Positions 1 to 64,000 of a DNA stretch of 64,000 nt are shown one piece after another. The stretch is taken from assembly GCA_022865305.1 (NCBI GenBank), contig JALHSP010000034.1:1-64000 (forward strand), read 5' to 3'. The DNA is from Bacteroidales bacterium. GTDB lineage: Bacteria > Bacteroidota > Bacteroidia > Bacteroidales > VadinHA17. The stretch's first letter is position 1, and each line of letters starts with the position of its first letter. The notes under the pieces are model-generated. The model was given only the letters and a program-made list of their open reading frames with translations, was not told the origin of the DNA and did not search any database. The position numbers were made by a program, and so were the translations under genes.

Positions 1-1
1 C

Positions 2-127
2 GAAATCACACAAATTTTAAGTGTCTCCGTATTTGATAAAACGCCAATAAATGAGCTACTTACAAACTTTTCAAAGAACGATGAAATCAAAGATATCTAT
101 AATCAATTGAATTTGTTCGACTTATAA
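2..127 (+). pseudogene. IS4-family transposase, C-terminal end (cut by window edge)
   Basis: An open frame runs in from the left edge and stops with TAA at 125-127. Its last 41 residues include SVFDKTPINELL and end in NQLNLFDL. This is the usual tail of the Bacteroidetes IS4-type (DDE) transposases, which end in a xxLLDKTPxxxLL segment followed by QLxLF(D). The rest of the gene lies outside the window, so it cannot be said whether the element is intact. The frame stops just where the neighbouring beta-propeller gene on the other strand loses its reading sense, so the insertion-sequence end is probably within 20 bases after the stop. Identification rests on the short C-terminal motif only. Confidence 0.6.
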
Positions 128-543
128 CGCAACACTAGTGAAGTAATTCCATTAATGTTTTTATCAGTTCCGGATTCGACTTTAGTAAAGACCTGCCCGT
201 CGGAAGAGAAAAGAATTGTTCCATTATCACCGGCAACAACCATTATCTGATCTTCACTGATAACACAGTTTAAATTATTAGTACACGTATTAATGACAGG
301 AGTCCTTTCGCCTGAATTGTTTATGTAATCAATTCTTCCATCAGTTCCGACAGCCAGGAACTTTCCATCGTAAAATATTATATCCCTGTAACCTTTAATA
401 TCTGTAGCACGATCTGCATCTGACTTATGAAATGCTGGTATACTTTTATTTTGCTCTTTAAAAGATAATGATATATAAGCAGGAGTAAAACATATCAATC
501 CTGCTGCAATAAAGTGAATGATTTTATCTAATGGAGATGCCAT
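128..543 (-). pseudogene. Beta-propeller-like protein, 3' part lost at an IS junction
   Basis: The minus-strand frame starts with ATG at 543. It encodes a short hydrophobic N-terminus (about residues 8-25) and then propeller-type repeats with the pattern 'YDGKFLAVGTDGRI' and 'VVAGDNGTILFSSDG', typical of YCF48/sialidase-like blades that read 'G..G.i..S.DG..W'. After about residue 135 the sequence becomes the antisense of the IS4 transposase tail and ends at a chance stop near 103. I read this as a gene truncated by the insertion, with only one to two blades left. The intact protein would be an exported or membrane-anchored propeller. Its function is unknown. Confidence 0.5.
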
Positions 544-592
544 CTTTTTGATCCTGAAAATAAAGTCATCCGAACAAAAAATTTAATAATCA

Positions 593-639
593 GGGGCTGT
601 TAAAATAGAAGGAAGATATAGCTATTTTTTAACAGCCCC
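593..639 (-). terminator. Hairpin terminator 3' of the GH3 operon
   Basis: Inverted repeat: arm 593-608 (GGGGCTGTTAAAATAG) pairs with 622-639 (CTATTTTTTAACAGCCCC). It lies 22 bases after the stop of the minus-strand GH3 gene. The A/T-rich inner part gives U-rich RNA on either strand, so it may act in both directions. Confidence 0.75.
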
Positions 640-660
640 CGGATACTTTAACGGTAATAG

Positions 661-3600
661 CTAATTACCGGCATTTACGATAAGAAAATAATCAAAATAA
701 ACCTTAAATGGCTTATTCGCATCAACTCCGGTAATACCCATCATCAGAGCCGCCATATCACCACCGGGGGTATCACCTCCATCACAAGCTATCAAACCGG
801 CTTTGATATCACGCAAAACTACATCTGTTGATCCTAGGAGTTCAAAATCTTTTCCTCCAGTTGCATAGTAGGCTGTATACCTGCTTCCTTGCTTTTCAAG
901 TTTAAGCACCATTGCTAGGTCATCAGGCACCAGGCCTGCGGTTCTGATATTTGCAGCTGAATACTGGGCTCCTTCTCTTTCGACAAGGAGTTCAATGTAT
1001 TCATCGCCTCCCATAAATCCTTTACTCGAATTGATATAGACAAGTTTTACATAATTATCATCATCCTGGTAAGCGATGATACCACCCTGCTGGTCAGGTT
1101 TTGTGGGTCTTTTCGAAAACTCAGTCCTGGAATCTATTGACCAGTCGGTGTTAGCGCTCTGCAGTAAGATATTTTCTGCATTATTACTTGATCCCTTTAC
1201 ATCTCCCTTCTGTGCTGTAATTGTAAGATAACGCGGGTATTCTGATAGACTCCACTGATCTTTATTTTCCCTTATCCAGCTCCATTGTTCTCTTAGTGAA
1301 TCAGATAGAAAATTATCACTGTAAGACGGAGTACCGAAATTAACTGCATAGGTGCCTGTCTGGCCGGAAATATTATCTGTAAGGTTAATTAATGCAGTAC
1401 CCGGTATAGCTGTTGCCTGAGAAACCTTGACTGCTGTTCCCTCAACTGTGGGTACAGCATTTATTTTCGGAGGTTTAGCAGAACCATCTTCTGTCAGATA
1501 ACTGTAAGCGTGAACATCAGGACTGAAATTTTCGATTTTCTGGCCATTCATCTCTATACTGCTGAGAGTCAGATCAGCCATCACTTTCAAAGGATAACCG
1601 TCAGATTTTACAGTACCGTCAATTGTTACTTCAGCAGTAATAGTAGCAACTCCCGTGCCGAGTGTAGTTACCAGTCCATTATCATCTACACTTGCAACTG
1701 CCGGATTGCTGCTTTCGTAGGTTACTTTAGCATTTTTAATGTTATAAAAGCTATCGTCCGACATTGCTGCTGTGACACTCGTCTGTACTTTATTGCCCGG
1801 GTTCAGAACAACCTTTCCACATTCAGCAACAACTGTTTTCAGTACGGAATTATATGTGCCGCTCATCGTAGCTTCTACCTGTCCCCTGATATCTTTTGAT
1901 GAGGTGCCTATTTCAAATATATATTTACCCTGATCAAATGTGATCCTGTCATTTTCTCCATCCCAGAACCACAGATCAGAACAATCTATGTCTATCGATA
2001 CTGTCTTTGTTTGTCCTGCTGCTACAGTTACCCTCTGAAAACCCTTCAGCCTCTTTATCGGCCTCTCAAGCGATGCAGGACTATCAGGTGTCTTTAAGTA
2101 TACCTGAACTACCTCATCTCCATCCACGTTTCCTGTGTTCTTTACATCAACACTGACAGTGATCTTGTCATTCGGTGTGATGGAGGTACTGCTTATACTG
2201 AAATTAGCGTACTCAAAGGTAGTGTAAGAGAGGCCGTAGCCGAATTCATACGATACATCTTTATTGAAATACCAGTAAGTACGGCCATTCTTGCCTTTAC
2301 CTCCTCTCAGATCATAGTCAGTGATAGGCGGAAGATCATTAACCGATTTGTACCATGTGGCATTAAGCTTGCCTCCGGGATTTACATCTCCGAAAAGTAT
2401 GCTGGCCATTGCAGTTCCCTGTGCCTGGCCGTTGAAGCCTGTCCATATTATCCCTGCCACATTCGGATTATCCTTAAACTGGTCAACCTCTACCATACCA
2501 AGTGTTTGCATTACCACGATCGTATTAGGATTAACCGCTGCAACAGCATTTATCAACTCGTACTGATTACCCGGCAAAACCAGAGTAAGCCTGTCGGCTT
2601 CTTCATTAGCTGTTCTGTCATCTGTCCCTACAAACAGGATAACGACATCTGATGATGCAGCAAGGTCGAGGGTTTCTTTATCAATAGGAGGCTTTTCAGG
2701 AGCACGATAAACGAGGTAAATAGTCTGTTTACCTGAGAATCCTGACTTATTAACTTTAGCTGTCAGGGTACTGGGTAAAAATGCACTGTACATACCCATT
2801 GTCCCTTTACCGTCAATCGTAGCCAGTAATGATCCTGTGGGAGAACCCATCCTGAACTCAACGGTACCACCATCACCGGGTATTGTAAGATTAAGATTAA
2901 TACTTTCTATATCGCTGACATTTACATTCTTATATGAAGTCCAGCTTCCATCGCTGATACTTTTAACCGATTTCTGAGGTAATACTCCGGAGCTAAACGT
3001 TATTCCTTTTGATGATGCGGTAATCTGTGTTGCATCGTATTTTACTGAAGATCCGTCCTTCTTTACGATTTCAAACCAGTTGATGTTAAAGAGATTACAG
3101 CTGCTCACTGTATTTGCACCTGCATTATAAACAACTTCAGCTGTAGATCCCTTGGCAGCCAGAAGACTCTTTATCCCTGATAATGGAGTGACCTTGTTCT
3201 TATCAAGAGGTGTTCCGGAGTAAGGTCCCAGTTCAACTTTATCCGCCTGGGGCCCAATCAATGCTATCTTCTTAAGTTCAGATGCATTGAGAGGAAGAAT
3301 TTTTTTATCTGAATTCTTCTTCAGGTTATTCTTTAACAAGACCGGGGTTTTCTTTGCGACTTCAGCAGCAAATTCAACGTGGTCAGGAGAATTTACAACA
3401 CTGGTGTCGATCATAGAATACGGGACTTTCGAAGGAGGATCAAATTCTCCTATTCTCATACGCACAGTGAACATATTGACAAGGGCAAGGTCCATATCTG
3501 CTTCGGTAATTAAACCCTTGTTCAGTGCATCGATGGCGCTTGTCTGGTAAACACTGCCACAGTCGGTGTCAACTCCAGCTTTTAGCCCAAGTGCGGTTGC

Positions 3601-4470
3601 TTCAGCGCCAGTCTTAACATAGAAATGACCGGTTTGAATATCACCAATGGCACCGCAATCACCTGTAATATAGCCATTTAGACCGTATGTCTTACGTGCT
3701 ATTGTGTCGACAAGATATTTATTGGCTGACATTGGAATGCCATTGACTGCATTGTAGCAGGTCATTATGCTCGGCAATTTGTCCTTCTCGATAAGTTTTT
3801 TATACTGTGAGAGATAATATTCCCTCATATCCCTGTCATCCATATTGGAGCTGCTGACGTGACGGTTGAACTCACTGTTATTTGCGAAGTAATGCTTACC
3901 GCACGGAACAGCTTTGAGATAAACCGGATCATTACCCAACATACCGCGGACAAAACCACCTCCAATCTGTGAAATCAGGAAAGGATCTTCACCAAATGTT
4001 TCGCCGGTTCTTCCCCACCGGGGATCCCTTACGGGTTCAACAACAGGTGACCAGTAAGTAAGGTTCGCGATTATCGGACTATTAACACCGCGTGCTTCAT
4101 CTGAAATAGCCGAAGTTTCAAGTTCCATAAGCTCAGGGTCCCATGAAGATGAAAGAGCTGTACTGCTGGGGAAGGACGTTGCTGCTCCAGCGTACGGATT
4201 AAACATTGGTACAACGCCATGAAGAGCTTCTCCCCAGACGTAATAAGTATTAACTTCAAGCCGTGGAACAGCCGGCATTGTGTTGCCGAGTAAACTCTGT
4301 TTTTCTTCGACAGTGAATCTTGATACAAGGTCGGCTGCCCTTTCTTCGAAGGAATAACTGGTATCGAGATAAACAGGCTTTTGAGTACCAGTTTTACATC
4401 CGTTAATAAATACGATTACAGCAAAACATAATAATATATAAAAACCACTTCTGTAAAAAATTCTTTTCAT
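661..4470 (-). CDS. Glycoside hydrolase family 3 lipoprotein (beta-glucosidase/xylosidase type), copy 1
   Basis: 1269 residues. A lipoprotein signal ends at the lipobox INGC (Cys25); no acidic residues follow the Cys, suggesting a periplasm-facing lipoprotein. The GH3 N-terminal barrel (about 40-340) carries the nucleophile motif ITGDCGAI (Asp271), the form seen in beta-xylosidase-like GH3 enzymes. The GH3 C domain contains 'EEADR' (Glu623/624), the position of the general acid/base, and is split by a CBM6/PA14-like insert (about 455-590). Then follow a fibronectin-III-like domain (745-860), a Big_2 immunoglobulin-like domain (880-965), a short cadherin-like strand region, and a concanavalin-like domain (1050-1269) like the C-terminal domain of GH43 xylosidases. 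It removes terminal beta-linked glucose or xylose from oligosaccharides; the exact sugar cannot be read. It lies 51 bases downstream of its paralogue and is the last gene before a terminator. Confidence 0.93.
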   Translation of the reverse strand: MKRIFYRSGFYILLCFAVIVFINGCKTGTQKPVYLDTSYSFEERAADLVSRFTVEEKQSLLGNTMPAVPRLEVNTYYVWGEALHGVVPMFNPYAGAATSFPSSTALSSSWDPELMELETSAISDEARGVNSPIIANLTYWSPVVEPVRDPRWGRTGETFGEDPFLISQIGGGFVRGMLGNDPVYLKAVPCGKHYFANNSEFNRHVSSSNMDDRDMREYYLSQYKKLIEKDKLPSIMTCYNAVNGIPMSANKYLVDTIARKTYGLNGYITGDCGAIGDIQTGHFYVKTGAEATALGLKAGVDTDCGSVYQTSAIDALNKGLITEADMDLALVNMFTVRMRIGEFDPPSKVPYSMIDTSVVNSPDHVEFAAEVAKKTPVLLKNNLKKNSDKKILPLNASELKKIALIGPQADKVELGPYSGTPLDKNKVTPLSGIKSLLAAKGSTAEVVYNAGANTVSSCNLFNINWFEIVKKDGSSVKYDATQITASSKGITFSSGVLPQKSVKSISDGSWTSYKNVNVSDIESINLNLTIPGDGGTVEFRMGSPTGSLLATIDGKGTMGMYSAFLPSTLTAKVNKSGFSGKQTIYLVYRAPEKPPIDKETLDLAASSDVVILFVGTDDRTANEEADRLTLVLPGNQYELINAVAAVNPNTIVVMQTLGMVEVDQFKDNPNVAGIIWTGFNGQAQGTAMASILFGDVNPGGKLNATWYKSVNDLPPITDYDLRGGKGKNGRTYWYFNKDVSYEFGYGLSYTTFEYANFSISSTSITPNDKITVSVDVKNTGNVDGDEVVQVYLKTPDSPASLERPIKRLKGFQRVTVAAGQTKTVSIDIDCSDLWFWDGENDRITFDQGKYIFEIGTSSKDIRGQVEATMSGTYNSVLKTVVAECGKVVLNPGNKVQTSVTAAMSDDSFYNIKNAKVTYESSNPAVASVDDNGLVTTLGTGVATITAEVTIDGTVKSDGYPLKVMADLTLSSIEMNGQKIENFSPDVHAYSYLTEDGSAKPPKINAVPTVEGTAVKVSQATAIPGTALINLTDNISGQTGTYAVNFGTPSYSDNFLSDSLREQWSWIRENKDQWSLSEYPRYLTITAQKGDVKGSSNNAENILLQSANTDWSIDSRTEFSKRPTKPDQQGGIIAYQDDDNYVKLVYINSSKGFMGGDEYIELLVEREGAQYSAANIRTAGLVPDDLAMVLKLEKQGSRYTAYYATGGKDFELLGSTDVVLRDIKAGLIACDGGDTPGGDMAALMMGITGVDANKPFKVYFDYFLIVNAGN

Positions 4471-4521
4471 AGGATAATAATTTTAGTCTATTCCACATAG
4501 CTTCAGGATGAAATAAAAAGT

Positions 4522-7500
4522 CTATTTCAAACCTTTATTAACTATGTGGAAGTAATCGTATGCAACCTCAAACGGCGTTTCAGGCTGGCTGGCTTGTTGC
4601 TGCATTCCAGGCATACCAGGGAAATTACCAAATCCGCCTGTCGTCTGAACACCATTGCATGTAATCATTCCGGCTTTGATGTCTTTCAGCATAATTTCTG
4701 CAGTTCCGACGGCCTTGAAATTCTTTCCGTCCGGTGAGCATGATGCGCTGTAAAGATTGCCTTTCTTTTCGAATCTCAGAATGAGGGTATTATTTTCCTT
4801 TATTATCTCCGCCAGATTAAGGGTTGCTGCAGATGACTGGTATCCATCCTTCTCAATCATAAGCTCCATCACTCCGGCCTGAACTCCGGGTCCTCCAAAT
4901 CCGCCCATTCCTCTTCTTCCGCCACCGCCAGCTCTGTAAACCAGCTTTACATAATTATCATCATCCTGGTAAGCCAGAAGTCCACCGTTTTGCGAAAACC
5001 CCGATGGTCTTTTTGAGAATACAAGCTTCGACTCAACCGTCCAGTCGGTATTGGCATTCTGTAACAGAATATTCTCAGCATTATTATTAGAGGCCAGGAT
5101 GTCTCCTTTTTCACTTGTAATGACCAGTGAACCTGCCTTTTTAGACAGACTCCAGTGTGCAGGATTATCTCTCACCCAGTTCCATTGCTTACCAAGTGTA
5201 CCTCCGTTGAACTCATCATTCACGGATTTAGTTCCAAAGGCTACATTATATTCACTCTTTTCAACTGTAATATTGTCAGTCAGAGTTATAATTGCCGTCC
5301 CCGGTATGCTCTTGGCCTGTGCAATATCCGCTGTAATATCTGTACCGGATGCTGTAGCATTAACCTGAGGTACCGTAGATGATTCTTTTAACAGGTAACT
5401 GTACCCGTGGATATCAGGACTGAATCCTGTAATCTTTTTGCCGTTTACCATAATGGTGGCCGGTTTGAGATCCGGCATAACTTTCAGCGGATAGCTGTCT
5501 GATACTGTTTTGCCATCTACCGTAACATATGCAATTATCGATGCTGTCCCTACTCCTTTAGCCGTTACCTTACCATTCTCATCAACACTCGCTACTGAAG
5601 GATTATTGCTTGAATAAGTTACATTTGCATCTTTAATGTTATAGAAGCTGTCGTCCGACATAGCTGCCGTTACACTCGTCTGTACTGTATTGCCCGGCCT
5701 CAAAACAACCTTCCCGCATTCTGCAACAACTGTCTTCAGTACAGATTTGTAGGTGCCGCTCATCGTCGCTTCTACCTGTCCCCTGATATCCTTCGATGAT
5801 GCTCCTATCTCAAATACATATTTCCCCTGGTCAAACGTTATCCTGTCCTTTTCCCCATCCCAGAACCAAAGATCCGAACAATCTATATCAATGGATACTC
5901 TCTTCGTCTGACCAGCTGCTATCGTTACTCTCTGGAAGCCTTTAAGCCTCTTTATAGGTCTCTCAAGTGAGGCTGGACTATCCGGTGTCCTCATATATAC
6001 CTGGACTATCTCATCTCCATCCACGCTTCCTGTATTCTTTACATCAACACTTACATTGATCTTGTCATTCGGTGTGATTGAACTCTTGCTTATACTGAAA
6101 TTACTATACTCAAATGTGGTATAAGAGAGTCCGAAACCGAATTCATAAGATACATCCTTGTTGAAGTACCAGTATGTCCGGCCATTTTTGTTTTTGCCCC
6201 CTCTGAGATTATAGTCGGTGATCTCCGGAAGATCATTGACCGATTTGTACCATGTGGCATTCAGCTTGCCTCCGGGATTTACATCTCCGAAAAGTATGCT
6301 GGCCATTGCTGTTCCCTGTGCCTGGCCGTTGAAGCCTGTCCATATTATACCTGCAACATTCGGATTATCCTTGAACTGATCCACCTCTACCATACCAAGG
6401 GTTTGCATTACAACGATTGTATTAGAATTAACCGCTGCAACTGATTTGATCAACTCATACTGGTTTCCTGGTAACAGGAGCGAAAATCTGTCAGATTCTT
6501 CTCCGGCCGTTCTGTCATCGGTACCAACAAATAGGATTGCTACATCCGATGATGCAGCCAGGGATAATGTCTCCTTGTCGATGGAAGCTATTTCCGGGGC
6601 ACGATATACAAGCGCAATGGTCTGATTTCCTGTTATGCCAATAGTGTTAACTTTTGCTGAAACCATTCTCGACCTGCCGAAACCACCACCCATACGCATG
6701 CCAGGCTGAATACCGGCAATTTTTACAGTAGCAAACAGGTTACCCGTGGCAGAGCCCACTCTTGCTTCAACAATTCCACCTTCACTGCTGTTTACATTCA
6801 GGTTGATTTTCAGTGAATCTACATTTGTGATATCGATATTGTTATAGGATGTCCAGTCGCCATCTTTAATACCCCTTACTGAAGCAACAGGTCCCATTCC
6901 TGCAGTAAGTACGATACCCTTTGCGGAAGCATCAAATTTAGTTGCATCATATTCTTTAACGGAACCATCTTTCCTGACAGTAGTAAATCCGATAACATTG
7001 AAGAAATCGCTTCTGTTTGAAGTATTTCCACCAGCGCTATATACGACTTCTGTCTTTAATTTGTTCTGTTCAATATAGTTTTTAATACCAGCAAGGGGAG
7101 TGACTCTAAGTGAAGCCTCAGGTGTTCCCGAATAAGGGCCAAGCTCTACTCTATCAGCCTGCGGTCCGATGATGGCAATTTTCTTTATTGCATCTGCTTT
7201 TATCGGAAGTGCCTTGCTATTAGTTTTAGCAACAACATTATTTTTCAGTAACACAGGAGTTTTGGTGGCAACCTCTACTGCAAATGCGCTATGCCCTGGG
7301 GCATTGATGACATTAGGCTGGATACCTGCATAAGGGACTTTGTTTTTAGGATCAAATTCCCCGATTCTCATACGGACTGTGAACATATTGACAAGAGCCA
7401 GATCCATATCAGCCTCGGTAATTAAACCCTGTTTCAAAGCTTCGAGAGCACTTGTCTGGTATACGCTGCCACAGTCAGTATCAACCCCTGATTTCAGTCC

Positions 7501-8379
7501 CATAGCTGCTGCTTCCGGATTGCTCTTTGCATAGTGATGTCCGCTGAAAATATCACTTATTGCGGCGCAATCACCGGTTATATAGCCATTTAATCCATAG
7601 GTCTTTCTTGCAATTGTATCTACAAGGTATTTATTGGCCGACATAGGTATGCCATTCACTGCATTGTAACAAGTCATAATGGCCGGAAGTTTATCCTTTT
7701 CAATAAGACTCTTATATGGCAACAGATAAAACTCTCTCATATCCCTGTCATCCATATCGGAGCTGCCGGTATGACGGTTAAACTCAGAATTGTTTGCAAA
7801 GTAATGCTTGCCGCAGGGCACAGCTTTGAGATAAAGCGGATCATTCCCCATCAAACCCTGGATAAAACCGCTGCCAATCTGCGATACCAGGAACGGATCT
7901 TCACCAAATGACTCACCTGTTCTCCCCCACCTTGGATCCCTCACAGGCTCAACTACCGGTGACCAATAGGTAAGCGTATAAATAACAGCATAATTAAAGC
8001 CTCTGGCTTCATCAGAAATAACTGAAGTTTCACGTTTCATCAGTGCCGGATCCCAGGCAGATCCTAAAGCAACACTGTTTGGAAATGATGTTGCTGTCCT
8101 GCCACTGCTGCTATACCTGCCTACCACACCGTGAAGGGCTTCGCCCCATACATTATAGGCATTTACACCCAAACGAGGAACTGCCGCCATATTGTTACCG
8201 AGCAGACTTTGTTTCTCCTCGGGGGTCATCCTTGATACCAGGTCAGCAGCCCTTTCTTCGAAGGAATAAGCTGTGTTCAGGTAAATAGGCTTTTTGGAAC
8301 TCTCACTGCCTGGCATAAAAGCCATTATTACAAAACAAGTAAGAATTAAAAAACATGTTCTGATAATTTTTACTTTCAT
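4522..8379 (-). CDS. Glycoside hydrolase family 3 enzyme, copy 2 (non-lipidated)
   Basis: About 1285 residues from the ATG at 8379. A start at 8406 is open but puts nine residues (MERHTNFSR) before the signal peptide, so 8379 is preferred. Domain order is the same as copy 1: signal peptide, GH3 barrel with ITGDCAAI nucleophile motif, insert, GH3 C domain with 'EESDR', Fn3-like, Big_2, cadherin-like, concanavalin-like. The C-terminal domain has glycine-rich insertions (GGGGRRGMGGFGG) and a Met/Pro/Gly/Gln-rich stretch that copy 1 lacks. Where copy 1 has a lipobox Cys, this protein has FMPGSESS, so it should be soluble. The middle of the two genes is almost identical, while the ends have diverged. 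It probably acts on the same type of oligosaccharide as copy 1. Confidence 0.92.
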   Translation of the reverse strand: MKVKIIRTCFLILTCFVIMAFMPGSESSKKPIYLNTAYSFEERAADLVSRMTPEEKQSLLGNNMAAVPRLGVNAYNVWGEALHGVVGRYSSSGRTATSFPNSVALGSAWDPALMKRETSVISDEARGFNYAVIYTLTYWSPVVEPVRDPRWGRTGESFGEDPFLVSQIGSGFIQGLMGNDPLYLKAVPCGKHYFANNSEFNRHTGSSDMDDRDMREFYLLPYKSLIEKDKLPAIMTCYNAVNGIPMSANKYLVDTIARKTYGLNGYITGDCAAISDIFSGHHYAKSNPEAAAMGLKSGVDTDCGSVYQTSALEALKQGLITEADMDLALVNMFTVRMRIGEFDPKNKVPYAGIQPNVINAPGHSAFAVEVATKTPVLLKNNVVAKTNSKALPIKADAIKKIAIIGPQADRVELGPYSGTPEASLRVTPLAGIKNYIEQNKLKTEVVYSAGGNTSNRSDFFNVIGFTTVRKDGSVKEYDATKFDASAKGIVLTAGMGPVASVRGIKDGDWTSYNNIDITNVDSLKINLNVNSSEGGIVEARVGSATGNLFATVKIAGIQPGMRMGGGFGRSRMVSAKVNTIGITGNQTIALVYRAPEIASIDKETLSLAASSDVAILFVGTDDRTAGEESDRFSLLLPGNQYELIKSVAAVNSNTIVVMQTLGMVEVDQFKDNPNVAGIIWTGFNGQAQGTAMASILFGDVNPGGKLNATWYKSVNDLPEITDYNLRGGKNKNGRTYWYFNKDVSYEFGFGLSYTTFEYSNFSISKSSITPNDKINVSVDVKNTGSVDGDEIVQVYMRTPDSPASLERPIKRLKGFQRVTIAAGQTKRVSIDIDCSDLWFWDGEKDRITFDQGKYVFEIGASSKDIRGQVEATMSGTYKSVLKTVVAECGKVVLRPGNTVQTSVTAAMSDDSFYNIKDANVTYSSNNPSVASVDENGKVTAKGVGTASIIAYVTVDGKTVSDSYPLKVMPDLKPATIMVNGKKITGFSPDIHGYSYLLKESSTVPQVNATASGTDITADIAQAKSIPGTAIITLTDNITVEKSEYNVAFGTKSVNDEFNGGTLGKQWNWVRDNPAHWSLSKKAGSLVITSEKGDILASNNNAENILLQNANTDWTVESKLVFSKRPSGFSQNGGLLAYQDDDNYVKLVYRAGGGGRRGMGGFGGPGVQAGVMELMIEKDGYQSSAATLNLAEIIKENNTLILRFEKKGNLYSASCSPDGKNFKAVGTAEIMLKDIKAGMITCNGVQTTGGFGNFPGMPGMQQQASQPETPFEVAYDYFHIVNKGLK

Positions 8380-8415
8380 TCTCGAAAAATTAGTATGTCT
8401 TTCCATAATGCAAGG

Positions 8416-9903
8416 TTAATTATTTATTAATTCCGCATTTACTGGTGCAGTTTTGATAAGTCTTTCAAGTTTGCGGGGATTTAATTCAATCCTCGAAGTA
8501 ACGAACTCAGGGATATTATAAGATTTCATAAAGTTAAGATAAAATTCCGGGTTTTTTTGAGGTAAAAGAAAAGGTTTGTGCACATAGCCTGAGGTATCGA
8601 AATAGGCGAAATAAGGTCTTGTGTACAAACCATCATCCCTGCGGCTGCTGAATACTATCCATCTGCCAGTGGATGACCACTCATGAAAACTCTCTGTACG
8701 AATGCTGTTAATATCCGGATGAGATATTTTACCCGAGACAAGGTCGAGCAAATAAATATCACTTTCAGGGTGCCAAATTGTAAAATTACCATAATCGGCC
8801 ATGCAATAGAGAAGGTATTTGTTATCGGGCGAAATTCTGGGGAAAGAGAGGCTTCTGCCCTTATCTGAGACTTTCAGAACAGTATCCGGTTCTCCGAAGC
8901 TGCATGTTGCCGGATCAAAAGCAATACGCATCAGATCGTACCTGATCTGATTATAATTTGCCATTGGTTTCTTTACTGCACTGCAAAAATAGAGATAACG
9001 GCCGTCAGGTGCCCATACCGGAAAAGTCTCAAGTCTGTCGGGATCAGATAACAGCCGGGAGGTAACGATTGCATTCTTCTTAATATCATATACCACTATA
9101 TTTGAAAGGGTATCATAAACCTCAATCTTCTTACCGGGAATTGCATGAAAACTCTGCACGATATTGTTGACAGAGAAGGCAATAAAATCTCCTGAAGGAT
9201 GCCACGAAGGATATACACCCGCTGAAATAGTACTGTTGGTTTTGGTGTTTATCTTCGAAAGTACTCCCCCTTTGAACAGAATTGTTCCTGCATGCTCGCC
9301 TCTCAAATGAAACATCATGTCTTTACCTGAATTCCTTATGAAAGTATGACAATTCATACAGTTGTCGTCGCTTAAGCTGTTAAGCATTATCGGGATTTCA
9401 CTGAAATCTTCCAGGTTACGCTGATAAATCCCCATTTTGTTCCAGGTTTCAAATCCCGGTTCTATTAATCTGTATACAAGATATTTGTCAATTGAATCGG
9501 GAGCAACATAGTTCGTAATTGTCCTGTATTTCGTAAATTCCTTTGATTTCCTGGTAAAAATATCGATATTGTATTCGTCAGATATTGAGGTTCTTAATAG
9601 CTCTCTCCATTTTTTCTCCGGTATCTTTATCTCCCCGTTTTTTGAACGTATATTAAATTCCGTTCCGTCCGGGTTGTAAAATCTTGCAATATAAAAGTCC
9701 GCTTTATCAACTATCCTGAAGTTTAAAGGAGCAATATTTGGAGGAACTGAGATGAAAGAATAATCAGGATATAATGTTACAGCCTGATCTTTTTCGGTGA
9801 AAGAAGGTATCTTTTGTTTACAGCTTACCAGAGTTAAAAGCATTAAAAAAACAAGCATGCAGATTATTGGAGAGAGCCCTTTTATTATTTTGTTTCTGGT
9901 CAT
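8416..9903 (-). CDS. TolB-like (WD40/PD40) lipoprotein with a CxxCH heme motif
   Basis: The start at 9903 is chosen because it lies four bases after the upstream gene's stop and gives a compact lipoprotein signal (lipobox LVSC, Cys28). The longer frame from 9951 would overlap that gene by 44 bases. The 495-residue product has an N-terminal beta-rich region, then CMNCH (residues 182-186), a single c-type heme attachment motif, and then PD40/TolB-type beta-propeller repeats ('YPSWHPSGDFIAFS', 'FPVWAPDGRYLYFCS', 'FPRISPDNKYLLYC', 'FHEWSSTGRWIVFSS'). It is probably a periplasmic membrane-anchored protein. Related proteins are often annotated as TolB-like or cytochrome c-related in Bacteroidetes, with no known reaction. 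It sits between the DUF6057 gene and the two GH3 genes, apparently in one operon. Confidence 0.8.
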   Translation of the reverse strand: MTRNKIIKGLSPIICMLVFLMLLTLVSCKQKIPSFTEKDQAVTLYPDYSFISVPPNIAPLNFRIVDKADFYIARFYNPDGTEFNIRSKNGEIKIPEKKWRELLRTSISDEYNIDIFTRKSKEFTKYRTITNYVAPDSIDKYLVYRLIEPGFETWNKMGIYQRNLEDFSEIPIMLNSLSDDNCMNCHTFIRNSGKDMMFHLRGEHAGTILFKGGVLSKINTKTNSTISAGVYPSWHPSGDFIAFSVNNIVQSFHAIPGKKIEVYDTLSNIVVYDIKKNAIVTSRLLSDPDRLETFPVWAPDGRYLYFCSAVKKPMANYNQIRYDLMRIAFDPATCSFGEPDTVLKVSDKGRSLSFPRISPDNKYLLYCMADYGNFTIWHPESDIYLLDLVSGKISHPDINSIRTESFHEWSSTGRWIVFSSRRDDGLYTRPYFAYFDTSGYVHKPFLLPQKNPEFYLNFMKSYNIPEFVTSRIELNPRKLERLIKTAPVNAELINN

Positions 9904-9907
9904 AAAG

Positions 9908-11680
9908 TCAGTTATTAACAAATTGAAGATAATACCAGTAGGTTTTTGCATGTTTTTTCCTTAATGCATAAGCTGCAGCTGCACGATCGCTTCGGAATTT
10001 CGTATAGGTAGTGGCATATTCATTGAACCTGGTAATAGTCTCGGGCCGGAAAGAAAATCCTTCAGGAATTATATTCTTTCTTTCATAGAAGTTATAGAAG
10101 ATCAGCGCCTCCTCAAAACAGAGAGGGATACTTGTATACCCGAAATCTTTCAAACGGATTATGTTTTCAGCAAAAGCATCCAGATCCTTTTCAAGAAGAA
10201 GTGAAGCCAGTAAATACTCATATGCTGTTTTATTTTCCGGATGGTTTTGCAGCAAATCGTTAAGGTTCATTCCGCTTGCATTTGAGATAAAATCTTTATT
10301 AATAAGAAGGCTACGACTACGGAGTATTTCTGGATCCTTCTCAATAAGTGCCGGATCGGATATTAATTTATTATATTTATTTGCCAACTCACGATAGAAA
10401 GGTGCCTGTCCCAGAATATTTATAAATTTATTTGCAACTTCATAATCTCCATTTATAATGCTCGTAATAATTAACCTTTTTAGGGATCTTGGATTAGGTC
10501 CTTTTGCGACCATAGCTTCGAAGGCCCACCTGTAAGCTTCATTATTATACGACAGGTAATAAAATATTTCACCTCCAAAGACAAGATTGGCATTACGTTC
10601 CCATTTCAACCGTAATCCTTTAGTCCCAATCTGAGGATAGCTGAACATCTTCTCACCCAGCTGGCCTGAATTGAGTAATGCCAGGTTCGTAAAATAGATT
10701 ACGAGATTATTAAGATCCGGATATTTATCTGCAAGTTCTAATGCTTTATTCCACTCTGCCTGCCTGACATGATAATCAATTCCAACCATCAGTTCGGCCT
10801 TCTTATTATAAGCATACTTATAAATAATAATATACATTAAGAATACAACCAGAATTCCGCTAACAGTTTTGAAAACTGTTCCCTGCAGAAACCTTATTTT
10901 AACAGGGGCCTTATCTTTCAGAAAATATCCGGTCAGCATTATTAAAGGGATACAGATATACAGTAATACCAGGCTCGCAAGCGAAAAAGTATGGAATTCG
11001 TACAGTAATGGATACAAATAAATCTTTTCTGCCGGTATATAAATGAGAAGCCGGGAAAGAATAAAGGGTACTGCTACCCCTGCAACAATATACAGAACTA
11101 CAAACATATAACGGCTTTTCTGTCTGCCATGAAGTAATTCATATAAAGCACTTATTATTACATTAATTATAGAAAAGCCACCTGACAGATAATAAAATAA
11201 CGGCCAAACAGCCAGAAACAGAATACAACGGTATTTATCAGAGTTGACAGAGATATAAACTGCTGAGAAAAGCAATGATAATAAGAAACCTACAGACTGG
11301 TCAAATGCGAATAATTCATTGCTTTGCAATATTGTAAGGAGCCATACGGGTATCAAGGGAAGGAGAACACTCCGGATACTGAGTTTTTTTAAAATATATT
11401 TTGAAAGTAAATAAACCGCGAAGCCATGAAGTGTGATTATCAACACTCCAATCCACGGATAAATGAAAAATTGTGTGAGAAAATTACCAATAAGGAGAGG
11501 CAATGCTCCCGGTAATGAGAAAAAATCACTGATGTATGCAAGGTTGAAACGGAATAGCTGGTTTTGTTCAAGATAAAGAATATGATACTTGTTAAAAATT
11601 ATAAAATAGAGGAACAATAATACAAAGAATCCCCCTGGGAAAAGAGATTTTGTAATTGAGCCTTTTAACCTCTGTATCAT
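9908..11680 (-). CDS. DUF6057-like polytopic membrane protein
   Basis: 590 residues. The N-terminal half holds about eight to ten hydrophobic helices (first near residues 16-30, then 60-95, 105-150, 165-215, 225-250 and 275-290). The C-terminal half (about 300-590) is soluble and helical, with TPR-like spacing ('AEWNKALELADKYPDLNNLVIYF', 'NGDYEVANKFINILGQ'), ending in 'KTYWYYLQFVNN'. I recognise it as the DUF6057 family, found near TolB-like and Sus genes in Bacteroidetes. No function is established. Its stop is four bases before the preferred start of the TolB-like lipoprotein, so the two are probably co-translated and may form one envelope complex (inference). Confidence 0.75.
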   Translation of the reverse strand: MIQRLKGSITKSLFPGGFFVLLFLYFIIFNKYHILYLEQNQLFRFNLAYISDFFSLPGALPLLIGNFLTQFFIYPWIGVLIITLHGFAVYLLSKYILKKLSIRSVLLPLIPVWLLTILQSNELFAFDQSVGFLLSLLFSAVYISVNSDKYRCILFLAVWPLFYYLSGGFSIINVIISALYELLHGRQKSRYMFVVLYIVAGVAVPFILSRLLIYIPAEKIYLYPLLYEFHTFSLASLVLLYICIPLIMLTGYFLKDKAPVKIRFLQGTVFKTVSGILVVFLMYIIIYKYAYNKKAELMVGIDYHVRQAEWNKALELADKYPDLNNLVIYFTNLALLNSGQLGEKMFSYPQIGTKGLRLKWERNANLVFGGEIFYYLSYNNEAYRWAFEAMVAKGPNPRSLKRLIITSIINGDYEVANKFINILGQAPFYRELANKYNKLISDPALIEKDPEILRSRSLLINKDFISNASGMNLNDLLQNHPENKTAYEYLLASLLLEKDLDAFAENIIRLKDFGYTSIPLCFEEALIFYNFYERKNIIPEGFSFRPETITRFNEYATTYTKFRSDRAAAAYALRKKHAKTYWYYLQFVNN

Positions 11681-11728
11681 CTGGAAATAAATATATTCAA
11701 ATGTAGTTTTTTTCGACTTAAATTAAAA

Positions 11729-11753
11729 GAGGGTGTCAATTTGAGACACCCTC
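11729..11753 (-). terminator. Hairpin terminator after susD
   Basis: Perfect 9-bp arms (GAGGGTGTC at 11729-11737, GACACCCTC at 11745-11753) with a 7-base loop. On the minus strand it is followed by TTTTAATTT, in the right place to end the susC-susD transcript just after the SusD stop at 11782. Confidence 0.8.
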
Positions 11754-11781
11754 CTTAAATTAAACCATATTAACTGGAATA

Positions 11782-13587
11782 TTAGTATCCCCAGTTTTGA
11801 ATGAGCTTCTCGTTTCTGTCTCTTACAGCCTCCGGAATGGGATTGAAGTACATCTTCTGCGTGAATACATGCGCGTGATTTAGTGAAATCGGTTCATAGA
11901 CCCACACTCCGCTGTTATCTGCAGGCACTGAATTAGTAATTTTCATGCCATGCAAGTCCAGATTCATTTCAGTCATTGCATCTTTCCACCGCCACAGGTC
12001 ATATAGCCTATGGCCCTCATATACAAGTTCGATTCTGCGTTCTCGTTTTATTGCAGCACGCATCTGTTCCTGGGTCAATCCGGGAGTTAATGCCGGCAGG
12101 TCAGTACCTGGTCTGGTTCTGATGGCATCAATTGCTTCATAAACTAAAGGACCAGGACCGTTGGCTTCGTTCTCGGCTTCAGCATAATCCAGAAGAACTT
12201 CAGCATAACGGTAGTAGACATAGTTCCTCCCGTCAAGGTTGCCACCTCTTGCATGAGCGTTATCCAGCCTCTTTTTGAAATAATAGGCCGTATTTCCAAC
12301 ATCATCCGAGCCAAAGTCAATCTGATTCTTTGAGGGATGAACTTTGTCAATCCTGGTATAAATTACGTCCGGTGTTGCCATCCAGTCCTGCTTATATGTG
12401 GCTCCGTCATATACGATAAAATCGTAAAACCTGTTTTCGCGGCCTACATAAGGATCCTGGGGATCATAACCGGAAGTGACATCAGTGATATCCTTCCCGT
12501 TAGCCATCTGGTAGGCATCTACAAGCTCCTGTGTTGGGCAATAGTTACCCCAGGTATAATAGGTGCCCTGTATCCATACAGGACCACCATATGTATCAAA
12601 GGTCTGTGCCATTGTAGTGCCAACGTGCTGCCTGTCCCAGATGACTTCAGAATTGTATTCATTGGCTTCATGCCAGAATCCTGACATAGATGAGAATAAT
12701 TGATATGTACCGGTCCCTTTATGTCCATAGGTGTCTATGAATTGTTTGAGGGTCGCAGCAGCGTCTGCCCATCTTGAAGCAAGGGGAGTTGCAAAACTCT
12801 GGAGATTATCAGAAGAGCGGGGAACTGCCGGATCGGCTGAATTATAAGCCGGGCTTGCACCAAATAACTGGATCCAGCCTTTAAGTGCCAGTGCTGATCC
12901 CAGGGTTGCTCTGCCTGCATCCGCATTTCCAGTATTATATTTAACTGAGAGGTACCCATTACTGACTATTGAAGTCAATTCACCGACTATGAAATCAAAG
13001 GTTGCTTCGAAGGTGCTCCTTGGTAAGTACATCTCATCCTCAGACATAGTTGTTCTTTCCTGGGGTGCTGTAACAATTACCAGACCTCCCACACGCATAA
13101 ACAACTCGCTGTAGAAATATGCTCTCAGGAACCTGGCTTCATCGAGACGTTTATTATACCATGCATCGGAGAAGTTTGCCTTATTCTCGGTAATCTTCTT
13201 GATAAACGTATTTATTTTTCTGATTGTAGTATATGTACCAGGCCAGTTTGCACAATAGGCAGGACCTGATGATTGACCCCATACACTGTAATTATTGGAG
13301 GTAGCAACCACAGTCCCTTTTTTCCAGTTGTATGATGTGTAATACCATCCTGCATCATTATCAGAAGTATAATTATCAAGGTTATCGGGCTGATTCCCTT
13401 TGGCAACAAGTTGAGCATAACAGTCATTCAGGTAAAGATCTGCGTTACCTTCGGAAGCCCACATTGTTTCCTCCAAAATCCTTGATTTATCCTTTGTTTC
13501 GAGGAAGTCTTCCTGATCACAGGAAATAATACTGAAGAGTATTAGTCCTATGAATGCAATGTATCTGATTATTTTAAACTTTATCAT
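11782..13587 (-). CDS. SusD/RagB-family surface glycan-binding lipoprotein
   Basis: 601 residues with a lipoprotein signal (SIIS then Cys23). CDQEDF after the Cys is acid-rich, like the export signal that sends Bacteroidetes lipoproteins to the cell surface. The SusD helical TPR-like fold is indicated by 'WYNKRLDEARFLRAYFYSELFMRVGG', 'YYRYAEVLLDYAEAENEANG' and the C-terminal 'RRIELVYEGHRLYDLWRW' and 'MYFNPIPEAVRDRNEKLIQNWGY', all family hallmarks. It binds glycan at the outer face and forms the lid of the partner SusC transporter encoded 27 bases upstream. It is followed by a strong terminator, so the enzymes further downstream need another promoter or read-through. Confidence 0.95.
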   Translation of the reverse strand: MIKFKIIRYIAFIGLILFSIISCDQEDFLETKDKSRILEETMWASEGNADLYLNDCYAQLVAKGNQPDNLDNYTSDNDAGWYYTSYNWKKGTVVATSNNYSVWGQSSGPAYCANWPGTYTTIRKINTFIKKITENKANFSDAWYNKRLDEARFLRAYFYSELFMRVGGLVIVTAPQERTTMSEDEMYLPRSTFEATFDFIVGELTSIVSNGYLSVKYNTGNADAGRATLGSALALKGWIQLFGASPAYNSADPAVPRSSDNLQSFATPLASRWADAAATLKQFIDTYGHKGTGTYQLFSSMSGFWHEANEYNSEVIWDRQHVGTTMAQTFDTYGGPVWIQGTYYTWGNYCPTQELVDAYQMANGKDITDVTSGYDPQDPYVGRENRFYDFIVYDGATYKQDWMATPDVIYTRIDKVHPSKNQIDFGSDDVGNTAYYFKKRLDNAHARGGNLDGRNYVYYRYAEVLLDYAEAENEANGPGPLVYEAIDAIRTRPGTDLPALTPGLTQEQMRAAIKRERRIELVYEGHRLYDLWRWKDAMTEMNLDLHGMKITNSVPADNSGVWVYEPISLNHAHVFTQKMYFNPIPEAVRDRNEKLIQNWGY

Positions 13588-13614
13588 AATGTTTAATTTT
13601 TATAAATGAGACAG

Positions 13615-16600
13615 TTAGAAGGTTATATTAGCACCAAAAGTATATGATTTCATGTTAGGATAGGCAGTTTCACGAGCGGAATAGCCCATTTCCGGATCCA
13701 TAAACTTAAGGTTACTAAAGGTAATCAGGTTCTGTCCTCCAATATATACCCTAATACTATTAATCTTTATAGCCTTTGTAATTCGGGATGGAATTGTGTA
13801 GCCAAAGGAGGCGTTTTTCAACCTGAGGTAGGACGTATTCCTGATCCAGAAATCAGAGCCCGATGTGTTATTCACGGTAGGACTCGATGTGGCTCTGGTA
13901 TATTTTGCATCCTGATGATCGGGCTTCCAGCGATTGTCATAATACTCATAGTCAAGGTTGCTGTTGTTATTGAAGAACGGATAAGTCTGGAAGGTATAGA
14001 TATTCATCGATGTCATACCAGCGCCCTGGAAGAAGAGATTAAGATCAAATCCTTTCCATGAAGCTGAGGTTGTAAGACCAAAAGTCATTAAAGGATATCT
14101 GTCAGAGTATCCTATATAGGTTTCGTCATTGCCATCAATTTTACCATCAGGTATCATATCGCCATTGGGACCACTGAGATCTGCATATTTTATATCTCCG
14201 GGACGCAGGGTTCCGAACTGGGTAACGTTGTAGCCATCAGCAGTGTTGATTATGCCGTCACCGTTTACATCGTCTGCAGTTGTGAAGAGGCCAAGTGATT
14301 TATAACCGAATTGAGCAAGATAAGGTCTGCCCGTTCTTTTACGGTTAGGATTATTAAATGTTGCTGCAGTCTCGTAAACCTCTACCATTTTATTTCTGGC
14401 CATACTGAGGTTCCCGCTGAAATTTAATCTTAGTCCATTCTGGAAATCATGCCTTGATCCAAGAGTCAGCTCAAAACCAAAGTTATCCATTTTTCCGGAA
14501 TTTTCCTGTGCAAGAGATAAGCCGTATTCATAAGGAACAGTAATATTGGGATTCAGCAACATACCGCTTCTTCTTTCATAGAAGTAGTCTACTTCAATTG
14601 ATAACAGTTGTTTCCATAAAGATGCTTCTAAGCCGACATCTGTCTTTTTAGATACCTCCCATGTAATGTTGGGATTATTTTCCTGGGTCACGTAAGCTCT
14701 CTGAACCATAGTGCCGGTTCCGTAAGAATAACCATTACCGGCTAAAGTATATCCGCTCAGATACTGGTACGCAGAACCGGCGAGATTTCCGGCTTTTCCC
14801 CATGAGGCCCTGAGTTTAAGGTTATCAAGCCAGGTCAGGTTTTGCATGAAGTTTTCTTCCGAGATTCTCCATCCTGCAGAGAAAGCCGGGAAATATGCCC
14901 ATCTTTTACCCGGGGCAAAATAATAGTGTCCGTCATAGCGGCCCGATGCTTCCACCATATACCTGTTATTATATACGTATCCTACCCTGTAAACATAACC
15001 GATCTGGGCACCAACCGATGAGGAACCGCCATTATCATAATCGTTTTTGCTCGAACTCCCGAGGCTCATTTCGTCAATGACTACACCAAAATTATTTCTG
15101 CGGGCATACAAATAATCATAATTATTATTTCGCCATTCTGCAACCGCCAGGCCAGTAATTTCACTCTTACCAAAGGTCCTCTGGTAATTTATATAACCCT
15201 GATAAGTATAATTCCGTCTTCTTTCATTTTGCTGTGTCAGGTAGGTATAAGCAGGAACGTTTCCCTCCTGTGTTGAGATTTGCCGTGCCCAGGTATAAGG
15301 AGTTACATTGAGGTTTATAGCATAATAATAAAAAGGTGTGTGCCATCCTTTCTGTAAGTCCATTCTGGTATCATAGCTGAAAGATCCTTTTACACTTAAA
15401 CCTTTAATAAAAGTCAGTTGCTGTTCAACTGAAATTGTATTTAATAATGTATTCTTGTCGAGGTGGTCATAACCATCTCCCTTAAGAACTGCTACCGGTG
15501 AATTGCCTGCAAACTGTCCCCAGAGGCCGTTGGAATAATAAATTGCCTCAGTAGGTAAAAATTTGTATCCGCTCCTGAAAAGCTGGCCTGCTGAGGATGC
15601 TACATCAAGATCATTGGAGCGTTCCATTGCACCAAGGATAGAGAGTGTTACTGTAGTTGTGTTTGTAACCTTGGATTCCAGGTTCATATTAAAGTTAAAC
15701 CTGTTGTAATTAACTTTATCAAACAAACCATCCTGTTTGAAAAATCCTACACCTGCAAAATATCTCATCTTTTCAGAACCGCCGCTAAGCTGCAGATCAT
15801 GTTTCTGAAGAGGTATTACCATATTTACAAGATCCTGGGTATTACTGTCCGGGTACCGGTCAGGGTCCTGCTGATGCAACGAAGCATAATTATTAATGAC
15901 ATCCTCTGCAAAAGGTAAAACGGCTGTAGGGTTTTCCTGACGGACTGCTTCATTACGCAATTTCATGTAATCGACAGCATTCAGCAATTTTGGATAATAT
16001 GTAGGCGTTTGCCATCCGTAATAGGTATTAAACGACAGGGTCGGGAGACCAACTGCTCCTTTTTTCGTTGTTATAAGGATTACCCCATTGGCACCAGCCA
16101 ATCCATAAGGTGCAGTCGCAGAAGCATCTTTCAGAATGGATACTGACTCGATGATTGATGGATCGACCTGGTTAATGTTGTTTCTTATGATACCGTCAAC
16201 AACAACTAATGGTGTAGCTGTTCCGGTAGTTGCAACACCCCTGATATAGACGTCAGCATTATCCTCACCAGGTTGGCCGCCATTGGCCCTGGTCAGCACT
16301 CCGGCCAGTTTCCCTGATATCGAATTAGTAAGGTTAGAAACCGGAGCTTTAGCGACCTCTTCTCCCTTAATAACACTTACTGCTCCGGTAATTGTCGTTC
16401 TTTTCTGAGTTCCGTAACCGGTTACCACAACTTCCTGGAGAGCTTCCACCTCTGGAACCATTGAAATATTGATCGTTGTCCTTCCGGCAATAGGAACCCT
16501 CTGGGTAACATATCCCACAAATGAAACGACAAGTACAGCGTTTAGGTCGGGAACTTCAATTGTGTATTTTCCCCCTGCATCAGAAATGAATCCGATCGTT

Positions 16601-16893
16601 GTTCCTTCAATCAGAATAGTAGCTCCAGGCAAAGGATCGCCGAGCTCGTTTAGAACAGTTCCGGTTATTCTCACCGTCTGCGGAATTACTGTTGCATCAT
16701 TCCGGCCATCGATAGTACTGAGAACAGCCTTACTGGCAGCATCATCCATGGATGTGTCCTGTGCATAGATTTGATTTTCAGATACACTGAAAATTGCTAC
16801 CAAAAAAAGTACAGTAAAGAATTTTGCAATTCTTAAGAAATTTCCCGGACAAAAATTAAAATTTGTCCGTAATAAGAAGTGGTTATTTTTCAT
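13615..16893 (-). CDS. SusC/RagA-family TonB-dependent outer-membrane glycan transporter
   Basis: 1092 residues. A signal peptide ends near QIYAQ (45), followed by an extra stretch of about 25 residues. A carboxypeptidase-regulatory-like beta-sandwich (about 73-147) precedes a TonB box-like region with EVVVTGYGTQKR (154-165). The plug domain includes 'LVVVDGIIRNNINQVDPSIIESVSILKDASATAPYGLAGANGVILITTKKG' (first 20 residues diagnostic), then a 22-strand barrel ending in YTFGANITF. It takes up oligosaccharides across the outer membrane with its SusD partner. It is the first gene after a 421-base gap that should contain its promoter; no clear TAnnTTTG box is visible there. Confidence 0.96.
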   Translation of the reverse strand: MKNNHFLLRTNFNFCPGNFLRIAKFFTVLFLVAIFSVSENQIYAQDTSMDDAASKAVLSTIDGRNDATVIPQTVRITGTVLNELGDPLPGATILIEGTTIGFISDAGGKYTIEVPDLNAVLVVSFVGYVTQRVPIAGRTTINISMVPEVEALQEVVVTGYGTQKRTTITGAVSVIKGEEVAKAPVSNLTNSISGKLAGVLTRANGGQPGEDNADVYIRGVATTGTATPLVVVDGIIRNNINQVDPSIIESVSILKDASATAPYGLAGANGVILITTKKGAVGLPTLSFNTYYGWQTPTYYPKLLNAVDYMKLRNEAVRQENPTAVLPFAEDVINNYASLHQQDPDRYPDSNTQDLVNMVIPLQKHDLQLSGGSEKMRYFAGVGFFKQDGLFDKVNYNRFNFNMNLESKVTNTTTVTLSILGAMERSNDLDVASSAGQLFRSGYKFLPTEAIYYSNGLWGQFAGNSPVAVLKGDGYDHLDKNTLLNTISVEQQLTFIKGLSVKGSFSYDTRMDLQKGWHTPFYYYAINLNVTPYTWARQISTQEGNVPAYTYLTQQNERRRNYTYQGYINYQRTFGKSEITGLAVAEWRNNNYDYLYARRNNFGVVIDEMSLGSSSKNDYDNGGSSSVGAQIGYVYRVGYVYNNRYMVEASGRYDGHYYFAPGKRWAYFPAFSAGWRISEENFMQNLTWLDNLKLRASWGKAGNLAGSAYQYLSGYTLAGNGYSYGTGTMVQRAYVTQENNPNITWEVSKKTDVGLEASLWKQLLSIEVDYFYERRSGMLLNPNITVPYEYGLSLAQENSGKMDNFGFELTLGSRHDFQNGLRLNFSGNLSMARNKMVEVYETAATFNNPNRKRTGRPYLAQFGYKSLGLFTTADDVNGDGIINTADGYNVTQFGTLRPGDIKYADLSGPNGDMIPDGKIDGNDETYIGYSDRYPLMTFGLTTSASWKGFDLNLFFQGAGMTSMNIYTFQTYPFFNNNSNLDYEYYDNRWKPDHQDAKYTRATSSPTVNNTSGSDFWIRNTSYLRLKNASFGYTIPSRITKAIKINSIRVYIGGQNLITFSNLKFMDPEMGYSARETAYPNMKSYTFGANITF

Positions 16894-17314
16894 AATTAAG
16901 ATTTAAGTTAAAAATTAAACCTCCTGTAAAAAATACTATGGTTAGTGTAATAATTGTTATAAATGTTAAATGAAGAAAAGAAATAGTTGAAAAACAGATT
17001 TCAGACAGAGTAGAAATATTTCATAGGCATATATTTTAATGTTGTTATTTTAAAAGGTTAAAGAGTTTCAGAAATTAGTCTATCTGAAACTCAGGCGTTA
17101 AATATAGTATACTAAATTATACATTTTTTTCTTTAAGAACCAAACATTTTTGAAAAATAGCACATTCCCATAAAAGTTTTTTGTGTTTGCTGAATAGATG
17201 ATTAAATTCTTTAATATAATGGATTTCAGGTGTAGTCTTGCAGCATAAGTTATGAAAACATCTGATTAAAAAATCATTGAAGAATTGAGACGCATAATTG
17301 TTAGCAGCAGAAAT
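16894..17314. other. 421-base intergenic region upstream of susC
   Basis: A/T-rich with no open frame of note. It holds one perfect inverted repeat of 10 bp (GAGTTTCAGA at 17063-17072, TCTGAAACTC at 17083-17092), which could end the upstream CAZyme transcript or act in the susC leader. No match to TAnnTTTG is visible on the minus strand. Confidence 0.5.
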
Positions 17315-18379
17315 TTATTGCTTTCGGTGTTTAAATATTCCTGCTCCAATTTCATATCCAAGGGTGTTTGGGATAATATGCATATAATCAATTGGGAGCG
17401 GCTCATCAACACCTGATAAAAGCGGCTTATCAACATTATCTGTTAATCTCAATGAAATTTTACCTTTTTTCGTAAGATTATACTCGTTTATTTCAAATTC
17501 CCCGGGACTCAAACGTACGCTATCCGCTATACCCTTGTAATATTGATTGTTTACAATTACACAATTATTTATAGAGTAGGATTTTGTTGTATTGAAATAA
17601 CTTTTAGCCCAGACATATCTGCAATTTGAAACAATATTATTCTCAAATTTAAAATCTTTATCAGGATATGATGTCCAGACTGCCTGATTTGCGCCAAAAA
17701 TTATAGAGTTTGTTATGCCGTTCCCGGTCTTTATTCCATTTCCTGAATCCTGAAAAAACACGACGGTATTTCTTACTTTATAAAAGACACAGTGATCAAC
17801 TTTAACTTCATCACCATGAGCGATAATTCCTGCCTGAATTTGAGAAGAATTTGTTTCTCCGACAAACAGACATTGCTCCACTAATAAATCTGTTTTTGTT
17901 TTATTAATTCTTGCAACCGGGAAATATCTGGTTTGAGGATAAAAATAACCATGAAATTTAATCCCTCTGATTGTAACGTGGCTTTCATCAACTAATAAAC
18001 TGACAACCCAATGATAACTTGCCGGTATGTCGCCTTTTATTGCCTTACTTGTAATTACCGGCATTTTTTCAGGTGTCCATAATGCATCGTCGGGTAAAAT
18101 ACTCGCTTCAATTACAATACGTTTATCAGTCATCTCTTTTTCCGTTGCAACTGTTACATGACTATCCAGGACATAGATTCCGGGATTTATTTTCATGGTA
18201 TAAATATTATTATCCTGGCTTCTGATAATTTCAGCAGCTTTTTTTATTGAGAAAACAGGAGCTTCTTTAGTCCCCGGGTTTTTATCATCTCCAATATTAC
18301 TGTCCACATAAACTGCCTGCGCATGAACAGTTAGATGGCAGATAAAAACCAAAAAGCATATTAAAAAGGTGGTTTTCAT
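17315..18379 (-). CDS. Secreted right-handed beta-helix (pectate-lyase-like fold) protein
   Basis: 354 residues with a Sec signal peptide ending near VHAQ (20). The start of the mature protein, 'VYVDSNIGDDKNPGTKEAP', followed by 'SIKKAAEIIRS', is the typical opening of secreted parallel beta-helix proteins. The body has repeated helix rungs ('VTIRGIKFHG', 'LLVEQCLFVGE', 'VKVDHCVFYKV', 'NGITNSIIFGANQAVW', 'FKFENNIVSNCRYVW', 'YSINNCVIVNN'). Such folds cover polysaccharide lyases, GH28-like hydrolases and structural proteins. No catalytic set can be assigned, so the activity is unknown. It is encoded 83 bases after the GH2 gene in the same direction and probably shares its transcript. Confidence 0.75.
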   Translation of the reverse strand: MKTTFLICFLVFICHLTVHAQAVYVDSNIGDDKNPGTKEAPVFSIKKAAEIIRSQDNNIYTMKINPGIYVLDSHVTVATEKEMTDKRIVIEASILPDDALWTPEKMPVITSKAIKGDIPASYHWVVSLLVDESHVTIRGIKFHGYFYPQTRYFPVARINKTKTDLLVEQCLFVGETNSSQIQAGIIAHGDEVKVDHCVFYKVRNTVVFFQDSGNGIKTGNGITNSIIFGANQAVWTSYPDKDFKFENNIVSNCRYVWAKSYFNTTKSYSINNCVIVNNQYYKGIADSVRLSPGEFEINEYNLTKKGKISLRLTDNVDKPLLSGVDEPLPIDYMHIIPNTLGYEIGAGIFKHRKQ

Positions 18380-18462
18380 AAAATTATATTTTTAGTTTTT
18401 ATTGGATCATTGAATATAATTTCAGGACAGTACATTTTTACTGCTGATTTGTTTATATACTG

Positions 18463-21129
18463 TTAATGGCCTTTAATAGTTACTTGAACCGATTTAAGAC
18501 CATCTGATTTTGCTGTTATTTTAATTATTCCAGGCATTCCGGCTTTTGCACGAACAATTACAAGTGCAAGACCGTTGAATGCATCTCTCTCTTTGGATTG
18601 AAAAGAGACAAAACTGGTTGGATCACCATTATCAGTAGAAACTATTTCACCCGGTCCGGATACTTCGAACACAATATGATTATTGGCCTGGGGAACAAGT
18701 GTTCCCTTACTATCCAATACGCGGAGAGTAATAAACGATAAATCTTTGCCATCAGAATTAATGGTGTTCCTGTCTGCACTGAGTTCCAGCTGGAAAGCAT
18801 TTCCCGCAGTTCTCATGACATCTGTTGCCCATTTTTTCCCCTTCCTGTATGTGATTACTTTGAGTTCTCCCGGTTCATAAATCACACTATCCCAGCGAAA
18901 CCGATAATCGTATTGATTTTTTTTCTTACGTCCCAGGGATTTATTATTCAGAAATAATTCAGCTTCATCAGCCGATGAATAGACATGCACTGGAGTAATT
19001 TTGCCTGCCCGATCAGGCCAGGTCCAGTGTGGAAGGATATGAGCCATTTTAAAGTCTGGACGCCAACGCGATTGATAAAGATAAAATCTATCCTTCCTGA
19101 ATCCTGCTAAATCAATTATTCCATAATACGAACTCCTGGACGAATTGTATGGAGTTGGTTCTCCGAGGTAATCCCAACCCGTCCACACAAATTCCCCACC
19201 AACATATGGCCACTTGTCCTGGGATTCAAACTCCATGTCAGGAGAAGCACCAAATGCAACATAATTTACATCGTAAGAACTCACTTGTCTATTGGTGGAG
19301 TCAAGACCAAGCCCGGATGTAATACTTTTCCCTTTTCCCGTGCTGACAGGAAAGGTATAAACTCCTCTCGTACTTAATGATGCAGCAGTTTCACTCCCAT
19401 ATATGAAAGTAGTTGGATATTTCTGTCGGAAAACCGGGTATTGCGGGGGTGCGCCACGAACACCGGTGCCCTGGTAATTTAAACCTATTAAATCCACAGC
19501 TGCAGGAAAAGGACTTGCAGCTCTTGCACTATTCATTGCTGTGGTTGTAGGCCGGGTAGGATCCTCTTCGTGAACAATCTCACTTAATGATTTAGCCAAA
19601 TTTGCGCCAGCCTCTCCACGCACCTGCTCCATGGCTTCATTCCCGATGCTCCACATAAAAATACTCGGATGGTTGCGATCACGCCGTATGAAAGCCCTCA
19701 GGTCTTGTTCATACCAATCATTGAACAAAAGGTGATAATCTAATGGCGTCTTACGGGCTTCCCAGATATCAAAAGCTTCATCCATAATGAGAAGCCCAAT
19801 TGAGTCTGCCATGTCCAAAAGTTCCGGAGCAGGTGGATTATGGCTTGTACGAACTGCATTAACACCCATCTCTGCCAATGCCTTCAGTTGGCGTTGCAGG
19901 GCTCGGTGATTAATTGCGGAACCAAGGGAACCAAGATCATGATGCATGCAAACTCCCTGAATCTCAATTTGCTCATTATTAACAAACAGACCTGCTATTG
20001 GATCAAACCGGATCGTGCGTATCCCAAACAGAGTCTGATAACTATCAATTATTTCTCCGCCGATACGAACAGTTGTGACAACCACATATCGGTTTGGTTT
20101 TTGATTTGGTATCGGACCCCATAATCTTGGATTTGCAATGTTTACTGTCTTTGTTGATGTGGATTTACCTCCCGGAGGAATTTGCAATTCCACGGGATCT
20201 GTTTTCACAACAGCGTTACCTGTTTTTCTACCGTAGTTATTCAACATGAAAAACTCCGAACTAAGCGTCGCATTCACCATGCTTTTAGAATCATTGTCAA
20301 CAGTCACACTCAATTCAATTTCCGCATTTGTACCTGAAGATGACCTGGTTTTGACATAAGTTCCCCATTGCCCTATATGAACAGCAGAAGTTTTTACCAA
20401 CCATACATTTCTGTAAATTCCGCCACCGGGGTACCATCGGGAAGAATTTGGAGGATTATCCAGCCGGATTACTAATTGATTCTCGCCTGTTTTAATATAT
20501 GGGGTGAGATTGAGTCTCCATGATGCATATCCGTAGGGCCAGCCACCCACCAATTTTTCATTTAACCAGACTGTGGCATAAGACATTGCCCCATCAACAT
20601 CAAGAAAAATTGATTTTTCCAAATCCTCAGATGAAATCGATATTTTTCTTCTGTACCAGCCAATTCCGGGAGATGGCAAACGCCCCATGCCACCTCCGCC
20701 TTCCCGGATGAATGGTCCTCCAATTGCCCAGTCATGAGGAAGATTTACTAAATCCCACTTTGAGTCGTCAAAGTCCGATTGTACATATGAAACATTTCCA
20801 CCCGGATTTCCTTCTGGCCGAACCGCCTTTTTTGAAGCACTTGTTGTAAAGTCATTTCCCGAGGGTAAGATCCAGGTTTTGATTATATTCTGAGTTTGGG
20901 CGGCTTCAGGTACCGGGCTTAAATCATTAATCCCACTTTGTTTTATGGCAGGACGAAAATCGTAGGACAGATCCATTGCATCAGCCGGATCCCCCTTAGT
21001 AAATCGCCACTCATTATTAATTGAAATTCTTTGTCGCGGAGAAAGTTGAGCTGAGGCAGTAGTTGGTGATAAATAAATTGCAATAATTATCGGGAAGCTT
21101 GTAAAGAATGGTTCTGAAAAACGTTTCAT
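18463..21129 (-). CDS. Glycoside hydrolase family 2 (beta-galactosidase type)
   Basis: 888 residues with a signal peptide ending near TASAQ (28). Domains: GH2 sugar-binding jelly roll (about 35-250; 'LPHDWAIGGPF', 'WYPGGGIYRNVWL'), an Ig-like domain (255-370), the TIM barrel (375-690) with the acid/base in SIGNEAM (Glu498) and the nucleophile in YGSETAAS (Glu580), a DUF4982-type domain, and a C-terminal Big_1-like Ig domain ('NTINSDGKDLSFITLRVLDSKG'). GH2 enzymes of this layout remove terminal beta-galactose or related sugars; the exact substrate cannot be read. It sits between the CE15-like remnant (48 bases upstream) and the beta-helix gene. Confidence 0.93.
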   Translation of the reverse strand: MKRFSEPFFTSFPIIIAIYLSPTTASAQLSPRQRISINNEWRFTKGDPADAMDLSYDFRPAIKQSGINDLSPVPEAAQTQNIIKTWILPSGNDFTTSASKKAVRPEGNPGGNVSYVQSDFDDSKWDLVNLPHDWAIGGPFIREGGGGMGRLPSPGIGWYRRKISISSEDLEKSIFLDVDGAMSYATVWLNEKLVGGWPYGYASWRLNLTPYIKTGENQLVIRLDNPPNSSRWYPGGGIYRNVWLVKTSAVHIGQWGTYVKTRSSSGTNAEIELSVTVDNDSKSMVNATLSSEFFMLNNYGRKTGNAVVKTDPVELQIPPGGKSTSTKTVNIANPRLWGPIPNQKPNRYVVVTTVRIGGEIIDSYQTLFGIRTIRFDPIAGLFVNNEQIEIQGVCMHHDLGSLGSAINHRALQRQLKALAEMGVNAVRTSHNPPAPELLDMADSIGLLIMDEAFDIWEARKTPLDYHLLFNDWYEQDLRAFIRRDRNHPSIFMWSIGNEAMEQVRGEAGANLAKSLSEIVHEEDPTRPTTTAMNSARAASPFPAAVDLIGLNYQGTGVRGAPPQYPVFRQKYPTTFIYGSETAASLSTRGVYTFPVSTGKGKSITSGLGLDSTNRQVSSYDVNYVAFGASPDMEFESQDKWPYVGGEFVWTGWDYLGEPTPYNSSRSSYYGIIDLAGFRKDRFYLYQSRWRPDFKMAHILPHWTWPDRAGKITPVHVYSSADEAELFLNNKSLGRKKKNQYDYRFRWDSVIYEPGELKVITYRKGKKWATDVMRTAGNAFQLELSADRNTINSDGKDLSFITLRVLDSKGTLVPQANNHIVFEVSGPGEIVSTDNGDPTSFVSFQSKERDAFNGLALVIVRAKAGMPGIIKITAKSDGLKSVQVTIKGH

Positions 21130-21177
21130 ACAATCCGTGAATTGTTGTTGAAAATAAACATCGTATTCTAAAGGAGC

Positions 21178-21954
21178 TTATTTGAGTAACTTATTTTTTG
21201 CCCAGGTAACAAAGTGGCTTATGTTTGGCGTATCCGTATGACCTCCATCGTGCTGACGCCATGCTAATTCACCGTTGAGCATATCCACATTGACAGCGGG
21301 AATCATCTCTTTCATATTAATTTCCGGATCACGTGCGAGCAGTTCGCGAAGCGCGGCATTCAGTTTGTTCAGGTCATCCGGATTAGGTTGAACAGGTGCA
21401 GGGAGCACTGAATACCCGAACATCATCAAAACAGGAACGGGAGCCTCTGCATCGGCCGGTGTAACAACGGTCATTTTTATATCAACATTGATCAGGGGGT
21501 AATCTGAATTATCAACATGTCCTACAAGTTGCTTTGCAATAACAGGGAATCTGCCCACAAACTCTCTTTCTTCGATTTCAACCTTCCATGTTACTGGTGG
21601 AATATTTTTTGGCAAGCGTCCGTAAACTTCACGTTCCATATCTTCCACGATTTCCGGGCGCCGCTGATTCCACCACTGTTCGGGAGTGGTGACCTTCTTG
21701 CCATTCTTCAGGGTGAGGACATCAGGGAGCACCGGGTACGGGTTTGCTTTTGATACATTGTAGTTGGCGTGATTAGGAGCAGATTCATTCCCGCTTGGAC
21801 CCGGCCTCAGGGTTTTTATACCAAGCTGGTTCATCATATTTTGATGGTCCTGTTGTGTTGAAAACGTTACCAACTCCGGATACTTTGCCGAGGTAATTTG
21901 AGCAGCAGCATAGCCTGAAAGCAGGATAAATAATGAAAAGAGATAATTGCGCAT
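21178..21954 (-). pseudogene. CE15-like (glucuronoyl esterase-type) hydrolase lacking its catalytic core
   Basis: 258 residues with a signal peptide. The N-terminal part ('LRPGPSGNESAPNHANY', 'NPYPVLPDVLTLKNGKKV', 'WWNQRRPEIVEDMEREVYGR', 'FPVIAKQLVGHVDNS', 'VPVLMMFGY') and the last 35 residues ('LNGELAWRQHDGGHTDTPN', 'FVTWAKNKLLK') match the beginning and end of secreted alpha/beta-hydrolases related to family CE15. The middle of the family, which carries the serine nucleophile (G-x-S-R-x-G-K) and the acidic residue, is absent: the frame passes from 'DPEINMKEMIPA' straight to 'VNVDMLNGELAW'. The reading frame is intact, so this looks like an in-frame deletion of roughly 200 or more residues. 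It keeps the His region but no nucleophile and should be inactive as an esterase. A shortened structural role is possible. Confidence 0.7.
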
Positions 21955-22013
21955 TGGATTAGGTTTTATATTGTGAAGTTACTTATTCTGTTTCAGATGG
22001 AGAAACGGGAAGC

Positions 22014-23411
22014 TTAGTTTTTTGAAGCCAGGGCTCCATTGTTGATCCATAATGTAATTCTGCCCATACGGTCATAAGGCGTGAATGTGTGCATGCCGCA
22101 AGTTACGACATCTATCAGGCCATCATTATTGAAATCACCGGGCTCACAGCAAAGCAGATGGGTGGGATTATTAGTGATCTCATGTTTGACGAACTGATTG
22201 TTGTTGATATTCTCTAACCATATCATACTGTACGACTCAGGTCTATCCCATAAATTCCAGGTACTGACTGCGAAAAAATCTATATCATTATCATTATCAA
22301 TGTCAGCAGGTCTCATGTAGGTTGCACCTGTAAAATAACAGAGTCTGCGGAATTCAAAAATCAGGTTACCCTTATTCTCAAGAACATTTACCCCGTGCCA
22401 GGGGCGACCCTGTGGCGGAATATAATCAAAAGCATCGCCATTGGTATAGAGTATATCCTGGTCACCATCTTTGTCAAAATCACAGGTTGAAAGCATGCTC
22501 GAACCAAAATCCTGGTTGCTTGATCCCCATAACAGCTTGGATTGGAAGTTCCCTTTTCCATCATTTATATAGCAGTAAATTTCTTCCCATTCCTGGCTTA
22601 CAATTGAAATGATATCCAGATCGTCATCTTTATCAATATCAAGAATTTCAACATTGATGGGACCAGAGAGATTTTGTAAAATATGGCTTTTAAAATTCCA
22701 TTTACCAAGGTTTTCAATCCAGCGTGTTTCACCATCATCATAGCCAAATTGCGCAATAGCAAGATCCATGTCTCCATCTCCATCCAGATCTCCCGCCCTT
22801 ACGTCCGAGACACGTGCAATCTTTTCAACAATAACGTGTTTAGTGAATTCATAAAGTCCATTATTCTCCAGGATCACTACGGACCCTATTTTATCGTTAT
22901 TCGGGAAAAGCATACCTAATACTGCAACCAGAAGGTCCTTGTCACCGTCATGGTCAAAATCGATAGCCTGAACATGTGCGGGGGCAATTAAGTTGCTGGC
23001 AACAACTCTTTCAGTATAGGTTCCGGCAGGATATTGCCTGATCCAGGAAACAAAATTATTTTTAGCGTCGCAGGCTATTACATCCAGAAGGTTATCATTA
23101 TCAAGATCCACAGCCAGAATATTCGAAATAAGAGGAGGTTCTGTAAAATCCTGGCCAATTTGAGAAGGGACGAGAAAATCAATCTTCTCGCCAGTAGAGC
23201 CGGCCGCAATAAGACCAGAATCATCTTCACTTTGCCCCAACCTGTTAGTTAAACGGTTTATTACTTCTCTCCGGCTTAATCCGCTTCGCTTTGCCTGGTA
23301 GTTTAGAAATAACAACGGAATTCCAATAATTATAACAAGTATGATTGTAATAAGAATGCAGTTCTTTGTTTTTTTATTCCGTTTTGAAAATTCTGGTTTT
23401 TTTTCTGCCAT
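22014..23411 (-). CDS. Membrane-anchored FG-GAP/VCBS seven-repeat propeller protein
   Basis: 465 residues. A charged N-terminus is followed by one transmembrane helix (about 18-37), giving a type II anchor with the rest outside. The body has seven calcium-binding loops of the pattern D-x-D-x-D-x-x-D: DLDNDNLLD (102-110), DFDHDGDKD, DLDGDGDMD, DIDKDDDLD, DFDKDGDQD, DIDNDNDID, DFNNDGLID. Their even spacing implies a complete seven-bladed integrin-like propeller. Such proteins bind ligands or partners and no enzyme residues are seen. It is first in the minus-strand run that continues with the CE15-like, GH2 and beta-helix genes, and is divergent from the cupredoxin-polyferredoxin gene. Confidence 0.8.
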   Translation of the reverse strand: MAEKKPEFSKRNKKTKNCILITIILVIIIGIPLLFLNYQAKRSGLSRREVINRLTNRLGQSEDDSGLIAAGSTGEKIDFLVPSQIGQDFTEPPLISNILAVDLDNDNLLDVIACDAKNNFVSWIRQYPAGTYTERVVASNLIAPAHVQAIDFDHDGDKDLLVAVLGMLFPNNDKIGSVVILENNGLYEFTKHVIVEKIARVSDVRAGDLDGDGDMDLAIAQFGYDDGETRWIENLGKWNFKSHILQNLSGPINVEILDIDKDDDLDIISIVSQEWEEIYCYINDGKGNFQSKLLWGSSNQDFGSSMLSTCDFDKDGDQDILYTNGDAFDYIPPQGRPWHGVNVLENKGNLIFEFRRLCYFTGATYMRPADIDNDNDIDFFAVSTWNLWDRPESYSMIWLENINNNQFVKHEITNNPTHLLCCEPGDFNNDGLIDVVTCGMHTFTPYDRMGRITLWINNGALASKN

Positions 23412-23578
23412 TTTATTTTTTATTTCTCTTTTACCCTTGCTAAAATTTTATTCCTTAAATTAAATATAACTTATTCAGGGTAAACAGTTACTCTATTTGT
23501 TATTATTGCAGCGAAAATTAACAAAATATATTATTACCGTATCTTTTTATATATTTAATACTGATTTACTCCATTCCT

Positions 23579-25516
23579 GTGAATAAATTCCATATATCAA
23601 GAATTTACTATCTGGTAATATTTATTTTCGGTTTGATTCCTGCCATGGTATTCCAGTTTTTTACTAAAGATCCTGGCAACAAGTATATCCATATCAGGAA
23701 CTTTCGTTATGGTAAAGACCCATCGGTCATCAGATGTAACAGGGGCGATACTCTTCATCTTACCTTTTCCACTGAAGATACCGGGCATTCATTTTACCTT
23801 GAGGAATTTGATATCGACGCAAAGATAAGTCCGGCCCGCGATATGGTTGATGTCTTCAAGACAAGCGATCCAACACAGGATTCTTATCAGGCACGGGAAC
23901 TCGTTTTTATTGCAAAACATCCCGGAATATTGAATTACCTGGTCTCAAAAAGCAATTACAGGTGTCATGTATGGTGCGGACCTATGCATGCTTTCGAATC
24001 AGGAAAGCTTGTGATAATGCCAAATACCCTTTTAATATTCAGTCTTGGTTGCATTGCTGGCATACTCTTTCTATGGATTACAGGCATTTTCACTAACAGG
24101 GTCAGCGGAAGGGATAATAATTCTGGTTACAATGATATCCTTAAAAAAGAAGGTATAATAAAAAAATTACTCATATCCAGATGGCCACAGATTATACTTA
24201 CAATTGTTGCCATGATAATGATATACATTGTGATCCTTACATCCCTGCTGGGAACTAAAATGTCGGGGCGTAACCTGGGGGTTCTTTTAATGTGGGCTGT
24301 CTGGCTTTTCCTGCTTGTTGCGATCCTTACTCCTTTTTTTGGCAGAATATGGTGTACTATATGCCCACTCCCATTTTTTGGTGATCTGATCCAGCGGAGA
24401 TCATTCTTCAATCCCTCAGCTGGTAAAACCAATGGGTATAATAACCGCTTTTATGGATTTTCCCTGAAATGGCCTTCAGGATTACAGAACAACTGGATCA
24501 AAATGTTTTTCTTCCTGATACTTGCCACTTTTTCTACAACCATGGTTGCTAATCCAAGGGTTTCAGGTTTTGCTGTGATTATGTTAATTCTTGTACCGAC
24601 TATCATGGCGATTTTCTGGGAATTAAGAGCATTCTGCCGGTATGTATGTCCTGTAAGTGTGTTCGTAGGGCCATTTTCAAGGATGAGTATGCTGGCACTC
24701 CGCAACAGGTCCCAACAGGTTTGCGATAATTGTAAGGCCAGCTATTGTAAACAAGGTAACGTAAAAGGATGGGCATGCCCATACAGCCTTAATACCGGTG
24801 AAATAAAGGAGAATACAGATTGCGGAATGTGTTTTGAGTGTTTAAGAAGTTGTACCTATAATAATGTCACTCTGTACAGAAGATCTTTTGCTTCAGAGCT
24901 TGGAAACCGTAATTATGGTGAAGCCTGGGAGGCGATAGTTGTTTTTACACTTGCTATAATCTATTGTATATTGTATGAGGGTCACTGGCCTGTAATTCGT
25001 GATTTTGTAAATATCCTTGACAAAAAAAACTGGGATCTGTTCGGTATTTATGCATTGGTTATCTGGACGTTATCACTGGTTATTGTTCCCGGGATAGTTT
25101 ATTTCCTGTCATTTTCAGCTGTCAGATTATCAGGAATCAAGCTTAGTGTAAGGGAAGTTTTCCTTGCCTCTTCCGGAAGTCTTCTCCCAATTGGTCTTAT
25201 GCTGTGGATAGCATTTGTTATCCCGATGCTGTTTGTCAATGTAACCTTTATCATTCAGTCGATTTCAGACCCTTTCGGATGGGGCTGGGATTTCCTGGGT
25301 ACTGCAAATATCCCATGGCACCAATTTGTCCCCAGACTGATTCCATGGCTACAGGCATTATTGGTGCTTTCCGGACTCATCCTGAGTCTTAGAAATCTGA
25401 ATAATACATGGCTACATGAAAAACTTGCTTCAAAGCATCTGTTCACTATCACATTACCCATTGCAATTTTTATAACTTTAACCTCCGTATTAATGATCTT
25501 TTTTTTCACCAACTAG
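23579..25516 (+). CDS. CuA-like cupredoxin fused to a NapH/NosR-type 4Fe-4S membrane protein
   Basis: 645 residues from a GTG start at 23579. One N-terminal helix (about 9-27) is followed by a periplasmic cupredoxin domain (about 35-150) with His70 in TGHSF and the binuclear-copper signature C129-x3-C133-x3-H137 in CHVWCGPMH. The usual Met ligand three residues after the His is Glu140 here. Then come several membrane helices with two Cys pairs ending in CP (WCTICP at 259-263; FCRYVCP at 353-358) and two cytoplasmic [4Fe-4S] sites (C382, C385, C390, C400; C415, C418, C421, C425), as in NapH/NosR/CcoG-type electron-transfer proteins. It probably moves electrons between the quinone pool or cytoplasm and a periplasmic acceptor. 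No nitrous oxide reductase gene is nearby. Confidence 0.82.
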   Translation: MNKFHISRIYYLVIFIFGLIPAMVFQFFTKDPGNKYIHIRNFRYGKDPSVIRCNRGDTLHLTFSTEDTGHSFYLEEFDIDAKISPARDMVDVFKTSDPTQDSYQARELVFIAKHPGILNYLVSKSNYRCHVWCGPMHAFESGKLVIMPNTLLIFSLGCIAGILFLWITGIFTNRVSGRDNNSGYNDILKKEGIIKKLLISRWPQIILTIVAMIMIYIVILTSLLGTKMSGRNLGVLLMWAVWLFLLVAILTPFFGRIWCTICPLPFFGDLIQRRSFFNPSAGKTNGYNNRFYGFSLKWPSGLQNNWIKMFFFLILATFSTTMVANPRVSGFAVIMLILVPTIMAIFWELRAFCRYVCPVSVFVGPFSRMSMLALRNRSQQVCDNCKASYCKQGNVKGWACPYSLNTGEIKENTDCGMCFECLRSCTYNNVTLYRRSFASELGNRNYGEAWEAIVVFTLAIIYCILYEGHWPVIRDFVNILDKKNWDLFGIYALVIWTLSLVIVPGIVYFLSFSAVRLSGIKLSVREVFLASSGSLLPIGLMLWIAFVIPMLFVNVTFIIQSISDPFGWGWDFLGTANIPWHQFVPRLIPWLQALLVLSGLILSLRNLNNTWLHEKLASKHLFTITLPIAIFITLTSVLMIFFFTN

Positions 25517-25539
25517 CAATACAGCGATAGTACCATAAT

Positions 25540-27351
25540 ATGTTATTCCCCTATCTTTCCCGATTTATTAAGAAAAATAGTAAAATACTGTTTGTTTCAG
25601 TAGCAGTGATCTTTTTCCTGATCTTGCTGGATCTTGTCTTTGCATTTCCATATAGAAAAAGAATTCCTGATCTGCCTGATACAGAGAATATCACAGATAT
25701 GTTAAAGGATCAGATAAAATCAGCTTCACGAAAGGCTCATTTTTATCCTTCAGCCCACAATCTTGGAATACTTGGAATGATTTATCATTCAAGTGCTTAT
25801 TACGATAAGGCGGCTGAGTGTTATAGTCTCGCTTTCAAAAAGAACAGTTCAAAATGGATATGGAGTTACTACCTTGGGTATCTGGACAAAGAAATGGGAG
25901 AATCAGAAAAAGCTATTGCAAATTTCAGCGCCGTTGTTAAAACGAATCCAAGTGCATTCCATGCATGGTATTATCTGGGTGAAATATATCAGGATCTGGG
26001 ACAAAACGTCAAAGCTGAAGATGCTCTTAACAGGATCCGTTCCCTGAAAGAAAAAAAGATTCCGGCGAACCTGATATTCAGGATTGATCATTTTCCCCTG
26101 GGTACCTATGCTTCATACCTGCTTGCAAAATTACATATATCAACCAGCGACAATGAATACGCGGAAGATATGCTTAAAGGGATAATAATATACTTACCCG
26201 ACTTTGGACCAGCTTATCGGCTGCTTGGTAATATTTATCAGACAAGGGGTGATTCAGTTTCAGCTAAAAAATATATCCGTCAGGCAAATGATAATATATA
26301 TTCCACAGCTCCTGCAGATACTCTGTTTGACATGATTGCGCTCAGATCAAGGTCTGAACTGTTTATCCTGAAGCAGATTGATGAGGCCGATTATAACTAT
26401 TATTATGATTGGGCACTGACACTTTCAGACCATGCCCTTAACTATCTGCCTGACAATAAATATCTGATATCCAAAACTGTTAAGCTTTTACTCAAAACAG
26501 GTGCAGGCGCCACTGCCCTTTCCTTCCTGGACAGGCACCTGGATAGTTATAAAGACGATTTTGCCGGGCTTAAGCAAGTTGCTGATATGTTATATGAAAA
26601 TAAATTTTATACTCAATCCGGAACTTATTACAGCCGTGCTTTGGAGCTACAGCCTGAAAACACCGAAATACAAGCGAACCTGATATTCGGACTGCTGAAT
26701 GAAGGTAAAGAACAACAAGCCTTATCTTTATTGGACGGATACCTCAAAAATTATGGAAATAGCCCGGGTGTTTTTGCAAATGCCGTTTACATAATGCTTT
26801 TATTGAAAAAAGAAGATAAAGCTGAATACTACCTTGAAAAATTGAGAAAACTATCGCCCACAGACACAAAAACATTTTTATTATCTGGTTATATTGCTCA
26901 ACAAAAAGGTGATATAAATAAAGCCCGGGAATTGTTTGAAAAATCTTTTAATAATACTAAAAAAGAATTATTGGCTGCACAATCTTTGGGTGATATCCTG
27001 ATAAGGCAAAAAAAATGGGGAAAGTCAATAGATCATTTTAAACAGGCACTGGAATATTTTCCAAACGAGCCATATATCATTGAAAAACTTGGATCTCTGC
27101 TTATTATGTGTCCTGATAGCACCTTGAGAGATTACCATGAGGGAGCGGAATACCTCGCAAGGTTATTAATTCACAGAACCTGTCCTCCAGAAACAAAGAT
27201 ATATGCAGGAAGAAGCCTGGCACATGCCTACTACGATCTTGGTGATAAAACCAAGGCAACTTTTTATGCAGGTTATACTATAAACCTTGCACGGAACTAT
27301 AATTTCCCGGAGGAAATCATTAACGAGTTGCAGGCTTTATCAAATCATTGA
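25540..27351 (+). CDS. Membrane-anchored TPR-repeat protein
   Basis: 603 residues. One N-terminal transmembrane helix (about 15-35) is followed by an array of TPR units covering nearly the whole chain (e.g. 'AAECYSLAFKKNSSKWIWSY', 'AIANFSAVVKTNPSAFHAWYYLG', 'AKKYIRQANDN', 'SGTYYSRALELQPENTEIQANL', 'ARELFEKSFNNTK', 'SIDHFKQALEYFPNEPYII'). It starts 23 bases after the cupredoxin-polyferredoxin stop and is surely in the same operon. It probably acts as an assembly or scaffolding factor for that redox protein at the periplasmic face. No enzyme motif is visible. Confidence 0.85.
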   Translation: MLFPYLSRFIKKNSKILFVSVAVIFFLILLDLVFAFPYRKRIPDLPDTENITDMLKDQIKSASRKAHFYPSAHNLGILGMIYHSSAYYDKAAECYSLAFKKNSSKWIWSYYLGYLDKEMGESEKAIANFSAVVKTNPSAFHAWYYLGEIYQDLGQNVKAEDALNRIRSLKEKKIPANLIFRIDHFPLGTYASYLLAKLHISTSDNEYAEDMLKGIIIYLPDFGPAYRLLGNIYQTRGDSVSAKKYIRQANDNIYSTAPADTLFDMIALRSRSELFILKQIDEADYNYYYDWALTLSDHALNYLPDNKYLISKTVKLLLKTGAGATALSFLDRHLDSYKDDFAGLKQVADMLYENKFYTQSGTYYSRALELQPENTEIQANLIFGLLNEGKEQQALSLLDGYLKNYGNSPGVFANAVYIMLLLKKEDKAEYYLEKLRKLSPTDTKTFLLSGYIAQQKGDINKARELFEKSFNNTKKELLAAQSLGDILIRQKKWGKSIDHFKQALEYFPNEPYIIEKLGSLLIMCPDSTLRDYHEGAEYLARLLIHRTCPPETKIYAGRSLAHAYYDLGDKTKATFYAGYTINLARNYNFPEEIINELQALSNH

Positions 27352-27375
27352 ATTAGAAGTTATAATTATATTTAT

Positions 27376-27395
27376 CAACGTATTATAATACGTTG
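27376..27395 (+). terminator. 20-bp perfect palindrome after the TPR gene
   Basis: CAACGTATTA/TAATACGTTG lies 25 bases after the stop. It has no clear T-run, so this may be a processing hairpin rather than a true terminator. A second hairpin, AACCG-GTTGCG-CGGTT within about 27453-27480, is followed by TATTTTT and is the better terminator for this operon. Confidence 0.45.
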
Positions 27396-27480
27396 AAAAT
27401 ACTCTGCCGGGGTTCATCACTTTGCTTGTAACCCCTGGACTTTCCGTGGCAACAAAAAAACCGGTTGCGCGGTTATTTTT

Positions 27481-27498
27481 GTTGCTCCGTCAGGGCTC
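27481..27498 (-). repeat. 18-base direct repeat of the tRNA-Gln 3' end
   Basis: The 18 bases GTTGCTCCGTCAGGGCTC occur here and again at 27591-27608, where they form the acceptor and T-arm end of tRNA-Gln. The second copy lies 110 bases further along in the transcript direction. Between the copies are two hairpin-forming stretches, including TGCCGG/CCGGCA (27566-27585). This has the look of an att-type duplication or a decayed second tRNA. Confidence 0.7.
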
Positions 27499-27591
27499 CC
27501 CTCTAACTCTCACGTTGTTCGAGTTATCGGGGCAGGCTTCTCGCCCTGACGTCGCAAAATAACTCTGCCGGCTAAAGAACCGGCATCAGTG

Positions 27592-27664
27592 TTGCTCCGT
27601 CAGGGCTCGAACCTGAACTTTTCTGATCCAGAGTCAGATGTGTTGCCAATTACACCACGGAGCA
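27592..27664 (-). tRNA. tRNA-Gln (anticodon CUG)
   Basis: The 73-base minus-strand sequence folds as a cloverleaf: acceptor TGCTCCG/CGGAGCA, anticodon stem TCTGA/TCAGA around the loop CTCTGGA (anticodon CTG, reading CAG), and T loop GGTTCGAGCC. The first pair is U-A, as usual for tRNA-Gln. CCA is not encoded (ACAC follows the acceptor stem). glnS lies less than 2 kb upstream on the same strand. Confidence 0.9.
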
Positions 27665-27676
27665 ATTTGGAGGCTG

Positions 27677-27707
27677 CAAATATAAATTAAATCCTGAAAA
27701 ATCACAA
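27677..27707 (-). promoter_or_regulatory. Promoter of tRNA-Gln
   Basis: Reading the minus strand, TTGT (27707-27704), a 19-base spacer and TATATTTG (27684-27677) match the Bacteroidetes sigma factor consensus. The -7 box ends 13 bases before the tRNA 5' end. Confidence 0.6.
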
Positions 27708-27795
27708 GAGGAGATTGCTTGTTGCTGGTTTGATCTTTTATTAATTCAAGACACCAACCTGCAACTGTAAAAATATATGCTACAGCTTTAAAAAA

Positions 27796-27823
27796 GCAGG
27801 GGCGTTGCATGCAACGCCCCTGC
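27796..27823 (-). terminator. 28-bp perfect palindrome, terminator of the DNRLRE lipoprotein gene
   Basis: Two 14-base arms (GCAGGGGCGTTGCA and its complement) with no loop, followed on the minus strand by six T. It lies 30 bases after the stop at 27853. It is a strong intrinsic terminator. Confidence 0.85.
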
Positions 27824-27852
27824 CAAAATTCTGATAAAATATGGTTGAATAT

Positions 27853-29256
27853 TTAGGGTAATGTGTAATATATTATCAGCATCGGTCTCATCTTCGGCTC
27901 AGGATAATCGCTAGATGCAAAACGGAATCCGGGAAACCTCTCTGTCGGCCAGAGTCTGAAAAACATACCGTAATTAGGTGCTGCAATCTCAGCTATTGGT
28001 ACGAACAGCCTGGTAACATCCACCCGTATAAAATTAGCATTTATAATAAATGGCGGAATATAAACCTGATTCGCTTCGACAGTCTTTGGCTGTGTATTCC
28101 AGGTAACCTTGTACTCTTCCCACGGTTCAACTATCTGCTGCAAAACACCGCCATACCATACAACACCGGTTGAAGGATCAGTATTAATTATATATGTGCT
28201 GTCAAAAGGTATCGGCAGATCATATGAAAGCTGCAGGATAACTTTTTTAATTACGGCGGATTTAGGTAATGTGTAAAGATTAAACCAGATCAAGCTTCTG
28301 TTTGACCGCATCACTGTAAGAACAGGCTCGGAAAGAAATGTTGCTTCGAAATATTTATGGTCACCAAAGTTCTTATCAGCATCAAGATTTGAGATCATGG
28401 CATCCTTACCTTTTACAGGTCCGGGTTGCAGTATCATCCTCTTGTATTGCGCCTCCCATAGGATTGTCAGAACCAGCGGATTTTCCGGTGTGGTCGCTAT
28501 GAGTTCCTTTGCATAAAACTGCATCTTCTGTGGCATATAGCCTTCTTTCTCAAGGATAAAATAATAGATTTCAGAACCACCTCTTATAATAAGATGATTT
28601 ACTCTGGCTTCAAGTTTAAAGGTGTAATGCCAGCCATTTGCTGAATAAATGGTGAGACTGGCTGTGGTTGGTACAACAGGAGGCATGATAATCGGGTTGT
28701 CCAGGTAACACATTGTCCAGAATTCGAGGGGTTTGATTATCTGAACGCCGAAATTTGCATAACCAAACTGTTCAGGCGGATTATCACCAACCGGCAGCAC
28801 CTCAGGTAAAATCCTGGTTACCTGATTTGGGGAAATGGTAAAGCTTAATGGAAGAGGTTTGTTAACCAGGTAGGCGAGAGGAGAACCGACCAATGGAGCC
28901 GCATAAACAACATCACCTGAAGGATCTATAACCAGGAATTTGGTCAGATTATATTCACCGGCTTTTATTTCAACATTCTCACTTATAAATCCTGTCCCGA
29001 AAGTATAAAGAGGTATAAGTTTATCAGTAAAGACCGGGTTACCTTCCATATCTTCGACTGAAATCATAATCTGGAAGGAGATTAAAGCGCTGTCACCGGA
29101 TGCGTCAGATTTGGAAAGACTTTTTTCATCCGATGAACTTATGGAAAACTCAGCTGTTCCGATGCCGGTATCGCTATTCTTCTTTTCACAGGAGAATAAG
29201 CTGAAAACAGTAAGAAAGATCAGCCCAATACGAAATGAATTGATCAGTGTTTTCAT
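27853..29256 (-). CDS. DNRLRE-domain lipoprotein
   Basis: 467 residues, lipobox SLFSC (Cys23). An N-terminal beta-rich domain resembling DUF4382/carboxypeptidase-regulatory folds ('VEIKAGEYNLTKFLVIDPSGDVVYAAPLVG') and a second beta domain ('TASLTIYSANGWHYTFKLEA') are followed by a C-terminal DNRLRE module (about 280-467). That module opens with 'KDAMISNLDADKNFGDHKYFEA' and contains 'RSLIWFNLYTLPKSAVIKKVILQL', 'WEEYKVTWNTQPKT' and 'RPMLIIYY', which are typical. DNRLRE/CBM96-like modules bind carbohydrate or join surface proteins. It is monocistronic, bounded by a strong terminator on one side and a repeat on the other. The function beyond surface binding is unknown. Confidence 0.75.
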   Translation of the reverse strand: MKTLINSFRIGLIFLTVFSLFSCEKKNSDTGIGTAEFSISSSDEKSLSKSDASGDSALISFQIMISVEDMEGNPVFTDKLIPLYTFGTGFISENVEIKAGEYNLTKFLVIDPSGDVVYAAPLVGSPLAYLVNKPLPLSFTISPNQVTRILPEVLPVGDNPPEQFGYANFGVQIIKPLEFWTMCYLDNPIIMPPVVPTTASLTIYSANGWHYTFKLEARVNHLIIRGGSEIYYFILEKEGYMPQKMQFYAKELIATTPENPLVLTILWEAQYKRMILQPGPVKGKDAMISNLDADKNFGDHKYFEATFLSEPVLTVMRSNRSLIWFNLYTLPKSAVIKKVILQLSYDLPIPFDSTYIINTDPSTGVVWYGGVLQQIVEPWEEYKVTWNTQPKTVEANQVYIPPFIINANFIRVDVTRLFVPIAEIAAPNYGMFFRLWPTERFPGFRFASSDYPEPKMRPMLIIYYTLP

Positions 29257-29332
29257 ATTTCTGATTTTATATGCTACGAAAAGGTACTTAGTTATACCCG
29301 GAAAATGACAAAAATCGTGCCGGAAAGGGAGT

Positions 29333-29436
29333 CTTACCCCCCTGCCCCCCTGAAGGGGGGTTGAAATCCACCTTGTTGAATTTTAATAAAAAACATAGAT
29401 TTTAGCCCCCCTTTAGGGGGGGGGGTGGGGGGTAAA
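29333..29436. repeat. G/C-rich nested palindromic repeat (MITE/REP-like)
   Basis: The left arm starts at CTTACCCCCC (29333) and holds its own hairpin (CCCCCC-TGAA-GGGGGG). The right arm (29404-29436) holds CCCCCC-TTTA-GGGGGG and ends in GGGGGGTAAA. The outer ends are complementary, and about 40 bases of A/T-rich sequence separate the arms. It lies between two genes and codes for nothing. Elements of this look are common as dispersed repeats in Bacteroidetes. Confidence 0.7.
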
Positions 29437-29455
29437 AAGACAGGGCGAAGCCCAG
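29434..29455 (-). terminator. glnS terminator
   Basis: On the minus strand, CTGGGC-TTC-GCCCTG is followed by TCTTTTT. The hairpin (29443-29453) lies 14 bases after the glnS stop. Confidence 0.65.
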
Positions 29456-29468
29456 GACTTTAAGACAA

Positions 29469-31169
29469 TTACTTATTAATCTTCGCCCAGGTATCCTTCA
29501 GTGATACTGTACGATTAAAGACGGGGTGAGATTCGGTTGAGCCATAATCAACACAAAAATACCCCAGCCTCTGGAACTGGAACTTATCAAGCGGTTTTAC
29601 ATGCCTGAGCGATGGTTCAAGTTTGCATCCGTTGAGTATTTTAAGGGAGGATGGATTAAGGAATTTACGGTAATCATCATCTTTTTGTCCTGCAGGATCC
29701 TCGTGATCGAACAATCTGTCGTACAACCTGATTTCTGCATCAATGGCATGCTGTGCCGATACCCAGTGAAGTGTACCCTTGACCTTTTTTTCAGAGGCAT
29801 GGCCGCCACTCCTGGTAAGGGGATCATAGGTGCAGTAAACCTCTTCAATTGCACCTGATTTTTCATTCCTTTTAAAATTTTCGCATTTAATAATATATGC
29901 ACCTTTAAGACGGACTTCCATGCCGGGTGCAAGGCGGAAGAATTTGTGCGGAGGATTCTCCATGAAATCATCCTTTTCAATATACACTTCCCTGCTGAAA
30001 GGAACCTTTCTTGTTCCCATGCTTTCATCTTCCGGATTATTCACAATCTCAACTTCCTCAACTTTACCTTCAGGATAATTGGTTATAATGATTTTCAGAG
30101 GCTCGAGTACGCCAAATACTCTGGGAGCTTTTATATTAAGGTCTTCACGAACAGCATGTTCAAGAAGTGAAACATCGTTGATGGCTTCGACTTTTGTATA
30201 ACCAATAAGATCGATAAATCTCCTTATTGCCTCAGGAGTGTAGCCTCTTCTGCGCAGGCCGCACAGTGTCGGCATCCTGGGATCATCCCATCCGCTTACC
30301 TTGCTTTCCTGAACAAGCTCCAGCAGCTTTCTCTTGCTCATCATGGTAAAGGAGAGATTAAGGCGGTTAAATTCAATTTGTCGCGGCTTGTAGTCTCCTG
30401 TTTTCAGCTGATCGATAAACCAGTCGTAAAGGGGTCTGTGGATCTCAAATTCGAGTGTGCAGAGAGAATGGGTTATCCCTTCAAAATAATCGCACTGACC
30501 GTGAGCGAAATCGTACATCGGGTAAACCATCCATTTACTGCCCGTACGGTGATGAGGAGTTTTAATGATCCTGTAAATAATAGGATCGCGCATGTGCATG
30601 TTTGGAGTTGTCATATCGATTTTTGCCCTGAGCACACGACTCCCCTCCTCAAATTCACCCTCATTCATCTTGTAGAAAAGATCGAGATTCTCTTTTACAG
30701 GACGCCGGCGAAACGGACTCTCAGTTCCCGGCTGGGTAGGTGTTCCTTTCTGGGAAGAGATTATATCAGCGGATTGATCATCAACATAAGCGAGTTCTTT
30801 TTTTATCAGATCGACTGCAAAATCGAAGAGCTTGCCAAAATAGTCTGAAGCATAGTATTCCCTGATTTCCCAGTCAAAACCCAGCCAGCGGATATCCTCC
30901 TTAATTGAATCAATATATTCAACCTCCTCTTTAACCGGGTTGGTATCGTCAAAACGAAGATTACATTTTCCTCCGTATTTCTGTGCCATGCCAAAGTCGA
31001 GACAGATAGCTTTTGCATGTCCTATATGCAGGTATCCGTTGGGTTCCGGAGGAAATCTGGTGTGTATCCTTCCGTTGTTTTTCCCCTCTTTTAAATCGTC
31101 AATAATGAACTGCTCTATGAAGCTTACTGAAGGCTTCAGCTCTTCCTTTTTTTCCTCAAGCATCCTCAT
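29469..31169 (-). CDS. glnS: Glutaminyl-tRNA synthetase
   Basis: 566 residues, the normal length for bacterial GlnRS. It joins glutamine to tRNA-Gln using ATP in the cytoplasm. Class I signatures are clear: HIGH motif in 'PEPNGYLHIGHAKAI' (48-51) and KMSKS-type loop MMSKR (276-280). The catalytic core has 'LRFDDTNPVKEEVEYIDSI' and 'YPMYDFAHGQCDYFEGITHS', and the C-terminal anticodon-binding beta-barrels occupy about 340-566. Met3 is an alternative start. The gene for tRNA-Gln(CUG) lies about 1.8 kb downstream. Confidence 0.97.
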   Translation of the reverse strand: MRMLEEKKEELKPSVSFIEQFIIDDLKEGKNNGRIHTRFPPEPNGYLHIGHAKAICLDFGMAQKYGGKCNLRFDDTNPVKEEVEYIDSIKEDIRWLGFDWEIREYYASDYFGKLFDFAVDLIKKELAYVDDQSADIISSQKGTPTQPGTESPFRRRPVKENLDLFYKMNEGEFEEGSRVLRAKIDMTTPNMHMRDPIIYRIIKTPHHRTGSKWMVYPMYDFAHGQCDYFEGITHSLCTLEFEIHRPLYDWFIDQLKTGDYKPRQIEFNRLNLSFTMMSKRKLLELVQESKVSGWDDPRMPTLCGLRRRGYTPEAIRRFIDLIGYTKVEAINDVSLLEHAVREDLNIKAPRVFGVLEPLKIIITNYPEGKVEEVEIVNNPEDESMGTRKVPFSREVYIEKDDFMENPPHKFFRLAPGMEVRLKGAYIIKCENFKRNEKSGAIEEVYCTYDPLTRSGGHASEKKVKGTLHWVSAQHAIDAEIRLYDRLFDHEDPAGQKDDDYRKFLNPSSLKILNGCKLEPSLRHVKPLDKFQFQRLGYFCVDYGSTESHPVFNRTVSLKDTWAKINK

Positions 31170-31183
31170 AAATTTTAAGATTA

Positions 31184-31191
31184 CAAAAATA
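31184..31191 (-). promoter_or_regulatory. Likely glnS -7 box
   Basis: TATTTTTG on the minus strand, 15 bases before the ATG, fits TAnnTTTG. The -33 match is weak (TTGC at a 17-base spacer). Confidence 0.4.
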
Positions 31192-31226
31192 GGATGAATT
31201 TGAGACCCGCAATCTTTTATTCTTAA

Positions 31227-31541
31227 TTATTTCTGATCGCCTTTATCCGGATTCAGATAATCTTTCAGAGCTTTTACATATTCAGTAAATTTTTGTCTTC
31301 CGAGAGGAGTAATTCTGCAGAGAGTCTGCGGGTAGTTGTTCCTGAATTTCTTTGTTACCTCAATATATCCGGCTTCTTTTAATTTTGTTATCTGGATACT
31401 GAGGTTCCCGGCTGTAGCTCCCGTTTGTTCCTGTATATAAGTAAACTCGGCAACCTCGGTGCTTATCAGCAGGGAGATCACAGCAAGCCGCAATTGAGAA
31501 TGCAGTATCGGGTTGAGATCCTTAAACCTTGTCATGGTCAA
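31227..31541 (-). CDS. Winged-helix transcriptional regulator
   Basis: 104 residues forming one winged helix-turn-helix ('SQLRLAVISLLISTEVAEFTYIQEQTGATAGNLSIQITKLKEAGYIEV', then 'TLCRITPLGRQKFTEYVKAL'). This matches the small DNA-binding family (PF13601-like, MarR/PadR-related) that regulates adjacent membrane-protein genes in Bacteroidetes. Its start overlaps the end of the upstream membrane-protein gene by 20 bases, so the two are translationally coupled. It probably represses or senses the state of that membrane protein's pathway. The ligand is unknown. Confidence 0.85.
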   Translation of the reverse strand: MTMTRFKDLNPILHSQLRLAVISLLISTEVAEFTYIQEQTGATAGNLSIQITKLKEAGYIEVTKKFRNNYPQTLCRITPLGRQKFTEYVKALKDYLNPDKGDQK

Positions 31542-32109
31542 CCTTGCTTTTTAACATATAACCCGGGATAAGGTAGCCTGTCAGCATTGCGACCGGCACG
31601 GCAAGAGGTGCAATAGAAGGGCCTGCAAAATGTGCAACCAGTGCCAGGATCCAGAATGTGATGCCCCCGACAATCAGAGGTTTGAATTTGATAATAAAGC
31701 CTGAGATAAAAGTCGGGATACCTGCCAGGAGCAGGATAAAGGGAGCTATAGATTCCATACTTCTGGCAAGGACAATAAAAAGCACTATTGCAGCAAACAT
31801 GAAACCTATCCATGTCCACATATATAGCATTTCAGCATAGGTATGTGCTTTTTCTTTACGTCCGGTTACGAAGCCGTAAATCAGCGATACAAAAACACCC
31901 GGTATCACAAAGAGCCATACATACCAGGCATTTGATAAGTCGGTGAACTTGTAAAGCAGATACTCGGAGAGGCTGCAAATGAATATCAGCCAGCCCCAGA
32001 AGAGCAGGTGAAAGCTGCCCTGGCGTATGTTTACTTTTGTTTTATTGATCATATCTGTAATGATCTTAAGGCTCTCTTCGCCTGTCATCATTTTTTCTGT
32101 GTTTTCCAT
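31522..32109 (-). CDS. Five- to six-helix membrane protein of unknown function
   Basis: 195 residues. A cytoplasmic N-terminus of about 30 residues is followed by hydrophobic helices at about 33-52, 62-82, 93-115, 120-140, 145-165 and 168-185. No catalytic motif is seen. The family is regularly paired with small winged-helix regulators, as here (20-base overlap with the next gene). It probably belongs to a two-gene envelope-responsive unit. What it senses or transports cannot be told. Confidence 0.75.
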   Translation of the reverse strand: MENTEKMMTGEESLKIITDMINKTKVNIRQGSFHLLFWGWLIFICSLSEYLLYKFTDLSNAWYVWLFVIPGVFVSLIYGFVTGRKEKAHTYAEMLYMWTWIGFMFAAIVLFIVLARSMESIAPFILLLAGIPTFISGFIIKFKPLIVGGITFWILALVAHFAGPSIAPLAVPVAMLTGYLIPGYMLKSKVDHDKV

Positions 32110-32178
32110 AATAATGTTTACTTTTATAAATGAGTAATTAAAAAATATTAATAAGTAATTATAAACATAAATATATTA

Positions 32179-32210
32179 CAAATATAAAGTAGATTATAAT
32201 ATAAACCAAA
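32179..32210 (-). promoter_or_regulatory. Promoter of the membrane protein/regulator operon
   Basis: Minus strand: TTTG (32210-32207), 20-base spacer, TATATTTG (32186-32179). This is a full match to the Bacteroidetes consensus, 70 bases before the start codon. Confidence 0.65.
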
Positions 32211-32305
32211 TGTTTTTTGAATTATTTTTCATTTTATTTTACCGGGGCATTAAAATAATTTGATATATTATTAACAATCAGCATATTATAATTAAGAAAA
32301 ATTTT

Positions 32306-32656
32306 ATGGGATTTATTCAGATTAAAGACATGGAGTTTTATGCTTTCCATGGTCATTTTAAAGAAGAGCAGATAGTCGGCTCCAGGTTTCTTGTGGATCT
32401 GACAATGGAGACAGATATGGAGAAACCCGGTGAAAGTGATGAACTTCATGATGCTGTCAACTACCAGAAAGCATACCTTATCATAAAAAAGGAGATGGAG
32501 ACCAAGTCGCATCTTCTTGAGCATATAGCCACACGTATCCTTAATGTACTTTACTCAGAGATGAAAGGAATAAAGAAGGCTACTATAAAGGTTTCAAAAA
32601 TGAATCCGGTTATGGGTGGCCGCGTTGGTTCTGTTAGTGTTGAAATATCCCGATAG
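32306..32656 (+). CDS. folB: Dihydroneopterin aldolase
   Basis: 116 residues, the normal size. It converts 7,8-dihydroneopterin to 6-hydroxymethyl-dihydropterin and glycolaldehyde in folate synthesis, in the cytoplasm. Seen: 'MEFYAFHGHFKEEQIVGSRF' (tunnelling-fold start with the substrate-binding Glu), 'LLEHIATRIL' (substrate-binding Leu-Glu-His) and the catalytic Lys98 in 'IKVSKMNP'. It stands alone, divergent from the regulator/membrane pair. Confidence 0.95.
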   Translation: MGFIQIKDMEFYAFHGHFKEEQIVGSRFLVDLTMETDMEKPGESDELHDAVNYQKAYLIIKKEMETKSHLLEHIATRILNVLYSEMKGIKKATIKVSKMNPVMGGRVGSVSVEISR

Positions 32657-32953
32657 TGCTGGTTGGCAGGTGGCATGACGGTAATCCATAATGTCTGCAT
32701 TACCTGAAAGGTTCATTTGTTCCGGTTAAAGCTGCATGACATTTCCTTTAATAACAATATCAATAAAAGAATAAATTTTGTTTGTTGGTAATATAATTTG
32801 AAAATTTTATAAATTCGTATAAAATGTACAAGGCATATATTTTTTAAGCCAGAAATCTGTCTGGGATGTTCGGATTGTAACAATCAAATACAAAAAAGTA
32901 TCGATCATGAAATAAAACAGAGGTTTACATTTACTATCTTAAATTGTACAGCT
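32657..32953 (+). other. 297-base region upstream of the second susC
   Basis: A/T-rich, no gene. It includes a small perfect inverted repeat GATTG-TAA-CAATC (32873-32885), 69 bases before the susC start, that could be an operator or leader hairpin. A full TAnnTTTG promoter is not visible. Confidence 0.4.
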
Positions 32954-35900
32954 ATGCAAAACAAATTCCTAAGACTAATTTTTCTTATTTGTCTGTTAAC
33001 AGGTACCTCTTCCGTGTTACTTTATGCACAACAGGGGAGAACTGTCACTGGTACAGTGGTGGACGAAGAAAACGTTGCGTTACCCGGAGCTTCGATAAGG
33101 GTGAAGGGTACGTCAATCGGTACGCTTTCAGGTCCAGATGGAAATTTTTCCATAAATGTGCCTGAAGGTTCAAACATTCTTGTAATTTCATTTATAGGTA
33201 TGGAAACTCAGGAGGTGCCGGTAACTCCGGGACCTATGACAATTACAATGGTGGTTTCCAGAATTGTAATGGATGAGGTTGTTGTAGTTGGTTATGGTAC
33301 TCAACGCAAAAGTGAACTGACAGGAGCATCGGTATCTGTGTCGAGTGAGAAACTAAGCAGTTCTATTGTTGCTAACATTGATCAGGCGATACAAGGCCGG
33401 GCAGCAGGTGTTACGGCAGTTTATACCTCTGGTCAGCCGGGAGCCGGTGTTTCAATCCGTATCCGCGGGCAGGGGAGCTTGAGAGCTTCAGCTTCCGAGC
33501 CACTCTATGTGATTGATGGTGTTCCGGTTCAGAATGTTAGTCAGAGTGGTTTTGCTGTCGGGCTTGGCGACAGGCTGGGGAACGGATCTGTACAGACATT
33601 CTCCGGTCTTGCAGGCATCAACCCGTCCGATATCCTTAACATGGAAATTCTTAAGGACGCCTCGGCAACAGCCATTTACGGTTCTCGGGGAGCCAACGGT
33701 GTTGTACTTATCACTACGAAGGGCGGTAAAGCCGGTGAAGCAAAATTTGCATACGAAGGCTATTTTGGTGTTCAGGATCAGGCAGCTCGTCTTGATGTGA
33801 TGAATCTTCGTGAGTTTGCCGAGTACAGTAACGACTGGGCAGCAGAAACAAGCGGACGCGATCCAAGGGCTGAATATCAGGATCCTTCCATACTTGGTGA
33901 AGGCACCGACTGGCAGAAAGCCTTATTCAGAACCGCCCCGATGCAAAGTCATCAGCTCAGCGCAAGCGGTGGCACCGAAAAGGTAAGGTACTTTGTATCA
34001 GGTGGGTATTTCACACAGGATGGTACTGTAGTGGGTACAGATTTTAACCGTTATTCGGGACGTGTAAACCTTGATTCCGATCTGAAAAAATGGTTAAAAC
34101 TTGGAACCAAACTGATGTTTTCCAGGACACAGGAACACCTGGTACTGAACAACAGCTCAGAAGGTATTATTAGTCTCGCCATGTCCACAACGCCAGATGT
34201 CCCTGTTAAAAACGCAGATGGTTCATGGGCAGGTCTTTCATACGAGGGCGCAGCAGGCAGAATTAATCCTATTGCCAAGGCTTTGGATGAAACCAACATT
34301 TTGAGAAAAAATCTTTTAAATGTAAATTTTTATACAGACGTAACATTTCTCAAGGGGCTTACCTTACGTACGGAACTTGGAGGAGAACTGGGAGGCTCCA
34401 ATGCTTATCATTTTACTCCGACTTATAAATATGGTAGTGTAGACAATCTCACCAATACTGCAAGAAAACAGTACAACCAGAATCTCTTCTGGCAGTTTAA
34501 GAATTATCTTACTTATAATCGGCAGTTTGGTAACCATAATGTTACCGGTATGATCGGGCAGGAGGTCTCTGAAGGCAGGTGGGAATACCTGAGTGGCACC
34601 AGTAGTGGTTTGTCTAGCAATGAAATACAGGAACCCGGTCTGGGCGATCCAAAAAACATGCAAATCGGCTCAGGACGCGGCAGTAATGCCATGGCTTCCA
34701 TCTTTACACGTGTTAATTATTCTTTTAACAGCAAATATTATTTGTCATACACCTTCCGTTATGACGGATCTTCGAATTTCGGACCGGAAAACCGCTGGGC
34801 TCCCTTCCATGCTGTTTCTGCATCATGGAGACTGACCAATGAACCCTTTATGGAAAGCATCAAAGGAACAATAACCGATCTCAAAATCCGTGCAGGTTGG
34901 GGACAAACTGGCAACCAGAACATTGGCGGTTACCGCTGGGGAGCAGCTATAACAAAAATGCCATCGAACCTGGGGATGGGATTCCGTCAATCCAATATTG
35001 CCAATCCATATATCACCTGGGAGAAACAGGTACAGACAAACGTTGGATTTGATTTGGGATTCATTCAAAACCGTATTGTAATGGTTCTGGATATGTACAT
35101 AAAGACATCAACAGCTATGCTGATGGATATGCAGTTACCCTCATACATGGGAACAAGAGGTAATGTCTCTTGTCGTTTGAATCCTCCGATGGGTAATTTT
35201 GGGAAAATTGAAAATAGAGGTATAGAGATCTCTCTGAATACCCGTCCGGTTGTTGGAACTTTCTCTTGGGATAACGATCTTCAGTTGACTTTTAATAAAA
35301 ACAAATTGCTGGGTCTGACCGGGACCCCTGCTGCCAATATTGAAGGTTATGGACAATGGCAGGATCTGGTCAGCTTAACAGAAATAGGTGATCCGCTTTA
35401 TAATTTTTATGGTTATAAAGTGGTTGGGGTTTATCAGGATAAAAATGATATTCAGAACAGTCCTACTACCAAAGCATATCCGGCTGATGAAAACTTTAAG
35501 CGCACCACGGTATGGCCTGGCGATTTGAAATTTGCAGATCTCTCAGGACCAGACGGTGCTCCTGACGGTGTTATTGATGAATATGACAGGACCAGTATTG
35601 GTTCTCCCCTTCCTAAATTCACCTTTGGATTTAATAACACTTTCCGCTATAAGGATCTTGAGCTCATGATTTACATGAATGGTTCGGTGGGGAATAAGTT
35701 GATGAATTATATTGGCGGAAGATTGAGCGATATGAGTAATATGTGGAATAACCAGTTACAAACTGCCGTTGATCGTGCCAAACTTGAACCAATTGACCCG
35801 AACAAGACCTATCCATTTGTCAATTCATTTGGAACAACAATTTACAACTGGTTCGATGATATTGACAATGTTCGGGTGAAAAATCCAGGGACAAATATGC

Positions 35901-36208
35901 CACGTGCAGTTGCAGGCGATCCTAACGAAAATACGCGTATATCTGACAGGTATATCGAGGATGGATCTTACCTAAGGGTAAAAAACATTTCCCTGTCATA
36001 TTATTTGCCAAAAAACCTTATCAGCAAGTTAAACATGGAAGATGTGAAAGTATATGTAAACCTTCAGAACATGTGGACTTTTACAAAATATACCGGTCTG
36101 GATCCTGAAGTAGGTGCCAGCCAGACCAATGATAATGTGTTTGGACTGGATAACGGTCGGTACCCCGCCGCACGTGTATATACATTTGGGCTGAATGTTT
36201 CTTTCTAA
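32954..36208 (+). CDS. SusC/RagA-family TonB-dependent transporter (second locus)
   Basis: 1084 residues. The signal peptide ends near LLYAQ (26), then a carboxypeptidase-regulatory-like domain (30-103; 'TVVDEENVALPGASIRVKG'), a TonB box-like region MDEVVVVGYGTQRK (106-119), the plug ('PLYVIDGVPVQN', 'ILNMEILKDASATAIYGSRG') and a beta-barrel ending in VYTFGLNVSF. It imports oligosaccharides released by the locus enzymes. The SusD partner starts 19 bases downstream. Confidence 0.97.
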   Translation: MQNKFLRLIFLICLLTGTSSVLLYAQQGRTVTGTVVDEENVALPGASIRVKGTSIGTLSGPDGNFSINVPEGSNILVISFIGMETQEVPVTPGPMTITMVVSRIVMDEVVVVGYGTQRKSELTGASVSVSSEKLSSSIVANIDQAIQGRAAGVTAVYTSGQPGAGVSIRIRGQGSLRASASEPLYVIDGVPVQNVSQSGFAVGLGDRLGNGSVQTFSGLAGINPSDILNMEILKDASATAIYGSRGANGVVLITTKGGKAGEAKFAYEGYFGVQDQAARLDVMNLREFAEYSNDWAAETSGRDPRAEYQDPSILGEGTDWQKALFRTAPMQSHQLSASGGTEKVRYFVSGGYFTQDGTVVGTDFNRYSGRVNLDSDLKKWLKLGTKLMFSRTQEHLVLNNSSEGIISLAMSTTPDVPVKNADGSWAGLSYEGAAGRINPIAKALDETNILRKNLLNVNFYTDVTFLKGLTLRTELGGELGGSNAYHFTPTYKYGSVDNLTNTARKQYNQNLFWQFKNYLTYNRQFGNHNVTGMIGQEVSEGRWEYLSGTSSGLSSNEIQEPGLGDPKNMQIGSGRGSNAMASIFTRVNYSFNSKYYLSYTFRYDGSSNFGPENRWAPFHAVSASWRLTNEPFMESIKGTITDLKIRAGWGQTGNQNIGGYRWGAAITKMPSNLGMGFRQSNIANPYITWEKQVQTNVGFDLGFIQNRIVMVLDMYIKTSTAMLMDMQLPSYMGTRGNVSCRLNPPMGNFGKIENRGIEISLNTRPVVGTFSWDNDLQLTFNKNKLLGLTGTPAANIEGYGQWQDLVSLTEIGDPLYNFYGYKVVGVYQDKNDIQNSPTTKAYPADENFKRTTVWPGDLKFADLSGPDGAPDGVIDEYDRTSIGSPLPKFTFGFNNTFRYKDLELMIYMNGSVGNKLMNYIGGRLSDMSNMWNNQLQTAVDRAKLEPIDPNKTYPFVNSFGTTIYNWFDDIDNVRVKNPGTNMPRAVAGDPNENTRISDRYIEDGSYLRVKNISLSYYLPKNLISKLNMEDVKVYVNLQNMWTFTKYTGLDPEVGASQTNDNVFGLDNGRYPAARVYTFGLNVSF

Positions 36209-36227
36209 CTATTGAAAAATAATTAAT

Positions 36228-37925
36228 ATGAACAACATATCTTATTATAAGAAAATTTTGGCGCTGATATTTGTAATACTCACCTTCAGCGCATGTGAAG
36301 AGTTTCTTAATCGTCCACCTGAAGATGCATATACAATCGACAGCTTTTTTAAGACAGATGATCAATGTTTCCAGGCGGCCAACATGCTGTATAATTCCCC
36401 ATGGTATGATTTTCAACGCGGCTGGGCAAAGATTGGTGATGTTATGGCCGGAAACATATATTTTAGTACTGACGATGTTTACCAGGCATTTATCCTGACT
36501 TCCTCTAATACTGAGATGACAGATGCATCAAACTCCCTGTGGCTGGTAAATGGTCACTGTAATGCTGTTATTGAGAACATAGCAAGCAAAGCCGGTCCCG
36601 ATGTCAGCCAGGCAACAAAGAACACTGTCACAGGCGAAGCTATGGTCTGGAAAGCAATGGCCTACTTCTTCCTGGTTCGCTGCTGGGGTGCTGTACCTAT
36701 TGTACACAGTAATAGTGAAATAATTGGTGCAGGTACTGCTACACAGCTCAGGAAAAACCGGGTTGAGGATGTATATGAATATATAGTACGTACTCTGAAC
36801 AAGGCAATTACATTATTACCCGACAATAACCAGCCGGGTCGTATTAATAAGTATTCGGCTTATGCATTACTGGCGAAAGTATATCTTACACGTTCAGGGT
36901 GGGGACAAACCGGCAGCCGCAAGCAGGAAGACCTGGACAAGGACAAAGAATATGCTGCCAAAGTAATAAATGAGAGCGGCGTCACACTTGAACCTGTTTA
37001 CAGCAACCTGTTCCGTATTTCCACAGGGAACCGTAATCCTGAAAACCTGCTGTCGTGGCATTGGATTGCTTCAGATCAATGGACCTCGCAGAATTCCATA
37101 CAATCGGACTTTGCATTAAACAACTTTACAACACTTGCCAGCGATACATGGGGTTCGTGGAGAGGGCCGACAATCGATCTGCAACGTGCTTTTGGTGATA
37201 CCGCAAAAAGCAAAATACGCGTTAATGTTGATATACGTCGTAAAGCAACCATGATGATGTACAGTGACTATTATCCTTACTTCTGGAGAGATAAAGGCGG
37301 ATTTACAGCTACATGGGATGATGAAAATAATGTAGCAGGTTCTGTATTTGGTATTGGTACCGGTGCCAATTGCGTAAAGCATATAGTGGGAAATACTGAG
37401 GACCATAAAGCTGAGTATGGCTCTGCTTCCCTGAGGATGGCAACCAGTTTGTCTACTCACTTAATTCGCCTGGCCGATGTTTACCTTATATATGCAGAGG
37501 CTGTTCTGGGTAACCAGGCTTCCACAAGCGACCCGGAAGCACTTAGACTCTTCAATCTGGTTCGTCATAGGGGTATGGCAACAGCTCCAGATGAAACTTC
37601 CCTGACTTTTGAGAAAATATTTAAGGAACGCAGACTGGAACTGGCATGTGAAGGCGACAACTGGTACGATTTTGTCAGGCTTCACTATTATAATCCCGCG
37701 CTTGCAAAACAATGGCTTAATAGACAGGAGCGAGGGACTTATAACAATCTGAAAGCCTATTACAGTGATGAAGTTGCTCAAAGCTCGGTGACACTGAATT
37801 CATTCAAGGTGAATCTTACAGATGATTCTAAATTCAATTTGCCGTTTCCCGACGTTGATATCACTATGAATAAGTACCTTCTGGAGGATCCGGTGGAGTT
37901 TGATTTTAATTCTATTGGATATTAA
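36228..37925 (+). CDS. SusD/RagB-family glycan-binding lipoprotein (second locus)
   Basis: 565 residues, lipobox FSAC (Cys23) followed by EEFLN. SusD helical fold with 'GEAMVWKAMAYFFLVRCWGAVPIV', 'RLADVYLIYAEAVLGNQAS', 'KIFKERRLELACEGDNWYDFVRL' and the C-terminal 'FNLPFPDVDITMNKYLLEDPVEF'. It binds glycan at the surface and caps the SusC pore. It is co-transcribed with susC and the two glycan-binding genes that follow (27-base gap to the next). Confidence 0.96.
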   Translation: MNNISYYKKILALIFVILTFSACEEFLNRPPEDAYTIDSFFKTDDQCFQAANMLYNSPWYDFQRGWAKIGDVMAGNIYFSTDDVYQAFILTSSNTEMTDASNSLWLVNGHCNAVIENIASKAGPDVSQATKNTVTGEAMVWKAMAYFFLVRCWGAVPIVHSNSEIIGAGTATQLRKNRVEDVYEYIVRTLNKAITLLPDNNQPGRINKYSAYALLAKVYLTRSGWGQTGSRKQEDLDKDKEYAAKVINESGVTLEPVYSNLFRISTGNRNPENLLSWHWIASDQWTSQNSIQSDFALNNFTTLASDTWGSWRGPTIDLQRAFGDTAKSKIRVNVDIRRKATMMMYSDYYPYFWRDKGGFTATWDDENNVAGSVFGIGTGANCVKHIVGNTEDHKAEYGSASLRMATSLSTHLIRLADVYLIYAEAVLGNQASTSDPEALRLFNLVRHRGMATAPDETSLTFEKIFKERRLELACEGDNWYDFVRLHYYNPALAKQWLNRQERGTYNNLKAYYSDEVAQSSVTLNSFKVNLTDDSKFNLPFPDVDITMNKYLLEDPVEFDFNSIGY

Positions 37926-37952
37926 TGCAGTAAAAATTAAAAAGTGTAAAAG

Positions 37953-39191
37953 ATGAAAGGGATAATAATAACAACTACAAAGGTATCTGCAATATCCATA
38001 TTGCTGGTAATCCTTTTTGCTGGTATGCTTTTCCAGGCATGCGATAAAGATGATTCGGGTGGTGGAATGCCGGTGGTTGCCTATGTTCGTGTAACCGATG
38101 CTGCAAAATCCGATTCGCTTGTCACCCATGCTTTTATGGGAAGTACAATAGCTATTATTGGCGAGAACCTGCAGAATGTTGACGAAATCTGGTTCAACGA
38201 CCAGGAGGCTTATGTGAACTTCAGCTTTGTCACAAGCACCTCAATTATTGTTAACATTCCCGACATAATTCCTTCAACTGTAACAAACCTGATGCTACTG
38301 ATCAACAGCAATAAGACAGATACGCTCAAATATCCGTTTGGTGTTGATGTGCCGCCTCCATTTCTCAGTGGTATGCTTTGCGAATATGTGGATGATGGTG
38401 AAACCGCAGTTATCAAGGGGAACTTCTTTATTGATGATCCCAGTTCACCGTTGAAGGTGTTCTTCCCGGGTAACATGGAAGGTACAGTGCAGAGTGTCAG
38501 CATAAACAAAGTAGAAGTTATGGTACCACAAGGGGCAGGAGTAGGACCGATTCAGGTAAAATCAATCTATGGCTCCACACGCTCAAGCTTCTATTTCCGC
38601 GATGATAGAAATATAGTCCTTGATTTTGATGTTCTGACTGCTTCGGGTGGTTGGCGTTCCGGAGTTATTGGTAATTCTAATCCTGCTCCAATCAAAGGAA
38701 ATTATGTCAGGTTCCAGGGAGCTATGGCAGGCGGTGCAGGTGCGCAATGGAGTGAAGATCCTTTCAGTTTTAACCTTTGGCCTATTGCAAATGGACGGCC
38801 TGATGTACCGTTTTATTCAGGCGATATTGCTAATGCAGCTATCAAATTTGAATGTTATGTGGTTGAAGAGTGGAAGGCATCAGCTTTGCAGATGATTTTT
38901 ACCCCATACGCGACGACTGGTACCAATAGCTATATTGGCGATTCTAATGTACCTAGGGGACTCTGGATACCATGGAAAGAAAGCGGAACTTATAAAACCG
39001 ACGGTTGGACTACAGTTTCTGTTCCTTTAAGTGAATTTAAATACACTGCAAGTGGTGGTACATGCGGGAATCCTCTTACTGCAGATATGCTCAGAGGTCT
39101 CACTTTCTTTGTTTACAGCGGCGGCGTGGAAGGGACAGATTGCACCCCGCATATATGTATTGATAATATACGGGTTGTACCTGTACAATAG
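37953..39191 (+). CDS. Surface glycan-binding lipoprotein with IPT/TIG domains
   Basis: 412 residues, lipobox FQAC (Cys30) followed by DKDD, an acidic surface-export signal. Two IPT/TIG Ig-like repeats (about 45-135 and 135-215; 'GSTIAIIGENLQNVDEIWF', 'ETAVIKGNFF') lead to a C-terminal glycan-binding beta-sandwich (about 220-412; 'IVLDFDVLTASGGWRSGVIG', 'VSVPLSEFKY', 'HICIDNIRVVPV'). This is the layout of surface glycan-binding proteins that sit next to SusD in xyloglucan and mannan loci. It captures polysaccharide at the cell surface for the GH26 enzyme and SusCD. Confidence 0.9.
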   Translation: MKGIIITTTKVSAISILLVILFAGMLFQACDKDDSGGGMPVVAYVRVTDAAKSDSLVTHAFMGSTIAIIGENLQNVDEIWFNDQEAYVNFSFVTSTSIIVNIPDIIPSTVTNLMLLINSNKTDTLKYPFGVDVPPPFLSGMLCEYVDDGETAVIKGNFFIDDPSSPLKVFFPGNMEGTVQSVSINKVEVMVPQGAGVGPIQVKSIYGSTRSSFYFRDDRNIVLDFDVLTASGGWRSGVIGNSNPAPIKGNYVRFQGAMAGGAGAQWSEDPFSFNLWPIANGRPDVPFYSGDIANAAIKFECYVVEEWKASALQMIFTPYATTGTNSYIGDSNVPRGLWIPWKESGTYKTDGWTTVSVPLSEFKYTASGGTCGNPLTADMLRGLTFFVYSGGVEGTDCTPHICIDNIRVVPVQ

Positions 39192-39212
39192 AAGTTTACA
39201 CCCTATAAAAAT

Positions 39213-41345
39213 ATGAATATGCAATCAAAATTCATTAAATACTGCAATTGTGCACTGCTGTTCGCAACATTGTGTATGGTAAGTGCCAGTGCTCTTCTTA
39301 CGTCATGCGATAGAGAAGAAGAAGACGACAAAGTAGCTCTTTACAGTTTTGGACCCATGCCTATTGCCAGGGGAGCCGAACTAAAATTCATTGGTAAAAA
39401 TCTCGATAAGGTTACCTCCATTGTACTGCCGGATAATATTACAATTACAACATTCACAACAAAAACCGCCGACCTGCTTACAATAACCGTTCCCCAGGAG
39501 GCTGTTCCTGGTTTTGTTGTTCTGAAGACTCCGGATGGTGATATCACCACTAAAACAGAAATAGGCTTTTCGGAACCAATCTCAATAGCAAGCTTTTCAC
39601 CTGCAACTATAAAACCTAACGCAGAACTCACAATTACAGGTGATTATCTTAATCTGGTCGGCGAGGTTATTTTTACTGACAGGATTAAGGTCATCAAGAC
39701 CTCGTTCACCAGCCAGAGCCGGACTGAGATCAAATTGCTTGTACCGGCAACGGCACAAACGGGTAAAATTGCCGTATCGGATTCAGAAGAAGATCCTGTA
39801 ATCGTTTATTCCGTAACAAATCTTACAGTTAAGCTGCCTGCTTTTACAACTATTGCTCCAAACCCGGTAAAGGCCGGAACGCAGCTTACAATCACCGGCA
39901 CCGATCTCGACCTGGTAATAACAGTCACGCTTGGGGGCAACAAGAATATCACGACTTTTGTAAGTAAGACGGCCACTGAAATTGTTCTGGATGTACCGGC
40001 AGATACAAAAGATGGTATTGTTACCCTTACGCCTGCTTCCGGAGTGAAGGTTGAATCGGCCGACGAACTGGTGATGGTGGTTCCGGCGGTAAGTGTCACA
40101 CCCACCACCCTTAAAAACGGTGCAGATATAACAGTAACGGGAACCGATCTTGATCTTGTCGACAAGGTGACCTTTGGCGGAGACAAGCAGGGGACCATCA
40201 AAGCAGGAGGAACAGAAACACAGATAGTGGTGACGGTGCCCGATGATGCCACAAGCGGTGTTGTGACCTTTATTACCAAAGCAGCAAAAGAAGTGGACGG
40301 ACCTTCTCTTACGATTATTGATCCGGTATTTACTTCATTCAGTCCTTCTTCCGGCAAGGCTAATACAGATGTTACAATTGTCGGAACCGATCTTGACATT
40401 ATAGCTGATGTTGAGTTCTTTGGCGGGATAAAAGGGACTATAGGCACGAGGAGTGAAACACAGCTTACCGTAAAAGTCCCTATTGGTGCAAATACCGGGA
40501 AGATTGTCCTGGTGGCAAAAAACGGCACCCGCGTATTGTCAAGTGCAGATTTTACAGTCCTTGCCAATCTTCCTAATTTTACTCATTTTACTGAAAGTGT
40601 AGCCGCAAGGGGAGCCATATTGACACTTAATGGTACAAATATGGACCTGATTAAATCACTTGTTTTCCCGGGTGATATTGTTGCTACTGAATATGGGCTT
40701 AAATCAACAACACAGGTTCAGGTATATGTACCATGGAACGCTACTATAGGGTACGGCAAAATAAAAATAAATACCTATGAAGGCGAACAGGGTTATGTGC
40801 CGCCAACATCAACAATTTTCATCGGAGGCGTTGTACCGGTAACCGGTTCCTCCCTGATTATTAATGATTTTGATGAAGTTGGACATGACCTTGGCTGGGA
40901 TAACTGGAATGGCATCAGTCAGTTAATGAACGATGGCAATGGTGTTTCAGGAAAATATCTGAAAGGTGCAGCTGCACTTAATGCATGGGACTGGAAATGG
41001 ATATGGGGTTGTAACCATAGCCAGCTGCCCAAGCAAACGGCTAATACAGCGACATATGTCCTGAAACTGGATATCAAAATTACTGCCCCGATCAGTGCTG
41101 ACGCAAGCAGATTCCAGTTCAAGCTGGGTGGAAGTGATTCCAGATGGGTAAAACTTGGTCTGGTAAACAGTGATGGAAATTATGCTACCGAGGGATGGGT
41201 TACCGTCACATTTGATCTGGTAAATGACCTTGGATTTTCCGGTACAATACCCGGATCAGGCGATTGGGGCATGATAGCACAGCCTGCTGCAGCGCTTGAC
41301 TTTAATGTTGTCAACATTGATAATATACGTTTTGAACCTAAATAA
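39213..41345 (+). CDS. Surface glycan-binding lipoprotein with six IPT/TIG repeats
   Basis: 710 residues, lipobox LTSC (Cys32) followed by DREEEDD, a strongly acidic surface-export signal. Six tandem IPT/TIG repeats of about 80 residues each span about 45-535 (each with 'G..L.I.G..LD.V..V.F' and 'V..PA.A..G.V.L'). A C-terminal domain (about 545-710) is rich in Trp ('WDNWNGISQ', 'NAWDWKWIWGCN') and ends IDNIRFEPK, like its smaller neighbour. The rod of Ig domains should hold the binding domain far from the membrane. It is the last gene before a hairpin terminator. Confidence 0.9.
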   Translation: MNMQSKFIKYCNCALLFATLCMVSASALLTSCDREEEDDKVALYSFGPMPIARGAELKFIGKNLDKVTSIVLPDNITITTFTTKTADLLTITVPQEAVPGFVVLKTPDGDITTKTEIGFSEPISIASFSPATIKPNAELTITGDYLNLVGEVIFTDRIKVIKTSFTSQSRTEIKLLVPATAQTGKIAVSDSEEDPVIVYSVTNLTVKLPAFTTIAPNPVKAGTQLTITGTDLDLVITVTLGGNKNITTFVSKTATEIVLDVPADTKDGIVTLTPASGVKVESADELVMVVPAVSVTPTTLKNGADITVTGTDLDLVDKVTFGGDKQGTIKAGGTETQIVVTVPDDATSGVVTFITKAAKEVDGPSLTIIDPVFTSFSPSSGKANTDVTIVGTDLDIIADVEFFGGIKGTIGTRSETQLTVKVPIGANTGKIVLVAKNGTRVLSSADFTVLANLPNFTHFTESVAARGAILTLNGTNMDLIKSLVFPGDIVATEYGLKSTTQVQVYVPWNATIGYGKIKINTYEGEQGYVPPTSTIFIGGVVPVTGSSLIINDFDEVGHDLGWDNWNGISQLMNDGNGVSGKYLKGAAALNAWDWKWIWGCNHSQLPKQTANTATYVLKLDIKITAPISADASRFQFKLGGSDSRWVKLGLVNSDGNYATEGWVTVTFDLVNDLGFSGTIPGSGDWGMIAQPAAALDFNVVNIDNIRFEPK

Positions 41346-41383
41346 TGATGATTTATTAAATCTGTCATTTTGAATTTTCATCG

Positions 41384-41419
41384 GGGTATCTCATTAACTT
41401 CGCATAAAATGAGATACCC
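41384..41419 (+). terminator. Hairpin between the glycan-binding and GH26 genes
   Basis: 12-bp arms (GGGTATCTCATT at 41384-41395, AATGAGATACCC at 41408-41419) are followed by TTTCGGTTTT. The hairpin would end or attenuate the Sus transcript before the enzyme gene. Confidence 0.8.
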
Positions 41420-41467
41420 TTTCGGTTTTATATATAACAGGGTATTAATGATTAAGTAAATTAATAT

Positions 41468-44400
41468 ATGACAGGAAAATTTCGCATATTGTGTATTTAT
41501 ATGATATTCACGGTGTTCAGCTTAAGTGTTCTGAAGGCGCAGAGCGTTAAATATGAAGCTGAAAGCGGCACTTTATCAGGTACCCTGACAGTTCAGAGCT
41601 CGCTGACAGGTTACTCGGGCAGCGGTTATGCAGGCAATTTCGGGAACGACGGCGATAAAGTAACTTTTAATTTCAGCCTGGCACAGTCAGGATATTTCAA
41701 CATTTATATAGGATATGCGGCTCCCTTTGGTGATAAAATAAACAATATAAGTATCAATGGCAATAGTGCCGAGGTATCATTTCAAAATTCAACCGGTTTC
41801 AGGGAAACTCTTTTCGGTAAAGCCGGACTTATCACAGGGACCAACGTCATAACCATAATTAAGAACTGGGGATGGTTTTTACTGGATTACATCAGGATTG
41901 AGCCGAATACCGATCCTGAAGTAACCGTAAAGATCCCTTATCCGCTGGTCACACCAGGGCCTATGACCAATACCCGGAGGTTATTTTCTTACCTGACGGA
42001 TAAATTCACTAAAAATATTCATTCCGGCACAATGAGCCTTAATGCAATTGAAGAAGCTCAGTGGCTTTATTCACAGACCGGCAAATACCCTGCACTGATT
42101 GGCCTCGACTTTATGAACCACACCAGGGACTGGAGCTGGTACGACAAGGCAATAGTGGTCAATGAAGCAAAAAACTGGTACAATAATAACGGACTGGTTG
42201 CTGTCTGCTGGCACTGGCGCGATCCATCCCGGGTAACAGATGAATTCTATACAAGCAAAACAAGTTTTGACGTATCGAAGATTTCTGTTCCGGCTTCGGC
42301 TGAATATCAGGCAATGCTCAGTGATATTGATATAATTGCGGGTTTTCTCAAACAGCTGCAGGACACAGAAACGCCTGTTCTTTTCAGACCGCTGCACGAA
42401 GCATCAGGAGCGTGGTTCTGGTGGGGAGCAAAAGGCGCTGAGCCCTGCAAAGCTCTCTGGAGGCTTATGTTCGACAGGCTTGTGAACTATCATGGGCTGA
42501 AAAACCTGATCTGGGTATGGACAACGGATGCCAAAACGGATAACCTTGACTGGTATCCCGGTGACGAATATGTTGATATCCTTGGTGCCGATATCTATGC
42601 CACCAATGGCGATTTCAGCTCCCAGGTGCTGACTTATAATGCAATAAAAGAAAAATTTCAGGGTAAAAAGCTTGTAACACTGAGTGAAAACGGACCGGTC
42701 CCGGATCCTGATAACCTGGTAAATGATAAATCCAGCTGGTCATGGTTCATGACATGGTATGGTGATTTCGTCCGCAGCTCTGAAATAAATCCGTTGACCC
42801 ACTGGCAGAAAATCATGAATCACGAATATGTGATCACCCTTGATGAAATGCCTGACCTGAAAAACTATCCCTTAAATGATTACAGCCTTTATCCCCAGGG
42901 CTTTTTCCTCGACAGCTGGCAGCCAAAAACAATTGCCAGTCCCGAATATAATAACGTGCAACAGATCACAGATCCTGTGACAGTTGCAATTACTGTAGAC
43001 TGTCTTGATACCATCACTAAAATTCCCCGGTATCTCTTTGGCGATAATGCAAACCTTTGGACAGGCTGCATGGCTGATGACAAAGAGCTTATGAAGCATA
43101 TAGCCGACAGGAATATTGGTGTTTTACGCGGACCTGCAGGAAGCGTTTCAGATGTTTTCTTCTGGAACAGGAATGTCGACCAGCGTCCGTCCGATGTCCC
43201 GGCAACTCTGATGGGCTCTACGGAGACAAACTGGCCATGGTATGGCGACAGACCTTATTCATGGGAGACATGGACAATGGATGTGGACTCCCTTTATAGC
43301 ATTATTAAACAGGTGAATGCAACGGGTATGATTACAGTTAATTATGGTTATGCAAGGTATGGGACAAGCATAAATCCTGTTGCAAATGCGGCACATATGG
43401 CAGCGGACTGGGTGCGCTATGATAAAGGCCGGTCAAAATTCTGGGAAATAGGTAATGAGGTCTTTGGCAATTGGGAAGCAGGATACAGGATCGATCAGAC
43501 ACTCAATAAAGATGGTCAGCCGGAATATATAAATCCCACGCTTTACGGTCAGCACTGCCTGGTTTTTATCGATTCAATGAAAGCTGCTGCTCAGAAGATC
43601 GGGGTTGATATAAAAATTGGTCTGGTGATGGTGGAGGGATCATCAACCAGTTCTGTCTGGAACAAAGAAGTAGCAACACAGGCAGGTCATAAAGCTGATT
43701 ATTATGTAGTGCATAGTTATTTCACTCCATGGAACACTAACTCCGATTTCGAAACAATTTTAAACTCATACTCAAAAGCTGGTGACTATATTACATATGT
43801 CTGGGATGAAGTGGCAAAAGCCGGACAACCTAAATTACCTGTGGCTCTGACTGAATATAATATTTTTGCCATCGGGTCAAATCAGCCCGTATCGCATGTG
43901 AATGGCATGCATGCTGTGCTGATCACAGGAGAAGTAATGAAAACCGGTTATGGCGCTGCCTTACGATGGGATCTGGCAAACGGATGGGACAATGGCAATG
44001 ATCATGGCATGTTCTCCTATAATGAACCTGATATTCCTGAGTATACTCCTCACCCTGCATTTTATCATCTTTACTATCTTCAAAAGTACTCTGGAGACGT
44101 AATGCTGAACTCGTCAATGGTTGGTGCGACGGGAGTTGTTATAATTCCTACAGCATTTCAGTCGGGACAAATAGGTGCAGCAATAGTTAACACCACTAAA
44201 ATTCAGAAGAACGTCAGGTTAAATTTAAAGAACTATAAGGTCGGAGAGAGGTATTATACCTACACGCTGACGGGAACTTCCGGTGAGGATTTTTCAAGAA
44301 AAGTGTTTGTGAACGGAAACGGTCCATCTCTGATTGCAGGAGGGCCTGCTGATTATGAAACCATTAAAGCAAATTCAAGTGTTATTAATGAAGAAATTGT

Positions 44401-44737
44401 GATAAAGGCTCCTCCATTGTCAGTAACGTTTATTCTGGTTGAATCCGGAACAAAGGAACTTGTTATCAATAATGAGGTTACGTCAGTAGAAAACACATCT
44501 GCTGGTGAGTTAATAATAGTATATCCGAATCCTTCCCAAAGCAGCTTTACAGTTGCAAACATTCCGCCTGGAATATCAGCTATCGAAATAAAGGATTTGC
44601 TGGGCAGACCTTTTTACAAAAGGACTGGGACTTTCAGTACAAATGAAACATTCAATATCAACCTGCCCGGGGGTGTTTATTTTATTATCCTGAATAGTAA
44701 GAACAGGCAGATAACAAAAAAAATAACCATTAAGTAA
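41468..44737 (+). CDS. Multidomain T9SS-secreted enzyme: CBM35, GH26 mannanase, second clan GH-A domain
   Basis: 1089 residues with a signal peptide ending near LKAQ (25). A CBM35-type carbohydrate-binding domain occupies about 28-147. The GH26 barrel (about 160-465) has the acid/base in 'FRPLHEASGAWFWWG' (Glu311) and the nucleophile in 'LSENGP' (Glu407), as in beta-1,4-mannanases. A second TIM barrel (about 505-850) has 'PRYLFGDN', 'LRGPAGSVSDVFFWN', 'FWEIGNEVFGNWE' (Glu664) and 'ALTEYN' (Glu796). This is the two-glutamate pattern of clan GH-A, closest by eye to GH51/GH39/GH44-type enzymes, but I cannot assign a family. A beta-sandwich follows. The last 78 residues ('VYPNPSQSSF', 'IEIKDLLGRPF', 'GGVYFIIL') are a type A T9SS sorting domain. 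It probably cleaves a branched mannan or mixed hemicellulose outside the cell. Confidence 0.88.
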   Translation: MTGKFRILCIYMIFTVFSLSVLKAQSVKYEAESGTLSGTLTVQSSLTGYSGSGYAGNFGNDGDKVTFNFSLAQSGYFNIYIGYAAPFGDKINNISINGNSAEVSFQNSTGFRETLFGKAGLITGTNVITIIKNWGWFLLDYIRIEPNTDPEVTVKIPYPLVTPGPMTNTRRLFSYLTDKFTKNIHSGTMSLNAIEEAQWLYSQTGKYPALIGLDFMNHTRDWSWYDKAIVVNEAKNWYNNNGLVAVCWHWRDPSRVTDEFYTSKTSFDVSKISVPASAEYQAMLSDIDIIAGFLKQLQDTETPVLFRPLHEASGAWFWWGAKGAEPCKALWRLMFDRLVNYHGLKNLIWVWTTDAKTDNLDWYPGDEYVDILGADIYATNGDFSSQVLTYNAIKEKFQGKKLVTLSENGPVPDPDNLVNDKSSWSWFMTWYGDFVRSSEINPLTHWQKIMNHEYVITLDEMPDLKNYPLNDYSLYPQGFFLDSWQPKTIASPEYNNVQQITDPVTVAITVDCLDTITKIPRYLFGDNANLWTGCMADDKELMKHIADRNIGVLRGPAGSVSDVFFWNRNVDQRPSDVPATLMGSTETNWPWYGDRPYSWETWTMDVDSLYSIIKQVNATGMITVNYGYARYGTSINPVANAAHMAADWVRYDKGRSKFWEIGNEVFGNWEAGYRIDQTLNKDGQPEYINPTLYGQHCLVFIDSMKAAAQKIGVDIKIGLVMVEGSSTSSVWNKEVATQAGHKADYYVVHSYFTPWNTNSDFETILNSYSKAGDYITYVWDEVAKAGQPKLPVALTEYNIFAIGSNQPVSHVNGMHAVLITGEVMKTGYGAALRWDLANGWDNGNDHGMFSYNEPDIPEYTPHPAFYHLYYLQKYSGDVMLNSSMVGATGVVIIPTAFQSGQIGAAIVNTTKIQKNVRLNLKNYKVGERYYTYTLTGTSGEDFSRKVFVNGNGPSLIAGGPADYETIKANSSVINEEIVIKAPPLSVTFILVESGTKELVINNEVTSVENTSAGELIIVYPNPSQSSFTVANIPPGISAIEIKDLLGRPFYKRTGTFSTNETFNINLPGGVYFIILNSKNRQITKKITIK

Positions 44738-44826
44738 AAGATTCACAGATACTGTTCAATTCAAAAGTATATTCCGGGGCGGGATTATCAGTTAAGGATT
44801 CAAAAATGATAACAGGATTTCAAGAT

Positions 44827-44857
44827 TTCGGTGATAAGACATTTTTTATTATTTTTG
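44827..44857 (+). promoter_or_regulatory. Promoter of tRNA-Cys
   Basis: TATTTTTG (44850-44857) is a full -7 match, 43 bases before the tRNA. A weak -33 (TTTC/TTCG) lies 19-20 bases upstream. Confidence 0.5.
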
Positions 44858-44900
44858 CCATCCGATAAATGGTACACCGTCGTTAAGCTTTGGCGCACAT

Positions 44901-44971
44901 GGTCGGTTAACCGAGTGGCTAGGTAGCGGTCTGCAAAACCGTTTACGGCGGTTCGAATCCGCCACCGACCT
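44901..44971 (+). tRNA. tRNA-Cys (anticodon GCA)
   Basis: 71 bases: acceptor GGTCGGT/ACCGACC, anticodon loop CTGCAAA (GCA), T arm GGCGG-TTCGAAT-CCGCC, discriminator U. CCA is not encoded. It marks the left edge of the accessory region. Confidence 0.93.
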
Positions 44972-45085
44972 CAAATTCAAACCTCATAAATGTTGATAAT
45001 CAATATTATGAGATTTATTATTTAGTGAATTAGTCCCCCCAAGGTCCCACGATTTCAAATCGACATACAAAAATTACCATTTTTT

Positions 45086-45343
45086 ATGCTTGTCCATTTT
45101 CTTTCTTGCCATAGAACTCAAATGTTCATTCACCATGCCAGAGAAATATTCAGAATACATCCAGAGGTAAAAACACAACTGTGGGGAGGAGAATTTTGGA
45201 CTGATGGATACTTTGTTAACACAGTCAGTAAGTTTGGGGATGAATCAACGATATCGAAATATGTCAGAGAACAAGGAGTTGAAAAAGACTATACTGTTTT
45301 GCACAAAGCAAAACAGTTGGATTTGTTTTCAGATACTCCGTAG
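45086..45343 (+). pseudogene. IS200/IS605-family transposase, C-terminal fragment
   Basis: The last 70 or so residues ('HHAREIFRIHPEVKTQLWGG', 'EFWTDGYFVNTVSKFGDEST', 'ISKYVREQGVEKDYTVLHKA') match the C-terminal third of TnpA (Y1 transposase), including the region around the catalytic tyrosine. The catalytic HUH motif and the N-terminal part are missing; the first 15 residues of the frame are unrelated. The stop lies inside the right-end hairpin. This is a dead remnant. Confidence 0.75.
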
Positions 45344-45356
45344 CTTGCTGCGGAGT
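45335..45356 (+). repeat. IS200/IS605 right-end hairpin
   Basis: ACTCCGTAGC and GCTGCGGAGT form a near-perfect stem around the transposase stop codon. Such an imperfect subterminal palindrome is what Y1 transposases recognise at the right end. Confidence 0.6.
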
Positions 45357-45385
45357 AGTTCATTGTGTTAGCTATTTGACTTGCG

Positions 45386-45660
45386 GTTGCGGAGTCTGTA
45401 TTTGCTTGTTTGTTCATGACAAATGCAAAGTTAGTGCATTGCGAAGACTCATATAAAATGCCCTCTGTTACTAATACTTCAAGATTACTTATTGTTTAAC
45501 CTGAGAGGGATGCCAACCTTACTTTTGCCTGCTGCGGAAAAAAAGAATGCTTTTTTGAGGACGCTGGTATCAATAATTTCGTTTGCGTTTTGAAATTACC
45601 AGACCTGTTATAATAGCAATGACCTATCGTATGGTTATTTGTTTAGTAGAAACTTAGAGA
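45386..45660 (-). repeat. Conserved noncoding module, copy A, with promoter and MNKQ start
   Basis: About 270 bases are clearly homologous to 50468-50730. Shared blocks include TTTGTTCAT, TGCATTG, AAATGCCCT, GGGATGxCAACC and AAAGAATGCTT in the same order. Read on the minus strand, each copy leads through TAACTTTG (45433-45426) to an ATG (45417) followed by codons for MNKQ-NT. Here the peptide (MNKQANTDSATASQ, then unrelated residues) runs into the IS200 remnant. The module directly follows TIR gene 1. Confidence 0.65.
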
Positions 45661-45691
45661 CAAGTATGTTGAGCGATTAAAATTTTCTAGA

Positions 45692-48007
45692 TTAATTATT
45701 CTTCTGACCGGCAATAGCCTTTTTTACTTCTTCGAGATGAAGGTACACATCATGCTGGTAGTAAGGACTCATGTCCCTGCATTTTTCAAGAACCTCCAGG
45801 GCTTCTGCATATTTTCCCTGCTTATATAATCCCCAGCCTTTACAATCTAAAAATAACCATTCATACTCCGGACTTGATTCCAGCGCTTTGTCAATGAGTT
45901 TCAGACCTTCATCTATGTTTCGGTCCTTATCAATAAGGTGCCATGCAAGATAATAATTCCAGATACCGTTTCCAGGATCTAAGTTGATCGCCCTACGAAA
46001 GTATTCCTCTGCTTTATCATACATAGCTACCTGGGAGTAAGCCAAACCAAGATTACGTGCAAGAGCTGACTCTGACCATAAATTGTGTCGGTATATGGAC
46101 ACGTACTGGTCAATATATTTATTGGCGATTAAAGTATCTCTTTCAGTCAAAAAAAGGATTGCTTTTCTCCAGATTATTTTAGGATCATTAGGAAAATCCT
46201 TATCTGCTTTTCTATATAGCTTTTTTTCTTTTTTATACTGGCCAGTCTCATGATATGCCTCTCCTAGCAAAGTATAGTTAAAAGCCCACCAGGGCTTTGT
46301 ACCAAATTTATTATATAGTTCCAGCGATTTTTCAAATTCAGGGATCGCTTTATCATATTGATACAATTCATTGTAAGTAAGACCCATATCATAATAAGTA
46401 CCAGGAAACTGATTATCAATTTCCAGATACTCTCTCATGTATTTTAGTTTTTCAAATGGAGTTTCAAAAAGACCTGCATGATTAATATTAGAAATTATCT
46501 TCATCCATATTGGCATCTGATCTCTCTTTGAGTAAGCAATAAGACTCCATTTCCTTGCCTCGTCCCATAAGCCCTCATTTATACAGGCCACAGAAAGCCT
46601 TAATGTCATGAGAATAAAGTTTGAGTCAATAGCCAGTGCCTGTGAGAACATTTTAATTGCTGTTGTATAATCTCTCTTACTGCGGGCATTTTCACCATAA
46701 AGGTAATACCTGTACGCCTCAGGTGAAGTGGTGGGTGGTCGTTGTTGCTGATAGAGAGGCAATTCATTCGCCAGTTTTGATATTATCAGAGAATTTTTCA
46801 CCATCACAGAAAGCGAATCGATTAGATATAGTATATTCTCTTCTGTCCCATCTAATTGAAAAGCCTTAAAAGTATCTTCTGTTTTTGGGTTTATTAATTG
46901 TGCATTTAATCGTATTGTAGAACCTGCCTGGTTTATACTACCACAGATTAAGACATTTGCATCCAACCTCTGTGATATTGTACTTGCATCAGATTGCAGG
47001 ATTGAAGCATAATTAGTAAGACCTTTGCTTCGAAGCAAACTATTTACAGTTTCTATTTGTCTGATCTTTAGTTCTTCAGAATTTGTCAGAGATGTTATTA
47101 ATTCATTTTGGATTCCGACTTGCCAGATATTCCATATTGTGTCATTGGTCAAATTCTGAAATGGCATCACAGCAACCGATATTTTGCCATTTGAAGTTCT
47201 CAGTCTTTCCAATGTGCTCTTTTTGAATAGTTTCGGATAAACAAGTATTGCAGCAAATACTAATATTGCTATAATTGCTGCCGCCGATAACAATTTTTTT
47301 CTGGTCCATTTATAGGGTTTTTCTTTCTCTGTGTCTGCCTTTTCTTTACCGGCTCTCCCGGCTGGTTCCCTGCGTTCTGGTTTTTCTGTTATCTGTTCAG
47401 CTGGTTCACTCTTTAATCCTAAGATTATTTCTTTTATAGCAAGAGCTACTTTATTTATCTGGTCACGATAGAAGGTTTTATTAAGGTTATCGTTCGGGCT
47501 TTCCTCATCAGACCTCAAAGGCCTGTTAACTCCGGGAGATTTATAAATAAATTCAATGCTACGGAGTACACCTCCCAGAACCGATTCGCATAATTTAATG
47601 TCATCATTATCTAGGTCATGAATGCGAACAGGCAAAACTCTACTCGCAACATTACCATTAGGCAGCTTAACCTTTAATCCAAACTGATCCTGTGAAGCCA
47701 GTTCAACAAATGCCTTGAACTCATGCTCCCAAGCAAATGACTTAGGATCACAATAAGTACGAGAGATGATTGGAATAAAGACCAGACATTTCAGTTTATC
47801 CTTCAGGGAAGCATTAACATCGTGTGTCTCTAATAGACCATCGTGAGGATTCTCATCAAAGTATATTGAAATATCCTCTTTAAAAGTGGCCTCAAGTTCT
47901 CCCTTCAACTGGTTGACAAACTCAGTCACCCAACCATCGTGCTTGTTATCTTTCTGGCGATAGCTTATGAAAATGTCATATTTATAACCTGGAACAAGAC
48001 TTGCCAT
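45692..48007 (-). CDS. TIR-transmembrane-TolB_N/FlgO-like-TPR receptor protein, paralogue 1
   Basis: 771 residues. A cytoplasmic TIR domain (about 8-155) starts with 'YDIFISYRQKD'; the likely catalytic glutamate is Glu96 in 'SFAWEHEF', at the place of the S-x5-E motif of NAD-cleaving TIR domains. A charged Lys/Glu linker (200-235) leads to one transmembrane helix (about 238-258, 'LLSAAAIIAILVFAAILVY'). Next is an FlgO/TolB N-terminal-like domain (275-400; 'ISVAVMPFQNLTND', 'GIQNELITSLTN', 'GSINQAGSTIRLNAQL'). Last come about eight TPR units (430-765). The same extracytoplasmic half occurs in CadC-type regulators and TPR-linked cyclases, so this looks like a one-component receptor with TIR output. 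Ligand and activity are unknown. It has its own promoter. Confidence 0.85.
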   Translation of the reverse strand: MASLVPGYKYDIFISYRQKDNKHDGWVTEFVNQLKGELEATFKEDISIYFDENPHDGLLETHDVNASLKDKLKCLVFIPIISRTYCDPKSFAWEHEFKAFVELASQDQFGLKVKLPNGNVASRVLPVRIHDLDNDDIKLCESVLGGVLRSIEFIYKSPGVNRPLRSDEESPNDNLNKTFYRDQINKVALAIKEIILGLKSEPAEQITEKPERREPAGRAGKEKADTEKEKPYKWTRKKLLSAAAIIAILVFAAILVYPKLFKKSTLERLRTSNGKISVAVMPFQNLTNDTIWNIWQVGIQNELITSLTNSEELKIRQIETVNSLLRSKGLTNYASILQSDASTISQRLDANVLICGSINQAGSTIRLNAQLINPKTEDTFKAFQLDGTEENILYLIDSLSVMVKNSLIISKLANELPLYQQQRPPTTSPEAYRYYLYGENARSKRDYTTAIKMFSQALAIDSNFILMTLRLSVACINEGLWDEARKWSLIAYSKRDQMPIWMKIISNINHAGLFETPFEKLKYMREYLEIDNQFPGTYYDMGLTYNELYQYDKAIPEFEKSLELYNKFGTKPWWAFNYTLLGEAYHETGQYKKEKKLYRKADKDFPNDPKIIWRKAILFLTERDTLIANKYIDQYVSIYRHNLWSESALARNLGLAYSQVAMYDKAEEYFRRAINLDPGNGIWNYYLAWHLIDKDRNIDEGLKLIDKALESSPEYEWLFLDCKGWGLYKQGKYAEALEVLEKCRDMSPYYQHDVYLHLEEVKKAIAGQKNN

Positions 48008-48278
48008 CTTAGGTCTATTTATTTCATTATCAAAGTTAAATCAAAGTTTGAATGAAAGCAATTTTATTTTCCCTTCAAATCAGGTGAAGAGCCATGTGTG
48101 GAAGAGTGAGCAGATGAAGGATGAGAAAGACAGGAAGGAAGGAGTGAATCCCGTGAGTAATGCGACGTTAGAACCTCTGTATGTAATTGATGTTCTTATG
48201 GATATTTATAGTTAATCTATGCCAGTACAACCTGCTAAATTGATAAAAGAAACAGCTCTTTTATGAAAGCGTCTCACA
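48008..48278. other. Noncoding stretch upstream of TIR gene 1
   Basis: It contains the TIR gene 1 promoter. On the plus strand a short frame near 48165-48213 reads EPLYVID, like a SusC plug fragment; it is too short to call. Nothing else is seen. Confidence 0.4.
48031..48061 (-). promoter_or_regulatory. Promoter of TIR gene 1
   Basis: Minus strand: TTGC (48061-48058), 19-base spacer, TAACTTTG (48038-48031), 24 bases before the ATG. The same boxes and spacing precede TIR genes 2 and 3. Confidence 0.75.
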
Positions 48279-48440
48279 CTACGAAAAAACATCAACAATG
48301 AAATCAATAATAATCCTAAACCATTTGAACCATTTTGACCTTTTCGGTTTAGTTTTATTATTGTTATCCAAAGGTTCTTGTTTTATTCTTTTAAGGTCGC
48401 CCTCAATTATTAAATCCGATATTAAATCCGACTTTTTCAT
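48279..48440 (-). CDS. Small 53-residue basic amphipathic protein
   Basis: The minus-strand frame runs from ATG at 48440 to TAG at 48281-48279. The product begins MKKSDLISDLIIEGDLKRIK, has a basic middle (KTKPKRSKWFKWF) and ends in a hydrophobic segment (RIIIDFIVDVFS). It is supported by a well-formed promoter 50 bases upstream whose sequence is homologous to that of the FISUMP gene. No family is recognised. It could be a membrane-active peptide or a small regulator. It lies between asnA and TIR gene 1, all on the minus strand. Confidence 0.45.
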   Translation of the reverse strand: MKKSDLISDLIIEGDLKRIKQEPLDNNNKTKPKRSKWFKWFRIIIDFIVDVFS

Positions 48441-48818
48441 ATAAAGATTATTTTGTGATACTGAGAGTATTCTGGAATCTTAACTTGTACAAAGTTATTC
48501 CACATTTAACCCAAAGTCAATTATATTTCAACACGACTAATAGGATTATTCATAAAAGAAGCCAGCACCCTTAAAATGTGAATGTCATAATTCTATCTGC
48601 ATAAAATTGGAAGGAAGAATACTGGCTGTCACAAATATATAACATTACAGATAGTTTAATCTTAAGTATTTATTGGAAAACCATTAGCCTTGATCACTTT
48701 TAAGCGTAGTAAATTGACCGTCCCCGTTCGGAGTTAATTGTTTGTTGTTAAGTTATGAATGTTAATTAAAGTCTGAACGGGTAAATATGGTTAGAATGTC
48801 CGGCTTTTGTAATAAGGC
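48441..48818. other. Leader of the small gene plus noncoding sequence after asnA
   Basis: It holds the small gene's promoter (48490-48520). The sequence around 48490-48535 is similar to the FISUMP promoter region at 52065-52110, so it was probably duplicated with it. The remainder up to the asnA stop shows no gene. Confidence 0.5.
48490..48520 (-). promoter_or_regulatory. Promoter of the 53-residue gene
   Basis: TTGA (48520-48517), 19-base spacer, TAACTTTG (48497-48490). The flanking AATTGACTTTGG is also found at the FISUMP promoter. Confidence 0.65.
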
Positions 48819-49853
48819 TTATTTTAAATGAATGTTATGCTTTCTGCAGGTTTCAATCATTTCTTCAGGCCATACGGAGGACTGAACTTCTCCAATATGG
48901 GCGGCACGTAAAAAAAACATGCATAAACGGGATTGTCCGATTCCTCCCCCGATTGAAAGAGGGAAGGTCCCTTCTAACAAGGCTTTATGAAATTCGAGTT
49001 TAGTGCGTTCTTCACAACCCCTGATTTTCAGTTGATTGAGTAGGGTTTCCTTGTCTACACGAATCCCCATGGAGGAGATTTCAATTGCTGAATTCATAAT
49101 AGGATTCCAAAAAATAATATCTCCGTTCAAACCTTTATGGCCTTCAGTAGTAGGAGTGGTCCAGTCATCATAGTCGGGAGCGCGTCCGTCGTGAATTTCT
49201 CCGTCCGACAGGGGACCTCCTATGCCGATGATAAAGATGGCTCTATATTTTTTAGCGGCTTCGATTTCCCTTTCCCTGGGAGTTAATTGAGGATATTCAT
49301 TCAGTAAATCTTCTGTGTGAAGAAAGGTTATCTCTTTGGGAAGAATAGGATAGATATGAGAGTAAGATTCATACACAATTTGCTCCATGCATTTCATTGC
49401 CTCATAGATCTTTCTGACTGTTGCTTTTAAAAATTCCAGGTTACGGTCTTCTGCGGTTATGGTTTGTTCCCAATCCCACTGATCCACATACAGAGAGTGA
49501 AGATTGTCGAGATCTTCATCGCTGCGTATTGCATTCATATCGGTATACAGTCCGTAATTGGCCGGAATACCGTAGGCTCCGAGTTTCATTCTTTTCCATT
49601 TGGCCAATGATTGAATAACTTCTGCTTTACGCTCTCCCATGTACTTGATAGGAAAAGATACAGCACGTTCCACACCGTTTAGGTCGTCATTAATCCCGGT
49701 TCCCGCCAAAACAAACAGAGGGGCTGTAACTCGTCTGAGATTCAATTGTTTGGACAATTCCTCCTGAAAGACTGCTTTCAGCATTTTAATGGCTTGCTCC
49801 ATTGTTTCCGGTACCAATTGAGGGTGGTATTCTTTAGGAATGTAAAGTGTCAT
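48819..49853 (-). CDS. asnA: Aspartate-ammonia ligase (asparagine synthetase A)
   Basis: 344 residues, full length. It makes asparagine from aspartate, ammonia and ATP (giving AMP and pyrophosphate) in the cytoplasm. It belongs to the class II aminoacyl-tRNA synthetase-like fold. Seen: 'PLFVLAGTGINDDLNGVERAV', 'NYGLYTDMNAIRSDEDLDNLHS', 'YVDQWDWEQ', 'FIIGIGGPLSDGEIHDGRAPDYDDW' and the C-terminal 'FPLSIGGGIGQSRLCMFFLR'. A possible -7 box TATATTTG lies at 49919-49912. It is a housekeeping gene within the accessory region. Confidence 0.97.
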   Translation of the reverse strand: MTLYIPKEYHPQLVPETMEQAIKMLKAVFQEELSKQLNLRRVTAPLFVLAGTGINDDLNGVERAVSFPIKYMGERKAEVIQSLAKWKRMKLGAYGIPANYGLYTDMNAIRSDEDLDNLHSLYVDQWDWEQTITAEDRNLEFLKATVRKIYEAMKCMEQIVYESYSHIYPILPKEITFLHTEDLLNEYPQLTPREREIEAAKKYRAIFIIGIGGPLSDGEIHDGRAPDYDDWTTPTTEGHKGLNGDIIFWNPIMNSAIEISSMGIRVDKETLLNQLKIRGCEERTKLEFHKALLEGTFPLSIGGGIGQSRLCMFFLRAAHIGEVQSSVWPEEMIETCRKHNIHLK

Positions 49854-50199
49854 AATTTACATTTATAAAGCTAAAGAAAGGATATTGTAATAATACTTAA
49901 TTTAAACAGTGCAAATATAATATTATAATAATTAAAAAACACTATTATCTTTAAATATGTAAATAATAAATACATTTATTAATAGAATAAAACATATTTG
50001 CCTAAAAATGTTTCATATTGAAATAAGCCTGACGAAAACCAAATGATATTTGGAATTACGCCGCTGGGTTATCACTAGGTTTTAAGAAGACCTTAATCAA
50101 AAAAAGGAAATCGCTTGAAGAAATCGTTGAGTTTCTGTAAACATACATTATTCAACCGGAAATAGAATCCTGGTTTTGACTCTTATATCCTAACCTCTT
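49854..50199. other. 346-base noncoding stretch
   Basis: A/T-rich. On the plus strand a frame ending near 50139 reads KKRKSLEEIVEFL-stop, perhaps the end of a decayed gene. Nothing firm is seen. Confidence 0.3.
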
Positions 50200-50388
50200 T
50201 TAATTTAGGCTTAAGAATAATTTCAACATATTGAGGCGATCCAGATAAGGCTCATAGGTCATATTTCCGTTGTTGGCTTCTGGTACTTTCTTGTTTTTGT
50301 ATCTAATATCATATTTTCTACGCACTACATTAAATATTTCATGATTAATATCAAGTTTATCAATTAAATGCAGAGGTTTTAGAATCAT
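50200..50388 (-). CDS. Hypothetical 62-residue protein coupled to the MNKQ peptide
   Basis: It starts with the ATG at 50388, which overlaps the stop of the preceding frame as ATGA. The product begins MILKPLHLIDKLDINHEIFN and continues with VVRRKYDIRYKNKKVPEANN and a short tail. The frame stays open upstream to 50508, so a frameshifted single gene is possible. No family is recognised. The coupling and the upstream promoter are its only support. Confidence 0.3.
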   Translation of the reverse strand: MILKPLHLIDKLDINHEIFNVVRRKYDIRYKNKKVPEANNGNMTYEPYLDRLNMLKLFLSLN

Positions 50389-50498
50389 AATAGTACTCTC
50401 CTTGGTCGTCCTCCTCTTTCCTTCTTTCTCTCCCTTCTTCTTGTCTTTGATTCTGATTGTTCTGTTGTTGTGGCGTTTGTATTTTGTTGTTTGTTCAT
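50385..50498 (-). CDS. Small 37-residue MNKQ peptide with AT-hook-like end
   Basis: The frame starts at ATG 50498, eight bases after the -7 box TATCTTTG (50513-50506). The product begins MNKQQNTNATTTEQSESK and ends in a very basic stretch with ERGGRPRR, similar to an AT-hook core (GRP between basic residues). The same MNKQ-NT start occurs at the other copy of the module (45417). Its stop overlaps the next start (ATGA). It could also be the broken N-terminus of a DNA-binding mobilisation-type protein. Confidence 0.35.
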   Translation of the reverse strand: MNKQQNTNATTTEQSESKTRRRERKKERGGRPRRVLL

Positions 50499-50730
50499 AC
50501 AAATACAAAGATAATTCAATGCATTGACTCGTCTGAAATGCCCTTTATGACCATCAACCCGAAAATGCCTTTCGGTAGACTGGCAGGGATGTCAACCAGA
50601 CTTTTATTTCAAGAGGAATAAAAAGAATGCTTATTTCAGGTCGGCGGAATCAACAAACTCGTTTTCCTTTTAAATTGGTCACTCCCGATATCAATGTTAT
50701 GACCTCTCTAGCGGATGTTTATTTCAAGCT
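50468..50730 (-). repeat. Conserved noncoding module, copy B
   Basis: Homologue of 45386-45660, in the same orientation. It lies immediately 3' of the FISUMP gene and ends with the promoter and start of the MNKQ peptide. The shared blocks are listed under copy A. Confidence 0.65.
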
Positions 50731-50773
50731 GATTTCCGGGGGTTAGCAATAAGTTATTGTTATAAATGGGTAA

Positions 50774-52036
50774 TTAATCCTTTAAACAACGAACAGAATT
50801 ACCATCCCACTCAGTTCCGTTTATCCTGCCAATATCGCTGCGATTGTAGAGCACGGAACGGCACCATCCACCAACAATACCATACGCGGTAGATGACCAC
50901 CAGCGACCACCGCTTCCAATTTCGTAGAATACTCCATTGTTTGGACGGTAGCCACCCGGAAGAGCAGTAAAACCGGTTTCGTTGGTGGCTCCTGTATTTG
51001 GTGAAGTCCAGTGTGCGGTACCTGTTTCTTTAAGTTTGCCTCCGACTTCATAAGAATCTCCTAAATAATTGGTTAATGTTGTCCATTCGTCATCGGAAGG
51101 CACTTGCCAACCTGTGGGGCATAATTTACCGGTTCTTACAGCGCTCCAGTTATATAATGCACCATAAGTGGCTTTATATGTAGCTTCATCGTTATTGTAC
51201 CAGCAATAACCAGGAGTCAGATAACCTTGCCATTCAGCATTACTAGTTAGTAACGCAATAATGGCACCATCATTGTATTTGGTTGTTTTGAGGTTTTCTG
51301 CCATCCAAACCTGAGTTCCAATCTCCACAACCCGGTAGTTATTATTATCACCATCTGTACAAGCTATAAAATTAAATGTAATAGTTTTGTCCTGTGAAGG
51401 GATGTCTGTTTTTACAGTGCTGTAATTTCCTGAAATTCCTGTAAGTTTTAACCTGTCACCTGTCGAATAAGCCATGTTAACAGTCGCCAGAGATCCTTTA
51501 TCTTCATCATTCAATTGCTTTACATCAACTGCCTGGTTATTAGTAATTTGTTCAATACTAATATTAGCCTTCGTAGTGTTGCTGCTTAATAATCTTCCCG
51601 AATAACTATATGTATTGCCTTTTACACTGATCAGATAAAGACCATTATTCAAACCTGAGAGTTGAAATTCCTGTACAGAATTTTCTAAATAGCTTTGAAT
51701 TTGAGCTACCTGTTTACCGGTTATGTCAATTACGGTAATAACAGCATTACCTGCGTAAGGCGGGGAAATCTGCAGTTTAGAATTGTCCGTCGCAGGATTC
51801 GGGAAAACCTTTAATACATATGATTGTCTGTTCTCAACCGGATTAATTCCTGTTGTTCCTGTCAGGTGCAGAATGTCATTTCCGTTCAATGTAAGTGATG
51901 TACCTGTTATTAAGTTCTTAACTATAACAGTATTGACAGTAGATGATGCACCTGTTCCGGCAAAACTGATCAAGTAATTCTGTGCATTTGCTTTAAGTGC
52001 ACAAAAAATGGCTAATAAAACCAATACTATCTTCAT
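50774..52036 (-). CDS. FISUMP-domain exported protein with an internal T9SS-like sorting domain
   Basis: 420 residues with a signal peptide ending near ANAQ (19). A Por/T9SS type A sorting-like domain lies at about 70-150 ('VLKVFPNPATDNSKLQIS', 'VIDITGKQVAQIQS', 'GLNNGLYLISVKG'), which is unusual because it normally ends the protein. The C-terminal half (about 228-420) is the Fibrobacter succinogenes major paralogous domain, a formylglycine-generating/C-type-lectin-like fold ('YRVVEIGTQVWMAENLKTTK', 'GKLCPTGWQVPSDDEW', 'GGRWWSSTAY', 'NSVRCLKD'). It is probably surface-located with a binding role. Its promoter is of the same type as those of the TIR genes. Confidence 0.82.
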   Translation of the reverse strand: MKIVLVLLAIFCALKANAQNYLISFAGTGASSTVNTVIVKNLITGTSLTLNGNDILHLTGTTGINPVENRQSYVLKVFPNPATDNSKLQISPPYAGNAVITVIDITGKQVAQIQSYLENSVQEFQLSGLNNGLYLISVKGNTYSYSGRLLSSNTTKANISIEQITNNQAVDVKQLNDEDKGSLATVNMAYSTGDRLKLTGISGNYSTVKTDIPSQDKTITFNFIACTDGDNNNYRVVEIGTQVWMAENLKTTKYNDGAIIALLTSNAEWQGYLTPGYCWYNNDEATYKATYGALYNWSAVRTGKLCPTGWQVPSDDEWTTLTNYLGDSYEVGGKLKETGTAHWTSPNTGATNETGFTALPGGYRPNNGVFYEIGSGGRWWSSTAYGIVGGWCRSVLYNRSDIGRINGTEWDGNSVRCLKD

Positions 52037-52064
52037 GATAATTTTTATTATTGGCTCTTTTATA

Positions 52065-52095
52065 CAAAGTTACACCTTGTTTAAGCCAAAGTCAA
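52065..52095 (-). promoter_or_regulatory. Promoter of the FISUMP gene
   Basis: TTGA (52095-52092), 19-base spacer, TAACTTTG (52072-52065), 29 bases before the ATG. Confidence 0.7.
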
Positions 52096-52144
52096 TTTTA
52101 TTTTAGATTGTACCCCATACCAGGCCAATATGGGTTATATATCA

Positions 52145-52262
52145 CGGGTATATCTCAAGTGGATGTCTACATAAGAGTGAACTTTCTGTTAGACGGATTG
52201 CAGTAATCACCGGACATTCAATCAACACTGTCCGGAAAATTAAACAATTGAAGGAGCTTTGA
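52145..52262 (+). pseudogene. Remnant of a helix-turn-helix protein
   Basis: A plus-strand frame ends with TGA at about 52260-52262 and reads YISSGCLHKSELSVRRIAVI, then TGHSINTVRKIKQLKEL. This is a clear helix-turn-helix ending like those of transposases or resolvases. No start and no upstream part are found, so it is a fragment. The surrounding 52037-52317 has no other feature. Confidence 0.3.
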
Positions 52263-52317
52263 GAAGTAGTGGAATCACCTTTAAAAACTTTGAGTATAAG
52301 TAAAAAATAATGCATAA

Positions 52318-52335
52318 TGTTAAATACATTTTACA
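52318..52335 (+). promoter_or_regulatory. HipB operator O1
   Basis: TGTTAAATACATTTTACA, an 18-base near-palindrome matching O2 at 16 of 18 bases. The centres of O1 and O2 are 32 bases apart, about three helical turns. Confidence 0.65.
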
Positions 52336-52343
52336 AAATGATC

Positions 52344-52351
52344 TATATTTG
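52344..52351 (+). promoter_or_regulatory. -7 box of the hipBA promoter
   Basis: TATATTTG fits TAnnTTTG and overlaps the start of operator O2, so repressor binding at O2 would block the promoter. Confidence 0.6.
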
Positions 52352-52367
52352 TAAAATATATTTTACA
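52350..52367 (+). promoter_or_regulatory. HipB operator O2
   Basis: TGTAAAATATATTTTACA is a perfect 18-base palindrome two bases before the hipB ATG. Confidence 0.75.
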
Positions 52368-52369
52368 TT

Positions 52370-52690
52370 ATGAAACAGAGAAATACTATATTATTACCCA
52401 AAGCACAAAGGATTATTTCAGTTCTTGGGGAAAATATTAAGCTTGCAAGACTGAGAAGGAAATATAGCATGCAACAGGTAGCTGAGAGAGCAAATATCAG
52501 CAGACCTACGTTAGTATCCATAGAAAAAGGAAACCCAAACGTCACCATTGGGGCATATGTTAAGGTACTTGCTGTACTTGGCCTGGAGAAAGATATTCTT
52601 GAGGTAGCAAAAGATGATACATTAGGACGAAGGCTTCAGGATGCAAAAATAATTACCAGGGAGCGAGCACCTAAAAGAATAGGATTATAA
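52370..52690 (+). CDS. hipB: HipB-type antitoxin/repressor (XRE family)
   Basis: 106 residues. An XRE helix-turn-helix covers about 17-72 ('IKLARLRRKYSMQQVAERAN', 'ISRPTLVSIEKGNPNVTIGA'), followed by a basic tail. It binds and neutralises the HipA kinase encoded nine bases downstream and represses the pair through the two palindromes just upstream. Size and order are as in other hipBA operons. Confidence 0.88.
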   Translation: MKQRNTILLPKAQRIISVLGENIKLARLRRKYSMQQVAERANISRPTLVSIEKGNPNVTIGAYVKVLAVLGLEKDILEVAKDDTLGRRLQDAKIITRERAPKRIGL

Positions 52691-52699
52691 AGTTACATT

Positions 52700-53974
52700 A
52701 TGGAAACCAGAAATAATCAAAAGACAATTTATGTATATGCTCATTGGACTGGCATGAAAGAGCCAGTGTACATGGGTGAACTTAAAGCGGAATTTACCAG
52801 AGGGAAGGAAATATTTTCTTTTAGTTACTCCGAAAGTTGGCTTGCTTCACGTTATTCGCAGATTCTCGATCCTGAATTACAGTTCTATTCCGGATCTCAA
52901 TATGCAAGTGATGAAAAGCAAAATTTTGGAGTTTTCCTGGATTCTTCTCCTGATCGCTGGGGTCGTCTCTTGATGAGAAGAAGTGAGGCAGCACTAGCAA
53001 GATCAGAGGGACGAACCGAAAAAACTCTTAGAGAATCAGATTATCTGCTTGGTGTCTTTGATGGCCATCGTATGGGAGCTTTACGTTTTAAAGAGAATCC
53101 TGATGGACCATTCCTTAATAACAATGAAGAGCTTGCTTCTCCACCATGGACTTCCATTAGAGAATTGGAACAAATTAGCTTAAGACTTGAAGATGATAAA
53201 GCAATTGAGGATCCTGAATATTTTAAATGGCTCATGATGCTGGTAAATTCTGGTTCATCTTTAGGTGGAGCCAGACCAAAAGCAAGTGTCATTGATGACA
53301 AAAAAAACCTTTGGATCGCAAAATTCCCAAGTAAGACTGACATAAAGGATATAAGCGGGTGGGAAATGGTAGCTAATGAGCTTGCCAGCAATGCAGGTAT
53401 GAATGTTGCTGTTTCGAGGATTCAAAAATTTTCGAACAAATATTATACTTTCCTTACGAAAAGATTTGACAGGACAACCGATGGCGAAAGAATTCATTTT
53501 GCTTCTGCTATGACGATGTTAGGATATACTGATGGTACTGATTTTCATGATGGTGTCAGCTATCTTGAAATAGTCGATTTTTTAACAAATAATGGAGCTG
53601 ATATAGAAAGTGATTTAACAGAATTATGGAGAAGGATAGTGTTTAATATCTTTATTTCCAGTACAGATGATCATCTTCGGAACCATGGTTTTATATTAAC
53701 TGAAAAAGGATGGATTCTTTCTCCTGTATTTGATATAAATCCAAATGAGGATGGATCTGGGTTATCACTCAATATTTCCCTTGATGATAATGCCCTGAAC
53801 TTAGACATCCCATTAGAAGTTGTTGAATATTTTCGTTTAAATAAGGAGAGTGGATTAAAAATAATTGAACAAATTAAAAAATCCGTAAGTAATTGGAGGA
53901 GTGTTGCCAATAAGTATCAACTTCCTAAATCAGAGCAGGAACTTATGGCAAAGGTATTCGATAGATTTATATAA
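52700..53974 (+). CDS. hipA: HipA-family serine/threonine kinase toxin
   Basis: 424 residues, full length. N-terminal HipA_N subdomain (about 20-135; 'FGVFLDSSPDRWGRLLMRR'), glycine-rich activation loop 'SGSSLGGARPKA' (184-195), ATP-binding 'LWIAKFPSK' (Lys208), substrate-side 'FLTKRFDR', catalytic loop 'STDDHLRNHGF' (Asp323) and metal-binding 'SPVFDINPN' (Asp345). All key kinase residues are present, so it should be active. Classical HipA phosphorylates GltX; other members modify other targets, and which applies here cannot be told. It forms an operon with hipB and is flanked by the TIR genes. Confidence 0.9.
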   Translation: METRNNQKTIYVYAHWTGMKEPVYMGELKAEFTRGKEIFSFSYSESWLASRYSQILDPELQFYSGSQYASDEKQNFGVFLDSSPDRWGRLLMRRSEAALARSEGRTEKTLRESDYLLGVFDGHRMGALRFKENPDGPFLNNNEELASPPWTSIRELEQISLRLEDDKAIEDPEYFKWLMMLVNSGSSLGGARPKASVIDDKKNLWIAKFPSKTDIKDISGWEMVANELASNAGMNVAVSRIQKFSNKYYTFLTKRFDRTTDGERIHFASAMTMLGYTDGTDFHDGVSYLEIVDFLTNNGADIESDLTELWRRIVFNIFISSTDDHLRNHGFILTEKGWILSPVFDINPNEDGSGLSLNISLDDNALNLDIPLEVVEYFRLNKESGLKIIEQIKKSVSNWRSVANKYQLPKSEQELMAKVFDRFI

Positions 53975-54260
53975 AATAACTTGTATCATAAGTAGTCTGA
54001 TTGCAGATGGGATCTGTGAAAATCATTTATAATCTGTGAAAAACGATTATTTTAATGTAAAATAGGAATTCTTGTTAGGCACAATAAGGTAAATAAGAAT
54101 TCAAGGTAGTGTCAAGAATATCAAAAAATTCTCCCCCCAAATAATTATTATTTTTTAAATACCTGATATGTAGTTAATTACAAATCAGACCTCCCCCTGG
54201 AATTATACTACCAAAAAAAAAGTTACTTTTTTGGTTGAGTATTGCTGTAAAAAGTACTGG
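53975..54260. other. Noncoding region after hipA
   Basis: It contains an inverted repeat GAATTCTT/AAGAATTC around 54068-54105 and an A/T hairpin ACCAAAAAA/TTTTTTGGT (54210-54235), which may serve as terminator for converging genes. No gene is seen. Confidence 0.4.
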
Positions 54261-54524
54261 TCAGAAATTAAATTCTAATAGATCATTCTTCTTATCAACT
54301 TCCCACCATAATCTCGTGGACATTATTTCGTCGTATTCTCTGTCATCCATAATTCGCCAGATGATGTAAGCATCAGGTTGCAGGATTTGACTTACAGTGA
54401 TTATTTTGTTTTCGCAAAAGAAGTACAAGGTGCAATAAACAAAACCTTTGTCCTTATAAACTTCACTACTTGTCTCCCCTCTCCCCATCACCTCTTCTTC
54501 CCCTCCTTCATTTCTGGCTGGCAA
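54261..54524 (-). CDS. Hypothetical small protein after TIR gene 2
   Basis: A frame of up to 87 residues overlaps the end of TIR gene 2 by 17 bases; internal Met13 may be the start. The product includes 'GFVYCTLYFFCENKIITVSQ' and 'PDAYIIWRIMDDREYDEIMS' and ends WWEVDKKNDLLEFNF. The composition is protein-like, but no family is recognised. It may be a decayed gene remnant. Confidence 0.25.
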   Translation of the reverse strand: MPARNEGGEEEVMGRGETSSEVYKDKGFVYCTLYFFCENKIITVSQILQPDAYIIWRIMDDREYDEIMSTRLWWEVDKKNDLLEFNF

Positions 54525-56829
54525 CAGCCTTTTTTGCTACCTCGAGGTGAAGAAATGCTGAATGGCCATAAACAGCATTCTTCATTCTTAAATCCCAACT
54601 TTTCTGGAGAATCTCTAATGCCTCCTTGTATTTACCTTGTTTATATAAGCCCCAGCCTTTAGTATGCAGATAATTAAAGTCTTCAGGATTTGATTCTAGT
54701 GCCTTATCAACGAGTTCCAATCCTTTGTCAATATTTCGGTCTTTATTGATAAGGAAATAAGCCAGATTGTTCATTCGTTTCGGATTTTCAGATTCTAAAA
54801 GAAGTGCTCTTCGATAATTTTCCTCTGCTTTACCCTGAATATTTGCCTCTGAATAAATATCAGCCAGCCCGGACAATATATTTGATTCCGGTTCTGAATT
54901 AACTTTCCGGAGAGATAAGTATTTCCCAATATATTCATTTGCCGCTGCCGAATCTCCTTCAGTAAATGCCAGGACAGCTTGTCTGTGGATTAACAGTGGA
55001 TCATTGGGAAAATCCTTTTCCGCTTTTCTGTAAAGCTTTTTTTCTTTTTTAAACTGGCCTGTTACATGATATGCGTATCCAAGATCAGTATAGTTTTGAA
55101 TCCACCCGGGTTTTGAATCCCATTTATTAAATATTGCTAAGGATTTTTCAAATCCGGGGATTGCTTCATCATATTGAAATAAGTTACTATAACTTAATCC
55201 CAAACTATAATAAAAATATGGTAGTTGATCGTCAAGTTCCAGTAGTTGTTTTACATAATTGATCTGTTCTCTGGGAGTTTCGAAGTAACTTGCATAGTTC
55301 AAATCGATATACAGTTTCTGCTGAAAGGACGCAAGATCCCTTTTACTGTAAGCTTTCAGACACCATTTTTTTGCTTCTTCGTACATTTCCTGATCCCCAT
55401 AAGAATATGAGATCATTGTCATTGCAACAACCAGATTTGAATCGATGCTTATTGTCTGTAAAAACCAGTCCCTGGCAGCATGATAATCTCTTTTATCGTA
55501 GAAAGCATCAAAACCGTAAAGGTAATATCTGTATGCTTCAGAGGAACTGGTTGAAATAAATGGATGAAATCCCTGATTCATTTCCTTTGATATAACAGAT
55601 ATTACAAGGGAATTGGTTACCATTACTGACAGTGAATCAGTTAATAGCAATATCTCCTCCAGGGTTGTGCCTTGTATCTGAAATGATTTTAAAACTTCTT
55701 CTGTTTTTGAATCAAATAATTGTGCATTAATTCGTACTATAGATCCTGCCTTTTTTATGCTGCCATAGATAAAAACACTGGCTTTCAGTCTTTGGGAGAT
55801 AGAACCGGCGGCAGAAGGTGTGATTGTGGAATTAGTAAGTCCTTTGTTTTTAATATAGTAATTTATTGATTCCGTTTGCCTGACCTCCAGGATGTCAGAA
55901 AAGTTTGAAAGGTAGGTTATTAAATTATCCTGTATACCATTTTGCCAGACATTCCATGCGGTATCATTGGTCATATTTTGAAATGGCATAACTGCAATGG
56001 AAATTCTACCATCTGAAGGTCCCAGATTTTCAAATGGATTTTCTTTAAATATTTTCTGAAAGACAATTACTGCTGCAATTACTAATATTGCTGTGATTAC
56101 AAAACCTGATTGAAGCGTATACTTTGTTGATTTTGCAGGTATCTCCTGCTTTTTCCTTCGATTCTCTTCAAAGATTTCTGCCAGTTGCTTACCACGGGAA
56201 ATCTTCTCTTCTGGTGACAGTTGTTGTTCAGCCTTCAATCCAAGGATTATTTCTTTTACAGCAAGGGCTACTTTGTTAATCTGGTCACGATAGAAGGTTT
56301 TGTTAAGATTATCACCTGAACTGTTTTCTTTAGGTCGCAGAGGTCTGTTAACTCCTGGAGATTTATAAATAAATTCAACGCCACGAAGTACACTCCCCAG
56401 GAATGATTCACATAATTTAATATCAGCAGAATCCAGATCATGAATACGAACCGGTAGCAATCTGTCAGCTACATTGCCGTCAGGCAATGTTATCTTCAGC
56501 CCGAACTGATCCTTTGACGCTTGTTCAACAAATGCCTTGAATTCATGTTCCCATACAAATGATCTGGGATCACAATAAGTACGTGAAATGACCGGAATAA
56601 AAATAAGGCATTTGAGTTTTTCATTAAGTGAGGCATCCACATCATTTGTCTCCAGAAGTCCATCATGATGATTGGTGTCAAAATAAACACTTATCTCCTC
56701 TTTAAATGTTGATTCAAGTTCACCCTTCAGATGATTGACAAACTCAGTAACCCAGCCGTCGTGTTTATTATCTTTCTGACGATAGCTGATGAAGATGTCG
56801 TAAGTATAGCCCTGAATAATGCTTGGCAT
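54508..56829 (-). CDS. TIR-transmembrane-TolB_N/FlgO-like-TPR receptor protein, paralogue 2
   Basis: 773 residues, same layout as paralogue 1: TIR (8-155) with 'YDIFISYRQKD' and Glu96 in 'SFVWEHEF', linker rich in Arg/Lys/Glu, transmembrane helix (about 241-261), FlgO/TolB_N-like domain ('ISIAVMPFQNMTNDTAWNVW', 'GSIKKAGSIVRINAQLF') and TPR units to the end. It is the most divergent of the three: the linker and TPR half differ widely while the TIR half is nearly unchanged. It lies head-to-tail with paralogue 3, with 185 bases between, and has its own promoter, so it need not be co-transcribed. Confidence 0.85.
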   Translation of the reverse strand: MPSIIQGYTYDIFISYRQKDNKHDGWVTEFVNHLKGELESTFKEEISVYFDTNHHDGLLETNDVDASLNEKLKCLIFIPVISRTYCDPRSFVWEHEFKAFVEQASKDQFGLKITLPDGNVADRLLPVRIHDLDSADIKLCESFLGSVLRGVEFIYKSPGVNRPLRPKENSSGDNLNKTFYRDQINKVALAVKEIILGLKAEQQLSPEEKISRGKQLAEIFEENRRKKQEIPAKSTKYTLQSGFVITAILVIAAVIVFQKIFKENPFENLGPSDGRISIAVMPFQNMTNDTAWNVWQNGIQDNLITYLSNFSDILEVRQTESINYYIKNKGLTNSTITPSAAGSISQRLKASVFIYGSIKKAGSIVRINAQLFDSKTEEVLKSFQIQGTTLEEILLLTDSLSVMVTNSLVISVISKEMNQGFHPFISTSSSEAYRYYLYGFDAFYDKRDYHAARDWFLQTISIDSNLVVAMTMISYSYGDQEMYEEAKKWCLKAYSKRDLASFQQKLYIDLNYASYFETPREQINYVKQLLELDDQLPYFYYSLGLSYSNLFQYDEAIPGFEKSLAIFNKWDSKPGWIQNYTDLGYAYHVTGQFKKEKKLYRKAEKDFPNDPLLIHRQAVLAFTEGDSAAANEYIGKYLSLRKVNSEPESNILSGLADIYSEANIQGKAEENYRRALLLESENPKRMNNLAYFLINKDRNIDKGLELVDKALESNPEDFNYLHTKGWGLYKQGKYKEALEILQKSWDLRMKNAVYGHSAFLHLEVAKKAVASQK

Positions 56830-56863
56830 TGGATTAAGTTAATTTCAAGACAATCTTCATTAT

Positions 56864-56894
56864 CAAAGTTAATCCTTAATTGGACTAAATGCAA
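56864..56894 (-). promoter_or_regulatory. Promoter of TIR gene 2
   Basis: TTGC (56894-56891, within TTTGC), 19-base spacer, TAACTTTG (56871-56864), 35 bases before the ATG. This is the best consensus match of the three. Confidence 0.75.
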
Positions 56895-57014
56895 AGATAA
56901 AAATAACCTGTCTTGAACAGGTTCTTAAGGATCCGGATTTATAAGTTCTGTTGATATTCTTTTGAGGCAATACCTGAGGTTGACAGTATCTGATTCTTTC
57001 TGATTTGGTCGTGA

Positions 57015-59330
57015 TTATTGGTTCTGACTGGCGGCAGCCTTTTTTACTTTTTCAAGAAAAAGATAACTTGAATGATCATAGACTGGTCTTAATTTCCAGC
57101 TTTTTTCAAGTACCTCCACTGCTTCATTATATTTTCCCAGCTTATATAATCCCAGACCTTTATTTAGCAGATATATGTAACTATTCGGCCTTATTTTCAG
57201 TGCCTTATTTATGAGTTCCATACCTTCATTAATATTTCGGTCATTAGCTATCAGGAACCAGCCAAGATTATTAAGACTGGAAGGATGCTCAGGTTCAAGG
57301 GATAAAATATCTCTATAACATTTTTCAGCTTTATCCAGAAAGCCTGCCTCTGTGTAAAGATAAGCCAGACTTGGTGCTATGCTTATCTCAGGCACAGAAT
57401 TGTTTTTCATTACTGTTATAAATTTCTCAATATATCGATTTGCAGTAATCGTATCTTTTTCAGTCAATAAAAGGATCGCCTGTCTTTGAATTAAAGCAGC
57501 ATCATCGGGAAAATCCTGTTCAGCTTTCTTATAAAGTCTTTTTTCTTTCCTGTAACTGGCAGTCTTATGATATGCATATCCAAGCATAACATAATCATTT
57601 GCCCACTTTGGTTTTGAATCCCATTTTTTATATATCTCCAGAGCATTTATCATTACAGAAATTGCTTTATCATACTGATCCAGGGCAACATAAATCCGGC
57701 CTAATTCATAATAAAGTGGCGGATATTGATCATCAATTTCCAGAAATTGATTTAAGTATTTAATTTCTTCATTTGGTGTCTCAAATAACATGGCATGAAG
57801 CCAATTAATGTGAATATTCTGACTTATGGGTATCTGATTTCTTTTTTCATAAACCTTCAGGCACCATTTTTTTGCCGGGTCAAACTGCCACTGGTTATAA
57901 TAAGCCACAGAAAGCATTGTTATTGCAGAATAAAAGTTTGAGTCAATAGCTATAGCTTGCAGATACATGTTCGCTGCTGTCGTAAAATCTGTCCTGTTGA
58001 AAGCATTTTGTCCATGCATGAAATACCTGTATGCTTCAGGCGAATTTGTAGGCGAAACATACTTGTTAAGGATAGATGATTCTTTTCTTAATTGAGCTAT
58101 TATGAGAAAATCTTTTACCTGTACAGAAAGTGAATCAATTATGTTAAAGATCATTTCTTCTTTTGCAGGACTTTTTATCTGAAAGGACTTAATGACCTCT
58201 TCATTTTTCGAGTCAATAAGTTGTGTATTTACCCTTACTGTATTACCCTCCTGATTTATGCTTCCATAAATTAGGACACTTGCTTCCAGTTTTTGTGAGA
58301 TTATACTTGCAACAGATGGCACGATTGAGGCATAATTTGTAAGGCCTCTGCTCTGAAGCAGGCTGTTGACCGTCTCTATCTGCCTGACTTTTAATTCTTC
58401 AGAGTTTGTCAGGTTTGTTATCAATTCATTCTGGATCCCGCCCTGCCAGATATTCCATATTGTGTCATTGGTCAGATTCTGAAAAGGCATTACAGCGATA
58501 GAAATTTTGCCATCTGCAGATCTAAGTTTTTCCAATATACTTTTTTTGAATAGCTTAGGATAAACAAGTACCACAACAAGTGCTAATATTGCTATTATTG
58601 CTGCCGCTGATAATAACTTTTTCCTGGTCCATTTAACAGGTTTTTCTCTCTCTGCCTCTCTCTCTTCCTTATCGGCTGTCCCGACTGGTTCCCTGTGCTC
58701 AGGTTTCTCTTTTACCTGTTCACCCGGTTCATTCTTCAATCCTAAGATTATCTCTTTTATCGCAAGAGCTACTTTGTTTATCTGGTCACGATAGAAGGTT
58801 TTATTAAGATTGTCATTCGGGCTTTCCTCCTCAGCTCTCAAAGATCTGTTAACTCCGGGAGATTTATAAATAAGCTCAATGCCACGAAGTACACCACCCA
58901 GAACCGATTCGCATAATTTAATATCCTCACTGTCGAGGTCATGAATACGTACCGGAAGCACCCTGTTAGCCACATTACCATTAGGCAATTTTACCTTCAA
59001 TCCGAACTGATCCTGTGAAGCCTGTTCAATGAATGCTTTAAACTCATGCTCCCATGCAAATGATCTGGGATCACAATAAGTCTGTGAAATGACCGGAATA
59101 AAGATCAGACATTTGAGTTTCTCTTTCAGTGAGGCATCCACATCGTGTGTCTCCAGAAGTCCATCATGAGGATTGATGTCAAAATAGACACCGATCTCCT
59201 CTTTGAATGTTGATTCAAGCTCTCCCTTCAGATGATTGACTAACTCGGTAACCCAACCGTCGTGTTTGTTGTCTTTCTGACGGTAGCTGATAAAGATGTC
59301 GTAACTATATCCTTCAATAATGCTTGACAT
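57015..59330 (-). CDS. TIR-transmembrane-TolB_N/FlgO-like-TPR receptor protein, paralogue 3
   Basis: 771 residues, closely similar to paralogue 1 throughout the TIR domain, linker (KWTRKKLLSAAAIIAIL) and FlgO/TolB_N-like part; the TPR half differs. The TIR domain has 'YDIFISYRQKD' and Glu96 in 'SFAWEHEF'. The TPR units (about 430-765) include 'AANMYLQAIAIDSNFYSAIT', 'AEKCYRDILSLEPEHPSSLN' and 'EGMELINKALKIRPNSYIYL'. It is probably an inner-membrane protein with TIR in the cytoplasm. It has its own promoter and lies next to a polytopic membrane protein gene on the same strand. Confidence 0.85.
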   Translation of the reverse strand: MSSIIEGYSYDIFISYRQKDNKHDGWVTELVNHLKGELESTFKEEIGVYFDINPHDGLLETHDVDASLKEKLKCLIFIPVISQTYCDPRSFAWEHEFKAFIEQASQDQFGLKVKLPNGNVANRVLPVRIHDLDSEDIKLCESVLGGVLRGIELIYKSPGVNRSLRAEEESPNDNLNKTFYRDQINKVALAIKEIILGLKNEPGEQVKEKPEHREPVGTADKEEREAEREKPVKWTRKKLLSAAAIIAILALVVVLVYPKLFKKSILEKLRSADGKISIAVMPFQNLTNDTIWNIWQGGIQNELITNLTNSEELKVRQIETVNSLLQSRGLTNYASIVPSVASIISQKLEASVLIYGSINQEGNTVRVNTQLIDSKNEEVIKSFQIKSPAKEEMIFNIIDSLSVQVKDFLIIAQLRKESSILNKYVSPTNSPEAYRYFMHGQNAFNRTDFTTAANMYLQAIAIDSNFYSAITMLSVAYYNQWQFDPAKKWCLKVYEKRNQIPISQNIHINWLHAMLFETPNEEIKYLNQFLEIDDQYPPLYYELGRIYVALDQYDKAISVMINALEIYKKWDSKPKWANDYVMLGYAYHKTASYRKEKRLYKKAEQDFPDDAALIQRQAILLLTEKDTITANRYIEKFITVMKNNSVPEISIAPSLAYLYTEAGFLDKAEKCYRDILSLEPEHPSSLNNLGWFLIANDRNINEGMELINKALKIRPNSYIYLLNKGLGLYKLGKYNEAVEVLEKSWKLRPVYDHSSYLFLEKVKKAAASQNQ

Positions 59331-59353
59331 TTGGGGTTTATTTATTTCATTAT

Positions 59354-59384
59354 CAAAGTTAAGTCAAAGTTAGAACGAAAGCAA
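59354..59384 (-). promoter_or_regulatory. Promoter of TIR gene 3
   Basis: TTGC (59384-59381), 19-base spacer, TAACTTTG (59361-59354), 23 bases before the ATG. A second TAACTTTG overlaps the spacer. Confidence 0.75.
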
Positions 59385-59579
59385 TTTTATTTTATCCTGA
59401 TCAAAGTGAAACTTTGTATAATGATTCGTGAGAGGTTTTGATAAATGATTTGGATTTACTATAGAAATCAAAACCTTTAGTAAGAAGGATATAAAGGGAT
59501 TTTGTTGAATGGCCACCTAAACCGGTTCATCGAAGGTAATCCAAAACCTTTGACCTCAATTATTCACCTCACATAAATT

Positions 59580-60779
59580 TTATTTTGGCTTTTTATTAAG
59601 GCTTCTGTTAATTCTGGAGTCTTCAATAATGAATATCAGGGTTATAATAAATGATAATACTATTCCAGTTGAAAAAGGATTAGCAATATCAATCTTATAA
59701 AGAAATTTGATAATAAAGAAAATGATTATCGGTGTACAGAATGATTTTAAAGCGGAAATACCGATCTTTTTTAAATGTTTCAGATAGGATTTGTTTTTAA
59801 TATAACGGCCAATAATGACTATCAGAAATTGCACCAGAAAAAATCCCAATGAAATATGAAATATTTTTTCCGATAAGATTTTGGTGTTTACGGTGCTTAT
59901 TAAGGAGCTTTGTATTTCATTTTCCTTTAAAATTAGTTCATTAAAGAATTTGGGATCAAGGGCAATATTTTTCTCATTATTAGATTGAACTCTAATAGAT
60001 CTGTTCAGGGAAGCGCAAAAATTTGAAAATCTTGAGGTCTCAGATCTGACAGTTGAATTAGAGAGATCGACAATTACTGGAATATATGAATGAAATATCA
60101 ATATGATTGCAGCTCCTGTTATGAACAGAAATTTCATAATTCCGGTAAAATGTCTTCTCAGGCTTAAATCAGAGAAAAAGAAATAATCAAACATTTTAGG
60201 ATTATCTTTTCTTAAAGAAAACATGAACAAAGTGTTAATGGTAAATTGAGCTATCACAATCCAGAATAAATATTTCCAGATAAAACCAGTGAATTGCGCT
60301 ATAGAAATATCTCTTATTGAATTAATCAGGAGAAATCCTGCACACGCAATGAGAACAACACCAATCGAAGTTATGATTATTATCCTTTTAAAACGGTTCT
60401 TATATTTTTCCTCAAAGGAATTTGAATAGTTTAAAAAGGTTTGAGGTGTTGAAAAAAGGAACAGATCAGTAAGAAAATCAAATGAAATAGAGATAAATCC
60501 GCTTAATAAGTACAAAGTGACAGACAGAGGCAACAAGGTCAGAAGTATTAAAAAGCGTTTTTCAAATAATAAATAATAACTATAAGCTAACGATTTAGAA
60601 TATGATCTTACAGATATATCAGGTTTATCCCAGTTAGAAATAAATGATTGTAATTCCAACCTGAACAGGACAGAAAAGAGGCTAAGGATAAAAATTACAA
60701 TAACAAATATTAAATAAAATTTGTAGTTAGTAAAAACAGGACTGACTAACTTTTGAAGTCTTAATAAATATGCCTTCAT
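59580..60779 (-). CDS. Polytopic membrane protein of unknown function
   Basis: 399 residues, about eight hydrophobic helices (near 21-40, 75-100, 131-153, 166-188, 213-233, 308-327, 343-361, 368-388). One larger hydrophilic loop (about 235-305) lies between helices five and six. No motif is recognised. The gene is A/T-rich and stands alone upstream of the TIR genes on the same strand, with 249 bases to TIR gene 3. Confidence 0.7.
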   Translation of the reverse strand: MKAYLLRLQKLVSPVFTNYKFYLIFVIVIFILSLFSVLFRLELQSFISNWDKPDISVRSYSKSLAYSYYLLFEKRFLILLTLLPLSVTLYLLSGFISISFDFLTDLFLFSTPQTFLNYSNSFEEKYKNRFKRIIIITSIGVVLIACAGFLLINSIRDISIAQFTGFIWKYLFWIVIAQFTINTLFMFSLRKDNPKMFDYFFFSDLSLRRHFTGIMKFLFITGAAIILIFHSYIPVIVDLSNSTVRSETSRFSNFCASLNRSIRVQSNNEKNIALDPKFFNELILKENEIQSSLISTVNTKILSEKIFHISLGFFLVQFLIVIIGRYIKNKSYLKHLKKIGISALKSFCTPIIIFFIIKFLYKIDIANPFSTGIVLSFIITLIFIIEDSRINRSLNKKPK

Positions 60780-61057
60780 TTAGATTTCAGTTTAATGTAT
60801 TATTATATTTATAAATATATCTGTTGACCCTGGGGACAGACTTATATTTTTATTAAAAAGAGAATATGACTTTCGTAGTCCTATTAATACGAAAAATAAA
60901 GGATAATGTTTTGTACTTTGCCTGTCCGTTTTATAAATAAAACAGGACAAACAGCTCCATAATGGAAATCTGTTTAGAAGCTAAAACATTGACAATCAAT
61001 GATTCCGGAAGTAATTTATGATTTCTTAAAAAAACGAGTCAAATAAAAATCCGTTCG

Positions 61058-62122
61058 TCAAATTTTCTCCTGCAAAGCCGATTTCATCCAGATCAACTGC
61101 TTTTCAATATTATCATTAAGCTTATAAGGCTTTATATGGTTGCTTATGCTTTCACCAACGATTTCAATCTTGTTTAAATCAGCTGTGCCTAATCCGGACT
61201 GTGCACAATAGTTCAGATAACCGATTTTTGCAAAATCCACACCCATCAGCTCAACAGCCACACGGTCAGCGGCAAGCCAGTCGGTACTGACAACACAGAC
61301 TCTATGGTCAACAGGAGTCCCATTGTTTGGACCATTTCCTTCCATACCTTCGAATCCGTCAATTACGGCAAGGTGCGGATGAAGGCGGGATGAAAGGTCG
61401 TACAGATTATAATTGATCCCCCTGTAGCCACTTCCATGTACAATCGATTTGTCACTCCTTGTGCCCTCCTTGCGGTTTCTTCCAAAGGCAAATCCAGGAT
61501 CTTTTACAGGTGCACCAAATACAATATTCTTCAGAGAAAGAGTAACTATTGTCCGGTCATGAGTTTTCATCCTGGCCACCGATATTATATAGGAATCCGG
61601 ACTGAGCAACACACGTGAAAACCTCACAGGATGAGGCTTGAAATCTTTTTCATCAAATACGTACAGTATTTCAGATCCTTCCTGATCCAGGTCAACCAGT
61701 TTTACAGGATATTTATTCGCAAGCCGGTAATATCCATAATTACTAAATCCGTCGAATGTAGGTCCATTGGCAGCTGACTCTGCAATAATTACATTATCCA
61801 GCTTCCTGATCGATTTTAGAAATTCCAGTATGCCTTCAAGGGTATCAGCATGGGTTGCGCATAAAGGAACGTCAATAGAGACATTGTTTGGTTTGAGAAC
61901 TACACGACGATTCCCGATAGCCTGTCTGATTCTCTTCGAGTAAGGCTGGAGAGCACGGAATGCAAGGTCAGCTCTGTTGTCACCTGATGTAATAGCAACA
62001 CTTGCAGGTATTTGTTCCTGTTTATTAACGGAAGTGAAGTTATTTAAAGGGCCAACAAAAGAGGCGGCAACTCCTCCCATAAGAGACGTTTTAAGGAAAT
62101 TCCGGCGGTTAATGGTATTCAT
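61058..62122 (-). CDS. Tat-exported DUF362-family protein
   Basis: 354 residues. The N-terminus has a twin-arginine signal (INRRNFLKTSLMGGVAASF) for export in folded form. The body is the DUF362 domain ('VVLKPNNVSID', 'ATHADTLEGILEFLKSI', 'NVIIAESAANGPTFDGF', 'SVARMKTHDRTIVTLSLKNIVFG', 'VDHRVCVVSTDWLAADRVAVELMG'). DUF362 proteins are often linked to iron-sulfur enzymes, but no Cys cluster is seen here and the function is unknown. It follows the peptidase gene by 18 bases and is probably co-transcribed with it. Confidence 0.85.
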   Translation of the reverse strand: MNTINRRNFLKTSLMGGVAASFVGPLNNFTSVNKQEQIPASVAITSGDNRADLAFRALQPYSKRIRQAIGNRRVVLKPNNVSIDVPLCATHADTLEGILEFLKSIRKLDNVIIAESAANGPTFDGFSNYGYYRLANKYPVKLVDLDQEGSEILYVFDEKDFKPHPVRFSRVLLSPDSYIISVARMKTHDRTIVTLSLKNIVFGAPVKDPGFAFGRNRKEGTRSDKSIVHGSGYRGINYNLYDLSSRLHPHLAVIDGFEGMEGNGPNNGTPVDHRVCVVSTDWLAADRVAVELMGVDFAKIGYLNYCAQSGLGTADLNKIEIVGESISNHIKPYKLNDNIEKQLIWMKSALQEKI

Positions 62123-62140
62123 AATGAATTTTTTTAGGTT

Positions 62141-63385
62141 TTAAAATTTTCCCAGCAGATCCTTTACCGCATCCTTATGCACCATAAAGTCCATCATTTT
62201 CAGCTTCACATAATCCTCTGAAAAGAAGTAATAACCAAACTCTTTAGCATTGGGATCATTATTGCGGGAACCTGAACCGGAATCCTTTATCAGGAACCAG
62301 TCTCTGCCATCTTTTTCCAGATATCCTACAAGATGCACGCCGTGGTCATCAGTTGTTGTATTGTTTGAAAATCTGAACTGGCGTGCATCATCATTTATAT
62401 ATGCCGATGGAATATCAAAGTCTGGGACGACAGCGCACTGGGTCATCCGGTCAAATCCGGGTTCCGAAATATCACCCCCGATGCTGACACTATATCCTTT
62501 TCTGATGACACTCTTTAAGGTTGCCATATAAACATCGAGGGGAACATTATGATAATCAGCACTGTGCCACCAGTTATCAGGAACTTTGTACTCTACCTTT
62601 TTATAAAATGGTTCCTGAGAATAGGAAAGGATATCCACATAATCATCCGGATTAATCTTAATAACTTCTTTCAGATACTGAACGGGTGTGATTTTCTTCC
62701 CGCTTAACGTAATTTCTGCAGGAGGCTCTCCTATGTAATGGTTCATGATAGATTTGATGGTGGCAATTGCTGCCTCTTCATCCCAGGAAGAATTAGCCTT
62801 CAGTGATTCCAGGTAACTTTTCATCTCATCAAACATAACCTGGTGATTGTGATACTTCCGTTCATTTAACAGACCGGTATATGCATCAAGGGGAACAACA
62901 CCATACTTTTTCCAGATTCGTGTAACTGCATTGGCTTCAGAGCCTTCTTCAAATGCCGAGTTCCCACGCTCCCCAATATATCGCCGGGCTTTTTCGACAA
63001 ATTCCCAGTACACAGTAAACATTTCCGACAGCCTGACTTGTAATTTATTGATACGATAAGCCTCAGATTCCAAGAATGAAGTTGTGGAAAAACACCAGCA
63101 TGTACTAGTATTCCCCTGTGAAACAGGAGCATTATGCCACTGCTGATTTTTATACAGGTCAAATTTATTGGGTAAAGATGCTGAAGAAAGATCAACCATA
63201 AAGCTTTTATTAACCCTGGCAGGTTCGATTCTTTCTTTCACCTCGCGGTCATCCCTGAGGATGGAATTCTGGAAAAAACCAGGTTGCGGTGCCCTGAAAA
63301 CAGCTTTGTCTTTATTCTGTCCTGAAACACTTACAGATACAGAAAAGAGTACTGCTACTGCAAATAATAATATATTCTTCTTCAT
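62141..63385 (-). CDS. Secreted papain-fold (C1) cysteine peptidase
   Basis: The start at 63385 is preferred because it gives a clean signal peptide (MKKNILLFAVAVLFSVSVSV); the frame is open to 63466 but the added 27 residues are atypical. The 414-residue product has the C1 active-site motif 'QGNTSTCWCFSTTSF' with catalytic Cys96 and oxyanion Gln90, and 'DDHGVHLVGYLEK' with the catalytic His. The residue expected to be Asn (K-N-S-W-G in papain) appears as Asp in 'FLIKDSGSGS'. The overall layout is closest to bleomycin-hydrolase/aminopeptidase C-like (C1B) proteins of Bacteroidetes. It is probably a periplasmic or secreted peptidase. Confidence 0.85.
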   Translation of the reverse strand: MKKNILLFAVAVLFSVSVSVSGQNKDKAVFRAPQPGFFQNSILRDDREVKERIEPARVNKSFMVDLSSASLPNKFDLYKNQQWHNAPVSQGNTSTCWCFSTTSFLESEAYRINKLQVRLSEMFTVYWEFVEKARRYIGERGNSAFEEGSEANAVTRIWKKYGVVPLDAYTGLLNERKYHNHQVMFDEMKSYLESLKANSSWDEEAAIATIKSIMNHYIGEPPAEITLSGKKITPVQYLKEVIKINPDDYVDILSYSQEPFYKKVEYKVPDNWWHSADYHNVPLDVYMATLKSVIRKGYSVSIGGDISEPGFDRMTQCAVVPDFDIPSAYINDDARQFRFSNNTTTDDHGVHLVGYLEKDGRDWFLIKDSGSGSRNNDPNAKEFGYYFFSEDYVKLKMMDFMVHKDAVKDLLGKF

Positions 63386-63503
63386 GATAAAGTGTAAAAT
63401 ATTTAAAAGTTTGAATTTACTGTTTTTTCTGATGGATGAATTATCGTTCAGTTTATCAAGGATCATAAGGTATTAAATATAAGAAAGTATCAATATTTAT
63501 TCA

Positions 63504-64000
63504 TCACTTTAGTTTAATAATTCTGCATACTCCGGCAAATCCGGGAGTTTTGACCCGGCAAATATATAAACCGGGCTGAGCTTCAACTCCTGAATCACTG
63601 CGGCCATCCCAGCTAACTAACATTTGCCCTGGATAATGAATATCATTTGTCAGTGTCCGGATTTTCATTCCCGATAATGAGAAAATATTTACTGAGACAT
63701 GATTTTCTGTCGGGAGAGTAAAGGAGATATCTGTATGATTCCTCATCGGATTCGGAGCGACTTTTAATACCAGGTTATTTAATCCGAAATTGTCTTTAAT
63801 CCCCAGCGCTTCATTCACTCTCACAACCGCAGTATCAAGATTACTGATATGGATATTATCGAACCAGATCTTTTTGCCAAGAATGTCTGTATATTCAGTT
63901 GATATTTCCAGCCTGTCAACTTTTGTCCAGTCAAACTTACCTTCCGGATTATACCAGGTTCCGTCGTCCCATGATCCGCGTTCTGTAAACGATGTCAGCG
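63504..64000 (-). CDS. T9SS-secreted protein, C-terminal part (5' end outside window)
   Basis: The frame is open from the right edge to the stop at 63504, about 165 residues. The upstream part ('GSWDDGTWYNPEGKFDWTKV', 'RLEISTEYTDILGKKIWFDN', 'IHISN') is a beta-sandwich, galactose-binding or ConA-like domain. The last 85 residues ('KVAPNPMRNHTDISFTLP', 'VNIFSLSGMKIRTL', 'WDGRSDSGVEAQPGLYIC') are a T9SS type A sorting domain. A GTG at 63824 is only an internal codon, not a start. The enzyme or binding activity lies outside the window. Confidence 0.8.
   Translation of the reverse strand, partial: LTSFTERGSWDDGTWYNPEGKFDWTKVDRLEISTEYTDILGKKIWFDNIHISNLDTAVVRVNEALGIKDNFGLNNLVLKVAPNPMRNHTDISFTLPTENHVSVNIFSLSGMKIRTLTNDIHYPGQMLVSWDGRSDSGVEAQPGLYICRVKTPGFAGVCRIIKLK

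Follow-up and report, generated by a model that had tools for sequence, protein, structure and literature searches.

Characterised bacterial TIR proteins are mostly cytosolic immune effectors, and three similar genes in a Bacteroidales genome raise the question of whether a TIR domain may also serve as the inner end of a membrane receptor. The genes, T1, T2 and T3, lie in the window, the 64,000-nucleotide stretch of contig JALHSP010000034.1 that was analysed. The original prediction described them as a three-member family in which each protein carries a TIR domain, one transmembrane (TM) helix, an FlgO/TolB-like domain and a TPR array, and would sense outside the cell and, if the TIR cleaves NAD, act inside it. 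The genes and their mapped parts are as follows.

45692..48007, minus strand: T1, TIR-TM-TolB_N/FlgO-TPR protein of 771 aa, intact gene
54508..56829, minus strand: T2, TIR-TM-TolB_N/FlgO-TPR protein of 773 aa, intact gene
57015..59330, minus strand: T3, TIR-TM-TolB_N/FlgO-TPR protein of 771 aa, intact gene
58731..59330, minus strand: T3 TIR domain, residues 1-200 (AF2 and PDB fold matches)
59043..59045, minus strand: T3 Glu96, putative catalytic glutamate (invariant in 75/75 and 95/95)
58551..58625, minus strand: T3 transmembrane helix, residues 236-260 (AF2 helix and hydropathy)
58080..58523, minus strand: T3 TolB_N/FlgO-like alpha/beta domain, residues 270-417 (Pfam below cut-off and AF2)
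57024..58073, minus strand: T3 TPR array, residues 420-769 (Pfam TPR, AF2 and fold matches)
47408..48007, minus strand: T1 TIR domain, residues 1-200 (85% identity to T3 over 204 aa)
47237..47293, minus strand: T1 transmembrane helix, residues 239-257 (hydropathy)
56230..56829, minus strand: T2 TIR domain, residues 1-200 (83% identity to T3 over 204 aa)
56047..56103, minus strand: T2 transmembrane helix, residues 243-261 (hydropathy)

Domain architecture of T1, T2 and T3

The predicted combination of domains was confirmed in all three proteins by Pfam, hydropathy and an AF2 model of T3, in which both the TIR fold and the TM helix are present. The TPRs are clear in Pfam. TIR_2 is matched below the Pfam cut-off in T2 and T3 (residues 12-102), as are FlgO, CsgG or LpoB, with all three seen in T3 (FlgO at E 8e-4); among 15 members from the source genome, TIR_2 is seen in nine (E up to 0.1, best 0.0042) and FlgO in five, again below cut-off (best E 8e-4, 19.7 of the 22.6 bits needed). 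PADLOC gives weak matches for T1 (ThsB, E 0.0046) and T3 and none for T2. No STAND NTPase domain was found in T1-T3 with Pfam, and a TIR profile found no match among PDB sequences. Annotation that applies these cut-offs overlooks the TIR domain. A query of residues 1-430 matches 7,033 of 7,999 scored database proteins at E 1e-3, and among the 120 of these matches listed, no name mentions TIR; most of the proteins that have a name go under 'tetratricopeptide repeat protein', 'TolB-like protein' or both.

The TIR domain of T3 has a flavodoxin-like TIR fold, according to the AF2 model and its PDB fold matches, with immune TIRs the nearest. In the full-length model (pLDDT 76.3, pTM 0.62) it is followed by a low-confidence linker, the helix at 236-260, an alpha/beta domain spanning residues 276-417 and TPR helices at 420-769. 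A fold search with this model returned 50 rows, mostly on the TPR part, among which the TolB_N domain alone had no fold match, AF2 being the only source of its alpha/beta assignment. Glu96 lies inside AF2 helix 91-106 (alpha-C) and is kept in all 95 distinct relatives of at least 600 aa, as in all 75 of another set; the TIR motif has Trp at -4 from the catalytic glutamate, and here the Trp is at -3. Strong constraint extends across the whole TIR alignment. A hydrophobic helix is present at 226-263 in all 16 paralogs of the source genome, and T2 and one other paralog have an additional hydrophobic peak within the sensor.

A family with a constant TIR and variable sensors

The family is larger than the three members first proposed. 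The source genome (4.98 Mb, 99.5% complete) holds 16 intact members on ten contigs, together with an AraC-type relative and N-terminal remnants, and its 19 TIR matches are all accounted for by the 16 receptors and remnants. Within a set of 60 genomes (the source genome, 35 others of the same genus and 24 from other families of the order) a TIR match occurs in 18, namely the source genome, 16 of the 35 and one of the 24, and in 13 of the 16 matching same-genus genomes the best E is below 1e-70. With fragments counted, TIR matches per genome range from 0 to at least 52 within one genus; the maximum is in genome G031, where 52 of 60 scored candidates count as TIR matches and at least 25 open frames reaching 600 aa stand among the matches listed. 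At the level of the class, 6 of 295 genomes, the source genome included, match at 1e-10. Tandem arrays elsewhere contain as many as five members on one strand (L044, whose final member is truncated at the contig end), and broken copies are present in other arrays. A locus titled Candidatus Dojkabacteria (L046, JAFGIK010000066.1) also carries members of this Bacteroidales family, probably through a binning error. T1-T3 belong to a large, overlooked Bacteroidales family of probable one-component TIR receptors.

On average, pairs of the 16 paralogs share 74% identity over the TIR, as against 28% over the TolB-like domain and 22% over the TPRs. At fourfold-degenerate sites the values are 0.35 for the TIR and 0.33 for the sensor, with 0.285 expected from base composition. 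Because these sites are near saturation, the uniformity of the TIR reflects selection on the protein and not young copies, and recent gene conversion is rejected as its general cause. The exceptions are the pairs C170/C116 (0.85) and T3/T2 (0.68), for which recent or local exchange is possible.

Both halves are found in other combinations. Among 95 distinct relatives, 84 are TIR-TM-TolB-TPR proteins, six are TIR-TolB-TPR proteins without a TM helix, four (from four genomes, one with PEGA) join the same TIR and TM helix to an FGE-sulfatase domain, and one, L130 in the same genus, carries the same TIR on a cytosolic NB-ARC/STAND NTPase. The set was drawn from fetched loci, leaving out proteins shorter than 600 aa or without a readable start, and its proportions are not a random sample because some loci were chosen for odd frame length. 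A TM peak between TIR and sensor is present in 88 of the 95 (the 84 TolB-TPR and four FGE-sulfatase proteins), additional peaks being uncounted. Two TM-less proteins (L102 7102-9741 and L103 6387-8963) have a C-terminal HD domain. For neither the FGE-sulfatase nor the TM-less proteins is more than one origin supported, a single clade not being rejected (p-AU 0.775 and 0.144).

The expectation that the sensor half is also joined to other outputs was borne out by two loci. In L019, from the source genome, an AraC-type HTH (recognised by eye) replaces the TIR on a T3-type sensor half, which is 48% identical to that of T3 (positions 3-386 of a 512-aa sensor query). In L037 an AraC-type HTH (HTH_18 E 4.5e-16), 55% identical to L019 across the HTH, and TPRs lie in one frame. 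The L019 copy (461-2478, G000:C114) may be broken because its last part sits in a different frame; an assembly error is the other explanation.

A common motif lies upstream of T1, T2 and T3.

48016..48045, minus strand: putative family-specific class B promoter/leader of T1 (shared motif)
56856..56871, minus strand: class B core motif upstream of T2 (shared motif)
59339..59368, minus strand: putative family-specific class B promoter/leader of T3 (shared motif)

The class B 25-mer, TTTAAMTTTGATAATGAAATAAATA, has seven sites in the source genome at up to 3 mismatches, all seven before a receptor or, once, a remnant, and the reversed control has 0 sites in that genome. A class A motif (TTTG...TAACTTTATCACAATGAA) precedes other members and occurs twice in the source genome, and three genomes share its 42-mer letter for letter. 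At mismatch limits of 3 for class B in the source genome, 2 for class B in relatives and 3 for class A, there are 39 sites in total, comprising 19 of class B (2 mismatches) and 19 of class A in the 60 genomes and one more of class B in the source genome at 3 mismatches. All 39 fall in genomes with strong receptors. A script places 30 of them ahead of the start of a receptor or its remnant, inspection by eye adds four (L151, L165, L170 and L175) to make 34, and five are without a receptor start. The Bacteroidota promoter has the form TTTG / TAnnTTTG, and TAnnTTTG occurs in 43 of 92 upstream regions versus 7.9 expected. The motif core fits this promoter and, judged from sequence, would drive expression of the receptors.

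Most remnants have lost all but the promoter motif and a 5' stretch of between 8 and about 106 codons (L022 6922-7044; L120-L127; L142, L154-L156, L162, L165, L170 and L175), the searches for them being biased toward the conserved 5' end. The L022 remnant consists of the first 28 codons, a stop, and then the last dozen or so codons.

Proposed mechanism and alternative explanations

The best overall explanation, and a fairly probable one, is that these proteins are one-component TIR receptors with a probably catalytic output. The N-terminal TIR would lie in the cytosol, the helix would pass through the inner membrane and the TolB_N/FlgO-TPR half would occupy the periplasm. There it would bind a ligand, probably a peptide or protein, the usual partners of TPR arrays. 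Binding would cause the TIR domains to cluster, and the clustered domains would act, most likely by cleaving NAD via Glu96, either making a messenger or lowering NAD, and less likely by doing no more than scaffold a partner. In this way one constant output would be fed by many receptors that differ in their sensors and are expressed from family-specific promoters. NAD cleavage by the TIR is slightly more likely than not.

A non-catalytic TIR acting as an adaptor, through TIR-TIR contacts to a partner as in Toll-like receptors with MyD88, is rather unlikely. Such a partner might be encoded by an operon of TIR-DUF4062 and nSTAND1 genes, which is the home of close TIR relatives in other Bacteroidota families. 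The operon is divergent from a receptor in genomes G073 and G217, and in G274 it sits between two receptors at a distance of some 17 kb from either; G126 and G085 have no TIR match outside it. Its TIR is 50-55% identical to that of T3. This placement hints that in those lineages TIR-TIR contacts may carry the signal to a STAND ATPase, and the strong constraint on the whole TIR would also suit an adaptor. However, no TIR-DUF4062-type partner is found among the 19 TIR matches of the source genome, and the family retains Glu96 throughout, whereas animal adaptor TIRs have lost the catalytic glutamate.

Operons of this kind were observed at L101 3835-9541, L102 9997-15652, L104 6109-11818, L106, L107 and L181. 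Those of L106 and L107 carry WD40 repeats, the listed ORF of L106 starts within the TIR, and no DUF4062 or TIR model passes the limit in L181. The operon is hardly matched by PADLOC (L101 and L102 scanned) and may be an undescribed STAND system. The presence of nSTAND1 as such is uninformative as a clue to a partner, being found in genomes with and without receptors. A gene whose N-terminus looks SLOG-like by eye, with no match in the libraries, and which also has a DUF4231/SLATT region (below cut-off) is located upstream of TIR receptor genes in two genomes outside the genus (L040 977-2896 and L066 5585-6973, the L066 receptor being partial and containing a stop); its absence from the source genome and 35 same-genus genomes at E 1e-5 rules it out as a general partner.

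Anti-phage or self-killing defence as the main role, in which a phage-induced change of the envelope would be sensed and NAD depleted, is distinctly unlikely. It would accord with the nearness of the TIR fold to immune TIRs, the patchy presence of the family (0 to at least 52 TIR matches within one genus), the fusion of the same TIR to an NB-ARC NTPase in L130 and the tandem arrays with broken copies. A neighbour scan of 146 of 193 proteins (size limits of 120-640 aa, the SLOG-like gene of L040 being among those omitted) matched 23 PADLOC models, including PD-Lambda-1 (5e-11) and HamA (9.6e-7), once each. These are raw counts, and 22 of the 23 models are matched by a single protein each, 12 of the 23 being candidate (PDC) models. 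Viral contigs (scanned by pattern) and phages yielded no relative, the one relative in 72,556 plasmids is a TIR gene of Hymenobacter with an nSTAND1 gene after it, and STALD/ThsA occurs in 0 of 36 genomes of the genus, the source genome included. The defence matches are scattered, and the suggestion of an anti-phage role gained no support but keeps a small probability.

The commonest neighbours in the same scan, FISUMP T9SS proteins (6 of 146), were set aside as a linked effector: the genome has 18 such matches (17 over cut-off), only two of them within about 5 kb of a receptor member. A FISUMP-domain protein is encoded in the window at 50774-52036 (minus strand), with its T9SS sorting domain in mid-protein (residues 77-145) and not at the C-terminus. 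Between T1 and T2 the window also contains a HipA-like kinase gene at 52370-53974 (plus strand; HipA_C E 1.5e-46), and with the 106-aa ORF just upstream it possibly forms a toxin-antitoxin pair.

It is quite improbable that the proteins are cytosolic regulators merely tethered to the membrane, whether through a reversed orientation, a second membrane segment or a cytosolic binding partner. Since DNA binding by an AraC domain can take place only in the cytosol, its exchange with the TIR places the N-terminal half inside; with the N-terminus inside and a single TM helix, the sensor should be outside, and one TM helix means that both halves cannot be cytosolic. Lysine and arginine are more frequent on the N flank of the helix in 81 of 98 rows (duplicate and nested rows included), equal in 11 and lower in 6, and FGE-sulfatase ectodomains occupy the same place as the TolB-TPR half. 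Tethering is favoured by the C flank, which is likewise positive (in T2 the two flanks are equal), by the extra hydrophobic peak that T2 shares with one other paralog, and by the TM-less relatives, two with an HD domain. These six TIR-TolB-TPR proteins among the 95 relatives lack a TM helix, so the sensor half is able to work in the cytosol as well. Cysteine depletion of the sensor was tried as a sign of export and discarded, TM and TM-less members showing no difference. A receptor architecture with the sensor out and the TIR in is likely. The reading as a one-component TIR receptor is thus supported, with the qualification that the sensor is usable in the cytosol, as the six relatives without a TM helix show, and that the genus also has the TIR-NB-ARC protein L130. 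Finally, a family of selfish genes that expands without serving any set function in the cell, to which the same range of matches per genome, the arrays and the many 5'-end remnants might point, is very improbable in view of the purifying selection on the TIR, with synonymous sites near-saturated, and of a member with neighbours common to several genomes (L013 with L055, partly L061 and L064).

Relation to known systems

The TolB/TPR half occurs in CadC and class III cyclase versions, and the one-component TIR receptors resemble CadC/AraC-like regulators and TPR-linked class III cyclases in their N-terminal output, one TM helix and C-terminal TolB/TPR half, but differ in that the output is a TIR and not DNA binding or a cyclase. 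TIGR04510, 'putative peptide modification system cyclase', matches T1 residues 324-601 at E 4.5e-13, far below cut-off. Thoeris is similar in the weak ThsB match of T1 and in a TIR output presumed to use NAD, but T1-T3 are membrane-bound with their own sensor and no STALD-domain ThsA occurs in the 36 genomes of the genus. TIR-STAND/NLR proteins are approached through the NB-ARC fusion of L130 and the location beside nSTAND1 ATPases in other families, but T1-T3 have no NTPase domain. Group 6 bacterial TIRs, which are actinobacterial and thus of another phylum, share an N-terminal TIR, C-terminal TPRs and a length over 700 aa; the beta-A and BB loop consensus quoted for them is unlike T1-T3, and the passages describing them make no mention of a TM helix or TolB domain (PMC7075850). 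Amoebal TirC, a TIR NADase whose TM helix is N-terminal, is similar in having a TIR plus TM helix, but it is eukaryotic and TIR-STING derived, with no sensor domain recognised (PMC13142454).

In the outline given of animal Toll-like and IL-1 receptors, a cytosolic TIR is connected by a single TM helix to an extracellular repeat or modular sensor (PMC7075850). The Bacteroidales family is similar in its predicted cytosolic TIR, its single TM helix and its many sensors on one kind of output. It differs from them in its N-terminal TIR, in an ectodomain of TolB_N-TPR or FGE-sulfatase and not LRR or Ig, and in keeping the catalytic glutamate. Within the open-access PMC literature (subscription papers being outside the scope), no description of TIR-TM-TolB-TPR proteins was recognised. 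The TIR, the TolB-TPR half and the one-component layout are already known as separate parts; what is new is that they come together in one large receptor family whose TIR is strictly constant and whose upstream motifs are specific to it.

By analogy, a constant TIR output with a widely varying sensor may be regarded as a bacterial parallel to animal Toll-like receptors. Tentatively, and with more doubt than confidence, this may be extended to a Toll-like repertoire in some Bacteroidales. Each genome would then hold dozens of single-pass TIR receptors, in which TolB-TPR and FGE-sulfatase sensors are interchangeable and the TIR output is strictly constrained and able to catalyse; promoters specific to the family would express them together, and the TIR would be common to cytosolic NB-ARC and nSTAND-linked proteins. 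Thousands of proteins with an unannotated TIR domain would provide a test bed, and with a constant output, variable sensors and an AraC version of the sensor, both halves are testable by domain exchange. Membrane receptors that signal through a TIR would extend bacterial TIR signalling to sensing the outside, and would show how a layout like that of Toll-like receptors can arise from swappable parts.
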